Assembly: GCA_016181305.1 (NCBI GenBank)
Contig: JACOZN010000004.1
Coordinates: 1-48,135 of the forward strand
Source of the DNA: Candidatus Woesearchaeota archaeon
Lineage (GTDB): Archaea > Nanobdellota > Nanobdellia > Woesearchaeales > GW2011-AR4
Direction: 5' to 3'
DNA: 48,135 bases
Each line of letters begins with the position of its first letter. The first letter of the stretch is position 1. Shown here in pieces: positions 1 to 48,135 of this stretch. Both the position numbers and the translations under genes were made by a program. The notes below the pieces were generated by a model. That model did not search any database, had not been told where the DNA came from, and saw only the letters and a list, made by a program, of their open reading frames with translations.

Positions 1-1
1 G

Positions 2-577
2 GACATATTAAAAGACAAGACGATGCAGGCAATGTTTGTTTTCAGGCTGATGAATGCTTTCGGAATATCCGCATTAATGGGATTTTTGCCCCTGCTTGCT
101 GAAAGGATAAACATAACAATATTTCAAATTGGTTTTGTTGTGACAGCAAATTTGCTGGTGTCTTCCTTATTTCAAAGATATTTTGGCATTTTGGCAGATA
201 AAAGTGATAAGGTTGCAATGCTTATTGCTGGAAGCATTATGATGCTTATCGCGCTTGCATTAATGCCTTTGTCAACAGGATTTTACACATTACTTTTATT
301 CAATTTATTGATGGGTTTTGGCTCAGCTATTTCAATACCAGCAGGAAGCGCGATAACAGCGCAGCTTGGAAGAAAGCTTGGCATGGGCTCTGTGATGGGA
401 ATATTCAACACGGCATTCGGCATAGGGGGCGGCATAGGGCCGATAATTGCAGGCTTGATGATGGTTGCATTCGGCTTGGCAACTGTTTTTGTTTCATCGG
501 CCGTAATTGTTTTGATAGGCACAATAATATTTTATTATCTGATGAAGAAGAATCTGGAATATAAGAGCTTGGCATAA
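2..577 (+). CDS. MFS transporter, C-terminal half (5' truncated by window edge)
   Basis: This is the C-terminal half of a major facilitator superfamily permease. The frame is open to the first base of the window, so the gene begins upstream and the methionine at 23 is internal. Five to six hydrophobic segments are visible, and a short basic loop (YFGILADKSDK) between two of them fits the loop 8-9 'G.laDr..r' repeat of MFS proteins. Glycine-rich helices (GFGSAISIPAGSA, GIGGGIGPIIAG) follow. The substrate cannot be told from this half. The next gene starts two bases after the stop, so the two are probably co-transcribed. Confidence 0.85.
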   Translation, partial: DILKDKTMQAMFVFRLMNAFGISALMGFLPLLAERINITIFQIGFVVTANLLVSSLFQRYFGILADKSDKVAMLIAGSIMMLIALALMPLSTGFYTLLLFNLLMGFGSAISIPAGSAITAQLGRKLGMGSVMGIFNTAFGIGGGIGPIIAGLMMVAFGLATVFVSSAVIVLIGTIIFYYLMKKNLEYKSLA

Positions 578-579
578 AA

Positions 580-1086
580 ATGGACATATTCGCCCATGGC
601 TTGTGGAGCTTTGCAATTTTCCATAAAAAGAAATATGCATGGATGGCAACCTTATTTGGAATTTTGCCTGACTTGCTGTCTTTTGGGATTATTTTTGTGA
701 TTAGCTTATTAAATGGGAATTTACGCAGGGTACCGCCGGCATTAAGCTCTTTGCCAGAATGGCTCTTTGCAGCCTACAACATGACGCATAGCTTAATCGT
801 ATTTTTTATAGTCTTTCTTTTAATATATATTTTTACAAAAAAATGGCTGTGGGCTTTAACTGCATGGGCTGCCCATATAGTGATAGACATACCAACACAC
901 TCAACAAGATTTTTTCCAACTCCATTTTTATGGCCTTTGTCTGACTATGTTTTCAACGGCATAAGCTGGGGAACTCCGTGGTTTATGCTGGTTAATTACA
1001 GCAGCTTATTGGCTGTTTTCCTTGTTATTGCGCACAATAGGGCCAAAGATAAGAAACTCACAATAACTTTAAAAAAGAACAAATAA
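580..1086 (+). CDS. Polytopic membrane protein, DUF457/YdjM-like metal-dependent hydrolase family
   Basis: A 168-residue membrane protein with about four hydrophobic segments. Conserved polar residues sit at membrane edges: His6 near the N-terminus, a PD pair (GILPDLL), a THS motif (NMTHSLIVF) and an AAHIVIDIPTH motif. This pattern of His and Asp residues is typical of the DUF457/YdjM-like membrane-bound hydrolases, whose biological substrate is unknown. The ATG lies two bases after the stop of the MFS gene, so translation is probably coupled. The assignment rests on motifs only. Confidence 0.6.
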   Translation: MDIFAHGLWSFAIFHKKKYAWMATLFGILPDLLSFGIIFVISLLNGNLRRVPPALSSLPEWLFAAYNMTHSLIVFFIVFLLIYIFTKKWLWALTAWAAHIVIDIPTHSTRFFPTPFLWPLSDYVFNGISWGTPWFMLVNYSSLLAVFLVIAHNRAKDKKLTITLKKNK

Positions 1087-1096
1087 CACTTGTTTT

Positions 1097-1795
1097 ATGT
1101 ACGAGATAGAAAAACTAAAAGTTGAATACGCTAATAAGAAAGACAGAATAAAGGAAAGGTTAAATCAGTTCGAAAAATTCTTCAGCGAGCCTTATTCATG
1201 GAATTATGCAAGCGGCGAATTAAAGCTGCTTCCTTCTGAGGCAAAAGATGACTACAGGCTTTTTGAGGAGCTCGCTTTCTGCATTTTCACAGCCAACACA
1301 AGCGCAGAGATGGGCGCGAAGGCAGTCGATGCCGTGAGGAATGTTTTGATAAACGGAACTGCTGATGACATGACAAGAAGGCTGGAGGGAATTTACAGGT
1401 TTAACAATGTCAGGCCAGCCCATATAATCCATACAAGGACTTACCTGAAAAATTCATTGAATTTTGAATTAAAAAACAAAATAAAATCATTCAAGAATAA
1501 AGATGAGTTGCGAAATTTCTTTGCCCTCAATAAGGGCGTCAAAGGGCTTGGAATGAAGGAGGCGTCGCACTTCCTGAGGAATATAGGGTTTAAAGGCTAT
1601 GCAATCCTTGACAAGCACATAATAAATTCTTTGCACGAGTTTGGAGTTATTGAAAAAAACGAAAAGCCGAAAAATGCAAGGGAATATTTGGAAATTGAGC
1701 AGAAATTCATTGATTTCTCAAAGCAAATCGGAATTGATATTGACGAACTGGACTTACTGCTTTGGAGCAGGAAGAATGGAAGGATTTTGAAATGA
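1097..1795 (+). CDS. ogg: N-glycosylase/DNA lyase, archaeal Ogg2 type
   Basis: A 232-residue 8-oxoguanine DNA glycosylase with AP lyase activity for base-excision repair. The helix-hairpin-helix is visible as GVKGLGMKEASHFLRNIG, followed by AILDKHI. The catalytic lysine is probably Lys154 and the catalytic aspartate Asp172. Their 18-residue spacing matches the Lys/Asp pair of the archaeal Ogg2 family. The family lacks the iron-sulfur cluster of endonuclease III, and none is seen here. The last codons overlap the next gene, also a DNA glycosylase, as ATGA, so the two repair enzymes are translationally coupled. Confidence 0.88.
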   Translation: MYEIEKLKVEYANKKDRIKERLNQFEKFFSEPYSWNYASGELKLLPSEAKDDYRLFEELAFCIFTANTSAEMGAKAVDAVRNVLINGTADDMTRRLEGIYRFNNVRPAHIIHTRTYLKNSLNFELKNKIKSFKNKDELRNFFALNKGVKGLGMKEASHFLRNIGFKGYAILDKHIINSLHEFGVIEKNEKPKNAREYLEIEQKFIDFSKQIGIDIDELDLLLWSRKNGRILK

Positions 1796-2460
1796 AAATG
1801 GCTTCCATAAAAAACATCTCCAAAATAATTAATCTTCTAAAACAAGAAATCAGGCACTTTGAAAACCCTATCGCAACAGAAATAGGCGAAAGAACCAAAG
1901 ACCCATTCCTTGTCTTGATTTCCTGCATTCTAAGTCTAAGGACAAAAGACACTACAACAGGCCCTGCTTCAAAGAGATTGTTTGACTTGGCAGACAACCC
2001 AAAGGACATGCTAAAATTGTCAAAAAAGCAAATAGAAAAAGCAATATTTCCAGTCGGTTTTTATCCTACAAAAGCCATGTATATTAAAAAAACCTGCAAG
2101 ATTTTGGTTGAAAAGTATGATGGAAAGGTGCCTGATACAATGGAAGAATTAACAAATCTTCCAGGTGTTGGTAAAAAATGTGGCGCAATTACTTTAGTTT
2201 ATGGTTTTAATAAACCAGATTTTATACCAGTGGACATTCATGTTCACGTTATTGCCAATCGTTTAGGATGGGTAAAAACTAAGCACCCAGATAAAACTAT
2301 GGTTAAACTTATGGAAATTATACCAAGGAAGTACTGGTACGATTTGAATAACTTACTTGTAGCGCACGGTCAGAATATATGTGTTACTAATTCTCCATTT
2401 TGTAGTAGATGTGCTATAAATAGTTACTGCCCACGAATAGGTGTAATGAGAAGCAGATAA
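1792..2460 (+). CDS. nth: Endonuclease III (DNA glycosylase/AP lyase)
   Basis: A 222-residue HhH-GPD glycosylase that removes oxidised pyrimidines. The start is taken at 1792, where ATG overlaps the upstream stop as ATGA; an in-frame ATG at 1762 would give an unneeded 10-residue extension inside ogg. The HhH motif LPGVGKK carries the catalytic lysine (Lys129), and VDIHVHV carries the catalytic Asp148. The C-terminus has a perfect 4Fe-4S loop, C-x6-C-x2-C-x5-C (CVTNSPFCSRCAINSYC). The second half of the gene is more AT-rich than ogg. Confidence 0.93.
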   Translation: MKMASIKNISKIINLLKQEIRHFENPIATEIGERTKDPFLVLISCILSLRTKDTTTGPASKRLFDLADNPKDMLKLSKKQIEKAIFPVGFYPTKAMYIKKTCKILVEKYDGKVPDTMEELTNLPGVGKKCGAITLVYGFNKPDFIPVDIHVHVIANRLGWVKTKHPDKTMVKLMEIIPRKYWYDLNNLLVAHGQNICVTNSPFCSRCAINSYCPRIGVMRSR

Positions 2461-2488
2461 ATAGATTATTTGTTAAAGAAGGTAAATG

Positions 2489-2656
2489 CGCCGCGGCTGG
2501 GATTTTCACCCAAGAGGATATCCTTCAAAGGATTTGTTCGCAAAAATCGAAGATTTTTGGAACCCCGAAAATGCTATGCATTTTCGACGGAACCCAGACG
2601 TCCTTGCGGACAGGGAGTTCTCAGTCCCCCGCTCCTCCGGATTGAGCGACCGCGGC
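2489..2656 (-). tRNA. tRNA-Leu(GAG) interrupted in the T-loop
   Basis: Read on the minus strand, a class II tRNA folds. The acceptor is GCCGCGG (2656-2650) with CCGCGGC (2496-2490). The D-stem is GCTC/GAGC with a GG-containing loop. Anticodon GAG lies at 2622-2620 in CTGAGAA. The long variable arm is GTCC-GCAA-GGAC (2611-2600). The T-stem is CTGGG (2597-2593) with CCCAG (2501-2497). An 84-nt insertion splits the T-loop; removing it leaves an 84-nt tRNA with the consensus loop TTCAAAT. No CCA is encoded. Oddities are a G at the discriminator position (Leu tRNAs normally have A) and an imperfect anticodon stem (A-C mismatch, or an 8-nt loop). It may be a functional intron-containing gene or a pseudogene. 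A TATA-like element lies at 2679-2688. Confidence 0.75.
2506..2589 (-). other. 84-nt insertion in tRNA-Leu T-loop (putative noncanonical intron)
   Basis: The insertion lies between tRNA positions 56 and 57 if the mature loop is TTCAAAT. It folds by itself into three small hairpins: CGAAAATGC/GCATTTTCG (2586-2566), CAAAAATC/GATTTTTG (2559-2541) and ATCCT/AGGAT (2533-2520). Archaeal tRNA introns normally show a bulge-helix-bulge. Here only a relaxed version can be drawn: the T-stem, a TTC/GAA helix and an AAT bulge, with no inner helix. Splicing is therefore uncertain. Confidence 0.5.
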
Positions 2657-2678
2657 ATGAAAAGCTTTAAATACTAGC

Positions 2679-2688
2679 ATATAATATA
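2679..2688 (-). promoter_or_regulatory. Putative TATA box for the tRNA-Leu gene
   Basis: The minus strand carries TATATTATAT here, 23-32 nt upstream of the first base of the tRNA at 2656. This is the normal archaeal TATA spacing for a transcript starting at or near the mature 5' end. A second element, TTTAAA at 2666-2671, is too close to fit. Confidence 0.45.
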
Positions 2689-2696
2689 ACCATTTT

Positions 2697-2733
2697 GGGT
2701 TCTCAGTCTCCTGTTCTGCCGTGATTGAGCGGC
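2697..2733 (-). repeat. Degenerate copy of the tRNA-Leu 5' half
   Basis: About 40 nt upstream of the tRNA, on the same strand, a 37-nt stretch repeats the D-arm and anticodon-arm region. The shared words are GCTCAATC and GACTGAGAAC, in the same order and at nearly the same spacing. No matching acceptor, variable arm or T-arm follows. It looks like the remains of a duplicated tRNA-Leu gene. The rest of the interval 2734-2867 is AT-rich and shows nothing else I can name. Confidence 0.55.
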
Positions 2734-2867
2734 TTTTATTTTTATTTAATAAGTGTGAGCACTTGCCCTTTAAATATTTCAGCCAAGAATGTTCAGTGCT
2801 TGTAGAGTATATATTTTGTAAAATAGGAATCGTAATTTGATAGTTGAAAGGTTGTTTGAGATTATTT

Positions 2868-4081
2868 TTAAAATCCAACCCCCTGAAAAATCACCTGATA
2901 AAGCAGGTACCCGTTAAATCCCAATATAACAATTCCAAATATAACAGCAAATATTGTTGTTATTTTTTTATTGACTAATTCTTTCATTATGCCTTTGTTT
3001 GATGTATAAAAAATCAATGGTATCAAAGGCAGTGGAATCAAGAGAAAACGGCGATTGTAACGGGTATAACATTAATGAATCTTGTTATCAGCCTTCTGAC
3101 CCACAAGCTTATCCTGAAGCCCGTCAAGCCGTCCATTACAGACTGCCCAGCCAGAGTCCCTGTCACCGAAGAGGATATGCCTGCAGAAAGCAGCGCCAAT
3201 GCAAAAACAATTGCTGCAAATTTGCCAAACAAAGGTATCAAAGTAGTATACGCCTGGTCAAGGGTTGCAACATTCGCCACTTGGTAAAAAGCAGCCGCTG
3301 ACATTATTATTATTGCAGCATTGATGAATCCGGCAATTGTAAGCGAAACAACATTGTCTATCAGATGATATTTCAAAATCCTGGATTTGCTGCCAAAATT
3401 GTTGCCAATAATCTTGTTTTTGATTAGCCATGAATGCACGAACAATGCATGAGGCATCACTGTTGCCCCTATAATGCCGACAGCAATCAAGGCGCTTTGG
3501 CTTGTTAATATAGGCTTTACAGAATGCACCAAAATAGATGAAACATCAGGCTTTGTGATAAACAGCTCATAAACATATCCCAAGCCGATTATTGAAACAA
3601 ACAGGACAAAAGACTGCTCCAGAGTCCTGAATCTTTTTTGTGTAAGCAGCAATATGAGCAATACATCAGCAACTGCGATATAAGTGCCAAAAAGCAACGG
3701 AATCCCGAAAAGAAGATTTAATGCAACAACAATTCCGAGAAACTCCGCCAAGTCAGTTGCCAAAATTGCAATTTCTGCCAGCATCCAGTAAGAAAGCACA
3801 AGCCATTTGCTTTTGAGCTTCTCCTTAACCAGTTCCGGCAAAGAATAGCCTGCAATCCCAAGCTTGCCTGAAAGATACTGGAAAAGCATTGCCATGCCTG
3901 AAGCAAGCCAAACAACCCAAAGCAAGTCATAGTTAAAAGATGCCCCTCCGGCAATGTCAGTTCCCCAGTTTCCGGGATCCATGTATGCAACGCTCACAAT
4001 CAGCCCAGAGCCCATGAATGCAAGCAGCTTCCTGTCTGAAAATATCCTAAAATAATTGAAAAACTTTTGAAAAGCTGCCAT
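2868..4081 (-). pseudogene. mntH: Nramp-family divalent metal (Mn/Fe) transporter, frame broken
   Basis: An Nramp proton-coupled metal importer. The metal-site motifs are intact: DPGN in helix 1 and MPHALFVHS in helix 6. The first frame runs from 4081 to a TGA at 3038. The remaining C-terminus (LIPLPLIPLIFYTSNKG..., ending LLYQVIFQGVGF) continues in another frame to a stop at 2868. Comparison with the known family shows that roughly 20-25 residues, the 'LSQV.LS..LPFA' part of helix 10, are missing at the join (about 3036-3050). So this is an out-of-frame deletion, not a simple indel. It may be a pseudogene or an assembly error. It is the last gene of the dtxR operon. Confidence 0.8.
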
Positions 4082-4090
4082 TTTATTGAT

Positions 4091-5305
4091 TTAACCCAAA
4101 ACCAGAAACCCTGTTGCGTACATTACCAGCAATCCAGCCATAAATCCAAGGACATTTGTTACAGTAAAAAGTGAGGTCCACTTGCCTTTTGCCATGTAAT
4201 GCATTATGTCATATGAAACATCAAAGATTGCGCCCGCCCCTATAGAGAGAAACAGCACCGCTAAGGCAGGGGAGTATGCAAATCCTCCAATGACAGCGCC
4301 GATTATTGTAGGCGCTCCAGCCAACAATCCCATTATGACAAGGTGAAAATAGAAATTACCAACCTGCCTTACGAATCTGGTCAGTGGGGCAACTATTGCG
4401 ACTCCCTCAGTAACATTGTGAATCATAAATCCAATGACGAGCAGGCTTCCTAATGCAACCTCTCCGACTGCGTACGCGCTTCCTATTGCAAGCCCTTCGC
4501 CTAGATTATGCAATCCTATCCCAAGCGCAATCAAATAACCAAAAATTAAAGCCTGAAAATGTTCGCCTTTAATCTGCCTGTGGTGCTCTGACTTGTAGCT
4601 TATGGCGGATAAAGTAAGGATTGACAAGGTAAATCCGATTAATATTATTCCAATTCCATTATATGCATTGGGTATAGCTTCCAAAAGGTCAAATGATTCC
4701 GCAAGCGCATCAAATCCCAGGAATATAAGCAATCCGACCGTCAATGCAAGCAAAAAGCTGTACCACCTTTCTTTTAACATCCTCAAAAATGGAAGCCATA
4801 GCAGCCCCAAAAGAACAGGGATCACACCGACATAAATTCCAAGCAGCGCAAAGGCTTTCAGATAAAAGCTGTTGAATATTGGTGTTATGGAAGCAACTTC
4901 TATTTCTTTTTCAAAGGTAATACCATTTCTGGATACTAAAGTTATTTTTTCAAAGTCTCCCTCAAGCCAGGGGTAGTTTATTTCAACTTTACCCCTATCT
5001 AAAGGCTCAAGTGTAGTGCTTGGAGCCATTTCAAACTGCCAATAAGCGTCGTTTACAAGAACTTGGGCTATTGTGACTGGCTCAGGGCCGTCATTAAATA
5101 CTTCCAGTGAAATATGCTCGGGTGAAAAAACAACTCTTTGTATGAAAATATTTTCTATCGGGACAACTGACGATTTGAAAACTCCTAATGGGCCGAATTT
5201 GACAAAAACCAAGAGAAGTATCCCTAACAATATAAGGGGCAATAAAGCCCTCATCAAAAATTTTGCATTACTTTGTTTTTCTGGCTGATTTTCCACTTTA
5301 TTCAT
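4091..5305 (-). CDS. ZIP-family metal transporter with extracytoplasmic N-terminal domain
   Basis: A 404-residue ZIP permease. The hallmark metal-binding motifs are in adjacent helices: HNLGEG (His266, Glu270) and HNVTEG (His296, Glu300). About eight hydrophobic helices follow residue 145. Residues 15-37 form a membrane anchor and residues 50-145 a beta-rich domain, probably outside the membrane, which typical ZIPs lack. The ATG overlaps the end of the multicopper oxidase frame. The nramp gene follows 9 nt later, so all lie in the dtxR operon. The cargo is probably zinc, iron or manganese. The gene looks intact, unlike both neighbours. Confidence 0.85.
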   Translation of the reverse strand: MNKVENQPEKQSNAKFLMRALLPLILLGILLLVFVKFGPLGVFKSSVVPIENIFIQRVVFSPEHISLEVFNDGPEPVTIAQVLVNDAYWQFEMAPSTTLEPLDRGKVEINYPWLEGDFEKITLVSRNGITFEKEIEVASITPIFNSFYLKAFALLGIYVGVIPVLLGLLWLPFLRMLKERWYSFLLALTVGLLIFLGFDALAESFDLLEAIPNAYNGIGIILIGFTLSILTLSAISYKSEHHRQIKGEHFQALIFGYLIALGIGLHNLGEGLAIGSAYAVGEVALGSLLVIGFMIHNVTEGVAIVAPLTRFVRQVGNFYFHLVIMGLLAGAPTIIGAVIGGFAYSPALAVLFLSIGAGAIFDVSYDIMHYMAKGKWTSLFTVTNVLGFMAGLLVMYATGFLVLG

Positions 5306-6523
5306 GAAACATGTACATTCCGGGATACCTGAATTTTACATCCAAAATTGATCTTTCCGCTTGCGCAAATGACACAATATCTGTGTAAGCATTCGGCTCT
5401 TGCTTTGTTCCGGTTCTGTATTCATCAAAGAAAGTTGCATGAAGATGAAATGAGTTAATGGGGTCAAATTCAACTATATTAACCAAATAAATCCTGATTA
5501 ATTCATCTTTCTTTACTTTTATGGGGTTTAACGCATAGTAAAATGCCTTTGTGTTAACTGCATAAACCTCATTTTCTCCGTCCAGAGTTGTATCAAATGC
5601 GTTCATTACCATGATCATTTCTTTATCTGCTTTGGACCTTGTGTCATTTTTAGGGTCGACAATGTAAGCGCCGTAAAGGCCTTTGCTTATATGCTGCTTT
5701 AGCGGAACAGAATGGCAATGGAATAGATGAACTCCGAATGGGTCCGCATCAAATTCATAAGTGAAATCCTGTCCTTTGTGAAATGAATTCTTATCCTATC
5801 TCCTTCTGTTGCCCTTATAGTAGGAGCTGGCACCTGCCCATTGTAAGTCCACGCAGGAAAGAAAACCCCTGGTGCAATCTCAATTTCCTTGTCTTCTGCG
5901 GAAATCCAGTATTCCCTCAGTAAGCTGCCATCAGAGCGCCTTGTTTCTTTGTAAAATTTGCTTCTTTCATTTGCTGGAAGATTGTTATAATTCCATGTTG
6001 ACAAGTATTCCATTGCATTAAACCCGCCATCTTCCCCGTACTTTCCAACAATCCCTATTTTTTCCTGTGCTGTTCTCTGAGGGTCATTTGAACTTGAGTG
6101 CATTATGCCCCTCATTTCCGCAAATGATTCAATGCATTTTGGGTCTGTAGAAATAGGATTTGTGCAATATTTTGCAGCTTCCTTCATCTTGTCAAACTCT
6201 GTTTCTGCCTTGACATCTTTTGTAACATATTTTAGAGCTGCAAAGCCAGCCACCAAAAGCATGATTATCAGCAATGGTACGGGTTTCCTTAAATTGTTTT
6301 TAAGTTTATCAATGGGAAATCTAAATGTTCCTTGCTTTATAGAATATATTATACATGCTAAGCCAGTCCCTACAATTACAAGCCCCATGACTAAGTGCAA
6401 AAAATGCGGGATATTTGCTCCAAATGTAACTAATTCCTGCAAATCATGGGGCAGAAATGCGAATATTAAGCCAAATACTATAAGCAATGCAGATATTACA
6501 ATAATTAATTTTTTATTTTTCAT
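5298..6523 (-). pseudogene. Membrane-anchored multicopper oxidase, frame broken and C-terminally truncated
   Basis: The N-terminus has three hydrophobic helices (residues 3-22, 37-60 and 80-97), then a cupredoxin region (FFPAWTYNGQVPAPTIRATEGDR). The frame then shifts near 5775-5792. The second frame carries FGVHLFHCHSVPLKQH, a copper-ligand motif, and FHLHATFF, and ends at FHE. Two segments expected in the family are absent: the first HxHG ligand segment at the shift, and the terminal H-x-H-xx-EF...GWMG ligand segment at the 3' end, where the stop runs into the ZIP start codon. As written it cannot bind a full copper set. Start 6523 is chosen because it follows the dtxR stop and precedes the first membrane helix. 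Confidence 0.8.
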
Positions 6524-6539
6524 TTTATTTAAGCAGAAC

Positions 6540-6938
6540 TTATTGGGATATTGGCTTCCCATGGGGGTCTTTCTTCGGGTTGCCAAGCAGCCTTCTTAAT
6601 TTTGTTATAGATTCGTCGCTGAATGCGTGCTCAAGCCTGTGCGCTTCGTGATGTATATTTTTTGAATTTATTTTGAGTATCTTCTTTAAAAAAAGCTCTA
6701 TTAGCCTGTGCTTTGAGGTCAATTTTTGCGCAATCCTGCGCCCTTTTGAAGTGAATCTCAATTTTGAGTATTTTTTATAGGATATCAGTCCCTCTTTATT
6801 GAGTTCTTTGGCCATCTCGGAAACGCTGGGCTTTGAGACATCAAGGTAATGCGCCAAGTCAATGGACTTAATCTCGCCTTTTTCCTCCTCCAGTATGTAA
6901 AGCCCCCTTAGGTAGTCTTCCCTGTTTGCAGTGAACAT
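6540..6938 (-). CDS. DtxR/MntR-family metal-dependent transcriptional repressor
   Basis: A 132-residue two-domain repressor. Residues 1-60 form a winged helix (IDLAHYLDVSKPSVSEMAKEL). The dimerisation and metal-binding part shows the expected HHEAHRLEHAFSDE and DPHGKPI motifs. The SH3-like third domain is absent, as in short MntR-type members. A near-consensus DtxR operator lies directly upstream of its start, between TATA and ATG. It therefore probably represses its own operon (oxidase, ZIP, Nramp) when metal is plentiful. This gene is intact. Confidence 0.92.
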   Translation of the reverse strand: MFTANREDYLRGLYILEEEKGEIKSIDLAHYLDVSKPSVSEMAKELNKEGLISYKKYSKLRFTSKGRRIAQKLTSKHRLIELFLKKILKINSKNIHHEAHRLEHAFSDESITKLRRLLGNPKKDPHGKPISQ

Positions 6939-6941
6939 AGA

Positions 6942-6970
6942 AAGTTAGGTTAGCCTAACTTATATATAAA
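6942..6970 (-). promoter_or_regulatory. DtxR operator and TATA box of the metal operon
   Basis: The sequence AAGTTAGGTTAGCCTAACTT (6942-6961) is an 8-bp inverted repeat with a 4-nt centre. It matches the DtxR consensus TTAGGTTAGCCTAACCTAA at nearly every position. It abuts a TATA element (6961-6970, minus strand TTTATATATA) whose spacing predicts a start of transcription at the dtxR ATG. Repressor bound here would block the initiation complex. Confidence 0.85.
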
Positions 6971-7032
6971 GGTTGTGGTTTTAGGTTTTAGCTATCAAAA
7001 ATATTATAAACAAGACAATACACCTGGGTTAC

Positions 7033-7434
7033 ATGCCAAAAAAATACTTCACAGTTGAGGGCGCGCAAAAGCAAATGCCAAAAATAAAGAAGTCACTGAT
7101 TAAGCTTCAAAATTTGAAAAAAGCGATAGATGCTGTACTTTCAGTAGAGATGGACTCTAGAGAGGTCGAGTATGAAGAAATTATTGAGACAAGCGCCAAG
7201 CTGAACAAAGAATACCATAAACTCTCTTATGATTTTCACAGAGAGATTGAAAATTTGGAAAAAATAGGCTGTATATTGAAAGATTTAGAGCAGGGCTTAG
7301 TTGACTTTTACTGCAGGCTTGAAGGCAGGGACATATTCCTGTGCTGGAGGCTTGGAGAAGGCAGGATAAAAGCGTGGCATGAGGTAGAGGAGGGCTTTGC
7401 AGGCAGGCAGCCAATCATTGGCTTGGAACAATGA
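7033..7434 (+). CDS. DUF2203 family protein
   Basis: A 133-residue protein recognised by the C-terminal pattern of the DUF2203 family: GCILKDLEQGLVDFYCRLEGRDIFLCWRLGE followed by WHEVEEGFAGRQPI. The first 90 residues are helical and probably coiled. Family function is unknown. A TATA-like stretch lies about 25 nt upstream, so transcription is probably leaderless and divergent from dtxR. The stop overlaps the next ATG as ATGA, so it is coupled to the thioredoxin-domain protein. Confidence 0.85.
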   Translation: MPKKYFTVEGAQKQMPKIKKSLIKLQNLKKAIDAVLSVEMDSREVEYEEIIETSAKLNKEYHKLSYDFHREIENLEKIGCILKDLEQGLVDFYCRLEGRDIFLCWRLGEGRIKAWHEVEEGFAGRQPIIGLEQ

Positions 7435-8918
7435 AAACAAAGGTAAATTGGCTGGAATGGGGCAAGGCGTCATTTGAAAAGGCAAAAAATGAGGACAAGC
7501 TGATTTTACTGGACTTGACAGCTGTCTGGTGCCACTGGTGCCATGTAATGGACGCAAATTCTTACTCAAATGATGAAATTGCAAAAATAATCAACAATGA
7601 ATATGTACCTATAAAGGTTTACATTGACAAAAGGCCTGACATAAGGGAGCGCTATAACATGGGCGGGTTTCCCTCAACAGTTTTTCTCAATCCAGATGGC
7701 TATGTTGTAGCAGGCGACACTTATGTGCCTCCTGAAAGGCTCAAGCTTATGCTCGAGGCTGTGAAAGGCGAGTATAAGAAAAGAAAAGACGAAATCAAAG
7801 CAAACATTGAAAAAATGAAGGAAGGAATTGAAAGAGAAAAAGAACCCAACACTGCAAAAATAAGCGAAGTGATGATAAAAGAAATTCTTCTTTCCGTAGA
7901 GGACAACTTTGATGCATTCTACGGCGGATTTGGAATTCAGCCGAAATTTCCAACTCCTGAGGTTTTAGACTTGCTGTTTATCATTCACAAGAAAACAGGC
8001 GCCAAAAAATACCTTGACATGGCTTTGAAAAACCTTGACGGAATGCATGATGGAATATATGACAAAGCTGACTTTGGATTTTTCCGCTATTCTGTAACCC
8101 GAGACTGGAAAATGCCGCATTATGAAAAAATGCTTGACACTAATGCAGGCTTGCTGAGAAACTTTGCTGTCGCGTTTGAAATCACAAATGATGAGAAATA
8201 CAAGAGAATTGCAGAAGAGATGATACAATACATAAACAAAGGTTTGTCAAGCCAAAATGGCGGATTTTACGGCTCTCAGGATGCTGATGAAGAGTTTTAT
8301 AGCTTAAAGCCTCAGGAGAGAAAGCAAAAAACTCAACCTTACATCGACAAGACATTTTATGTTGACTGGAATGCAATGATGGTGTCCTCCTATATAAAAG
8401 CCGGCGCAGTATTAAATGACGGCAAAGCTGTTGATTTTGCCGTAAAAACAGCTGATTTTATTCTTAAAAATTGCTATAATAGTGAAAATGGCTTATTCCA
8501 TTTTTTTGACGGAAACGCAGGCATAAATGGGCTGCTGAGCGATAATATATACTTTTTAAATTGTCTGATTGATGCTTACTTTGTGACTCAAAATCAGAAA
8601 TATCTTGAAAAAATTAAGGAAATTGCCGATTTTATATTAAAAAATTTTTATGACAGTAAAGATTATGGATTTTTTGACAGAGTAATAAAAAAAGATGATT
8701 TTGGGGATTTAAAGCATCAGGAAAAGCCATTTTTAGAGAATTCTTTTTCGGCAATCGTGTTTTTAAGGCTGCATATGCTGACTGGTGAGGAAATGCACAA
8801 GCAAGCTGCTGAAAATACAATAATATATTTCGCTGACACCTACTTGAACTTCGGCTATTTTGCAGCAATGTATGCTATAGCTGTTGATATGCTTTTGAAT
8901 CAAAAACTTAATAAATAA
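7431..8918 (+). CDS. DUF255 thioredoxin-domain protein (YyaL/SPATA20 family)
   Basis: A 495-residue protein with an N-terminal thioredoxin-like domain (residues 1-110) bearing the family motif WCHWCHVM, with a CxxC pair. It is followed by a long alpha/alpha toroid-like domain resembling N-acylglucosamine epimerase/glycosidase folds (KFPTPEVLDLL, DGIYD...GFFRYSV...W.MPHYEKML, SQDADEE, DWNAMM). All these are standard YyaL/SPATA20 landmarks. It is shorter than most bacterial members (600-700 residues). The role is uncertain. It overlaps the DUF2203 gene by ATGA. Confidence 0.88.
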   Translation: MKTKVNWLEWGKASFEKAKNEDKLILLDLTAVWCHWCHVMDANSYSNDEIAKIINNEYVPIKVYIDKRPDIRERYNMGGFPSTVFLNPDGYVVAGDTYVPPERLKLMLEAVKGEYKKRKDEIKANIEKMKEGIEREKEPNTAKISEVMIKEILLSVEDNFDAFYGGFGIQPKFPTPEVLDLLFIIHKKTGAKKYLDMALKNLDGMHDGIYDKADFGFFRYSVTRDWKMPHYEKMLDTNAGLLRNFAVAFEITNDEKYKRIAEEMIQYINKGLSSQNGGFYGSQDADEEFYSLKPQERKQKTQPYIDKTFYVDWNAMMVSSYIKAGAVLNDGKAVDFAVKTADFILKNCYNSENGLFHFFDGNAGINGLLSDNIYFLNCLIDAYFVTQNQKYLEKIKEIADFILKNFYDSKDYGFFDRVIKKDDFGDLKHQEKPFLENSFSAIVFLRLHMLTGEEMHKQAAENTIIYFADTYLNFGYFAAMYAIAVDMLLNQKLNK

Positions 8919-8937
8919 CATCCAAATAGCTTTTGTT

Positions 8938-10417
8938 ATGAATGCAGCTGCTTCTGTAAAAAACTAAAATTAAAGACAGCGCTTTAGTAGTCGGATTTTT
9001 CAAGGAAAAATTTGGATTATCCCCTGAATTAAAAAAATTAGACAGCCAATTTGGCAACGTTATAAGCTCATGCATAAAAACCAGCGGTTTTAAAGCCGAA
9101 AAGGGCGAATTCAAGAATATCTACGTAAATAAAAGCATAAAAAACATTGTCTTGGTGGGATTAGGAGAGCAGGAAAAATATAATTTTGACATTTTGGCTG
9201 CTGTAATCGCAGACGCCTCAAAAAGGCTTCGCGACAACGGGGCAGAAAGCTTTAGCATATTCTTGGACTCTTTTGTCAATGGCAAAATTAGATATGAGGG
9301 AGCTGTTGAGAAGATAACATTAAGCTCGCTGATGGGCTTGTACAAGTTTACAGAATACAAAACCAAGGACAAAGACAAGATAAAGAACATCAAGCAAATA
9401 TCTATAGTAACAAATTCAAATAACAGCTTCGAAAATGAAATAAAATACGCTTACGTAGTTGCAGACGCTGTCAGCAAAACAAGAGACTTGGTTAATACGC
9501 CTCCAAATGTTGCAACGCCCGAGTATGTGGCAGATTATGCAAAAGAGCTTGCAAAAAGAAATGGCCTTAAATGCACTGTATTTGACGAGAAGCAGATTGA
9601 AAAGATGAAGATGGGCTGCTTCATTGGGGTGGCAAAAGGCAGCATCAACAAGCCAAGGATGGTTGTTATTGAGTACAATGGCTCCAAAAGCAAAAAACCC
9701 GTTGCAATTGTAGGCAAAGGCGTGACTTTTGACAGCGGAGGGTTGAATTTGAAGCCTTACCCTTACATCCTAAATATGAAGGATGACAAGGCAGGAGCTG
9801 TTGCGGCAATCCACATAATTGAAGCCTGCTCAAGGCTGAAGCTGCATTTAAATTTGACAGTTGTAACACCTTTGTGCGAGAACATGATAGATGCTGCTTC
9901 CTACAGGCCAGATGATGTTTTGACAGCATTCAATGGGATAACAGTTGAGATTAAAAACACAGATGCAGAAGGCAGATTAATTTTGGCAGACGCCTTAAGT
10001 TATGCCGCTGAAAAGAAGCCGCAAGCCATAATTGACATTGCAACCCTGACAGGCGCAAGCCTTGTTGTCCTTGGCTATGTCGGGACGCCTTTTGTCTGCA
10101 CTGACGAGAATTTGAGAAAAAAAATTAATGAAGCTTCCCCAAAAAGCCTTGAAAAGGTCTGGGAACTTCCCTTGTGGCAGGAGTATGATGAAAGCCTGAA
10201 AAGCGACATTGCGGATGTGAAGCACATTGGCGACGAGGGAGAAGCTGGAGTCATAACAGCAGCAATGTTTTTGAAAAATTTTGTAAATGAATTGCCGTGG
10301 CTTCACATTGACATTGGCACAACAGTCTGGAGCAAGGTTGACAAAGGTATTTTGACAAAAGGAGCCACTGGAGCGACTGTGAGATTGATGATGGAATTGC
10401 TGAGGGAGTGGAAGTAG
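8938..10417 (+). CDS. pepA: Leucyl aminopeptidase (M17), frameshifted near the N-terminus
   Basis: A cytosolic two-metal M17 aminopeptidase. The catalytic domain is complete: VGKGVTFDSGGLNLKP, NTDAEGRLILADAL and a normal C-terminus. The natural ATG at 8938 reads MNAAASVKN and then stops at 8965. The family N-terminal strand (KIKDSALVVGFFKEKF) continues in the +1 frame from about 8967. A run of six A at the switch suggests a one-base indel, real or from sequencing. The ATG at 9152 is internal. The usual 'LKPSEGMEDMKMDM' segment is altered to LKPYPYILNMKDDK, with the metal-site Lys and Asp kept. It converges with the TrmB gene. Confidence 0.85.
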
Positions 10418-10419
10418 TA

Positions 10420-11184
10420 TTAAGCTCCAATTTTTGCATTTTTCCATAAAACATTAAAATATTGCATATAGCTATTAACTACTTCTTTATTTTGAACCAA
10501 AAAGCAAACTTTTTGTTCTGGTGTTGCTATGATGGTTGCAACTTTGTCATTAAATACCAAAACCCAAGAGGGTGTTACAATGCCTTTCGGCAAGTATCTT
10601 TGCTGGGCCAGTACTCTTTTCTCTCTTTTTTTCAAAAACCATGTATCATAATCATAGATAACCTTTCGAATAACACCACTATTATCACACTTTTTATGGT
10701 ACTCTTTCCAATAAGCATCAAATAAATTACTTGCGTATGGCGGATAACCAAATGCATATACTATATCTCCTTTTTTACTTTCTTCGAAAGACATATCAAA
10801 AACTGTAATTAAGCCCCTATTTCCCTCAAATATTTCGGCATTAAACTTGCTGTTTGCCATATTCTCTTTAGCCACTAATTCTGGCAGTATTTTCTTGAAT
10901 TCTTTTTTGTGTGATTCTAATTCCTCTTCTTTTAGCTTTATAAAATCAAGAACTTTATGTGGAGGTGTTGCTCTGAAGTGTTTAACCTTACCTTCAATAA
11001 TATAAGAAACTAGTCCTTTTTCTATTAGCCTCTTTAATACATCATAGATTTTAGAGGGAGAAATTTTTGACTGTTCTATAATCTTGCCAGTTGTGGACTT
11101 TCCTATTTCTAATAGAGCCACATAAACTCTTGCTTCACCATCCGTAAGGCCTATATCTCTCAATAATTTTAATTCCATAGCCAT
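10420..11184 (-). CDS. TrmB-family transcriptional regulator
   Basis: About 254 residues. The N-terminal winged helix has the TrmB signature (LRDIGLTDGEARVYVALLEIGKSTTGKIIEQSKISPSKIYDVLKRL), then a basic segment, a short coiled coil (residues 90-115) and an alpha/beta effector domain related to the phospholipase-D-like TrmB C-terminus. ATG 11184 (MAMELK) is chosen over 11199, and ATG 11178 is equally possible. A TATA (TTTATATAT) lies 20-30 nt upstream. It diverges from the HD/dikinase genes and is the likely regulator of that set. Its ligand is unknown. Confidence 0.85.
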   Translation of the reverse strand: MAMELKLLRDIGLTDGEARVYVALLEIGKSTTGKIIEQSKISPSKIYDVLKRLIEKGLVSYIIEGKVKHFRATPPHKVLDFIKLKEEELESHKKEFKKILPELVAKENMANSKFNAEIFEGNRGLITVFDMSFEESKKGDIVYAFGYPPYASNLFDAYWKEYHKKCDNSGVIRKVIYDYDTWFLKKREKRVLAQQRYLPKGIVTPSWVLVFNDKVATIIATPEQKVCFLVQNKEVVNSYMQYFNVLWKNAKIGA

Positions 11185-11220
11185 AGTTAATATGAACATA
11201 TATAAAAATTCTTCTATTTA

Positions 11221-11240
11221 CTACCCTATAAGGGGGGTAG
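11221..11240. promoter_or_regulatory. Inverted repeat between TrmB and HD genes, candidate operator
   Basis: The 20-nt element CTACCCTATAAGGGGGGTAG contains nested dyads: CTACCC/GGGTAG outside and CCCT-ATA-AGGG inside. It is GC-rich in an AT-rich spacer, between the TATA of the TrmB gene and the TATA (GATTTAAATAG, 11244-11254) of the HD gene. Position and symmetry fit a TrmB binding site controlling both directions. Confidence 0.5.
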
Positions 11241-11288
11241 AAAGATTTAAATAGAGACATCAAAAATAAGAGTTAGGCAGGTGAAATT

Positions 11289-11900
11289 ATGAAAAACATG
11301 CATTACCATCACTTTAAAGGTGATGATCTATCTAGGTCAGAATTCATACAGAGGAAAGTTGTGGAAATGATATTAAACAGTAATCTTCCTGATGAAGAGA
11401 GAGAAAGTTCTAAGATATGGGAATTAAAGCATTCTTCTGGCTGTGTTCAAGTTGGTAGAATATTGGCTGAAAGGAGAGGGCTTAATAAGGAATTTGCGGA
11501 ATTAATATGCATATTACATGATATTTATGTCATCGTAACTGGTAAGTATAGTGATCATGCACATTTGGGAGCCCCAATGGCAGAACAAATTTTAAGAGAG
11601 ACAAACAAGTTTGCTCCTGAAGAAATTAAAATTATTACAGAAGCAGTGTTCCATCACAGCGATAAGCATGTCTATTCAGAAAATCCTTATGTGGAATTAG
11701 CTAAAGACGCTGATACTCTAGATTGCTTCTTATACGATAATGTAGAAGACTATTATATCTACAACAAGCCGCCCCAGGTGGCTAAAGAATACTTTAAGAG
11801 AATTATAAAAATCAGAAAAGATTTAGGAATGAAAGCCTTAAAAAAACATCTGGAGATACTAAAACAATTAGAAAAGAAATCTGCTAAGGTAAAAACATGA
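11289..11900 (+). CDS. HD-domain phosphohydrolase
   Basis: A 203-residue HD-superfamily hydrolase. Likely metal ligands are visible in order: His48 (ELKHSSG), His77-Asp78 (ILHDIY), His90/His92 (SDHAHLG), His122-His123 (VFHHSD) and Asp140/Asp142 (KDADTLD). Such enzymes cleave phosphate esters of nucleotides or small metabolites; the substrate is unknown. It has a clear ribosome binding site (AGGTGA, 7 nt before ATG) and a short leader, unlike the leaderless neighbours. Its stop overlaps the next gene as ATGA, so it is coupled to the dikinase His-domain protein. Confidence 0.82.
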   Translation: MKNMHYHHFKGDDLSRSEFIQRKVVEMILNSNLPDEERESSKIWELKHSSGCVQVGRILAERRGLNKEFAELICILHDIYVIVTGKYSDHAHLGAPMAEQILRETNKFAPEEIKIITEAVFHHSDKHVYSENPYVELAKDADTLDCFLYDNVEDYYIYNKPPQVAKEYFKRIIKIRKDLGMKALKKHLEILKQLEKKSAKVKT

Positions 11901-13354
11901 TAGAGGAATGGTTTAGATGGGAACGTGAAAGTACTATCCATCCCTTATTTGTCCCTTACATAGGCTCATTTACAAGACAGAGGGAGTACATCGGAACAAA
12001 TTGGCCCACTACCCTACTTATCTTTAGGGGTCATGTAGTTTTGTGGTGCAACAAAATAGAGCCTTTACATAAATTTGGACAAAAATTAATCTATTTATTT
12101 TTGACTACGAATAAATTAAAAAAAGTCATGAAGGACTTAAATTCCTACATTAAAAAATTGAAACAGCATTTTGCTAAAATAGGAAAGTTTGATTTGAACA
12201 GATTAAGTAATGAAGAACTTCTAGAAGTTTATAATGATTTCATGAATGATTATATAGATTACTGGAAAGTTGGTATGCTAGCCGAACCTGTTGGTATTCA
12301 AGGCGAACACTTGATAAAATCTAAATTAAAAGGTATTAAAGATAACAAATTGTTTAACCAGTATTTGTCAGTTTTAATTGCCACCACCAAGAAATCTTTT
12401 TCACGGCAGCAAGAAGAAGACTTGCTAAAAATTGCCATAAAAACTAAAGGCAATGTAAATTCGTCACTTACAAAGAATTTGCTAAAAGAGCATTCCAAAA
12501 AATACTTTTGGATGAACAATAATTATTATACAACTGAAGTACTAGATGAAAATTTTTTCTTCAAAGAATTAAAGGATTTGCTATCTAAATATAAACAACC
12601 TGAAAAATATCTGAGAGAAATGGAAAAATTAGACAAAGAATCTATTAGTAATAAAAAATCAGTTATAAACAAATTAAAATTAAGCAAAAAAGACAAAAAG
12701 TTAGTAAAAATTATTGATGATTTTGGTTGGTTTCAAGATGAGAGGAAGAAATACAACATGATGGCAAACCACTACTTGGACTTGCTTTTAAATGAAATTG
12801 GAAAAAGAAGTAAACTAAGCCTAATGGAAATAAAATTCACTATACCCTACGAAACTGAATCAATTTTAAAAGGAACTTTTAACAAAGAAGAAATTAGCAA
12901 AAGAATGAAAAATTGCTTAATTGTATGGGAAGGAGATAAAGATACTTATGAAATTTATACTGGCAAGAAAGCAGTTCAAAAAGAAAAGCAATTATTTTCT
13001 GGTAAGACGGGTGTACATGAAGTTACAGAAATAGAAGGAATGACGGCTAGTACTGGGCGTGTGCGAGGCTATGTACGTGTAACCATGAGTGCCAAAGAGG
13101 CAAAAAATATCAAAAAGGGAGAGATTTTAGTTACCTCTATGACTTCCCCTGATTTTATAGCAGGCATAAAAAATGCTGCAGCCATTGTAACAAATGAGGG
13201 GGGAGTTACATGCCATGCAGCTATTATTTCTAGAGAATTTGGAGTTCCATGTGTTATAGGGACTAAGATAGCAACTCAAATATTGAAAACTGGAGATTAT
13301 GTGGAAGTTGATGGTATTCATGGGGCTGTACGCATTTTAAAGAAGAAGGTTTAA
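11897..13354 (+). CDS. PEP-utilising mobile-domain protein (His-domain half of a split dikinase)
   Basis: A 485-residue protein. Residues 380-480 form the swivelling phosphohistidine domain of PEP synthase/PPDK enzymes. The signature is GGVTCHAAIISREFGVPCVIGT with the phosphorylated His at 440; TSPDF and GDYVEVDG flank it. Residues 1-375 are helical, rich in Lys and Asn, and not recognised. The size and order (helical middle domain, then His domain) match the second and third domains of rifampin phosphotransferase. There is no C-terminal PEP/pyruvate TIM barrel. The ATP-binding half is the next gene. This stretch is more AT-rich than its surroundings, hinting at transfer. Confidence 0.8.
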   Translation: MIEEWFRWERESTIHPLFVPYIGSFTRQREYIGTNWPTTLLIFRGHVVLWCNKIEPLHKFGQKLIYLFLTTNKLKKVMKDLNSYIKKLKQHFAKIGKFDLNRLSNEELLEVYNDFMNDYIDYWKVGMLAEPVGIQGEHLIKSKLKGIKDNKLFNQYLSVLIATTKKSFSRQQEEDLLKIAIKTKGNVNSSLTKNLLKEHSKKYFWMNNNYYTTEVLDENFFFKELKDLLSKYKQPEKYLREMEKLDKESISNKKSVINKLKLSKKDKKLVKIIDDFGWFQDERKKYNMMANHYLDLLLNEIGKRSKLSLMEIKFTIPYETESILKGTFNKEEISKRMKNCLIVWEGDKDTYEIYTGKKAVQKEKQLFSGKTGVHEVTEIEGMTASTGRVRGYVRVTMSAKEAKNIKKGEILVTSMTSPDFIAGIKNAAAIVTNEGGVTCHAAIISREFGVPCVIGTKIATQILKTGDYVEVDGIHGAVRILKKKV

Positions 13355-13358
13355 ATAG
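13349..13358 (+). promoter_or_regulatory. TATA box for the ATP-binding dikinase half
   Basis: GGTTTAAATA overlaps the stop codon of the preceding gene and lies 23-32 nt before ATG 13381. So this gene can have its own leaderless promoter as well as read-through from the HD operon. Confidence 0.45.
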
Positions 13359-13380
13359 AATTATTTGTAATTATTCTCAT

Positions 13381-14316
13381 ATGCACAAAAATGAATTCGT
13401 CCTTTGGTTTGAAGATATAAAGAAAAAAGATACAGTATCTGTAGGTGGTAAGGCAGCTAATTTAGGAGAGCTTTATTCCAAATTTCCTATACCTGACGGA
13501 TTCTGTATAACTGTTAAATTTTTTGATGACTTTTTACAATCTACTGATATAAAGGATAAAATTCTTGAATTACTGAAAAAGCTAGATGCAAAGAAATCTG
13601 AGAATGTAGACAATATTTCAAATAAAATAAAGAATTTGATTACAAAACAAGCAATTCCTAATAATCTTAGAATATCAATTTTAGAAAATTATATGAAATT
13701 AGGCGGATTTGTAGCAGTTCGGAGTTCAGCCGTGGCTGAAGATTTAAAACAGGCATCTTTTGCAGGGCAACAATCTTCTTTTCTGAATGTAAAAGGCAAG
13801 AATTTGATAAAATATATTAAAAAATGTTGGGCGTCATTCTATAATTCAAGAGCGATAATATATCGAGAAAAAAATAAGTTTAGTCATGCACCTTCTATGG
13901 CAGTTGTTATACAAAAAATGGTTAACGCCAAGAAATCAGGCGTTATATTTACAGTTAATCCTGTCAATAAGAACAAGAATGAAATGATTATTGAGTCTAT
14001 TTTTGGTTTGGGCGAAGCTATTGTTTCTGGTATAGTAACTCCAGATCATTATGCAATTGAAAAGAAAAATTTGAAGATTGTAAAAGAGATAATTAACGAA
14101 AAGAAGATAGCTATATTAAGAACAAATGGCAAAAATAAAACAATAAAATTAGACGCAAAAAAAGCTAATTCAAAGACTCTAAACTTTAACGAGCTAAAGC
14201 AATTGGCAAAAGAGGCATTAAAAATTGAAAAGCATTACAAAAAGTCTATGGATATTGAATGGGCTATTGATGATAAATTGTATATTCTGCAGGCTAGACC
14301 AATTACCACACTTTAA
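13381..14316 (+). CDS. PEP synthase-type ATP-binding domain protein (ATP half of a split dikinase)
   Basis: A 311-residue stand-alone ATP-grasp domain of the PEP synthase/PPDK N-terminal family. Landmarks are VGGKAANLGEL (residues 21-31), VAVRSSAVAEDL...ASFAGQQ (about 114-134), SGVIFTVNP, IIESIFGLGEAIVSG and the terminal MDIEWAIDDKLYILQARPITTL. It normally transfers the beta-phosphate of ATP to the His domain. It ends exactly where the ATP domain of rifampin phosphotransferase ends, so it is probably a natural half and not a truncation. Its partner is the preceding gene, giving reversed domain order on the chromosome. Confidence 0.85.
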   Translation: MHKNEFVLWFEDIKKKDTVSVGGKAANLGELYSKFPIPDGFCITVKFFDDFLQSTDIKDKILELLKKLDAKKSENVDNISNKIKNLITKQAIPNNLRISILENYMKLGGFVAVRSSAVAEDLKQASFAGQQSSFLNVKGKNLIKYIKKCWASFYNSRAIIYREKNKFSHAPSMAVVIQKMVNAKKSGVIFTVNPVNKNKNEMIIESIFGLGEAIVSGIVTPDHYAIEKKNLKIVKEIINEKKIAILRTNGKNKTIKLDAKKANSKTLNFNELKQLAKEALKIEKHYKKSMDIEWAIDDKLYILQARPITTL

Positions 14317-14367
14317 CAAATCAAAAAAAGAGTAACCTTTTAAAATCCATCCAAATTCTAAAATCTT

Positions 14368-15303
14368 ATGTACGACGTAATCATCATCGGGGCAGGCGCA
14401 GCTGGATTGACAGCAGCAATCTACACCTGCAGGAAGAAGCTCAAAACCGCAATATTGAGCATTGATGTCGGCGGGCAGACTAATCTGACAAGCCATATTG
14501 AAAACTACCCGGGCACAGGCCCTATGCACGGCATTGAGTTGATGAGAAGATTCCAAGATGAAGCAATAGGCTTTGGCGCAGAAATTATTATGGGCAAGGC
14601 AAACAAAGCGGATAAAACTGAAAACGGCTTTAGAATTGGACTGGCAAATGGCGAAAGCTACGAGTGCAAAGCACTCATTCTTGCATATGGAAAAGTCCCG
14701 AAAAGTTTGGGAATTGAAGGCGAGGAGAAATTCATGGGCAGGGGTGTTTCAACATGCGTGACTTGCGATGCTCCTTTGTATAAAAACAGGGATGTTGCTG
14801 TAATAGGCGGCGGAAATTCTGCTGTTGAAGGCTCCTTGGAGCTTGCCACAATTGCAAAAAGGGTTTACATAGTCCACAGGAGAGATTCTTTCAGGGCCGA
14901 TGAGATAACAGTTGAAAAGCTCAAAAGCAATAAAAACATAGAGCTTGTTCTTAACAGCATTCCGACAAAAGTAATTGGCGACAAGAATGTTGATGGCATT
15001 GAAGTTGAGAATATCGTGTCAAAAGAAAAAAAAGAATTGAAAGTTGACGGGGTTTTCATTGAAATTGGCTATGTGGTTGACACTTCCTTTGTGCAACATC
15101 TTGTAAAAGTAAATGAGAAAAAAGAGATTATTGTTGATGAAAGGTGCAACACATCATGCCTTGGGATATTTGCAGCAGGCGACATAACTCCAGTCCCGTT
15201 CAAGCAGACAGTTATAGCAGCGGGCGAAGGCTCAAAAGCAGCACTTGAATGCTACAGGTGGCTTACAGGCGGAAAAGGGGCTGTATTGGACTGGACTCAT
15301 TGA
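14368..15303 (+). CDS. trxB: Thioredoxin reductase
   Basis: A 311-residue FAD/NAD(P)H disulfide reductase. The N-terminal FAD-binding GxGxxG is IIIGAGAAGLTAA. The redox-active CVTC lies at 130-133. A second dinucleotide fold reads VIGGGNSAVEGSLELA, with HRRDSFRA typical of NADPH binding. The C-terminal FAD motif is GIFAAGDITPVPFKQ. Length is normal for the family. A TATA (TTTTAAAAT) about 25 nt upstream gives a leaderless transcript. No thioredoxin gene is adjacent, although a thioredoxin-like DUF255 protein is encoded at 7431-8918. Confidence 0.93.
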   Translation: MYDVIIIGAGAAGLTAAIYTCRKKLKTAILSIDVGGQTNLTSHIENYPGTGPMHGIELMRRFQDEAIGFGAEIIMGKANKADKTENGFRIGLANGESYECKALILAYGKVPKSLGIEGEEKFMGRGVSTCVTCDAPLYKNRDVAVIGGGNSAVEGSLELATIAKRVYIVHRRDSFRADEITVEKLKSNKNIELVLNSIPTKVIGDKNVDGIEVENIVSKEKKELKVDGVFIEIGYVVDTSFVQHLVKVNEKKEIIVDERCNTSCLGIFAAGDITPVPFKQTVIAAGEGSKAALECYRWLTGGKGAVLDWTH

Positions 15304-15352
15304 AAATAAATATATATTCCATTCATAAAACAATTAAAAAATAAAAAACGAG

Positions 15353-15391
15353 AGCGTCCTCTGAATGTAATCGCGTTGGAGGAAACCCGCT
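15353..15391 (+). promoter_or_regulatory. Structured 5' leader before the BtuF-like gene
   Basis: The leader can form a stem: AGCG (15353-15356) plus TCCTC (15357-15361) pairing with GAGGA (15379-15383) and, after a 4-nt bulge, CGCT (15388-15391). It ends in TTTTT directly before the ATG. Most promoters here are leaderless, so a GC-rich folded leader stands out. No cobalamin-riboswitch consensus is visible. It could be an attenuator or simply a hairpin masking the start. Confidence 0.35.
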
Positions 15392-15395
15392 TTTT

Positions 15396-16136
15396 ATGTA
15401 CAAAAAAATAATATCGCTGGCGCCGAGCAACACAGAAATTCTTTATGGATTGAAAGCAGATGGCAATTTAGTTGCCGTCACAAGATACTGCGATTTTCCC
15501 GATGAGGCAAGAAAAAAGCCAAGAATAGGGGGCTGGCTGGATATAAGTGATGAATTGATTAAGAGCTACAACCCTGATTTGCTGCTGGCTTCCACATTCG
15601 TGCAAAACAAAATCACTGATAAGTATAGGAAAAAGACAACGCTAAAAGGCGTTTTTGATTCAATAGAAAAAATCGGAAAATTAGTCGGCAAAGAAAAAGA
15701 GGCATTGCATTTGATTCAGTCAATGAAAAATAAATTCAATGAAATACAATATAAAATAAAAAATATAAAAACAAAGCCAAGGGTTTATATTGAGGAATGG
15801 CACAAGCCGCCTACAGTTTCAGGCAACTGGGTGCCAACTCTTGTGAATATGGCTGGCGGCGATTATAGCTTGATAAAGGCAGGAGTGCACAGCAGGGCTG
15901 TTTCAACAGAGCAGATTCAGAAGTATGATCCTGGAATAATCATTGTTTCAATCTGCGGCATGGCTGACAAAGTCCCAAAAGAGTGTGTTACAAAAAGGGA
16001 AGGCTGGAAGAATTTAAGCGCTGTAAAGAATGGCAAAGTTTATGTTTTTGATGATTCGTGGCTCAACCGCCCTGGGCCAAGATTAGTTGTTGGATTGGAA
16101 AAATTAGCGAGAGTGATTCATCCTGAGTGTTTCTAG
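15396..16136 (+). CDS. BtuF-like helical-backbone metal/cobalamin-binding protein, cytoplasmic
   Basis: A 246-residue periplasmic-binding-protein fold of the BtuF class (IISLAPSNTEILYGL, VTRYCDFPDEA, RIGGWLDIS, PDLLLAS, WVPTLVNMAGG). There is no signal peptide and no ABC permease or ATPase nearby, so it may act inside the cell. After DKYRKK the strand usually found before the long linker helix (about 10 residues, 'G..v..l.p') is missing, and the sequence goes straight to TTLKGVFDSIEKIG. That suggests an in-frame internal deletion. It converges with the membrane-protein operon, overlapping by 4 nt. Confidence 0.75.
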   Translation: MYKKIISLAPSNTEILYGLKADGNLVAVTRYCDFPDEARKKPRIGGWLDISDELIKSYNPDLLLASTFVQNKITDKYRKKTTLKGVFDSIEKIGKLVGKEKEALHLIQSMKNKFNEIQYKIKNIKTKPRVYIEEWHKPPTVSGNWVPTLVNMAGGDYSLIKAGVHSRAVSTEQIQKYDPGIIIVSICGMADKVPKECVTKREGWKNLSAVKNGKVYVFDDSWLNRPGPRLVVGLEKLARVIHPECF

Positions 16137-16861
16137 GCTGGTTTTTCAGCCATTTTGTGCATTCCAAGGGAATAGCCGGTTTCCTGCATTATCCTGTATG
16201 TGTTGCTTACAAGCTTGCCAAGCACACTTGGCGCTGCAACGGAATAGGGTGTTTTGTCTTTTGGCTCTGTTTTTTCATCACCTACTATGAATTTCTTGAA
16301 TACCCAAGCCTGAAGCGCAAGCGCTGGAATCTGGGCTAGCGTAGGCAAAAATGTGGTTAAATAAGTCGGAACTGAAAGTATGGCCATAGCCAATTTATTG
16401 ATTTTTTTGTATTTGTCCCAAAAATTTTCAATTAGCAGCTTTTTTCTCTCTATGACATTTTCTGTCAGCATGTAGTATGCATTTGCTGCCAACTGCCATG
16501 CTGGAATCAGTGCAGCCCTTGCGTATGGATTCAGGGCCCCTATAGGCTCAAAGGTATATTTTGCAAATATTGAGAACAGCGTGCCGATAAGGGACTTTCT
16601 CGCTGCAGAGCCTGAACTTCTGTCATTGCCGCCAAAATATAGCCCAGCTGATGTTGCAGTTGCTCCGAAGCCGCCCATTCCATTAAAATTTCCTATGCCT
16701 CTGTCAGCAGCCAAAGGAAGCCCTATTGCAGCGCCCATATTGGCTACCTTTTTCACTCCGCCGATGATTTCTTCCAGAGTGCCTCCCGATGCTTCTGCTT
16801 TTTTCTGCACGCTTGCAGGTTGGGCGGTTGGATTGATTTTATCGCCTATATCTTCAGCCAT
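16133..16861 (-). CDS. Unrecognised membrane protein M1 of the RHH/membrane operon
   Basis: About 242 residues, starting MAEDIGDK. A polar, coiled N-terminus (1-35) is followed by a glycine-rich segment and about four hydrophobic helices. The C-terminal 19 residues (ETGYSLGMHKMAEKPA end) are nearly the same as in the M2 protein upstream, down to 35 identical nucleotides. Start 16861 is preferred because its ATG overlaps the end of the RHH-B gene (ATGGCTGA). No family is recognised. It is probably an envelope component whose role follows that of the larger operon across the divergent promoter. Confidence 0.6.
   Translation of the reverse strand: MAEDIGDKINPTAQPASVQKKAEASGGTLEEIIGGVKKVANMGAAIGLPLAADRGIGNFNGMGGFGATATSAGLYFGGNDRSSGSAARKSLIGTLFSIFAKYTFEPIGALNPYARAALIPAWQLAANAYYMLTENVIERKKLLIENFWDKYKKINKLAMAILSVPTYLTTFLPTLAQIPALALQAWVFKKFIVGDEKTEPKDKTPYSVAAPSVLGKLVSNTYRIMQETGYSLGMHKMAEKPA
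16143..16177. repeat. 35-nt exact repeat, copy at the 3' end of M1
   Basis: This stretch encodes the C-terminus of M1. It is repeated exactly at 17010-17044, the C-terminus of M2. Together with the 55-nt repeat in the RHH genes it marks duplication of an RHH-membrane-protein unit. Confidence 0.85.
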
Positions 16862-16994
16862 TTTCTTCCTCAAGCAGTTTTTTGACTGCAAACTCTACAA
16901 CGTGGCTTTTGTTCCTGAATCTGCCGCTTTCAATAGTTTTCAGAATATCAAAAACCACTTTCTCGTCGATTGTTATGCTGAGTTTGTGTTTCAT
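16854..16994 (-). CDS. Ribbon-helix-helix protein RHH-B (46 residues)
   Basis: A 46-residue protein with a classic MetJ/Arc/CopG ribbon-helix-helix pattern: the strand MKHKLSITIDEKV, then a helix, the turn SGRFRNKSHVVEFAV and a second helix, ending EEENG. It is a paralogue of RHH-A (17841-18041), with 55 identical nucleotides. It starts 5 nt after M2 and its stop overlaps the ATG of M1. A DNA-binding or antitoxin role is usual for the fold. Here it may bind the repeats upstream of the operon. Confidence 0.75.
   Translation of the reverse strand: MKHKLSITIDEKVVFDILKTIESGRFRNKSHVVEFAVKKLLEEENG
16866..16920. repeat. 55-nt exact repeat, RHH-B copy
   Basis: This codes the second helix and C-terminus of RHH-B. 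It is identical over 55 nt to 17913-17967 in RHH-A, while the flanking codons differ strongly. Such a sharp tract suggests gene conversion or selection on the nucleotide sequence, not just an old duplication. Confidence 0.88.
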
Positions 16995-16999
16995 TTTGA

Positions 17000-17848
17000 C
17001 TATGCCGGCTTTTCAGCCATTTTGTGCATTCCAAGGGAATAGCCTGTGTTCTGCACAATTTTGTACAAGCCGCTCAGTAGTTTTGTTGGAGCAGTGGCTG
17101 CAGCTTTTACGTAAGGAACAGGGTTCATTGCCTTGAAAAGGTTCTTTAGGCTGGCTCCTTCGCTTTTTGGCCCTACAAGCCTGAACAAGAAAGTCATCAA
17201 AGAGCCGTAAGCCAGCTGCGCGGCTATTCCAAACTGGTATAGATACAGGACATTAAATGCGCTGAAAGGCAAAACATATTTCCATACCCTTTTCATTGTA
17301 GGCCAGTAATCGTTCTTGAATTTTGTGTACAAGCCTTTAAAGCTGAAATTCTGCACAATATGATTAAGCCCGGTGTACAAGCCTACAAATGCTGCCTGCC
17401 CAATAGCAAGCGCTCCGACAGCTGCAGCTGCGCCGGGTATTGCGCCCGCATAATTAGTTGCATACTGCCTTGCAACCTCTATGTATTTGAAAAGAGCTTC
17501 AAGCGGGGGCATGATTGCTGTTCCGACAAAAGATTCCTTTGAAGCCTTTACATTTGCTTTCAGGTCAATGGGCTTTTTTGCCATAATGTCATCAACCCTT
17601 GCTCCCAATGACAAGGGATAGGCGTTAATCATTGCATTTGTCCTTGCCTCTCCGGAAAACATGAACGGGAATGCAATTTCAGCTGCAACTGCCCCTACAT
17701 TTTTGGCAGCATAAATTGACTCGTCTATGACGCGCTCCAATGTTCCTTTCTCTTCTTTCTTCTCCTGCTGCGGGGCATTCTTTGCTGCCTGTTCCTGTTC
17801 TCTTAGTTTATGAAAATCGCGGAGCTCTGATTGTATGTCCTCAGCCAT
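17000..17848 (-). CDS. Unrecognised membrane protein M2 of the RHH/membrane operon
   Basis: About 282 residues, starting MAEDIQSELRDF at 17848, where the ATG overlaps the RHH-A stop (ATGGCTGA). Residues 1-45 are charged and probably coiled. About five hydrophobic helices follow, several rich in Ala and Gly (GAAAAVGALAIGQAAFVG). The C-terminal SLGMHKMAEKPA is shared with M1, so M1 and M2 are diverged duplicates with a common tail. No family is recognised. Confidence 0.6.
   Translation of the reverse strand: MAEDIQSELRDFHKLREQEQAAKNAPQQEKKEEKGTLERVIDESIYAAKNVGAVAAEIAFPFMFSGEARTNAMINAYPLSLGARVDDIMAKKPIDLKANVKASKESFVGTAIMPPLEALFKYIEVARQYATNYAGAIPGAAAAVGALAIGQAAFVGLYTGLNHIVQNFSFKGLYTKFKNDYWPTMKRVWKYVLPFSAFNVLYLYQFGIAAQLAYGSLMTFLFRLVGPKSEGASLKNLFKAMNPVPYVKAAATAPTKLLSGLYKIVQNTGYSLGMHKMAEKPA
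17010..17044. repeat. 35-nt exact repeat, copy at the 3' end of M2
   Basis: Partner of the repeat at 16143-16177. It encodes the shared SLGMHKMAEKPA tail. Confidence 0.85.
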
Positions 17849-18041
17849 TTTGCACCTCAGTGTGGGTTTGTTGGGAAGTGGGCAGGCGTATGCCACTCGC
17901 CTGTGGCGAGTTTTCCTCAAGCAGTTTTTTGACTGCAAACTCTACAACGTGGCTTTTGTTCCTGAATTTTCCTGAAGAAAGAGCCTTGGCTATCTCAGCA
18001 ACCACTTCCTCATCCAGAGTTACGCTCAGCTTTGATTTCAT
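17841..18041 (-). CDS. Ribbon-helix-helix protein RHH-A with C-terminal extension (66 residues)
   Basis: Residues 1-44 are a ribbon-helix-helix domain (MKSKLSVTLDEEVV, then SGKFRNKSHVVEFAVKKLLEE) matching RHH-B. The remaining 22 residues (from SPQASGIRL to EVQNG) have no counterpart in RHH-B. They are encoded by a GC-rich insert that includes a 7-bp hairpin at 17895-17911. The ATG overlaps the M3 stop as ATGA, and its own stop overlaps the M2 start, so the operon is tightly coupled. It is a likely regulator of the operon. Confidence 0.75.
   Translation of the reverse strand: MKSKLSVTLDEEVVAEIAKALSSGKFRNKSHVVEFAVKKLLEENSPQASGIRLPTSQQTHTEVQNG
17895..17911. repeat. GC-rich hairpin inserted in RHH-A
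   Basis: ACTCGCC-TGT-GGCGAGT is a perfect 7-bp stem with a 3-nt loop. It lies inside about 60 nt of GC-rich sequence that is absent from the otherwise duplicated RHH-B gene. It looks like a small inserted palindromic element that stayed in frame. Confidence 0.6.
17913..17967. repeat. 55-nt exact repeat, RHH-A copy
   Basis: Partner of 16866-16920, described there. Confidence 0.88.
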
Positions 18042-18553
18042 GTTGCATAAGACGGCTGCGCCATCTTCCTCCTGTAGCCAAGCGTAGAAGCTATGTAGCC
18101 AAATCCTGTGATTAGAGATTCTACTGCGTATGGAAGAATGAAAGCCAATGGCCCTGTCAATAAGCCTGTGCCAAGCGCCAATGCTGTAACAGCTCCAGCC
18201 AGCGGATAAGTAATTAAGTAACTTCCAAGATGCCTTACTCCAAGATTGAAGCCATCTTTGACAAAGCTTATTTTGCCCTTTAAGCCTTTGTACTTTTCCT
18301 TGTTGAAAGAATACAAAGAAGCTGCAAAACCAAGTTGGTCGCCAATAAAATTAGAAGCTATTCCCAAGCCAAACAAACCAAGATTGGAACTTACAAGATT
18401 TCTGCCAAAAGGAACGTAATTAGATATAATTTCAGGATAACTAAAACCGCCATAAACTCCGGCAGCTGTAGCTGCAAGTCCAACACCTTGCCCTATAGCT
18501 ACAGATTCATTATACCCTTTCAGCTTTTTTTCTAGCCCGCCTTCTTCTGCCAT
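18038..18553 (-). CDS. Unrecognised membrane protein M3, first gene of the RHH/membrane operon
   Basis: About 171 residues, starting MAEEGGLEKKLKGYNE. Several Gly/Ala-rich hydrophobic helices follow (VGLAATAAGVYGG, LVSSNLGLFGLGIAS, GAVTALALGTGLL). The tail GYRRKMAQPSYAT faintly recalls the GMHKMAEKP tail of M1 and M2. ATG 18553 is preferred over an upstream TTG. The TATA (TTTATAAA, about 18608-18615) is followed by TACTAC inverted repeats before the start. No family is recognised. Confidence 0.55.
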   Translation of the reverse strand: MAEEGGLEKKLKGYNESVAIGQGVGLAATAAGVYGGFSYPEIISNYVPFGRNLVSSNLGLFGLGIASNFIGDQLGFAASLYSFNKEKYKGLKGKISFVKDGFNLGVRHLGSYLITYPLAGAVTALALGTGLLTGPLAFILPYAVESLITGFGYIASTLGYRRKMAQPSYAT

Positions 18554-18574
18554 GCTGTACCCCAATATTGTAAG

Positions 18575-18604
18575 TACTACTAAGTAGTATAAAATACTAC
18601 TACT
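18575..18604 (-). promoter_or_regulatory. TACTAC inverted/direct repeats in the M3 promoter, candidate RHH operator
   Basis: TACTACT-A-AGTAGTA (18575-18589) is a 7-bp perfect dyad, followed by TACTACTACT (18595-18604). They lie between the TATA and start codon of M3, where a bound protein would block transcription. RHH proteins commonly bind such short repeated half-sites, and two RHH genes are in this operon. Confidence 0.55.
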
Positions 18605-18671
18605 GTTTATAAATCTTTCTATTTGTTATTATTTTAAAGTGGTTACAGAATTTTATAGGACAAAACCTGTT

Positions 18672-18837
18672 TATACCAAAAAATATATATACCAATTAGT
18701 ATAATCATTTAGAAACGTAAACCTTAAATATAACTTCTATACAGAAAGGTATATTGATTTAAAAAATATATACCAAAAAGAATAAAAACAAAAATCAAAA
18801 CATTTTTATATTATAAGTATATATGCCAATTGGTATA
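18672..18837 (+). promoter_or_regulatory. Five 16-nt near-palindromic boxes upstream of the ATPase operon
   Basis: Five 16-mers fit TATACCAAWWRGTATA: 18672 TATACCAAAAAATATA, 18688 TATACCAATTAGTATA, 18738 TATACAGAAAGGTATA, 18769 TATACCAAAAAGAATA and 18822 TATGCCAATTGGTATA. The first two abut exactly head to tail. The last ends 12 nt before the TTG start of the ATPase. They fill the divergent spacer together with the TACTAC repeats. They look like a multi-site operator, by a different protein from the one reading TACTAC or by the second RHH. Confidence 0.65.
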
Positions 18838-18849
18838 AGAGGAATTTAG

Positions 18850-19995
18850 TTGGCTGGAAAAGAGGCTTTTGTACGGAGAGATTACTACCTGAATTTGCTA
18901 GATAAAAGTACGGATTCTTTCAAAAAGGGCTCTGCAAAAAATATTGCTTTGCTCGGCGCGAGGAAATCCGGCAAAACATCAATTCTAAAAGAGCACCTCA
19001 AAAACGCAAAGGATGTTGTTGCTGTCTACATTGACTTGGGAAAAATAAGCCTTAACCCCGAAAACTTCTCAGTCGAGTTCATTGGAAATGTAATCTTTCA
19101 TTGCCTTAAAAAGCCGCTGAGGGAATATAAAAAATTCTTATTGCTGGAAAATATTGTCAGATTTGAAGACGAATTAAAAAGCAAAAATGCGTTTTCTTTG
19201 GTAAAAAATGTTGAGAATGAATTATTAAAGATTAAGCCGAATCAAAAGCTGCTTGTTGAAAGCGCTTTCAGATTTGCCGAAGCATGGGGGAAGGAAGCAA
19301 ACAGGAAATTTTTGATTGCCTTGGACAATTTTGAAAATCTGCTGGACTTGAATAATTTCTCACAGATTAAAGATGTCATTTCAATCATTGACTTTGAAGC
19401 TCGGAATGTAAGCTATATCGCGGCAAGCTCTGCAGTCAGGCAGATATTGGCTTTGAAGAAATTTGAGTGCTATGAGATAAAAAATCTTGAAAAGAATGAG
19501 GCAGCGGAACTGGTAAAATCCATAACAGGCAAGGCAGAGCAAAAAACAGTTGATGAAATCTTTGCATTAAGCAACGGGCACCCACTCGTTACAATATCAA
19601 TTTCAAAAAAATACAACGAAACAAAAGATGCTAAAAAGGCATTTTTGATTGAATTATTGCAAAAAAACAACTCTGTTTATAATTATTGCAATGAGTCTCT
19701 AAATTATTATTATAACAGGGCACGTGGGCAAACCCTGCTTAAAACAATTCTAAAAACAATAGCAAATGAAGAGCTTCGCTTAAGTGAGATTGCAAAGAAA
19801 ATCTACAGGAGCGCTCCTGTCACAAAAAGCATCATTGAAAGGCTGATGGAAGTTGACGTGATTTACAAGAAAGACAACAAGTTCTATTTTGCTGATAATG
19901 TGTTGAGGCTTTGGCTTAAATTAACTTCGCAAGGCTATGAGTTTGATGAAATTCCTGACGATAAAATCCTTGATGAGGCTGCAAAGGAATTATGA
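18850..19995 (+). CDS. Archaeal ATPase (P-loop, ORC/STAND-like) with C-terminal winged helix
   Basis: A 381-residue P-loop ATPase of the archaeal ATPase group. Walker A is GARKSGKTS (36-44) and Walker B is FLIALDN (Asp159). A sensor-like segment (YIAASSAV) follows. The C-terminal third carries a winged-helix pattern (LRLSEIAKKIYRSAPVTKSIIERLMEVDVIYKKDNKFYFAD) ending in FADNVLRLWLK, typical of this group. The start is TTG with a ribosome binding site (GAGGA) 7 nt upstream. It is the first gene of a five-gene coupled operon. It could energise the membrane proteins downstream or act as a signalling switch; this is inference. Confidence 0.8.
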   Translation: MAGKEAFVRRDYYLNLLDKSTDSFKKGSAKNIALLGARKSGKTSILKEHLKNAKDVVAVYIDLGKISLNPENFSVEFIGNVIFHCLKKPLREYKKFLLLENIVRFEDELKSKNAFSLVKNVENELLKIKPNQKLLVESAFRFAEAWGKEANRKFLIALDNFENLLDLNNFSQIKDVISIIDFEARNVSYIAASSAVRQILALKKFECYEIKNLEKNEAAELVKSITGKAEQKTVDEIFALSNGHPLVTISISKKYNETKDAKKAFLIELLQKNNSVYNYCNESLNYYYNRARGQTLLKTILKTIANEELRLSEIAKKIYRSAPVTKSIIERLMEVDVIYKKDNKFYFADNVLRLWLKLTSQGYEFDEIPDDKILDEAAKEL

Positions 19996-21185
19996 AACTG
20001 AATAAAATGCTGTGGATTTTTGCATTGGTTTTGTTAGTTGTAATTCCGTCTGCTTTTGCGCTGCCTGCGTTTTTGAGAAATGTCTGGGTGATGCTGGGGG
20101 TAAATTCGCTTATAATATGGTTTATTCTCTTTGCGCTCCAAACCATGATTGTTCCAGAAAAATTAGAGAAAGAAAAGACAGTGCTGTTTATTATAACGCT
20201 TGTAGCGTCACTATTGATTTCATGGTTTTTGGTTGGCGGCGGAGGGTATATCTGGGAAGTTGGAAAGCTGGCTGGCTTCTTCAGCTTCAAGCTCATAGTC
20301 AACACGATAATAATCTCGCTTGTTGTTTATTTCGGGCTTGGGCTTGCCGGAGTAAAGCCCGGCACAAAGGAAGGGCAGATTGGGATTGCATTGCTGGCGA
20401 TAGGCATTGGGCTGTTGATAGCGTTTAATGTTGGCAATGAGTGGCTGTGGAAGCATCCTCGCGGGGAAGCACTTTATAATTATCTGCTTGGGCCTGAACA
20501 ACCAACAGGCAAAAAGGATAGCAAAGGAAATGATATTACAGAAGGAGGCATATTAGTGCCTCCAAGATTGATTGTATTCGGCATATCTGCCATGCTATTC
20601 GTATGGTTCTTTACAAGCTATCTAATGGAAAAAGCAGATCCAAGGCTGACTTGGGCAATTGCAATTATCCTTGCCGCAAATCTTGCAAGAAGGGGCAACA
20701 CGTATAATGCGGTAATTATGCTTGGAGAGATATTTGCAATATTGATCATAGCAAACCACATCGCTGTTGGAAAAGGCGCTGCTGGAAGCATCTTAGGATG
20801 GATAATAACAATAGTGCTTGTAGAAACTGTTTTTTGTGTTGTATTTGGCAACAGCGCTCTCTCACAATTGTTTAGTGGAATATTGAAAGCATTTAGTGAT
20901 ATGTGGTTTGTGGGTGGTATTTTTGGGAAAACGGCTGCCTACTTAAACAATATTTGCCCGCTTACAACTGCATTAGTAAGTGGTGATATAGATGATATTA
21001 AAGGTATAGTAAAGGTGATAGAAGCAGAGGCAGAGAAAGTAACAACTCCTACACCCACTATTAAAGGACCGTTTGGTATTACGATTGAACCACCTACTAA
21101 AAAGGAGGAACTTCCTGGGATTGGTAGTAGATCTCGTGGATGGTGGGATAGGACAAAAGAGCGTTGGAAGAAGGCAACAGAATGA
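19992..21185 (+). CDS. Unrecognised polytopic membrane protein of the ATPase operon
   Basis: A 397-residue protein with an N-terminal signal-like segment (residues 5-24, ending AFA) and about ten hydrophobic helices. A hydrophilic loop lies near residues 165-190. The C-terminal 70 residues are soluble, proline- and charge-rich (TPTPTIKGPFGITIEPPTKKEE). No transporter signature is seen. The ATG overlaps the ATPase stop. The codons become more AT-rich towards the 3' end. It could be the membrane platform of a complex formed with the other operon products. Confidence 0.6.
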   Translation: MKLNKMLWIFALVLLVVIPSAFALPAFLRNVWVMLGVNSLIIWFILFALQTMIVPEKLEKEKTVLFIITLVASLLISWFLVGGGGYIWEVGKLAGFFSFKLIVNTIIISLVVYFGLGLAGVKPGTKEGQIGIALLAIGIGLLIAFNVGNEWLWKHPRGEALYNYLLGPEQPTGKKDSKGNDITEGGILVPPRLIVFGISAMLFVWFFTSYLMEKADPRLTWAIAIILAANLARRGNTYNAVIMLGEIFAILIIANHIAVGKGAAGSILGWIITIVLVETVFCVVFGNSALSQLFSGILKAFSDMWFVGGIFGKTAAYLNNICPLTTALVSGDIDDIKGIVKVIEAEAEKVTTPTPTIKGPFGITIEPPTKKEELPGIGSRSRGWWDRTKERWKKATE

Positions 21186-23221
21186 TAAGAATACTAAGCA
21201 ATTTGTGGACTTGGATTAAGGGGCATAAAATCTGGGTTATAACTCTTATAATTCTAGGCTTTGTTTTTATTAGTGGATACACCCTAATAAAAATATTATT
21301 TTATTTCATAATACCCACCCTATTGGATTTTATATTCAATGTAGTCTTAGGCTATGCAGTAAACTTAGGGGATAACCTACCTGTTACTCCATGGCTTACT
21401 TTTATTGTTAACTCGCTCCTAGTCTTGGTAATGTTGTTTGGGCCATTGTGGCAGCGCCTAATAGTTTCATTTTTAGCATGGTGGTTTGGATATACTGGAA
21501 CCATATTTTTAATATTTTTATGGATAGTAAGATTTTTTATTAAAAGGGTACCTTTAGCAGGCAAACTTGTAGGTTATTTGGATTCTTTATTCAACACTTC
21601 GCGTCTGTTTGGATGGTGGTCAAAAAAACAAAAGCGCAAGACAACAATTTGGAAATCATTAAGGAAATACGGTTTGGGAATTATCTTCCGCGGGCTGAAA
21701 AAATCTCCTTTGCGTCCACTTGTGTGGCTAAGGCGGAATTGGACAATGAAAGACCCATACTTAGAGGGAGAGTTGCCATTCGCTTTTAAAGACTTAAGGG
21801 CAGAGCTAATGATACTTATGAACTACCAAACAAGGCTGCACACATTTTTTGGCAAGCGGGAAAAGGTCCAGCAGGCTATTTGGCAGGCTAATGCCATAGA
21901 ATCCTATTTTGACGCCGCCAATAAGACATACGACACTATGGCAAACTCCCTGGACAAGTATAGATTTGGCGGCTTAAGTATGACAGAAAAGAATTATGGC
22001 TGGTCAAACAATAGGGACCTAATAGCCTTTTTTTTCGAGCATCTTAAAAAAAATCTCGAATCTGACATAGATTTAAGAAGGCCTATAGCTGATAGTGAGA
22101 AAGCTAAAGAAATGCGTATTGGAGGGATAATATCAGACTTAAATGATAGATTAAATTTAATGTCTGGTGCATACGGGCAATTTGTTACAAACTGCAAAAG
22201 ATTTGGATTGATTCACAGGCTCAAAAGCATAAAAATGAGCATACTTGACTTGCTGGCTTTATATGGAGTATACAAGCATTACTACAGGTTTGCGAATGAA
22301 AATGCTTTATTTGAATACTGGCGATGTAAACCATCCAAAGGTGATGGTGTTACAAGAGATGCAATACCAACCGAGCGAATTGAGACTTGGGAAACAAAAC
22401 GTAATAATGTTGTCAATCGTGTCAAAAGGGAACTTCTTTTGGAGTTTATTGAAAAGTACAAAAGGGAACTAAAATATGACGAGGCAAAGACAACTTACAG
22501 CCCTGACAAAATTAAAGAACTTCAGAAAGAAATTTGGGAAAAAGCCCGGACTGAAGTTGGAAAAGAATATAAAAAGAGAATGCTTCCAATATATAAACTT
22601 GGCTTTGATCCTGATTCTCCTGGAAAGGCATTAAGGTACGAAGTTGACATAAGGGGTTTTCTGCTAGCAGATATACACAAGATTGAAATTGACTATAAAA
22701 ATTTGAAGTATATAAGGAGGGTAAAGATAGGAGATATAGATGATTTCCCAGGTGATACAAAAGACTTGGCTACATATTCTGCCATATACCCAAAAATTCT
22801 TTCAGAATGGGACTTCCATAACGAGGACTTAAGATTTGGCACTTATCACACAAACAGCAGGTCAGACATTGACTACACTAACGTAATGGAGAAACTAAAA
22901 ACTATAGATATGCTCAAGAATATAGGCAAAACACCTCCTGACAAGCAGAATAAGTACTTTGCATTTGATTTGGAGGCATTTAAAATATCTGGAAAATTTG
23001 TTTACTGGGGCAGGAGAAATTATTGGGATACATTTCCGGAACTAAAAAATCCTTACCCCATGCTGTCAACGGCAGGCTTATCAAGATTTATGACACAGCT
23101 TATAAAATTAAGAGTTGAGCAAAATGAGATTTATAATAAGTACCTTAGCTACTGGATATGGGATAGTGCAGGTCCAAAAGAAGATATGTTTACCACATTG
23201 CTGGCTGGAGAGAAAAAATGA
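21182..23221 (+). CDS. Unrecognised 679-residue protein, N-terminal membrane domain plus large soluble domain
   Basis: The start at 21182 (ATGATAAG, overlapping the previous stop) is preferred over 21164. Residues 1-155 hold four to five hydrophobic helices, then a very basic linker (KKQKRKTTIWKSLRKYG). The remaining 500 residues are soluble and helical. Near the end a segment W-GRRNYWDTFPEL...LSTAGLSRFM resembles one near the end of the last operon protein, suggesting a shared domain. No known family is recognised. The stop overlaps the next ATG. Confidence 0.6.
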   Translation: MIRILSNLWTWIKGHKIWVITLIILGFVFISGYTLIKILFYFIIPTLLDFIFNVVLGYAVNLGDNLPVTPWLTFIVNSLLVLVMLFGPLWQRLIVSFLAWWFGYTGTIFLIFLWIVRFFIKRVPLAGKLVGYLDSLFNTSRLFGWWSKKQKRKTTIWKSLRKYGLGIIFRGLKKSPLRPLVWLRRNWTMKDPYLEGELPFAFKDLRAELMILMNYQTRLHTFFGKREKVQQAIWQANAIESYFDAANKTYDTMANSLDKYRFGGLSMTEKNYGWSNNRDLIAFFFEHLKKNLESDIDLRRPIADSEKAKEMRIGGIISDLNDRLNLMSGAYGQFVTNCKRFGLIHRLKSIKMSILDLLALYGVYKHYYRFANENALFEYWRCKPSKGDGVTRDAIPTERIETWETKRNNVVNRVKRELLLEFIEKYKRELKYDEAKTTYSPDKIKELQKEIWEKARTEVGKEYKKRMLPIYKLGFDPDSPGKALRYEVDIRGFLLADIHKIEIDYKNLKYIRRVKIGDIDDFPGDTKDLATYSAIYPKILSEWDFHNEDLRFGTYHTNSRSDIDYTNVMEKLKTIDMLKNIGKTPPDKQNKYFAFDLEAFKISGKFVYWGRRNYWDTFPELKNPYPMLSTAGLSRFMTQLIKLRVEQNEIYNKYLSYWIWDSAGPKEDMFTTLLAGEKK

Positions 23222-24960
23222 CTAACGGATATACCAACGAATCGGATAACAAATTAATCTTAAAAAATCTGGAGGAGGCGGAAGCCATATTCAAGGAGTT
23301 ATTTGAAAAAAGGCTTGATGAAGTGGCAAAGCTCGATGCGAAAAGGATTGAGATTTCAAAGGCTATAAGCAATGACAAAGAATTTTATGCAAAAGACCCA
23401 AATTTGCTCCTAATAGGTTTGATTGAGAACACTTACAGGGAATCCAAAGGCAATTTCCTGTTGTTTTTAAGGAGCTTACGAATGAAAAGGGCATGGATTG
23501 AAAGACTCCAAGGAGAATTGCCACAAGATGTATTGAAGCAGCTGCAAAGAACCGAAGCAGAATTCGGGAATCGAGATACTTTTAGGATACTTATACAACT
23601 ATATCTCCACATTATACAGAATGCAGATAAAGATTACATTGTTGGGTTTATGAGAACCGAACCGCATCCACTAGAACTGCGAAGTGCAATAAGCTACATA
23701 AAAAACAAGACTTTAGCCAACCGCATAAGGGAAGCAATTTCTGCCCTTACAAAGGAGGAATTGGATTATTTGGTAAAATACCATAGGGAAATTACCTTAT
23801 GGAGAAGCAAGGAAGTGGTGACAGAAGACATCCCGTTCTTTGTTTTAAGAACAAGAATATTCATCGAGGGAGGAGAAAGAGGCTACTTAGGGTTATTTTC
23901 AATTTTCAAAGATGAAAAACTAAGACAAAAATTAGTGTCAAGCCCTGCGTTTTTGCGGCTTATGAGGCATAAGGAGCAAGCGGCGTTTTTGATGAAATTA
24001 AGAAATGATGTAATGTCTTATAAAACTGACCCAAAATGGGAAAAATTCCTTAAGTTTTATGATGATGTGGAAAAGATTGCAGATGAATTGAGAAATAAAT
24101 TCGGAAATCCTGAAGTTGATTATGGATTATTGGGCGCTATATATTCACATTTGGGCAAAAAGGAAATTGCATCTGAATTGTTTGAAAACAAGAGCAAATT
24201 CAGGCAGTTTCCTCAAAAATGGCTTGAATATTTCAACAATTTGCTGTGGCTTGTGAACTCAAAAGAAAACAAAAGAAAGCATGTTATAGAGCCGTTCATA
24301 AATGAAATGGACAGAATTTTTGGTGATAGGATACATGAATTAATAGTCATGACGTTGCCTGAGATTAGCCAGTTGAAAGATGCATTAACTCCATTGATAA
24401 AGCTGGAAAAAAACTCGTTTGATAAAATCATGGAAGAGACTGCAGATTCCAGAAAAAATGCAAGAAAAAGATTGCAGAAATTAAGGGAAAAGTTTGATGA
24501 TGCAAGCGACAGATGCATAGATGCATTAACAGATTTTGCCGAAGCAAAATATAGAATTGTTAATGTGGAAATAATGCAAGAAATCCTGTTAAGACTAAAA
24601 AATGCAAAAACTTATGCTCAAAATGAGGGGCAGTTTGGAAGGCATAGCCTTCAAGTAATAGGTGATGATTTAGAAAAGGCAGTGAGCAACCCAATTAAGG
24701 GTTTGACATTATTATATAACTTTGATAAGGCATCAAGAGCAACAATAAATGTTAGCTACAACTTGCGCTCGATAGGCAATATTTTTACGCGGAAGGAGAT
24801 TTTAGCAAAACTAGAAGAGTTGAATAGGTATATGGAAACTACATCGCGAACATACCACAAACTTGAAGGTTTAATAAATACAAATTTGCAATTTTTATTT
24901 GAGCCAAAATCAGAAGAGCAGTCAAAGGGTGAGGAATATGGCAAATCCAGAGCAGCCTGA
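23218..24960 (+). CDS. Unrecognised 580-residue helical soluble protein
   Basis: A large, highly charged and mostly alpha-helical protein without membrane segments or cysteine clusters. It is Lys/Glu/Leu-rich, with likely coiled coils at residues 15-55 and 400-450 and a repeat-like helical middle. No motif is recognised. The ATG overlaps the previous stop (AAATGA). The last 23 nt overlap the next gene. Its place in the operon suggests a cytoplasmic scaffold or adaptor for the membrane partners, which is inference only. Confidence 0.6.
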   Translation: MTNGYTNESDNKLILKNLEEAEAIFKELFEKRLDEVAKLDAKRIEISKAISNDKEFYAKDPNLLLIGLIENTYRESKGNFLLFLRSLRMKRAWIERLQGELPQDVLKQLQRTEAEFGNRDTFRILIQLYLHIIQNADKDYIVGFMRTEPHPLELRSAISYIKNKTLANRIREAISALTKEELDYLVKYHREITLWRSKEVVTEDIPFFVLRTRIFIEGGERGYLGLFSIFKDEKLRQKLVSSPAFLRLMRHKEQAAFLMKLRNDVMSYKTDPKWEKFLKFYDDVEKIADELRNKFGNPEVDYGLLGAIYSHLGKKEIASELFENKSKFRQFPQKWLEYFNNLLWLVNSKENKRKHVIEPFINEMDRIFGDRIHELIVMTLPEISQLKDALTPLIKLEKNSFDKIMEETADSRKNARKRLQKLREKFDDASDRCIDALTDFAEAKYRIVNVEIMQEILLRLKNAKTYAQNEGQFGRHSLQVIGDDLEKAVSNPIKGLTLLYNFDKASRATINVSYNLRSIGNIFTRKEILAKLEELNRYMETTSRTYHKLEGLINTNLQFLFEPKSEEQSKGEEYGKSRAA

Positions 24961-26713
24961 GGCTGTAGGCCCCGGCAAATGGGGCAGAAGAATTAAAAAT
25001 ATTTTGATAACCGGGTTAAGGAAAACACTAGGCAAGCCTGTGAAAAAAGCTACAGGCTACGAATTTCAGTATGAAATGTATGAAGGGCAGGGCATCCAAG
25101 AGATACAGCCTGTAAGAATATTAAGGGATAAAAATCTCTTAAACATAATGCACAGCCGTTCAAGTTCTGCTATTGAAGTGGAAAACAACTGGGATTTTTT
25201 TGACAATGACAAGCCAAAAGGCAAGAGGCAGGAAATTGAAGATTTGTACGCAAATTCCATGATTTATCTCGACCCCGATACAAGTGCATTTGAATTTGAA
25301 ATGTACCAGAATGGGATTAATAAACCGCATGATATAGAAGAGATTAGGATTAGGAATGGAACATACCGATACCCTGTTCCTCCAAAAGTTAAAATTAGGT
25401 ATCCAATACCTGCTATGAAAAGGGATTGGGTGGTGACTATCAGCCCTTTTGGTTACAATAAAAGAGATGCTTATAAAGATGAATATCAAAAGGTAATTGA
25501 GAAAATTTGTGATGATGCTCAAGAAGACGCTTTAAGAAATGCTTCAGATGAAGAAAAAGAAGTGATAAAAAGCTGGATTGGGGGTATAAAACAGGCTTAT
25601 ACTGAAGTTATTCCTGACTTATTGTTAAGCTATTGTGGTTCTGGAGACGAAGAAACTACTGAACCTACATTACTTGGCACCTATGCACAAATAGAAAAAA
25701 AGCAGTATTCATTTGTTAAAAAGGCTGTGGAATCCAGCCTAAAAATAAAAGGTTATTATGCTACTCTTTCCCAAAGGCGCCAATTTTTAGAAAAGCAAAA
25801 TGTTATATATTACAATACTTTTAGAATTATACAGCCTGTTCTATATGGAACCAAGGATGAAAGTGCTGTCGTAAAAGATAGTCTTGAAAGCCATGGGTGG
25901 ATAACAAGACCGAATGAACTCGGTCCAGGTCTTGATGAATATGGTTATACATTGGAAGTTGGCTATGATGGCATTGTGCTCCTTGATAAGTTTAATCACG
26001 TAGCTGACCCAAGACATGTTCCAACCCAATTTGTTAAGGACATAGACCTTCTGGAATTAGTAAATTACATTAGTGTAAGGCATGATACTTTCAGGGATGA
26101 CACAAGAGACGGGCGTTTCCACGGAAAAACTCTGACCATTATGGATTATGTACAAGCCAACAATAAATCATTATGGGGATTATGGAAAACGAGGGATGAA
26201 AATGAAATAACAGACCAGTCAGAATTTATTATTGATCTTACAGCATCATGGATGGATTTTAAACAAACAAGAATAAAAATAAAACCTACAGACAAAAATC
26301 CAGCATTTGATTTAAGGGCTTTAAAGGAGGTTATAGGCGGAGAAGAAAAAGAAAAAGTGCCTGTTTGGAAACATATTGGAAGAAAGCACTATTACCAAGT
26401 GCCTGACGAAAGTTTTGCACTTATGGACGAAAATCCTGAATCGCATATGTCATCAAGGGGTGCTTCAATGTACGTAATAGAAAAAATAATCCGAGAAATG
26501 AGAAAATTTGATGACGTAATAAAAGTTTTGGATGGTATTGGGGAGCAGGGGCCCGGCTTTGATTACGGGCCTAGACCTTGGAAACAGCAGTGGGGAAAGG
26601 CTATGATACAGCATGTTTTTGACTGGAGGAGGGTATTGGCAGAAGTAAATGCACCCCTACCAATAGAATATAATGAAGAAGACTATAAAAAAATGTATGA
26701 CATACGCAAATAA
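24938..26713 (+). CDS. Unrecognised 591-residue soluble protein, last gene of the ATPase operon
   Basis: The ATG at 24938 follows a ribosome binding site (GGTGAGGA), and an earlier in-frame start at 24899 lacks one. The N-terminus is basic (KWGRRIKNILITGLRKTLGKPVKK), then mixed alpha/beta. The segment VWKHIGRKHYYQVPDE...MSSRGASMYVIEKII near residue 500 aligns by eye with the end of the 679-residue protein. No enzyme motif is seen. The gene ends 17 nt before the convergent ppcA gene, which closes the operon. Confidence 0.58.
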   Translation: MANPEQPEAVGPGKWGRRIKNILITGLRKTLGKPVKKATGYEFQYEMYEGQGIQEIQPVRILRDKNLLNIMHSRSSSAIEVENNWDFFDNDKPKGKRQEIEDLYANSMIYLDPDTSAFEFEMYQNGINKPHDIEEIRIRNGTYRYPVPPKVKIRYPIPAMKRDWVVTISPFGYNKRDAYKDEYQKVIEKICDDAQEDALRNASDEEKEVIKSWIGGIKQAYTEVIPDLLLSYCGSGDEETTEPTLLGTYAQIEKKQYSFVKKAVESSLKIKGYYATLSQRRQFLEKQNVIYYNTFRIIQPVLYGTKDESAVVKDSLESHGWITRPNELGPGLDEYGYTLEVGYDGIVLLDKFNHVADPRHVPTQFVKDIDLLELVNYISVRHDTFRDDTRDGRFHGKTLTIMDYVQANNKSLWGLWKTRDENEITDQSEFIIDLTASWMDFKQTRIKIKPTDKNPAFDLRALKEVIGGEEKEKVPVWKHIGRKHYYQVPDESFALMDENPESHMSSRGASMYVIEKIIREMRKFDDVIKVLDGIGEQGPGFDYGPRPWKQQWGKAMIQHVFDWRRVLAEVNAPLPIEYNEEDYKKMYDIRK

Positions 26714-26729
26714 AATCAATTTTTTACAT

Positions 26730-28205
26730 TCACCCCAAAAACCCCCTCACAAACCCAGCCCTTGCTATGTTCTCTGAAAGCTGCCTGTAGTCCCTTCTTT
26801 CAAAATCATCAAGTATTATGGAAGTTATTTTCCTGTGCTTTTCGTCAGCATCATAGTCAATCATTTTGGATGCGCTTCCGGCATTCTCGGCTATCTCCTT
26901 GGGGAATATCTTAAGATTGTCTTTATTCAGGTACTGCAGCGAGTCCCTTAAGTCATTGTCAAAATTGGCGTAAATGTCTTTTATGTAGTCTACATCATTT
27001 TCATTAAGCGCATTCAGGCCAAGAATCTCAGGAGGCAGCCCGTAGGAGTACAATGCAGCGCAGAATGTTATCGCTCTCGGCAATTTAAGCTCCCCTATGC
27101 TCCTTGAATACCCAAACAGTCCTATGTGCAGCTTTCTTTTCCTCCTTGACGGGACATAAGGAGACATGTCGTTTACAAGCTTTCCGATGAGCTTGACCTG
27201 CCTTTGATACCCTTTTGTCAGCTTTTCAATGATTGAAATGCATTTTTCCTCGTCAACGTCAACAGGCTTTGAGGGCTTTGAGTCGTTCAGAAACTTGACT
27301 GCGCCTGCAATATCCTTTATATTGTAATCGTACTTGAAAGCGGACTGCAATGTGAATGTATAAACGCTGGGGTAGCCCTGCACGCAGTTTTTCACGTTGG
27401 TTGGCTTGAAATTGCCCCTGAAAGGCGCTGAGCCGCACCCAAGAATCGGGAGTATGTCAACTGACATACTCTCCTGGAGATCCTGCAGCTTCTGGAATGA
27501 AACCTTGAGCATGAGCACAGTCGCAAGATTGCCGTAGTTAAGCGCAGGGTCGCTTCTTGCAAGCCACACCCTTTGGTAGCCCTCGACTTTCTCCTCCTTC
27601 AGGTAGCCCTCTACAATCCTGTCGGGGTTCAGTATCGTTTCCTTTGTCTCAATCAAAGGTATGATTCTCAGTGTCTCTGGCTGGAACTTGCCTATCCATT
27701 CCGCGATTGTCATGTCCTTTCCAAGCTGGCGGTGCTGCTTTCCCACAACGTGGTGCTTGTAGTACTCTGCAATCCTGGCAAGCTCCCTGTAGTCAGTAGT
27801 CATCGGCAGTGCAATCTCAAAAATGGGCGCAATGTCCTCATCGTAAAAAAGCCTTGCAGCATCAAAATTCCTCGGTATGCTTTCAAGCGTTTCAAGCAAA
27901 ATCTTTGCCTCACTTTTTTCAATGGAAGGATTTGGCACTCTCAGTGTTAGAAAAATGTCCTTTCCAAGCTTGTGCCTTGTAAAATAAGGCTCGTACTTGT
28001 TCAAAAGCTTCTTCACGACAAAATTGTCGACTTCCTTGCCTTCGCAGTCCCAAAGCTGCTCCCTTGAGTGTATGTGGGAAAAGGCGTAGAAAACCTCCTT
28101 TATCTCGTCTTCTCCGGCAAGCTCAGAGTTGTCCGAAAAAAAAGGCGCATGCACATTATCAGGGTGCTGTGTCGACATTGTCCTTGACACATTGTGATTT
28201 GCCAT
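26730..28205 (-). CDS. ppcA: Phosphoenolpyruvate carboxylase, archaeal type
   Basis: A 491-residue archaeal-type PEP carboxylase that forms oxaloacetate from PEP and bicarbonate. The typical N-terminus RTMSTQHPDNV is present. Family blocks include RVPNPSIEKSEAKILLETLESIPRNF, QLGKDMTIAEWIGKFQPETLRIIPLIE, GCGSAPFRGNF, RRKRKLHIGLFGYSR and the C-terminal ENIARAGFVRG. Length is normal. The TATA (TATTTAAA) at 28228-28235 gives a leaderless transcript. It is anaplerotic and could feed glutamate and proline synthesis, whose genes diverge from it. Confidence 0.95.
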   Translation of the reverse strand: MANHNVSRTMSTQHPDNVHAPFFSDNSELAGEDEIKEVFYAFSHIHSREQLWDCEGKEVDNFVVKKLLNKYEPYFTRHKLGKDIFLTLRVPNPSIEKSEAKILLETLESIPRNFDAARLFYDEDIAPIFEIALPMTTDYRELARIAEYYKHHVVGKQHRQLGKDMTIAEWIGKFQPETLRIIPLIETKETILNPDRIVEGYLKEEKVEGYQRVWLARSDPALNYGNLATVLMLKVSFQKLQDLQESMSVDILPILGCGSAPFRGNFKPTNVKNCVQGYPSVYTFTLQSAFKYDYNIKDIAGAVKFLNDSKPSKPVDVDEEKCISIIEKLTKGYQRQVKLIGKLVNDMSPYVPSRRKRKLHIGLFGYSRSIGELKLPRAITFCAALYSYGLPPEILGLNALNENDVDYIKDIYANFDNDLRDSLQYLNKDNLKIFPKEIAENAGSASKMIDYDADEKHRKITSIILDDFERRDYRQLSENIARAGFVRGFLG

Positions 28206-28227
28206 AATTCAGGGGGTTGTGTTTCGG

Positions 28228-28235
28228 TTTAAATA
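28228..28235 (-). promoter_or_regulatory. TATA box for ppcA
   Basis: Minus-strand TATTTAAA lies 23-30 nt before the ppcA start codon, so transcription is expected to begin at or next to the ATG. Confidence 0.6.
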
Positions 28236-28312
28236 GGTTATGAAACTAAAATTTCAGAGCCTCCGAAAATTTATAATTTTTGGTAAGTTATGGAAACAGC
28301 AAAACCATGAAG

Positions 28313-28321
28313 TTTATAAAT
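28313..28321 (+). promoter_or_regulatory. TATA box for the proCAB operon
   Basis: TTTATAAAT lies 24-32 nt before ATG 28345, the classic spacing for a leaderless archaeal transcript. The proCAB and ppcA promoters are divergent in the same 139-nt spacer. Confidence 0.6.
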
Positions 28322-28344
28322 AAAACATTATTTATTGTTTAATC

Positions 28345-29136
28345 ATGAAATCAATAGCCTTTATCGGGACAGGCAGGATGGCATCAGCCTTGATTAGCTG
28401 CATCCATAAAAGCAGCATTTCCAAATCAATCATTGCAAGCGACAAAAGCGATATAAACCTGGCAAGAATCAAGAAGCAGTTTAAGATAAAAACAACAGCG
28501 GACAACAAGGAAGCAGCCGGAAATTCCGATATTGTTTTCATTTGCGTAAAGCCGCAGGATATTGATGCTGTCCTGGACGAGATTAATGATGTTGTCAAAA
28601 ATCAATTGGTTGTTTCAATCGCTGCTGGAATCAGATTAAAGCACTTGGAAAATAAATTAAAAAATAAAAGAATAATCAGGGTGATGCCTAATATAAATTG
28701 CCTGGTTGGGGAAATGGCAGCAGGGTTTTCAGCAGGAAAATACGCAACAAAGGAGGACATAAAAAACGTATCAGGCATATTGAATTCCGCTGGAATTGCA
28801 TTCTTCATGAAAGAGGATTTGCTGGATGCAGTAACCGGGATAAGCGGCTCAGGTCCTGCATTTTTTGCTTATTTTATTTACGCATTTGTGAAAGCCGGAA
28901 TAAAAAACGGATTGCCGAAAGAAGTTGCCTTCAGGCTCGCATGCCAGACTGCTATTGGAACAGGAAAATTGCTGATGGAAAGCGGCATTACAACAGACGA
29001 GTTGATTGGGATGGTTGCATCAAAAAAAGGCACGACTATTGCCGGGTTAAACGCATTGAAAAGGCACAAAGTTAAAGATATTTTAACAAAAACTATAGAT
29101 GCTGCTGTAAAAAGAAGCAGGGAATTGGGGAAATGA
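28345..29136 (+). CDS. proC: Pyrroline-5-carboxylate reductase
   Basis: A 263-residue NAD(P)H-dependent enzyme for the last step of proline synthesis. The N-terminal Rossmann motif IAFIGTGRMASALI is present. The C-terminal helical family signature is DLLDAVTGISGSGPAFFAYFIYAFVKAGIKNGLP, with MVASKKGTTIAGLNAL downstream. Length is normal. The stop overlaps the proA start as ATGA. Confidence 0.95.
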   Translation: MKSIAFIGTGRMASALISCIHKSSISKSIIASDKSDINLARIKKQFKIKTTADNKEAAGNSDIVFICVKPQDIDAVLDEINDVVKNQLVVSIAAGIRLKHLENKLKNKRIIRVMPNINCLVGEMAAGFSAGKYATKEDIKNVSGILNSAGIAFFMKEDLLDAVTGISGSGPAFFAYFIYAFVKAGIKNGLPKEVAFRLACQTAIGTGKLLMESGITTDELIGMVASKKGTTIAGLNALKRHKVKDILTKTIDAAVKRSRELGK

Positions 29137-30428
29137 ACATATTAAAACAAGCGCAAAGGGCAAAAGAAGCATCGCTTAAGCTGGCTGTACTAAACACAAA
29201 AACAAAAAATACGGCACTGATTGCAATAGCAAAAGCCCTGAAAAGAAATTCAAATGCAATTCTTCAGGCAAACAAAAAAGATGCTGAAGAAACAAAAAAA
29301 TCAGGGCTGAATGATGCCCTGATAAAAAGGCTCATGCTTGACAGGCACAAAATAAGCGAGATGACAGAAGAAGCCCGAAGCGTTGCAAGGCTCGAAGACC
29401 CTGCTGGCAGGGTTTTATCGCAGGTTGAGCTTGACAAGGGCCTGATGCTTTACCAGGTTGCATGCCCTATTGGGGTGATAGGCGCAATCTTTGAGTCACG
29501 CCCGGATGCTGTTGTGCAGATATCTGCGCTCTGCCTCAAATCAGGAAATTCAGTGATATTAAAAGGCGGCTCAGAAGCCAAAAATTCAAACAGGATTTTA
29601 GTTGAGATTATATCAAAAGCTGCTGAAAAAAACGGCATTCCAAAAGGCGCTGTCCAGTTGATTGAAACAAGGGAAGAAGTAGCTGAAATGCTGAAATTAA
29701 GCGATTATATTAGTTTAATCGTACCTCGAGGCTCCGGCAGCTTTGTAAAGTACGTGCAGGAGCATACAAAAATACCAGTTTTAGGGCATTCTGAAGGCAT
29801 ATGCCATGTTTACGTAGACAAATATGCCGATATGAAAAAGGCATTGGACATTTGCTTTGACGCAAAATGCCAGTACCCTGCTGTATGCAATGCAATGGAA
29901 ACAATGCTTGTGCACAAGGATATTGCAAAAAGGTTCCTGCCGTTGATGATAAAAAAATTCCGGCAGGCAGAAGTAGAAATAAGGGGAGATGAAAAAACAA
30001 GAAAAATTGTAAAAGGCATTAAGAAAGCTGCTGAAAAAGACTGGAAAACCGAATACAACGGCTTAATATTATCTGTAAAAGTTGTCAATGACTTAAATGA
30101 GGCAATAAATCACATTAATAGGTATGGCTCCAGGCATACAGATGCAATTGCCACGGAAAACATGAAAAATGCGGAGGAATTCATGGACAAAGTTGACTCT
30201 GCATCCGTGATGTGGAACGCCTCAACAAGGTTTGCAGACGGGTTTAGGTATGGTAAAGGCGCTGAAGTCGGCATAAGCACTGCAAAAATCCATGCAAGGG
30301 GCCCTGTCGGATTGGAAGGGCTTGTTATTTACAAGTACAAGCTTGTCGGCAAAGGGCAGGTTGTAAAAGACTATATTGGCAGGAATGCAAGGAAGTTCAG
30401 GCACAGGATAATCAAGAAATTGCTTTAA
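29133..30428 (+). CDS. proA: Gamma-glutamyl phosphate reductase
   Basis: A 431-residue aldehyde-dehydrogenase-superfamily enzyme that reduces glutamyl-5-phosphate. The family marks are IGVIGAIFESRPDAVVQI, LKGGSEA, VPRGSGSFV, the catalytic Cys in KCQYPAVCNAMET and the C-terminal STRFADGFRYGKGAEVGIST with ARGPVGLEGL. It is fully colinear with known ProA. The ATG overlaps proC. proB follows after 7 nt. Confidence 0.96.
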   Translation: MNILKQAQRAKEASLKLAVLNTKTKNTALIAIAKALKRNSNAILQANKKDAEETKKSGLNDALIKRLMLDRHKISEMTEEARSVARLEDPAGRVLSQVELDKGLMLYQVACPIGVIGAIFESRPDAVVQISALCLKSGNSVILKGGSEAKNSNRILVEIISKAAEKNGIPKGAVQLIETREEVAEMLKLSDYISLIVPRGSGSFVKYVQEHTKIPVLGHSEGICHVYVDKYADMKKALDICFDAKCQYPAVCNAMETMLVHKDIAKRFLPLMIKKFRQAEVEIRGDEKTRKIVKGIKKAAEKDWKTEYNGLILSVKVVNDLNEAINHINRYGSRHTDAIATENMKNAEEFMDKVDSASVMWNASTRFADGFRYGKGAEVGISTAKIHARGPVGLEGLVIYKYKLVGKGQVVKDYIGRNARKFRHRIIKKLL

Positions 30429-30435
30429 TCAAAAA

Positions 30436-31218
30436 ATGCGGAACATAAAATCAGGCAAAATTGTAGTTAAAATCGGCACTAATGTAGTCACAAGCAGCAA
30501 CGGGATGCTGGACCTGAATGTGATGCAGGGCCTTGTTGAGCAGATTGCAAAGATAAAAGCAAAAGGAAAAGACGTGCTGGTTATAACAAGCGGTGCAATA
30601 GGCGCGGGAATGAAGGAGCTTGGGCTGGTCTCAAGGCCTAAGGAAGTCGTCATGCAGCAGGTATGCGCTGCGATAGGGCAGGGCATTTTGATGTCAGCGT
30701 ACCACTCATTTTTCAGCAGGTACGGCATAAAGGTAGCCCAGATACTGCTGACTTATGACGTTTTTAAGAACAGGAAAACCTACAAAAATCTCCTCAACAG
30801 CCTGAACAAGCTACTCAAGCTTGGCGTAGTTCCAATAATAAATGAGAACGACCCTATTTCAATTGATGAGATTGGGCCTTCCTTTGGCGACAATGACAGC
30901 TTGTCCGCCCTGATTGCAGGCAAAATGAAGGCTGATTTGCTCGTCATGCTGACGGATGTCGAAGGGCTTTACAACAAGGAGCCAACCCAAAAAAGCGCAG
31001 TGCTGATAAAGGAAGTTACTGATGCAGCTAAAGTAGGAAGGAAAGTAAGCAGCATGTCCAATGGGCTTGGCACAGGCGGCATTAAGACAAAGCTTATGGC
31101 AGCCAAGACGGCAACAGAGGCAGGCGCATTTGTTGTTATTGCCAACGGCAAAGCAAACAATATTCTGCTCAAGATAGTGAATAACGAGGATGCTGGAACT
31201 GTATTCTATCCAAAGTGA
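30436..31218 (+). CDS. proB: Glutamate 5-kinase, short form without PUA domain
   Basis: A 260-residue amino-acid kinase that phosphorylates glutamate. The blocks are GKIVVKIGTNVV, VLVITSGAIGAGMKELGL, QQVCAAIGQG, PIINENDPIS, FGDNDSLSALIAG, LVMLTDVEGLY and GTGGIKTKL. The C-terminal PUA domain of many bacterial enzymes is missing, as in several known short forms. It completes a proC-proA-proB operon for making proline from glutamate. Confidence 0.95.
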   Translation: MRNIKSGKIVVKIGTNVVTSSNGMLDLNVMQGLVEQIAKIKAKGKDVLVITSGAIGAGMKELGLVSRPKEVVMQQVCAAIGQGILMSAYHSFFSRYGIKVAQILLTYDVFKNRKTYKNLLNSLNKLLKLGVVPIINENDPISIDEIGPSFGDNDSLSALIAGKMKADLLVMLTDVEGLYNKEPTQKSAVLIKEVTDAAKVGRKVSSMSNGLGTGGIKTKLMAAKTATEAGAFVVIANGKANNILLKIVNNEDAGTVFYPK

Positions 31219-31397
31219 GTAATAAACCATAATATTTATAAATAGTAAATATTAGTTCTAAATAAAAGTGTGTATAGTTATAAAATATTAACTAAAAAAC
31301 TAAAAAAATGTATTAATATATTAAAAAATAGAATATTAAATGATTAAAAATAATTAAATATTTGAAAATAATAAATAAATATTTATAAAAAATAAAC
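31219..31397. other. Very AT-rich intergenic spacer
   Basis: About 180 nt of nearly pure A and T with many TTTATAAA- and TATTTAAA-like words. It precedes the winged-helix gene. The nearest good TATA, AATATTTATAAAAAA (about 31377-31391), is rather close to ATG 31398. I see no gene, clear dyad or RNA here. It probably includes the promoter of the following three-gene set. Confidence 0.5.
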
Positions 31398-31916
31398 ATG
31401 CTATCCTTGTCTGATAACGAGTTCAGCGTACTCAGCTTTCTTGTTAGAAACTTCACTGAAAGGCTTACTATAAGGAACATCGCTCACCGCCTTGATTTCA
31501 GCCCTGCAGGAGTCTTCAACATCCTAAAAAAGCTTGAAAAGCAGGGCATTGTTGCCGGGCAGAAGCTTGGCACAGGCTTGTTTTATTCAATCAATTTTGA
31601 AAGCAGGATTGCATGCCATCTTGCCTCAATTGTCTTGCTCTATTCTGATGAAAAAATTGATGTTGGCATTGAAAAGCTAAAAAGTGCAAATGCCGCCATA
31701 ATCGACAAAAAGAACTTAATTCTCATAACTGACGGCATGACAGTGCTGGATGTTTCCATTGACGGCGTGAATATAATCACAAAAACAGAGGATGAAATTA
31801 CCGATTTGCTGAGGAAGAAAGATGCGCAAATGCTCCAGATTTTGAAGAACGGCGTTGTTTTGTTTGGAGAGGAAAAGGTTGTTGCAATAATAAAAAAATG
31901 CGTTTCAGGGTTTTAA
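31398..31916 (+). CDS. Winged-helix protein with a C-terminal nucleotidyltransferase-like segment
   Basis: A 172-residue protein. Residues 1-70 are a winged helix (LTIRNIAHRLDFSPAGVFNILKKLEKQGIVAGQKLG..LFYSINFES). The C-terminal part (LITDGMTVLDVSIDG...KTEDEITDLLRKKDAQMLQILKNGVVLFGEEKVVAIIKK) resembles the end of winged-helix-nucleotidyltransferase proteins, but the GS catalytic motif is not present. It is probably a regulator of the two membrane-protein genes that follow 3 nt downstream. Confidence 0.65.
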   Translation: MLSLSDNEFSVLSFLVRNFTERLTIRNIAHRLDFSPAGVFNILKKLEKQGIVAGQKLGTGLFYSINFESRIACHLASIVLLYSDEKIDVGIEKLKSANAAIIDKKNLILITDGMTVLDVSIDGVNIITKTEDEITDLLRKKDAQMLQILKNGVVLFGEEKVVAIIKKCVSGF

Positions 31917-31919
31917 AAA

Positions 31920-33620
31920 ATGAAATCGTTAAATAAAAAAATAATAAATGCATCAATTTTGCTGATTGCATTAATAGTATTATTTTCAACCATCACTTAC
32001 GCAAAGCCCTTCACAGATGTCTTAAGGGACAGCCTGACAAGGATAAATGACTTCTTTGCGCAGGAAAACTACAAGCCCTATGCAAAAACCATTGACTTTT
32101 TCATATTCTCCATAATATTTATATCAATCTATCTCATTGGAGTGAGGTATGCTTTCAAGGAAGTTAAGAGACCCGAGCAGGCTGTTGCAATTGTGCTGGG
32201 GTTTACAACTGCATTTTTGTTTGTGCTAAGGGATTATTCAATAACATCTCTGCTGCCTTACATGCAGTACCTCTTGTACGCATTTATCTTTGTAATGTGG
32301 ATGCTTGTGCTAAAGGGCATCAAAAGCAAATTCTGGAGATTTGTGCTTGCATTGCTGCTGACATTGCTGACTATAGGTTTAGTCCAGTGGCTATACGGCT
32401 TATTGTCGCCGCCTGAAATCGGAGCGCAAATAACCCAACCAGCATTTTTAGGCGGATTGTCCAAGTCAGCAGGAGACTTTTTTAAATCATTTGGCGACAG
32501 TTTCAAGGGCATGGACTTCCAGCCCCCTGAAGTTCCTTCATCAGTAAAAATGCTTGGCGAAGGCCCCCCTGTTGTTGGACCGACTCCTGCGACAGGTGCG
32601 CCTTCAACTTCAACACCTGCTCCGGCGACAACTGCTGAAGAGCAAAAAAGGCAGGCTGCGGAAGCGGCTACTAGGCAAAAAGCTGAGGCTGAGGCAGCGG
32701 CAAAGAAGGCTGCGGCAGAAGCAGCAGGAGCTGTAGGAGGAGCCAGCTTTTACAAGCCATGGACATGGGGCAGTTCAGACACTTCATGGTATAATGCATG
32801 GTATATATGGACATTAATCGGTCTTTTGCCTTTTATTTTAACTAATAGAAATATCGGTGGCAGAATTAATACAAAACTTGGAATGTGGGGTGCTATAGGT
32901 CTAAGCGCTGAAGCAGGACTGGAAACTTCTATCATGATTGACCAAATAAATAAAACAATTAAAGAAAAAGAGGAAAGAATGGATTATATCAGGAATACGC
33001 ATGAGCTAAAAAGCAAGTTAATAACACTTGGCGAAAACAAAGAAAAACTTCTTGAGCAGCTTGAAAAAGCAAGTAGCGCAAACCTTTGGACAAATGAAGG
33101 AAGGAAGCTAATAAAAAAAGAGCACCCAATTTTAAACGAGCTCCTTGCAACAGAAGAAACATTAAGGTATCAGTTAAAGGCATTGATGGTTACTGAAGAC
33201 AGCTTCCTGAGCAGATTGGACGGATGGAAATCTGCAGCACCGCAGCAATATACTGAGTATCTTAAAAAACTGGTTGAAAACATCAGGAAAACTATTTCAG
33301 TTTATGGCAATTTAGAGAAAGGCGACGAAGATTCAACAAAAGAACTCGAGCAATTAATGAAAGAAGGCAAAATCGAAGAGCTTGTTCATGGAAAATTCAA
33401 GAATGTTAAAGGGGACTGGAACAAGCTGCAACAGTACAATGAATACGAGCAAAAGATAATCCGGTCATTGGAAGGAAAAATCAAAAGGCAAATTGTTGTT
33501 TTGCAGGCTTTGGAAGGGAGGGTTATCGCACCTAAAACAGGCAATAAACAAAAGGCTCAAGAAAAAAATGGAAAGCCCCAACCGGGTGAAGAACATCCAA
33601 AATATGAAAGAGCTGCTTGA
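31920..33620 (+). CDS. Unrecognised membrane protein with coiled-coil cytoplasmic domain
   Basis: A 566-residue protein. A signal-like helix (residues 9-28, ending TYA) is followed by four hydrophobic helices (about 57-77, 88-106, 113-133 and 140-161). A proline- and alanine-rich linker (210-270) contains a charged AEAEAAAKKAAAEA helix. Another hydrophobic helix (295-311) precedes a long soluble helical domain (330-566) rich in Glu and Lys. No family is recognised. Its stop overlaps the next gene as TGAAAATG. General layout recalls the large membrane proteins at 19992-23221. Confidence 0.6.
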   Translation: MKSLNKKIINASILLIALIVLFSTITYAKPFTDVLRDSLTRINDFFAQENYKPYAKTIDFFIFSIIFISIYLIGVRYAFKEVKRPEQAVAIVLGFTTAFLFVLRDYSITSLLPYMQYLLYAFIFVMWMLVLKGIKSKFWRFVLALLLTLLTIGLVQWLYGLLSPPEIGAQITQPAFLGGLSKSAGDFFKSFGDSFKGMDFQPPEVPSSVKMLGEGPPVVGPTPATGAPSTSTPAPATTAEEQKRQAAEAATRQKAEAEAAAKKAAAEAAGAVGGASFYKPWTWGSSDTSWYNAWYIWTLIGLLPFILTNRNIGGRINTKLGMWGAIGLSAEAGLETSIMIDQINKTIKEKEERMDYIRNTHELKSKLITLGENKEKLLEQLEKASSANLWTNEGRKLIKKEHPILNELLATEETLRYQLKALMVTEDSFLSRLDGWKSAAPQQYTEYLKKLVENIRKTISVYGNLEKGDEDSTKELEQLMKEGKIEELVHGKFKNVKGDWNKLQQYNEYEQKIIRSLEGKIKRQIVVLQALEGRVIAPKTGNKQKAQEKNGKPQPGEEHPKYERAA

Positions 33621-34438
33621 AAATGCTTGAACAAATACTAGGGCTTTTATTGGGGATTGTAATAGGTTTTATAATGGTTTATAAAAATAAGGGCAGGACA
33701 TCTACAACAGCAGGAGGAGCGACTGGTGGAACAGGAACGTCAGGAACTGGTGGCCCAACTGGCGGGACAGCAACTGGAGATGCAGGCGAAGCAGAACGAC
33801 AAAGGCGAGAGGAGGAAAGACAAAGGCAAGATAGGCAAAGACAAGAAGAAGAAGCGAGGAGGCAAAGAGAAGAACGACAAAGGCAGGAAGAAGAAAGATT
33901 AAGACAAGAGGAAGAAAGAAGACGAAGAGGGACTGGAAGAAGAGGTACACGAACAGGAGATTTTAGCGCCAAATTCAAAGAAAAACCTCCTGATGAGCAC
34001 AGGCAAAATGTTGAGCAATGGGAGAATATCAAACGCTCCTACCAATCTGGAAGAACAAACCTATTCAGAATGTTGATAGATGTAAAAAATACTACATGGA
34101 GCAACGGATGGGAACCTGATGTTAAATTGGTCAAAGATGTTACAAACTTCATTGTAGAGGAATTTACCAGACATCCAGAATTGCTTAGTAATAGCATAGA
34201 GTTAGGTAAAATTCGGAGAGGAATTATTTTTATATTTCATCCTGATAGGGTAGGGAAAAGAGAAGAAGAAGGGAGAACCGCAGAAAATCATATAATAAAT
34301 AAGCTTTATACAGATATTATAAAATCATTTAATGTGTTTTTCGATTCTTTGGAGGATAGTTTGAAAAAAAGGTATCACATCAATTACTCCATCAGCTTAG
34401 GAAAGTTAAAGCACGATATTGACAAATGTTTTAAATAA
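33617..34438 (+). CDS. Membrane-anchored protein with charged coiled coil and J-domain-like C-terminus
   Basis: 273 residues, read from an ATG overlapping the previous stop. Residues 4-21 are a membrane helix. Residues 26-56 are a Gly/Thr linker. Residues 59-110 are an extreme Arg/Glu/Gln repeat. The C-terminal domain contains IFIFHPDRVG with an HPD triad (208-210), followed by a helix like the fourth helix of J-domains (HIINKLYTDIIKSFNVFFDSL). HPD is the Hsp70-stimulating motif. It may be a divergent membrane-tethered J-protein, or HPD may be coincidental. Confidence 0.6.
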   Translation: MKMLEQILGLLLGIVIGFIMVYKNKGRTSTTAGGATGGTGTSGTGGPTGGTATGDAGEAERQRREEERQRQDRQRQEEEARRQREERQRQEEERLRQEEERRRRGTGRRGTRTGDFSAKFKEKPPDEHRQNVEQWENIKRSYQSGRTNLFRMLIDVKNTTWSNGWEPDVKLVKDVTNFIVEEFTRHPELLSNSIELGKIRRGIIFIFHPDRVGKREEEGRTAENHIINKLYTDIIKSFNVFFDSLEDSLKKRYHINYSISLGKLKHDIDKCFK

Positions 34439-34599
34439 GAAAATTTAATGACACAAATACTGAATGAAAATCTAATTTAGATTTAAAATAAGTTAATTTG
34501 TTATACAGCCGCAATTCAGCCTTTTTAAGCCTAAATTATAGAAAACTTTAAATAATAGTTCTTTTATATCATTTATTATTAGTAAATTAAGTGATGTAA

Positions 34600-35226
34600 A
34601 TGGATATGCAAAATATCATCAAAAAGCTTGAAGGGCTGCAGACAGTTGACAGCATAGCAGTAAGCCTTGGGATAGCCAGAAGAACCGCTGTTAACTATGT
34701 ATGGGCGCTTAGAAAAGGGGGCTTTGTAGAGACTATTTATGGAAAAAGGAAGATTAGGATGTACAGAATATCCCCTATCAAAGCGCCTAAATTCGGCTAT
34801 CCCGGGCTTTATGAATTCCTGAACCAAAATTCAAAAATAAAGGTTTACCCGCCTTATGTGGAAAGAATCTATGACCACAAGCCAACTGCCGAGGAAATGA
34901 TTTTAAAAGCCATTAAAACAGGCAATTTAAGGACAATACTCTCCTCATTGGCTTTATTCAACAAAGTTAAGGATTGGACAAAACTCAGCCAAATTGCAAG
35001 AAATGAGAATATTGGCAGAAAAATAGGGGCATTATATGATGCTGCAAGAACAATAATTCGGGTAAGAAGGATGGACAAAAAGACAAGAAAAGCATTGCTA
35101 AGAAGCAAAATAGATGACAAGTTTATTGTGAAACATGCACGAACAAAAGATTTGAACCAGATAGAAAAAGAGTGGAAGATTTACCTCCCTTTTAATAAGG
35201 CAGACTTGGAGGCTTATAAAGAATGA
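34600..35226 (+). CDS. Helix-turn-helix protein, AbiEi-like antitoxin candidate
   Basis: 208 residues. The N-terminal winged helix (IIKKLEGLQTVDSIAVSLGIARRTAVNYVWALRKGGFVET) is followed by a short beta wing (YGKRKIRMYRIS) and a helical C-terminus. It overlaps the nucleotidyltransferase gene as ATGA. A wHTH gene coupled to a minimal nucleotidyltransferase is the layout of AbiE-type (type IV) toxin-antitoxin systems, where the HTH protein represses the operon. A TATA-like TTTAAATAA lies upstream; the spacer 34439-34599 is otherwise AT-rich and featureless. Confidence 0.65.
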   Translation: MDMQNIIKKLEGLQTVDSIAVSLGIARRTAVNYVWALRKGGFVETIYGKRKIRMYRISPIKAPKFGYPGLYEFLNQNSKIKVYPPYVERIYDHKPTAEEMILKAIKTGNLRTILSSLALFNKVKDWTKLSQIARNENIGRKIGALYDAARTIIRVRRMDKKTRKALLRSKIDDKFIVKHARTKDLNQIEKEWKIYLPFNKADLEAYKE

Positions 35227-35918
35227 TTAATTTAGAGGAACAGATAAGCTTGTTTAAGATTATAGGAAGCCAACTTAAGACGAAAGTAGAGTGCATTGCA
35301 ATAGGCGGCTCTGCAATGATGTTTTATGGGGTTAAATCTACAACAAGAGATGTTGACTTGGTTTTCTTAAAAATAGAATATGTGGAGGCTGTCAAAAAAA
35401 TTCTTTTCGATTCCGGATTTGATGAAAGGAAAAATATAAGAGGCATATTTAGGGAAGATGAAGAAGCGGGAAAGCCTGTGATGATGGACGGAACTGAAAC
35501 AAGATTTGACCTTTTTTTAAATGAGGTGATAGGCTTCAGAATCCATGGAAAAATCCTTGAAAGGGTGCTGGAATTGCATGAATTTGGCAATCTTATAGTA
35601 AAAACAGCAAGCCCAGAAGACATTTTAATGATGAAAGCCTGCACAGAGAGGGACAAAGACAGGGATGATGCAGCAGAAATTATGAGGAAGTTTAATATCA
35701 ACTGGGGTATTGTTTTAGGAGAAACTTCAAATCAGACAAAGATTGGGATTGCTGCTTTCCCCATATTGATTTATGACTTTCTCACAGAATTAAAAGACAA
35801 CTATAAGATTGATGTTCCAAAAAATGTAATAAAAGATTTGTTGAAAATTGCAGAAGAAAGGCTAAAAGAGCTTAAGAAAAAAGACAAGTTAATTAGAGTC
35901 ACCAAATTCAAAAACTAA
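35223..35918 (+). CDS. Nucleotidyltransferase (DUF6036/AbiEii-like), toxin candidate
   Basis: A 231-residue minimal nucleotidyltransferase. The GGSAMMFYG motif (28-36) and TRDVDLVF with Asp43/Asp45 are the metal-binding core, and RFDLFLNE may hold the third acid. ASPEDILMMKACTERDKDRDD is a family C-terminal feature. AbiEii-type toxins transfer nucleotides to tRNA or other targets; the target here is unknown. It is coupled to the upstream HTH gene. Confidence 0.72.
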   Translation: MINLEEQISLFKIIGSQLKTKVECIAIGGSAMMFYGVKSTTRDVDLVFLKIEYVEAVKKILFDSGFDERKNIRGIFREDEEAGKPVMMDGTETRFDLFLNEVIGFRIHGKILERVLELHEFGNLIVKTASPEDILMMKACTERDKDRDDAAEIMRKFNINWGIVLGETSNQTKIGIAAFPILIYDFLTELKDNYKIDVPKNVIKDLLKIAEERLKELKKKDKLIRVTKFKN

Positions 35919-35952
35919 AACCTTTATATACTTCCTAGTTTCATTTTACTGA

Positions 35953-36807
35953 ATGAAAAGGATACTACCTCCGGAAAAATCCAAAAAAACATTGCCCTTG
36001 CTTGTGAAGTCCTTCAGGCTTGCTAAATCCAGCCCGAGCAAGGTTGGCTTGATGGTTCTTTTTGATGTATTGTTCTTGATTTCAGCTTTGGCATTGAACA
36101 ACCTCTTCAGGTATGCGGCAGGAAGCATGAAAAGCCCTGCCCCAACCCCTTCATCTGTAGCTGTTTTCATTGCTTCTTCATTGGTTTATTCTTTGATAAT
36201 ATTGTTTGTTTATTCATTCTTTAAATACATCATCTTAGACTTCACAAAGTCACTGTTCGAGAAAACGGAATTCTCATTCAAAAAGCTGTGGAGATTTTAC
36301 CTGCTGAATGTGATTATTGCAGGCATTTTTTTTGTTGCAGCAATAATTTTGACTTTTATATTTGCAAATATAAAGGGGCCTTACCAGATATATTTTTTTG
36401 TGCTGCTGGCATCCCCATACTGGGCTTTGGTGGGCAACAACGTGTATGCCCTGTTTTCCATCCCCTCGCTGCTCTCGTATGCCATAGTAAATATGTCCCA
36501 TTCATTTTTTTATGAAGGTGATTCAATAAAAATTGCCCTTAAAAAAAGCTTTAAAATCACGTTCACCAGAATAAAAAGCTACAGGGGGGCAATACTGGCT
36601 GTGATTTTGTTCGCGCTCGCATTGTGGCTCTTGTTCCTTGGCAGCGGTTATTTGATAAGGATTATTGGCTCAAAAAATTATGTTTTGTACCTGAGCGCTT
36701 ATGCTTACTTCAAGCACGCCTCTATTGCCATTTTCTACATAGCCTTGTATTCCCTGATTTTATTGAACAGGATATCTTTTTACAGCATATCAAGAGAAAA
36801 CAAATAG
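35953..36807 (+). CDS. Unrecognised polytopic membrane protein (284 residues)
   Basis: About six hydrophobic helices after a basic 30-residue N-terminus. Between helices lies the segment SFFYEGDSIKIALKKSFKITFTRIKSYRG, which resembles the interhelical part of glycerophosphoryl-diester-phosphodiesterase-like/DUF membrane families where amphipathic helices sit on the membrane. Function is not known. A TATA (CCTTTATATAC, 35921-35931) 22-32 nt upstream gives a leaderless transcript. aspS follows with its own TATA. Confidence 0.6.
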   Translation: MKRILPPEKSKKTLPLLVKSFRLAKSSPSKVGLMVLFDVLFLISALALNNLFRYAAGSMKSPAPTPSSVAVFIASSLVYSLIILFVYSFFKYIILDFTKSLFEKTEFSFKKLWRFYLLNVIIAGIFFVAAIILTFIFANIKGPYQIYFFVLLASPYWALVGNNVYALFSIPSLLSYAIVNMSHSFFYEGDSIKIALKKSFKITFTRIKSYRGAILAVILFALALWLLFLGSGYLIRIIGSKNYVLYLSAYAYFKHASIAIFYIALYSLILLNRISFYSISRENK

Positions 36808-36857
36808 CGCTTCAAAACTCCAATAAATTTAAATAACTTCTTTAAATCCATAATTCC

Positions 36858-39095
36858 ATGAAAAGAACCCATACCTGCTGCGAGCTGGCAGACAAGGATA
36901 TCAACAAGAAGGTTGCTTTGGCCGGGTGGTGCTCTACAAGAAGGGACCATGGGGGGGTCATTTTCATTGACCTGAGAGACAGGTACGGCATAACCCAGAT
37001 AGTTTTTGACCCAAGCCATGACATGCAAAGCCACAAAACCGCTGAAACTTTGAGAAGGGAGGATGTGGTTATAGTTGAAGGGCACGTAAGGAAAAGGCCC
37101 AAAGGCATGGAAAACGAAAGGCTTGTAACAGGAAATGTCGAAGTTCTTGTTGATAAAGTTCTGGGCATAAACAGGTCAGAAACCCCACCTATTGAGATTG
37201 ATGACAGGATTGAGGCTTCAGAGGAAATGAGGCTGAAATACAGGTACCTTGACTTGAGAAAGCCAAAGATGCAGAAGCAGCTTATATTCAGGCACCATCT
37301 TGCATCTGCAATAAGAGAATACCTGAATGAGCATGGCTTTATTGAGATTGAAACTCCAATGCTGATTAAGACAACTCCTGAAGGAGCCAGGGATTACCTT
37401 GTGCCCAGCAGGCTTCATCCCGGAAAGTTCTATTCATTGCCCCAATCCCCCCAGATTTACAAGCAGATTCTGATGATTGCAGGGTTTGATAAGTATTATC
37501 AGCTGGCAAGATGCCTGAGGGACGAAGACTTAAGGGCAGACAGGCAACCGGAGCACACACAGCTTGACTTGGAGATGTCATTTGTTGATGCTGAAGACAT
37601 ATTTCATCTTACAGAAGGCTTAATCAAGGAAGTTTTCAGGAAACTGCTTAACAGGGACATTAAGACTCCTTTCAGGAGGATTGATTATAATGATGCAATG
37701 GAAAAATACTGCACAGACAAGCCGGACATAAGGTTTGGTATGGAATGCTGCACTGTGACCGAAACAGTGAAAAACTCTGAATTCAAGGTTTTTCTGGATG
37801 TAATAAAAAAAGGCGGCATTGTAAAGGCATTGAATGCGGAAAATTGCGGGGAAAAGCTGAGCAGGAACCAGATTGACGAGCTGATAGAGTTTGCAAAGCA
37901 GAACGGCGCGCAGGGATTGGCGTGGATGAAAGTAGGGAAGAATAAAGCGCTTGAAAGCAACATCGTGAAGTTTTTCCCGGAAAATGAGCAAAAAAAATTG
38001 ATTGAAAAAACCAATGCAAAAATGGGGGATTTGCTGCTTTTTGCAGCAGACAACTCTAAAATTGTCAATGATGTGCTGTCAAAAATAAGGCTGAAGCTTG
38101 CAAGTTCATTGAATTTAATAAAAGAAGTAGATTTTGGCTTTTGTTTTGTAACAGACTTTCCGATGTTTGAATGGAATGAAGACGAGCAGAAATGGGACTT
38201 TGGGCATAACCCGTTTACCATGCCGAAAGAAGAATGCTGGGAATATCTTGAAAAAGAACCTTCCAAGGTTGTTTCTTACCAGTATGACTTTGTGATGAAC
38301 GGCTCTGAGCTTTTCTCAGGCTCTGTCCGAAACAATATCCCGGAATTGCAGATGCGGACCTTTAAAGTGACAGGAATGTCCGAGGCTGAAACAAAGGATA
38401 AGTTCGGGTTTTTGCTTGAGGCATATAAATACGGCGCTCCAAGGCACGCTGGCTTTGGATTGGGATTTGACAGGCTGGCTGCGCTGATGCAGGGCATACA
38501 TGACATAAGGGAAGTTATTGCTTTCCCGAAAAACAAGGCAGCAGAAAACCCAATGGACGGCTCTCCAAACGAGGCTTCTGAAAAGCAGCTGCAGGAACTG
38601 CACATTAAGCTGGACTTTGTAAAAGACACGAGAAATGTCGTGCTGGACAGGATAATTGATGCGCTGAACAAGGAGAAGATTGAATATGAAGTGCTGGAGC
38701 ACAAGCCAGTTTTCACAAGCAAGGAGGCTGCTGAAGTTCGCGGAACAAAGCCTGAGCAGGGCTGCAAGGCATTGATTTGCAAAACAGAGGAAGGCTTTAT
38801 ACAAGCAGTTGTGTCAGGGGCAAAAGAATTGGATATTGAGAAACTGCAAAAATTGACTTTGTTTAAAAAAATTGAGTTGGCAAATGCAAAGGAAGTAAGA
38901 AAAGTAACTGGCTGCAATATCGGAAGCGTTCCTCCATTCGGCAATTTGTTTGGCCTGAAGGCTTACTTTGACAAAAGCGTCGTGCAGAATGACATTGTCG
39001 CGTTCAATGCAGGCACTCACGCAAAAAGTATAAAGATGAAGGCAAAGGATTTGGTTAAGGTTGTGAATCCGGTTATGGGGGAGTTTGGGAAATGA
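36858..39095 (+). CDS. aspS: Aspartyl-tRNA synthetase, bacterial type, fused to a YbaK/ProX-like deacylase domain
   Basis: 745 residues. Residues 1-105 are the OB-fold anticodon domain, and class II motifs follow (PEGARDYLVPSR, RCLRDEDLRADRQPEHTQLD, GFGLGFDRLAALM). A GAD-type insertion lies at about 280-400 (VKALNAENCGEKLSRNQIDELIEFA). GAD insertion and the DGSPNEASEKQLQELHI tail are bacterial AspRS traits. Residues 590-745 are a YbaK/aminoacyl-tRNA editing domain (FTSKEAAEVRG, GCKALI with the key Lys, GSVPPFG, FNAGTHAKSIKM). Bacterial AspRS lacks this. With GatCAB nearby, the enzyme may be non-discriminating and also make Asp-tRNA-Asn. TATA at 36825-36836; the stop overlaps rdgB as ATGA. Confidence 0.92.
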   Translation: MKRTHTCCELADKDINKKVALAGWCSTRRDHGGVIFIDLRDRYGITQIVFDPSHDMQSHKTAETLRREDVVIVEGHVRKRPKGMENERLVTGNVEVLVDKVLGINRSETPPIEIDDRIEASEEMRLKYRYLDLRKPKMQKQLIFRHHLASAIREYLNEHGFIEIETPMLIKTTPEGARDYLVPSRLHPGKFYSLPQSPQIYKQILMIAGFDKYYQLARCLRDEDLRADRQPEHTQLDLEMSFVDAEDIFHLTEGLIKEVFRKLLNRDIKTPFRRIDYNDAMEKYCTDKPDIRFGMECCTVTETVKNSEFKVFLDVIKKGGIVKALNAENCGEKLSRNQIDELIEFAKQNGAQGLAWMKVGKNKALESNIVKFFPENEQKKLIEKTNAKMGDLLLFAADNSKIVNDVLSKIRLKLASSLNLIKEVDFGFCFVTDFPMFEWNEDEQKWDFGHNPFTMPKEECWEYLEKEPSKVVSYQYDFVMNGSELFSGSVRNNIPELQMRTFKVTGMSEAETKDKFGFLLEAYKYGAPRHAGFGLGFDRLAALMQGIHDIREVIAFPKNKAAENPMDGSPNEASEKQLQELHIKLDFVKDTRNVVLDRIIDALNKEKIEYEVLEHKPVFTSKEAAEVRGTKPEQGCKALICKTEEGFIQAVVSGAKELDIEKLQKLTLFKKIELANAKEVRKVTGCNIGSVPPFGNLFGLKAYFDKSVVQNDIVAFNAGTHAKSIKMKAKDLVKVVNPVMGEFGK

Positions 39096-39649
39096 TTATA
39101 AATTTCGTAACCTCCAACATCAACAAGGTAAATGAATTCAGACAGATTCTGGAGCCAGCAATAAAAGTAAATCACATTAAAATTTCTTATCCTGAGCTGA
39201 GAAGCGACAATCCAGAGGAAATAGCAGGGCATTCTGCAGAGATGCTTGCAAACAAGCTTAAAAAAGTTGTTGTCGTTGAGGATTCTGGCTTGTTCATAGA
39301 TGCCTTAAATGGCTTTCCAGGCACCTGCTCTGCCTACATCCACAAAAGAATCGGGCTAAAAGGAATTATAAAGCTGATGAAAGGCATAAAAAACAGGAAT
39401 TGCACTTACAAAAGCGCTGTTGCCTATTGCGAGCCGAACAAAAAGCCAGCAAGCTTTCTTGGCGAGGAAAAAGGCAAGGTTGCAGAAAGCGTAAGAGGCA
39501 GTTTCGGCTTTGGGCATGACCCAATTTTCATCCCGGAAGGCAGCAATAAAACCTATGGAGAAATGGAAGATTACAAAGAAGTCAAGAAATTCAGGCGAAG
39601 GGCTGTTTTGAAGCTAAGGAACTGCTTGCTGGAAAAGAAAAGGTTATAA
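39092..39649 (+). CDS. rdgB: XTP/dITP pyrophosphatase (Ham1/RdgB family)
   Basis: A 185-residue house-cleaning enzyme that hydrolyses deaminated purine nucleoside triphosphates. Family blocks are NFVTSNINKVNEFRQIL (N-terminal SxN.K..E), VVEDSGLFIDALNGFPG and GSFGFGHDPIFIPEG. Length is normal. The ATG overlaps the aspS stop, so they are co-translated. Its stop overlaps the TATA of the next gene. Confidence 0.94.
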   Translation: MIINFVTSNINKVNEFRQILEPAIKVNHIKISYPELRSDNPEEIAGHSAEMLANKLKKVVVVEDSGLFIDALNGFPGTCSAYIHKRIGLKGIIKLMKGIKNRNCTYKSAVAYCEPNKKPASFLGEEKGKVAESVRGSFGFGHDPIFIPEGSNKTYGEMEDYKEVKKFRRRAVLKLRNCLLEKKRL

Positions 39650-39672
39650 ATACAATTAAACTCATTTTCCCC

Positions 39673-40248
39673 ATGCTTCAGAGAATAAAAGACTTGATGA
39701 AGGTAAAAGGGGACATTGATATTATAAACAGGAATATAGAAGAAAACAACAGGCTTATTTCTGACTTGAAAGTGCAATTGGAATCATTAAAAAACGATTT
39801 AATCGAGACAAAAAAGGAACAGAAAGAATTCCTGCATAACTTCAAGGAAAATCTAAGTATAATAAAAAACCTGAGGGAGGATTTTGGAAAGGAACTGGTG
39901 GAATTCAAGCTCCTGAAAGGGCAATTGCAAAGAAAAATACTTGACAAGTTTGAGGAAGAACTGCAAAAGGACTTGGAAGTCAGCAGGGAAAGCCTGAAGA
40001 AAGACGTTGAAGACTACAATGAATTAAGAAAAAAGGTTGCTGAAATCCTGTCGAGATTGAATTCGGCAACCGAGGAAATCGGCAAATTCATTGAAATAAG
40101 CAAAAGCATAAGGAAAGAGGACTTCGAGCTTACAAAGTTTGCCCGCCATTTGATGGAGATGGACAGGGAAAAGCTCGAGCTGATGAGAAAAATCGACACT
40201 CTTGAAAGATTGGTTTCAAAGATAAGAAGAAGGGAATTGGTGAGATAA
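39673..40248 (+). CDS. Coiled-coil protein of unknown function
   Basis: A 191-residue protein, almost wholly alpha-helical with heptad-like Leu/Ile spacing from residue 5 to 190 and many Glu and Lys residues. There is no membrane segment, cysteine or enzymatic motif. It may be an SMC-hinge-free structural or scaffold protein. The TATA TTATAAATA (39644-39652) lies 21-29 nt upstream. Confidence 0.65.
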   Translation: MLQRIKDLMKVKGDIDIINRNIEENNRLISDLKVQLESLKNDLIETKKEQKEFLHNFKENLSIIKNLREDFGKELVEFKLLKGQLQRKILDKFEEELQKDLEVSRESLKKDVEDYNELRKKVAEILSRLNSATEEIGKFIEISKSIRKEDFELTKFARHLMEMDREKLELMRKIDTLERLVSKIRRRELVR

Positions 40249-40265
40249 TTATCTTAATTTTCTAA

Positions 40266-40700
40266 TTATTTTCGTTTGGGATTGTTTATAAATCCGCTAT
40301 AATACAATATCTTGTCCATTGAATCAGCTGTAATTGAAATGCCAAGTTCAGGGAAATAGAAGCCTTCTGGAACGGGCTGCAGGCTTAAAGATGGTAATGG
40401 TAAAAATCTGGCAATGACTAATCGTCGTCCGTATATAACTTGGACATCTGAGGTTTTACTTCCTTTAAAAGAAAAAGTTCCTTTGAATGCACTTAAATCG
40501 TCTAGGCACTCTACTCCAGAAACATGCCAATCAGGAATTCTTGAATGTTCATCAAAATCATCTGCGGTAAGCCCCATGCCATAATAGACAGGAATGCACT
40601 CGCGCTCTAGAATTTCTCTTGGCGGATACGAGGACTCCAAAACTTTCTTTTCCAAGGGCTTATTGCCATTTCCTAAAAATATATTCAACCAAAAAGGCAT
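40266..40700 (-). CDS. Hypothetical 144-residue protein
   Basis: Start MPFWLNIFLG at 40700 is preferred because a TATA-like TTTATAAAT lies about 25-33 nt upstream; an ATG at 40781 falls inside an inverted repeat. The protein is mostly beta-strand and loop in appearance (VSGVECLDDL, FKGTFSFKGSKTSD, VQVIYGRRLVIARFLPLPSLSL, GISITADSMDKI). There is no signal or membrane helix. I do not recognise a family. Confidence 0.5.
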   Translation of the reverse strand: MPFWLNIFLGNGNKPLEKKVLESSYPPREILERECIPVYYGMGLTADDFDEHSRIPDWHVSGVECLDDLSAFKGTFSFKGSKTSDVQVIYGRRLVIARFLPLPSLSLQPVPEGFYFPELGISITADSMDKILYYSGFINNPKRK

Positions 40701-40750
40701 AAACTTAATTATAAGGCAATAATTTATAAAAGTATCGATGCATTTATTAT

Positions 40751-40841
40751 AGAGAATTTTGAAATACATTAATTTTGTCAAAATTCTCTAAGAGAACTTT
40801 GAATGTAAAGTGATAAAATAGTAAGTTATTCAAAGTTCTCT
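40751..40841. repeat. Two adjacent related inverted repeats
   Basis: First dyad: AGAGAATTTTGA (40751-40762) with TCAAAATTCTCT (40778-40789), 12 bp with a 15-nt loop. Second dyad: AGAGAACTTTGAAT (40791-40804) with ATTCAAAGTTCTCT (40828-40841), 14 bp with a 23-nt loop. The arms of the two dyads differ by one base (AGAGAAYTTTGA), and one nucleotide separates them, giving four half-sites in alternating orientation. They precede the promoter of the minus-strand hypothetical gene. They could be operator sites, tandem RNA hairpins or the remains of a small palindromic element. Confidence 0.85.
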
Positions 40842-40910
40842 ATATAAAACTCATATAAAATTTTTGAAATGTGCATATATGACTCTTTAAGAAAGATAAT
40901 TTAATGTTGA

Positions 40911-40974
40911 AAACATAGAAATAACAGCATAATGGAGGTGTTAAACATAGAAATAACAGCATAATGGAGGTGTT
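40911..40974 (+). repeat. Two exact tandem copies of a 32-nt unit
   Basis: The unit starts AAACATAGAAATAACAGC and ends AATGGAGGTGTT, and it occurs twice with no spacer (40911-40942 and 40943-40974). Each copy ends in a strong Shine-Dalgarno-like GGAGGTG, but no good reading frame starts just after. It is not a CRISPR array, as there are no spacers. Confidence 0.92.
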
Positions 40975-41006
40975 GCCCCGGGCTTGAGGAGTGATAAACC
41001 CGGGGC
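40975..41006 (+). other. GC-rich stem-loop after the tandem repeat, possible small RNA element
   Basis: GCCCCGGG (40975-40982) pairs perfectly with CCCGGGGC (40999-41006) around a 16-nt loop (CTTGAGGAGTGATAAA). It starts directly after the second 32-nt repeat. No T-run follows, so it is not a standard terminator. The rest of the gene-free stretch 40701-41153 holds the inverted repeats, the tandem repeat and, near 41121-41130, the TATA (CTTTATAAAG) of the next gene. Confidence 0.6.
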
Positions 41007-41153
41007 AAAGATGGATTTCAATAGCCTTCGTGCATCACCTCGCTATTGGTTAGATTCCAAAAAAGAATAGAGCCATGTTTATATACCATGTGAATATTAC
41101 TTCTGAAAGTATCTTCCATAAGCTTTATAAAGCAAGTATTTAGAGCTGTATTC

Positions 41154-41858
41154 ATGGTGCAGTTTGTTTTCAGCCCGAAATGGTTTTGGGGGAAGGATAT
41201 TTTCATTGATGCCATAGGGGTGTTTGTCCTTGTGCTCATAGCTGTTTTCAGCACAAGGTACTACAAGCTTAATAAGAACAGGAACTATCTCTATCTTGCC
41301 CTTTCATTCTACCTCATTTCATTCTCGTACCTGGCAAAGATACTTACAAACTTCACAGTCTACAGCAAGGTGCTTGAAACTGCAACAATAGGGCTTCTTA
41401 TCATTACATACCAGAAAGTGAGGGTTTCTGAGATATTGTTCTTCATAGGGTTTTTCCTTTACAGGCTGTTCGCACTCTCGGGATTCTACGCCCTTTACTC
41501 AGTGCATGAAAAGCAGTCAAAGCTTAGCATATTCCTCATGCTTTATTTTATGGCAATAGCCACCTATTTCAGCCTCAGCCCATTCTCCTACTATGTGTTT
41601 TACTTCGCCTCATTTATCCTGCTGAGCAGCATAACTATGCACTATTACAAAAGATACAAAAAAAATAAGTACTCGGCAACAAAGTTTCTTGCAGTGAGCT
41701 TCGGCATAATAGCTATAAGCCAGATTTTCTTCATGTTCGTGGGCATAAACCTCAACATTTATGTAGTAGCTGAGATTATACAGCTGATTGGGTACATAAC
41801 TTTGCTTGCAGCCTTCGTGATGGTGCTCAAACATGGAAGGGAAAAGAACAAGGGTTGA
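41154..41858 (+). CDS. Seven-helix membrane protein of unknown function
   Basis: A 234-residue protein with about seven hydrophobic helices and short polar loops. Basic residues lie at several helix ends (RYYKLNKNRN, YYKRYKKNK), fixing the cytoplasmic side. There is no signal peptide. The start ATG follows a TATA at 41121-41130. It overlaps the winged-helix gene by 26 nt, so the two products are probably functionally tied: a membrane sensor with its transcription regulator is a reasonable but unproven idea. Confidence 0.65.
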   Translation: MVQFVFSPKWFWGKDIFIDAIGVFVLVLIAVFSTRYYKLNKNRNYLYLALSFYLISFSYLAKILTNFTVYSKVLETATIGLLIITYQKVRVSEILFFIGFFLYRLFALSGFYALYSVHEKQSKLSIFLMLYFMAIATYFSLSPFSYYVFYFASFILLSSITMHYYKRYKKNKYSATKFLAVSFGIIAISQIFFMFVGINLNIYVVAEIIQLIGYITLLAAFVMVLKHGREKNKG

Positions 41859-42105
41859 CATCATAGGGGACATGCTCTCTTCCATAGCCGGCAAAGGGGG
41901 GCAGATAAAGCCGACTCATCTGATGTACAAGTCAAATATGTCCCATGGGCAGATGAAGACCTATATTGACGACCTGGTGCAGAAAGACCTGATAAAAAAA
42001 GTCAAGAAAAACAACTATGATTATGTAATCATTACCGACAAGGGGCATGAATTCCTGCAGAAACTGAGGGAAATGAGGGAATTTGAAAAGGCGTTTGGCT
42101 TGTAG
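41833..42105 (+). CDS. Winged-helix transcriptional regulator (90 residues)
   Basis: A compact winged helix: VDIIGDMLSSIAGKGGQIKPTHLMYKSNMSHGQMKTYIDDLVQKDLIKKVKKNNYDYVIITDKGHEFLQKLREM. It matches the archaeal stand-alone wHTH type in which the wing ends in 'iT.kG.efl'. It is read from an ATG inside the end of the membrane-protein gene. gatC follows with its own TATA. Confidence 0.78.
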   Translation: MEGKRTRVDIIGDMLSSIAGKGGQIKPTHLMYKSNMSHGQMKTYIDDLVQKDLIKKVKKNNYDYVIITDKGHEFLQKLREMREFEKAFGL

Positions 42106-42141
42106 GCAAAATATATAAATAATGCCTTAATAACTTATTCT

Positions 42142-42361
42142 ATGGAAGTTGACAGGAAGCTTTTGGAGCACGTTGCAGATGTTGCAAGGCTTAAGCTGAA
42201 TGAAGAGGAAATAAGGAAATTCCTGCCGCAGCTCAAAGAAGCTTTAGAGTTCTTCTCGAAATTGAAGGAAATAAACACAGAAATGCTTGAGCCAAGATGA
42301 TGCCTTGTCATTGACAGAGCACAAGAAAGGCGGCTATTTCAAGGGCCCGAGGGCTGTATGA
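42142..42361 (+). pseudogene. gatC: GatC, Asp/Glu-tRNA amidotransferase subunit C, frame broken
   Basis: The first frame (MEVDRKLLEHVADVARLKLNEEEIRKFLPQLKEALEFFSKLKE..., 52 residues) is a normal GatC N-terminus ending EPR at 42300. The family C-terminus (DDALSLTEHKKGGYFKGPRAV) continues in another frame to 42361. The conserved middle ('..P...l.N..R.D', about 12-15 residues) is missing. Thus it is an out-of-frame internal deletion. GatC is essential for GatAB assembly, so a true lesion should be harmful unless another copy exists. TATA at 42111-42120. The stop overlaps the gatA ATG. Confidence 0.85.
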
Positions 42362-43800
42362 TGGAGAGTATTCACAATCTTATCAACAAAATCAAAGCTC
42401 AGGAAATTGACATAGTCGAGCATACTTACAAATTAATAGAAGAATGCAAGGAAATAAACAGGGAATATAATTATCTAAATATAATTTCTGAGGAGTTGGC
42501 GTTAAACCAAGCCAGAGAAATAAAAGTGCAATTAAAGCAAAAAAATAAAAACATAAAAAACAAAAAGCTTCTTGGAGTCGCAATTTCCGTCAAGGATGCA
42601 ATCTGCGTCAAGGATGTTGAAAGCGCTGCAGGCTCTAAAATACTGCAAAGCTACAAGCCTTTGTTTGATGCTTTTGTGATTCAGAAAGTGAAAGAAGAGG
42701 GTGGCATTATAATTGGTAAAACTTCTCAGGACGAGTTTGGTTTTGGGGGATTCAGCGTGAATGTCGGAATTGGCTTCAAAGTGCCAAAAAACCCTTTTGA
42801 CATGGAGAGAAGCTGCGGCGGCTCTTCAGGAGGGGCAGCAGGCATAAGCCAGAAATTAAGCAATCATGTTGCATTAGGAGAAAGTACAGGAGGCTCAATT
42901 GTTGAGCCTGCTTCTTTTTGCGGAGTGTATGGATTGTGTCCAACATACGGCAGGGTTTCAAGATACGGGTTGATTGATTTCTCAAATTCCCTTGACAAAA
43001 TAGGGCCTATGGGAAAAAATATTGAAGATGTTGCACTGCTGATGAGCGTAATTTCAGGCTACGACAAAAATGACAGCACTTCATTAAATGTTAAGGACGA
43101 TAATTATGAAAGCTATTTAAAAAAGCCAATAAAGGGAATGAAAATAGGTATTATAAAAGAGGCATTTGGCTCTGGAGTTGAAAGAGAAGTTGAGAAGAAT
43201 GTCTACAATGGGATAGAAGAGCTAAAAGAGGAAGGCGCAAAAACCGAGGAAATTTCTTTGGAACTGCCGATAAAGTATGGCATTGCAACCTACTACATGA
43301 TTGCAACATCAGAGGCAAGCACAAATCTCGCAAAATACTGCGGAATGCGCTATGGAGCTTCTGAAAAATTAGAGGGCAGCTTTAATGAATACTTTACAAA
43401 AGCCAGGAGCAATAATTTTGGAGACGAGGCAAAGAGAAGAATTATTCTTGGCACTTTTGCAAGGATGGCTGGCTATCGAGATGCTTTTTATCTTAAGGCA
43501 ATGAAAGTCAGGACATTGATGATTAACGAATACAAGAAAGCTTTCAAGAAATTTGATGCATTGGTAAGCCCTACAGCATCGATTTTGCCGCCAAAGTTTG
43601 AGGACATTGAAAAATTAAGCCCGCTGCAGCACTACATGATTGATGTCATGACAGTTTCGCCAAATGTTGCAGGCTTGCCTCACTTGAATGTTCCAGTCGG
43701 CTTTGAAAAGAACCTTCCAATTGGAATGCTGCTGATTGCAGACCACTTGCAGGAAGGGAAATTGCTGCAATTTGGAAGCGCAGTGGAGAAGGGGAAATGA
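42358..43800 (+). CDS. gatA: Asp/Glu-tRNA amidotransferase subunit A
   Basis: A 480-residue amidase-signature glutaminase that supplies ammonia to convert Asp-tRNA-Asn (or Glu-tRNA-Gln) to the amide. The catalytic Lys is in GVAISVKDAI. The cis-Ser and nucleophile Ser are in CGGSSGGAAG and ESTGGSIVEPASFCGVYGL. PTYGRVSRYGLIDFSNSLDKIGPM and PNVAGLPHLNVPVG are GatA blocks. Full length. It overlaps gatC and gatB by ATGA-type junctions. Confidence 0.94.
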   Translation: MMESIHNLINKIKAQEIDIVEHTYKLIEECKEINREYNYLNIISEELALNQAREIKVQLKQKNKNIKNKKLLGVAISVKDAICVKDVESAAGSKILQSYKPLFDAFVIQKVKEEGGIIIGKTSQDEFGFGGFSVNVGIGFKVPKNPFDMERSCGGSSGGAAGISQKLSNHVALGESTGGSIVEPASFCGVYGLCPTYGRVSRYGLIDFSNSLDKIGPMGKNIEDVALLMSVISGYDKNDSTSLNVKDDNYESYLKKPIKGMKIGIIKEAFGSGVEREVEKNVYNGIEELKEEGAKTEEISLELPIKYGIATYYMIATSEASTNLAKYCGMRYGASEKLEGSFNEYFTKARSNNFGDEAKRRIILGTFARMAGYRDAFYLKAMKVRTLMINEYKKAFKKFDALVSPTASILPPKFEDIEKLSPLQHYMIDVMTVSPNVAGLPHLNVPVGFEKNLPIGMLLIADHLQEGKLLQFGSAVEKGK

Positions 43801-45209
43801 AACACTTCACAACCGACATCGTAATCGGGCTTGAAATACACGCAGAGCTTGACACAAAAACAAAACTCTTTTGCAGTTGCCCGACTCATGGAAGCGAAGA
43901 GCCTAATACAAGAACTTGCGAAGTTTGCCTTGGAATGCCCGGCTCAAAGCCTGTTCTAAACAAAAAAGCAGTTGAGTTTGCATTGAAACTATGCCTTGCA
44001 CTAAATTGTGAAATTTCTCCAGAATTGATTTTCTCAAGAAAATCTTATTTCTATCCTGACATGGCAAAAAACTATCAAATCTCGCAATACGAAATCCCGC
44101 TCGGAAAAAATGGAAGTCTGAAGTTAAGAGAGGGGAAAAAAGTCGGAATTACAAGAGTCCATATGGAAGAAGACCCAGCTTCACTAATTCATCCTGCTGG
44201 AATGAAGGAAAGCGCTTATGTCCTTGTTGACTACAACAGAAGCGGCAATCCTCTTGTTGAGATTGTGACAGAGCCTGAACTTGAGTCTCCGGAAGAAGCA
44301 AGGGATTTCATGAAGCAGTTGATTACAGTGCTTAACTATCTTGAGATTTTTGACATAAATGAAGGAATAATAAAAGCAGATGCAAATGTTTCAATAAAAG
44401 AAAGCAACTATGCAAGGGTTGAGATAAAGAACATAACTGGATTCAAGGAGATAGAAAGAGCTTTGGTTTATGAGGTTAACAGGCAAAAAGAAGAAGCAAA
44501 GCATCACAAGAAAATTGAGCAGGAAACTAGGGCATGGGATTCAGAGAATGGCGTAACATTTTCCTTGAGAAAGAAAGAAACAGAAGAGGATTATGGCTAC
44601 ATAATTGACACCGACCTGACAATTGTTGATATTGAAGAAAAATGGCTTAAGGAAATCAAAAAAGAAATGCCTGAACTTGCACAAGACAAGGTAAGGAAAT
44701 TTGTTGAAAAGCATAAACTAAAGAAAGAAGACGCGGAAATCCTTGCAGCAGAAAAGGAACTGGCAGAAATGTTTGAGAAAGTTGCAGAGGAAATAAATCC
44801 AGTTTTGGCGGCAAAATGGCTCAGAAGGGAATTGGTCAGGGTTTTAAACTATAACAAAAAAGAGCTGCACGAAGCTGAAATTGATGAAAAGCACATGATT
44901 GACTTGCTGAAATTGGTAGAAAACAAGAAAATAACAGACAATGTTGCAGCCAAAATACTTGAAAAGCTGGTTGAAAAGCCTTTTGATGTCAAGGAATATG
45001 TGAAAAAAGAAAAATTAGAGGCGGTTTCTGACATTGAAGAATTGGAAAAATACTGCAGGGAAGCGATTGGTGAAAATCCAAAAGCAATTGAAGACTACAG
45101 GAAAGGAGAGGCAAAAGCACTGAATTTTATTGTGGGCGCTGTAATGAAAAAAACAAAAGGAAAAGCAACTCCGAAAGAGGTTAATGAGATTATTTTGAGG
45201 ATGATTTGA
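43797..45209 (+). CDS. gatB: Asp/Glu-tRNA amidotransferase subunit B
   Basis: A 470-residue transamidase and tRNA-binding subunit. The N-terminal VIGLEIHAELDTKTKLFCSC...EPNTRTCEVCLGMPGS includes the zinc-binding cysteines. KNYQISQYEIPL, LVDYNRSGNPLVEIVTEPEL and IKADANVSI are present. The helical and YqeY-like tail domains follow (GEAKALNFIVGAVMKKTKGKA). The usual EDYRYFPEPDL block is changed to EDYGYIIDTDL, so it is a divergent member. The operon gatCAB is complete apart from the gatC break. Confidence 0.93.
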   Translation: MKHFTTDIVIGLEIHAELDTKTKLFCSCPTHGSEEPNTRTCEVCLGMPGSKPVLNKKAVEFALKLCLALNCEISPELIFSRKSYFYPDMAKNYQISQYEIPLGKNGSLKLREGKKVGITRVHMEEDPASLIHPAGMKESAYVLVDYNRSGNPLVEIVTEPELESPEEARDFMKQLITVLNYLEIFDINEGIIKADANVSIKESNYARVEIKNITGFKEIERALVYEVNRQKEEAKHHKKIEQETRAWDSENGVTFSLRKKETEEDYGYIIDTDLTIVDIEEKWLKEIKKEMPELAQDKVRKFVEKHKLKKEDAEILAAEKELAEMFEKVAEEINPVLAAKWLRRELVRVLNYNKKELHEAEIDEKHMIDLLKLVENKKITDNVAAKILEKLVEKPFDVKEYVKKEKLEAVSDIEELEKYCREAIGENPKAIEDYRKGEAKALNFIVGAVMKKTKGKATPKEVNEIILRMI

Positions 45210-45654
45210 TAATTTGTTTTAATTTTCTTATATTGGCTATCCTTTCCTCTATAGGTGGGTGAGTTTTATAATTATAAGTTATCTTTCGATCTTTTATCAT
45301 CTGCTTAATTCTTTTAAGCATGGATAAAGTTGGTTTTATACCAATTTTCCTAGCTGCATAAATATCAGCTTCCAATTCTTGTAATTTTTTTATTTTATTA
45401 AAACAAAATATTAACCAAATTTTCTTAATTTCATAAAGAAAATTATATTTATAATGCCAATACTCATGGGCTATAAGGGCATTCTTTCCTTTAGGTGAAA
45501 AAGAAAAAAATAGCTTATCAACATTTATATAACCAACTCCCAAAAAACCTAATACGCTTGAATCGGCAATAAAAGGTTCCTTAGGATTCCTTATATATTT
45601 TAATTCCAAATTTTTATTTAAAAATTTGAAGTTAATAAAAGATAAATCATTCAT
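45190..45654 (-). CDS. M48-like zinc metallopeptidase, minimal form
   Basis: 154 residues from ATG 45654; this start lies just past the mre11 stop, and upstream codons overlap mre11. The zinc site is HEYWH (63-67) with the third ligand in ELEAD (Glu93), and the M48 tail THPPIEERI (131-139) is present. A partly hydrophobic stretch (IWLIFCFN) follows the HExxH. It is much shorter than HtpX/Ste24 and lacks their multiple helices. It converges with gatB, overlapping by 20 nt. AT-rich. Confidence 0.75.
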   Translation of the reverse strand: MNDLSFINFKFLNKNLELKYIRNPKEPFIADSSVLGFLGVGYINVDKLFFSFSPKGKNALIAHEYWHYKYNFLYEIKKIWLIFCFNKIKKLQELEADIYAARKIGIKPTLSMLKRIKQMIKDRKITYNYKTHPPIEERIANIRKLKQIIKSSSK

Positions 45655-45658
45655 GATA

Positions 45659-46876
45659 TTAAAGCTCCATCTCCAAAACCCTTCCAACTTCCTCCTTGAC
45701 TCTTTTCTCAAAGTCGTGGACATTCTCGCCTTCCTGTTTTTCTGAGGATAAAATTTTCATCAAATTCTTTATAAGCTCCTCTTCCTTTTCCAGGCTTAAA
45801 TTCTCAAGCTTAATCTGCCCAAGATGCTCCTTTATCAAAAACGATTCTATGTCCTCAACATTCCTTGCATCAGTCTTTATCTCCTCAAACTCTTTGGAAG
45901 AGACTGCATGCGAGCTTTTCATGACAAAATACGCTGATTTGCCATAAAGAAAATTAAAAATATCCCTGAAATCAATGTCGCTTGGCTTTCCGCTTTCCAG
46001 AACTCCGGCTAATCTTATTAAAACAACCGTGTTATTCAGTTCTTTATTTTTGAAATGATTTAAAATCGCATTTTTGATTTCATCAGGATTTTTATGATTG
46101 CAGTCCACCTGCAGTTTCTCAATGTTGTAAATCTGTATCGGCTCCCATCTTGCTTTGCCATCATCAACAATGTAAAACCCGCCCCTTTCAAGCTTTTCAA
46201 GCTCTGCAAAGCTGTTCGGGAACAAAGGCCCGGGATAAGCAATCCTGCCATATCCTTCGATCTGCCTGTCATCAACAATATGGACATGCCCGCCTGCGTA
46301 ATAATTAAATCCTTTTGGCAGCAATGACAACGGCTGCGATATTATGTTTTCCATCTCCTTCGGCTTCAGCTCATCAATTCCTGAGTGAAATATGAATATT
46401 TTATAGCCACCCTCATTTTCAAGATTATCTAAAATCAATTTTTCGTAATAAGACTTTTCAAGAGCCCCTCTTTTGCCTAGCATCCCGGTTATTTTAGCGC
46501 CTGTTTTTTTGTCGACAGTAAAATTCAGCTTTAATTTGCCATTTTCAGCGCTTCCCTTGAAAACATTTACAAACAATCCAGCCTCCTCAAGTACATCAAG
46601 AATTGTTTTTCCGGATGCGCTGTAGTCATGGCTTCCCGGCACAATGTAAACAGGAATGTTCAAGTCTTTCAGCTGCTTGAATTTTGTGACAACTGTCTTC
46701 AGGTTGTCCAGTCTGGGGAAAGATGTGTTGAACAAATCGCCTGCAATAAGAATAAAGTCCACTTTTTCCCTGATACACTTGTCAACTGCCTTGCAGAAAG
46801 CCAAAGTGCTTGTGTCTTTAAGCTTTGGGTCTCTCCATGAGCCTATATGGCAGTCAGCTAAATGCGCGAATTTCAT
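45659..46876 (-). CDS. mre11: Mre11/SbcD-family DNA double-strand-break repair nuclease
   Basis: 405 residues from ATG 46876 (MKFAHLADCHIGS), with the upstream codons lacking homology. Metallophosphatase motifs are in order: LADCHIG (Asp8, His10), LIAGDLFN, VPGSHDYS (GSHD instead of GNHD), FHSG and AGGHVHI. The C-terminus has a likely Rad50-binding helix region. A rad50 gene would normally follow; here an M48 peptidase gene does. The promoter region is shared divergently with the methyltransferase. Confidence 0.9.
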   Translation of the reverse strand: MKFAHLADCHIGSWRDPKLKDTSTLAFCKAVDKCIREKVDFILIAGDLFNTSFPRLDNLKTVVTKFKQLKDLNIPVYIVPGSHDYSASGKTILDVLEEAGLFVNVFKGSAENGKLKLNFTVDKKTGAKITGMLGKRGALEKSYYEKLILDNLENEGGYKIFIFHSGIDELKPKEMENIISQPLSLLPKGFNYYAGGHVHIVDDRQIEGYGRIAYPGPLFPNSFAELEKLERGGFYIVDDGKARWEPIQIYNIEKLQVDCNHKNPDEIKNAILNHFKNKELNNTVVLIRLAGVLESGKPSDIDFRDIFNFLYGKSAYFVMKSSHAVSSKEFEEIKTDARNVEDIESFLIKEHLGQIKLENLSLEKEEELIKNLMKILSSEKQEGENVHDFEKRVKEEVGRVLEMEL

Positions 46877-46927
46877 AATATGGGGTAAGATATAGTGATT
46901 TTTAAAGGTATTTATAAACTGCAGTAC

Positions 46928-46951
46928 CACTGGACAAAAAAGCACTGGACA
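46928..46951 (+). repeat. 9-nt direct repeat in the methyltransferase promoter
   Basis: CACTGGACA occurs at 46928-46936 and 46943-46951, 15 nt apart start to start, directly upstream of the TATA AAGATTTATAAA (46961-46972). It may bind a controller of the restriction-modification genes or of mre11. Confidence 0.5.
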
Positions 46952-46997
46952 TTCTTGTGTAAGATTTATAAACTCCAAGTTATGCACAATAATCAAT

Positions 46998-47783
46998 ATG
47001 GAATTCAAATATGATAGTATAAAGCATGGGGATGTACTAGTGGAATTAGCTAAAATTCCATCTAATTCAGTTCATTTAGCAATAACTTCGCCACCCTACA
47101 ATGTAGGAAAGGACTATGATAAACATAATGATAAGATGGAGTATAAGCAATATCTTAAATGGCTTAATAATGTGTGGAAAGAAACAAAAAGAGTTTTAGT
47201 TCCTGGAGGCAGATTTTGCTTGAATATTGCTCCAACAGGCATAAAGGATTTTACTCCGATACACCACGACTTTATAGCCCAGCTAAGAAAAATAGGTATG
47301 ATATTCAGGGCTGAAATAGTTTGGTATAAGCAAACAATGCTTAAAAGAACTGCTTGGGGAAGCTGGAAAAGCCCTGCAAATCCGCATATTGTACCTTCAT
47401 GGGAATATATTTTAGTTTTTTCAAAATTTCAGCCAAAATTGGAAGGCGACTCAAAAAATTCTGACATCACTGCCGAAGAATTTATGAAATTCTCAGATGG
47501 ATTTTGGCAGATTCCTCCAGAAACTCAGAGAAACGGGCATCCCGCGCCATTCCCAGAAGAATTGATATACAGACTGGTAAAATTCTATTCCTACAAAAGC
47601 AACACTATTTTAGATATGTTTGGAGGAACTGGAACAGTAGCTGTAGTTGCAGCTAAAACTGATAGAAATTTTATACATATAGATATTTCAAAAGAATATT
47701 GTAAAGTGGCGGAAAAAAGATTAAATTCAGCAAAAGAAAAAATGTCACAAGCCAAATTGAACATCATTATTGATGAGGGTTAA
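46998..47783 (+). CDS. DNA methyltransferase, probable N4-cytosine type
   Basis: 261 residues. Catalytic motif IV, TSPPYN (30-35), precedes the AdoMet motif I, DMFGGTGTVAVVA (about 212-224), which is the beta-class order. The SPPY form favours N4-cytosine methylation, though N6-adenine is possible. Target recognition would lie between (residues 100-190). The TATA is about 26-37 nt upstream. A likely HNH endonuclease follows, so it is the modification half of a type II restriction-modification system. Confidence 0.85.
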   Translation: MEFKYDSIKHGDVLVELAKIPSNSVHLAITSPPYNVGKDYDKHNDKMEYKQYLKWLNNVWKETKRVLVPGGRFCLNIAPTGIKDFTPIHHDFIAQLRKIGMIFRAEIVWYKQTMLKRTAWGSWKSPANPHIVPSWEYILVFSKFQPKLEGDSKNSDITAEEFMKFSDGFWQIPPETQRNGHPAPFPEELIYRLVKFYSYKSNTILDMFGGTGTVAVVAAKTDRNFIHIDISKEYCKVAEKRLNSAKEKMSQAKLNIIIDEG

Positions 47784-47799
47784 ATATTTAATAATGTAA

Positions 47800-48135
47800 G
47801 TGATAGCCTTGAAACAATCAAAAGATAACAAAGCAAGCGAGGTTGTTCAATCTGAAATGCTTATGGAATTCTTTAAGAAAAATCCAAACAGAGATGTGCC
47901 TCATCCTGAAGTTGTAGATTGGGTTACTGCCGAATATTTAAAAAGAACTGGTAAAGTATTTAGGGATCCTGATAGAGGCATTCGCAAATTGCACCAAACT
48001 GGTTACCTACAAAAGATTAAGAAAGGAGTTTATAGGTACAGTCCAGATTATGTAAAGACTAGAGAATTAGATGATTTCAGTCCTTCTGTAAGAGAAGCTA
48101 TATTTAAGAAAGATAATTACAAATGTGTTCTTTGT
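47800..48135 (+). CDS. Restriction endonuclease candidate, winged helix plus HNH start (3' truncated)
   Basis: An open frame from GTG 47800 or TTG 47809 to the window end (109 codons from the TTG). The N-terminal half reads like a winged helix (PHPEVVDWVTAEYLKRTGKVFRDPDRGIRKLHQTGYLQKIKKGVYRYSP). It ends in SVREAIFKKDNYKCVLC, the typical opening of an HNH domain with its CxxC zinc knuckle. It follows the methyltransferase by 16 nt, so it is probably the cognate nuclease. The catalytic His lies outside the window. Confidence 0.72.
   Translation, partial: MIALKQSKDNKASEVVQSEMLMEFFKKNPNRDVPHPEVVDWVTAEYLKRTGKVFRDPDRGIRKLHQTGYLQKIKKGVYRYSPDYVKTRELDDFSPSVREAIFKKDNYKCVLC

What the first reader, a model, noticed from the sequence alone, without database searches (positions are those of the whole stretch)
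2489..2656. tRNA-Leu(GAG) with an 84-nt insertion inside the T-loop
Seen: removing 2506-2589 leaves an 84-nt class II tRNA with a 7-bp acceptor, a variable arm and an exact TTCAAAT T-loop. The inserted piece is a chain of three hairpins. Known: T-loop introns occur in some Thermoproteota, and DPANN lineages have unusual (split, intron-rich) tRNAs. Inference: either a noncanonical intron at 56/57 without a standard bulge-helix-bulge, or a palindromic element that has killed the gene. The G73 discriminator and poor anticodon stem favour caution.
Basis: partly seen in the sequence, partly recalled or inferred. Interest (0 to 1): 0.75.

Follow-up and report, generated by a model that had tools for sequence, protein, structure and literature searches.

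The report
Unusual tRNA with matching antisense RNA
The gene is one of a large, apparently undescribed family of serine-type tRNAs in Woesearchaeota that carry anticodons for codons of other, hydrophobic amino acids, and most sit beside a tiny gene whose predicted RNA would pair with that tRNA's own anticodon, which suggests a new kind of RNA-controlled and possibly toxic tRNA.

Summary
The insertion is real, but it is two things. Relatives show a conserved 30-nt intron at T-loop position 59/60 with a strict bulge-helix-bulge. Only this genome adds a 54-nt two-hairpin piece at 56/57, related to a dispersed palindromic repeat. The gene is not an ordinary tRNA-Leu(GAG): one with A73 lies elsewhere in the genome. 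It belongs to a family of class II, serine-type tRNAs (G73) in Woesearchaeota, up to about 14 per genome. Their anticodons almost always have A35 (GAA, CAG, GAU, GAG, AAG, GAC), so they would read hydrophobic codons. About 60% of 100 members examined have a divergent small-RNA gene in front: archaeal BRE/TATA on the opposite strand, about 24 nt, a 5' seed complementary to that tRNA's own anticodon loop, then a U-run, usually after a hairpin. Seeds match their own tRNA (61/100 exact heptamers against 0.8% in controls; own duplex -22.9 against -9.5 kcal/mol). Many members without it carry a BRE-like motif in the intron, 24 nt from the anticodon loop. Best reading: an antisense RNA masks the anticodon arm of a dedicated tRNA. 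A toxic mistranslating tRNA with an RNA antitoxin is the leading but untested purpose.

The parts
2590..2656 (-). tRNA exon 1 up to C56: acceptor, D-arm, anticodon arm, variable arm, T-stem 5' strand, UUC
2620..2622 (-). anticodon GAG (34-36)
2617..2623 (-). anticodon-loop heptamer 33-39, UGAGAAC, complementary to the small-RNA seed
2536..2589 (-). 54-nt insert at 56/57, specific to this genome; two hairpins; related to dispersed palindromic repeats; disrupts the H strand of the bulge-helix-bulge
   Evidence: alignment; repeat copies
2533..2535 (-). A57-A59 of the T-loop (exon)
2503..2532 (-). conserved intron at 59/60, 30 nt; strict BHB once the insert is left out (H UUCA/UGAA, bulges AAU/AAU, outer helix CUGGG/CCCAG)
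2489..2502 (-). tRNA exon 2: U60, T-stem 3' strand, acceptor 3' strand, G73
2658..2665 (+). BRE-like element (TGAAAAGC) of the small-RNA promoter
2666..2673 (+). TATA box TTTAAATA of the small-RNA promoter, 25 nt before the seed
2697..2747 (+). predicted antisense small RNA, about 50 nt, divergent from the tRNA
2699..2711 (+). seed GUUCUCAGUCUCC, complementary (with one G.U) to the anticodon loop and 5' anticodon stem of this tRNA
2718..2747 (+). terminator of the small RNA: hairpin GCCGTGATTGAGCGGC (2718-2733) and T-rich run
   Evidence: the only terminator-like site in 2400-2900
2769..2776 (-). probable TATA box of the tRNA transcript (TATTTAAA), beyond the small-RNA gene
2789..2798 (-). upstream motif CACTGAACAT; relatives have CACTGGACAT before the same TATA

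Best explanation
A dedicated tRNA plus a divergent antisense RNA. The tRNA is serine-type (class II, G73), carries a bulge-helix-bulge intron at T-loop position 59/60, and has an anticodon NAN that reads codons of hydrophobic amino acids. The neighbouring promoter on the other strand makes a roughly 50-nt RNA that starts at the complement of tRNA position 39, pairs with the anticodon loop and the 5' strand of the anticodon stem of that tRNA (and with the tRNA's own 5' leader), and ends at a U-run, usually after a hairpin. By pairing it should keep the tRNA from folding, maturing or decoding. In many lineages without the separate gene, the antisense promoter seems to sit in the T-loop intron of the tRNA itself, 24 nt from position 39. 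Shown: anatomy, conservation, seed-anticodon matching, orthogonality. Inferred: transcription of the RNA, silencing, charging with serine, and the purpose. The purpose I think likeliest (about 0.4) is toxin-antitoxin-like: serine put in place of Leu, Phe, Ile or Val is harmful unless the antisense RNA holds the tRNA down. In the window copy a 54-nt palindromic insert at 56/57 must be removed first, or it leaves the tRNA inactive; its antisense gene is intact.
For: Model R1 finds full-length members in many families of the order and 100 were read. tRNA structure is kept with compensatory changes. Exact 33-39 heptamer upstream in 61/100, against 0.8% for shuffled upstreams and 0.8% for other loci's heptamers. 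Antisense TATA to seed: median 24 nt, IQR 23-25, while TATA to tRNA varies 6-78 nt. The BRE pattern (R-N-A-A-R) lies only on the antisense side. T-run of at least 10 of 12 in 58 of 61. Predicting units from promoter and U-run alone, own tRNA ranks first of 100 in 40/57 and within the top five in 52/57. Own duplex -22.9 against -9.5 kcal/mol for other members of the same genome; own is best in 21/21 in four genomes; ordinary tRNAs bind far less. Members without the gene carry CTTTCG (antisense CGAAAG) beside the T-loop in 23/39 against 1/61 (p 3e-11), with a T-run upstream in 17/23 against 5/36 control tRNAs (p 5e-6). A syntenic locus in four genomes has AAG, GAG, AAG, CAG with seeds changed to match. 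A35 in 96/100. A canonical tRNA set is also present in G304. Splicing endonuclease present.
Against: No RNA data: neither transcript is shown. The D-arm part of the copy also resembles its own tRNA more than others (9.2 against 5.6), so recent duplication or gene conversion could explain part of the identity. Some members lack both an exact copy and the intron motif (16 of 100). Serine charging rests on known identity features (G73, variable arm), not on a test. The BRE-like intron motif could also be a conserved intron hairpin.
Confidence: 0.68

Rival explanations
1. Upstream 5'-half copies are relics of tandem tRNA duplication kept similar by gene conversion or repeated re-duplication; they make no functional RNA.
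For: The copy resembles its own tRNA also in the D-arm; in G017 (L027) the two copies look fused, as recombination between repeats would give.
Against: It does not predict a BRE and TATA on the opposite strand, a fixed 24-nt spacing, a U-run beyond the copy, or constant TATA-to-seed distance when other DNA separates the promoter from the tRNA (L029, L127, L130, L140).
Confidence: 0.15
2. Regulated, useful mistranslation: the cell uses these serine tRNAs on purpose to diversify proteins, and the antisense RNA sets the level.
For: Intact tRNA architecture, conserved U33 and A37, several copies per genome, anticodon changes at a syntenic locus.
Against: Ser for hydrophobic residues is among the most disruptive exchanges; nothing here shows a benefit.
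Confidence: 0.15
3. The tRNA body is charged with another amino acid, for example leucine, or is not used on the ribosome at all (aminoacyl-tRNA donor, regulatory tRNA-like RNA).
For: Class II arms are shared by Leu and Ser; nematode nev-tRNAs with variable arms are mischarged with leucine (PMC4300185, abstract).
Against: Canonical Leu tRNAs of the same genome (G304) have GCG... acceptors and A73, Ser tRNAs have GCC... and G73 like this family.
Confidence: 0.15
4. The window copy alone is a dead tRNA, killed by insertion of a mobile palindromic element.
For: The 54-nt insert breaks the H strand of the bulge-helix-bulge and no strict motif that removes it restores the T-loop; its hairpin resembles at least four dispersed copies in the genome.
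Against: Acceptor, T-stem, intron and small-RNA gene are intact; relatives carry other hairpin insertions in the same tRNA (L032, L038), and epsilon2-type archaeal splicing endonucleases (ARMAN-2) accept irregular motifs (PMC12397907); the type used here was not determined.
Confidence: 0.5

Closest known systems
Archaeal non-canonical tRNA introns at 59/60 (Thermoproteales type)
   Same: Position and strict bulge-helix-bulge (position in Thermoproteales from general knowledge; introns in the T-arm stated in PMC12397907)
   Different: Here in DPANN Woesearchaeota; the intron of some members also seems to hold an antisense promoter; a second insert is nested in the window copy
Type I toxin-antitoxin systems (antisense RNA antitoxin)
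   Same: Adjacent gene pair, small antisense RNA, several orthogonal copies per genome
   Different: The target is a tRNA, not a toxin mRNA; toxicity is not shown
CreTA (CRISPR-regulated RNA toxin)
   Same: RNA-only module that acts through tRNA supply; archaeal
   Different: CreT sequesters rare tRNAs with a mini-ORF and CreA is a crRNA variant working with Cascade (PMC8501985); here the tRNA itself is the suspected effector and the partner is plain antisense
Nematode nev-tRNAs; Candida tRNA-Ser(CAG)
   Same: Class II tRNA whose anticodon does not fit its body
   Different: No antisense partner and no T-loop intron known (Candida from general knowledge; nev-tRNA PMC4300185)

Membership tests
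Archaeal BHB tRNA intron | hBHBh motif: 4-bp helix between two 3-nt bulges, cuts restoring a canonical tRNA | tested here: met
   30-nt intron: single strict motif, restores UUCAAAU once the insert is left out; pairs kept in 12/12 relatives
Archaeal BHB tRNA intron | Same for the 54-nt insert | tested here: not met
   No strict motif removes it with a canonical T-loop
Archaeal BHB tRNA intron | Splicing endonuclease in the genome | tested here: met
   PF01974 hits in G000, G003, G304
tRNA-Leu(GAG) | GAG anticodon | tested here: met
tRNA-Leu(GAG) | A73 and Leu-type acceptor as in canonical archaeal tRNA-Leu | tested here: not met
   G73, GCCGCGG; canonical Leu of G304 GCG.../A73; a true Leu(GAG) is L007
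tRNA-Ser | G73, class II arm, GCC... acceptor | tested here: met
tRNA-Ser | Serine anticodon | tested here: not met
   NAN: GAA, CAG, GAU, GAG, AAG, GAC
Type I toxin-antitoxin | Adjacent antisense RNA complementary to the partner | tested here: met
   sequence complementarity, promoter and terminator; transcription itself not tested
Type I toxin-antitoxin | Partner is toxic when unopposed | not testable with these tools
   needs expression in a laboratory strain
Type I toxin-antitoxin | Toxin is a small protein from an mRNA | tested here: not met
   the partner is a tRNA

The most novel reading that the evidence does not exclude
An RNA-only toxin-antitoxin system in which the toxin is a tRNA: a serine tRNA with an anticodon for hydrophobic codons, held in check by an antisense RNA that covers its anticodon, in many orthogonal copies across Woesearchaeota.
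Probability: 0.38. Interest if true: 0.95.

Novelty: categorically new. Interest (0 to 1): 0.85.

Why it matters
Antisense control of a tRNA through its own anticodon loop is not described in the papers I could search. If the RNA is made, it gives a clean, testable case of tRNA activity being switched by a partner RNA. If the tRNA is serylated, it is a built-in mistranslation device in a large group of uncultured, probably host-dependent archaea. It would also mean that tRNA sets predicted for these genomes contain up to about 14 genes that should not be counted as ordinary decoders, and it offers one reason why an intron should sit in the T-loop: that spot is one promoter-length from the anticodon.

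Tried and rejected
Rejected: split or trans-spliced tRNA using the upstream half (the copy's anticodon-stem strand often does not fit the tRNA 3' strand); tRNA promoter for the TATA next to the tRNA (it would start transcription inside the D-arm, and its distance to the tRNA is not kept); integrase scar (structure shared by many families); strict BHB for the 54-nt insert; gene linkage as a clue (neighbours differ); a viral carrier (one exact pattern absent from viral contigs). Outside the order the best hits checked are ordinary Ser tRNAs with T-loop introns (G428, G406). Literature: no match for Woesearchaeota tRNA introns, antisense RNA to tRNA, or toxic tRNA with antisense; the library is open-access only. 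A first version of the heptamer count missed copies close to the tRNA and was replaced.

Full report
What was checked. The gene lies on the minus strand, 2656-2489. Standard tools miss it because of the insert. The MFE fold of the precursor shows three hairpins in the insert. The window lies in a 78% complete genome of 1.07 Mb in 22 contigs; it is Woesearchaeota-like, since the close homologues found in named genomes are all Woesearchaeota.

What the insertion is. Same-genus relatives have the same gene without the first 54 nt. They read CUGGGUUCAAAUCC ... GGGUGAAAAUCCCAG. This is a strict bulge-helix-bulge: outer helix CUGGG/CCCAG, central helix UUCA/UGAA, bulges AAU and AAU, cuts at 59/60, product UUCAAAU. 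In twelve relatives every one of those pairs is kept, with U-G variants in the central helix. In the window a further 54 nt sit between C56 and A57, inside one strand of the central helix. A scan for strict motifs finds exactly one motif, the right one, when the 54 nt are left out, and no useful one when they are present. The 54-nt piece is two hairpins; its 5' hairpin (TCGAAAATGC..GCATTTTCGA) resembles at least four other places in the genome at 85% over 34 nt. Whether the insertion is spliced is unknown.

What the tRNA is. It is not the cell's ordinary tRNA-Leu(GAG): that is L007, with GCGGGGG/A73. The window gene has G73 and a serine-type acceptor and variable arm. In a complete relative (G304), canonical Leu tRNAs have A73 and Ser tRNAs G73, and a broad canonical set is present. 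A covariance model of the gene with its intron finds such genes through the order (weaker hits are ordinary Ser tRNAs). One hundred members were read. Anticodons: GAA 27, CAG 19, GAU 16, GAG 16, AAG 9, GAC 5, others 8; A35 in 96, A37 in 97, U33 in 88, G73 in 97. So the family reads hydrophobic XUX codons on a serine body. Some genomes have many: about 14 in G304. Hits outside the order that I read were ordinary Ser tRNAs with T-loop introns.

The second gene. Upstream of most of these tRNAs lies what looks like a broken copy of the D-arm and anticodon arm, with the same anticodon loop as the tRNA behind it. Exact heptamer 33-39 occurs in 61/100 against 0.8% in shuffled upstream DNA and 0.8% for heptamers of other loci. 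Odd loops are copied too (UGAAUCC in L120, CGAAACC in L122, UGAUACG in L130). Read on the other strand it is a gene: RNAAR-type BRE, TTTATATA or TTTAAATA, a spacing of 24 nt (IQR 23-25) to the complement of position 39, then the complement of the anticodon loop and stem, commonly a GC hairpin made from the D-arm complement, and a T-run. Where other DNA separates that TATA box from the tRNA (L029, L127, L130, L140) its distance to the seed stays 24-27 nt. In the window the promoter is at 2658-2673, the seed at 2699-2711 and the only terminator-like site of the region at 2718-2747. Predicting such units from promoter and T-run alone, without looking at the heptamer, the predicted RNA pairs best with its own tRNA among 100 in 40 of 57 cases and within the top five in 52. 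Inside a genome the pairs are orthogonal: 21/21 best matches in four genomes, -22.9 against -9.5 kcal/mol on average. Ordinary tRNAs of G304 bind much less. At one syntenic locus in four genomes the anticodons are AAG, GAG, AAG and CAG and the seeds follow.

Members without that gene. Their intron often begins with CCTTTCGG right after the T-loop; on the other strand this is CCGAAAGG followed by a TATA-like TTTTTGAA or TATTTGAA, 24 nt from position 39, and the tRNA is preceded by a purine-rich leader, a U-run on the antisense strand. The motif is in 23/39 of them and 1/61 of the others (p 3e-11); the U-run in 17/23 against 5/36 control tRNAs (p 5e-6). I infer that here the antisense RNA starts inside the tRNA gene, and that in the window's lineage it moved to a separate copy. 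A conserved hairpin of the intron is an alternative reading of the motif.

How it probably works. The antisense RNA's 5' end pairs with the anticodon loop and the 5' strand of the anticodon stem. That would block decoding and disturb folding. The tRNA transcript from the far promoter (2769-2776) also runs through the small-RNA gene, so its leader is a second binding site. That it is toxic when free is inference: a serine tRNA with A35 would put serine at Leu, Phe, Ile, Val codons. A35 kept while 34 and 36 change fits a selection for damage rather than for a defined codon, and many orthogonal antisense pairs per genome recall type I toxin-antitoxin families. The relaxed 31-39 pair in members with the separate gene (33/61 paired against 36/39), with C39 in 48/61, would fit a start site preferring G on the antisense strand.

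Caution. No RNA data were available. The D-arm part of the copy is also locus-specific, so gene conversion may add to the identity. Sixteen of 100 members show neither an exact copy nor the intron motif. The p-values treat loci as independent although they share ancestry. The novelty claim rests on a limited open-access search.

Noticed in passing
L046 (G003:C4), around locus position 1430-1720: A tRNA-Ser(CGA) whose T-loop holds an insertion with a complete second tRNA-Ser(CGA) inside, flanked by inverted repeats ACTTGGAATTGCAA/TTGCAATTCCAAGT: a tRNA nested in a tRNA.
   Followed up: partly
L022 and L020 (own genome, C19:98392 and C1:54748): Other tRNAs of this genome (Arg GCG, Leu UAA) also carry T-loop introns that fit a strict BHB at 59/60.
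   Followed up: partly
L296-L299 (own genome, four contigs): Dispersed palindromic repeats with the hairpin TCGAAAATGC..GCATTTTCGA that also occurs in the 54-nt insert.
   Followed up: partly
L029 (G014:C44): A short insertion with 12-bp terminal inverted repeats (CTAAACTTTTGC/GCAAAAGTTTAG) and TATGC repeats on both sides, right before the tRNA.
   Followed up: no
L032, L038 (G010, G006): The same tRNA carries a different hairpin insertion (GTGAC...GTCAC) between variable arm and T-stem.
   Followed up: no
L027 (G017:C8): The small-RNA copy is fused to the tRNA 3' part, as recombination between the two anticodon loops would give; no intact gene seen there.
   Followed up: no
window 2789-2798 and relatives L033, L048, L052, L054, L058, L116: Conserved motif CACTGGACAT before the TATA box of these tRNAs; possibly a regulator site.
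   Followed up: no
G428, G406 (loci L304, L305): Ordinary tRNA-Ser genes outside the order also have T-loop introns.
   Followed up: partly
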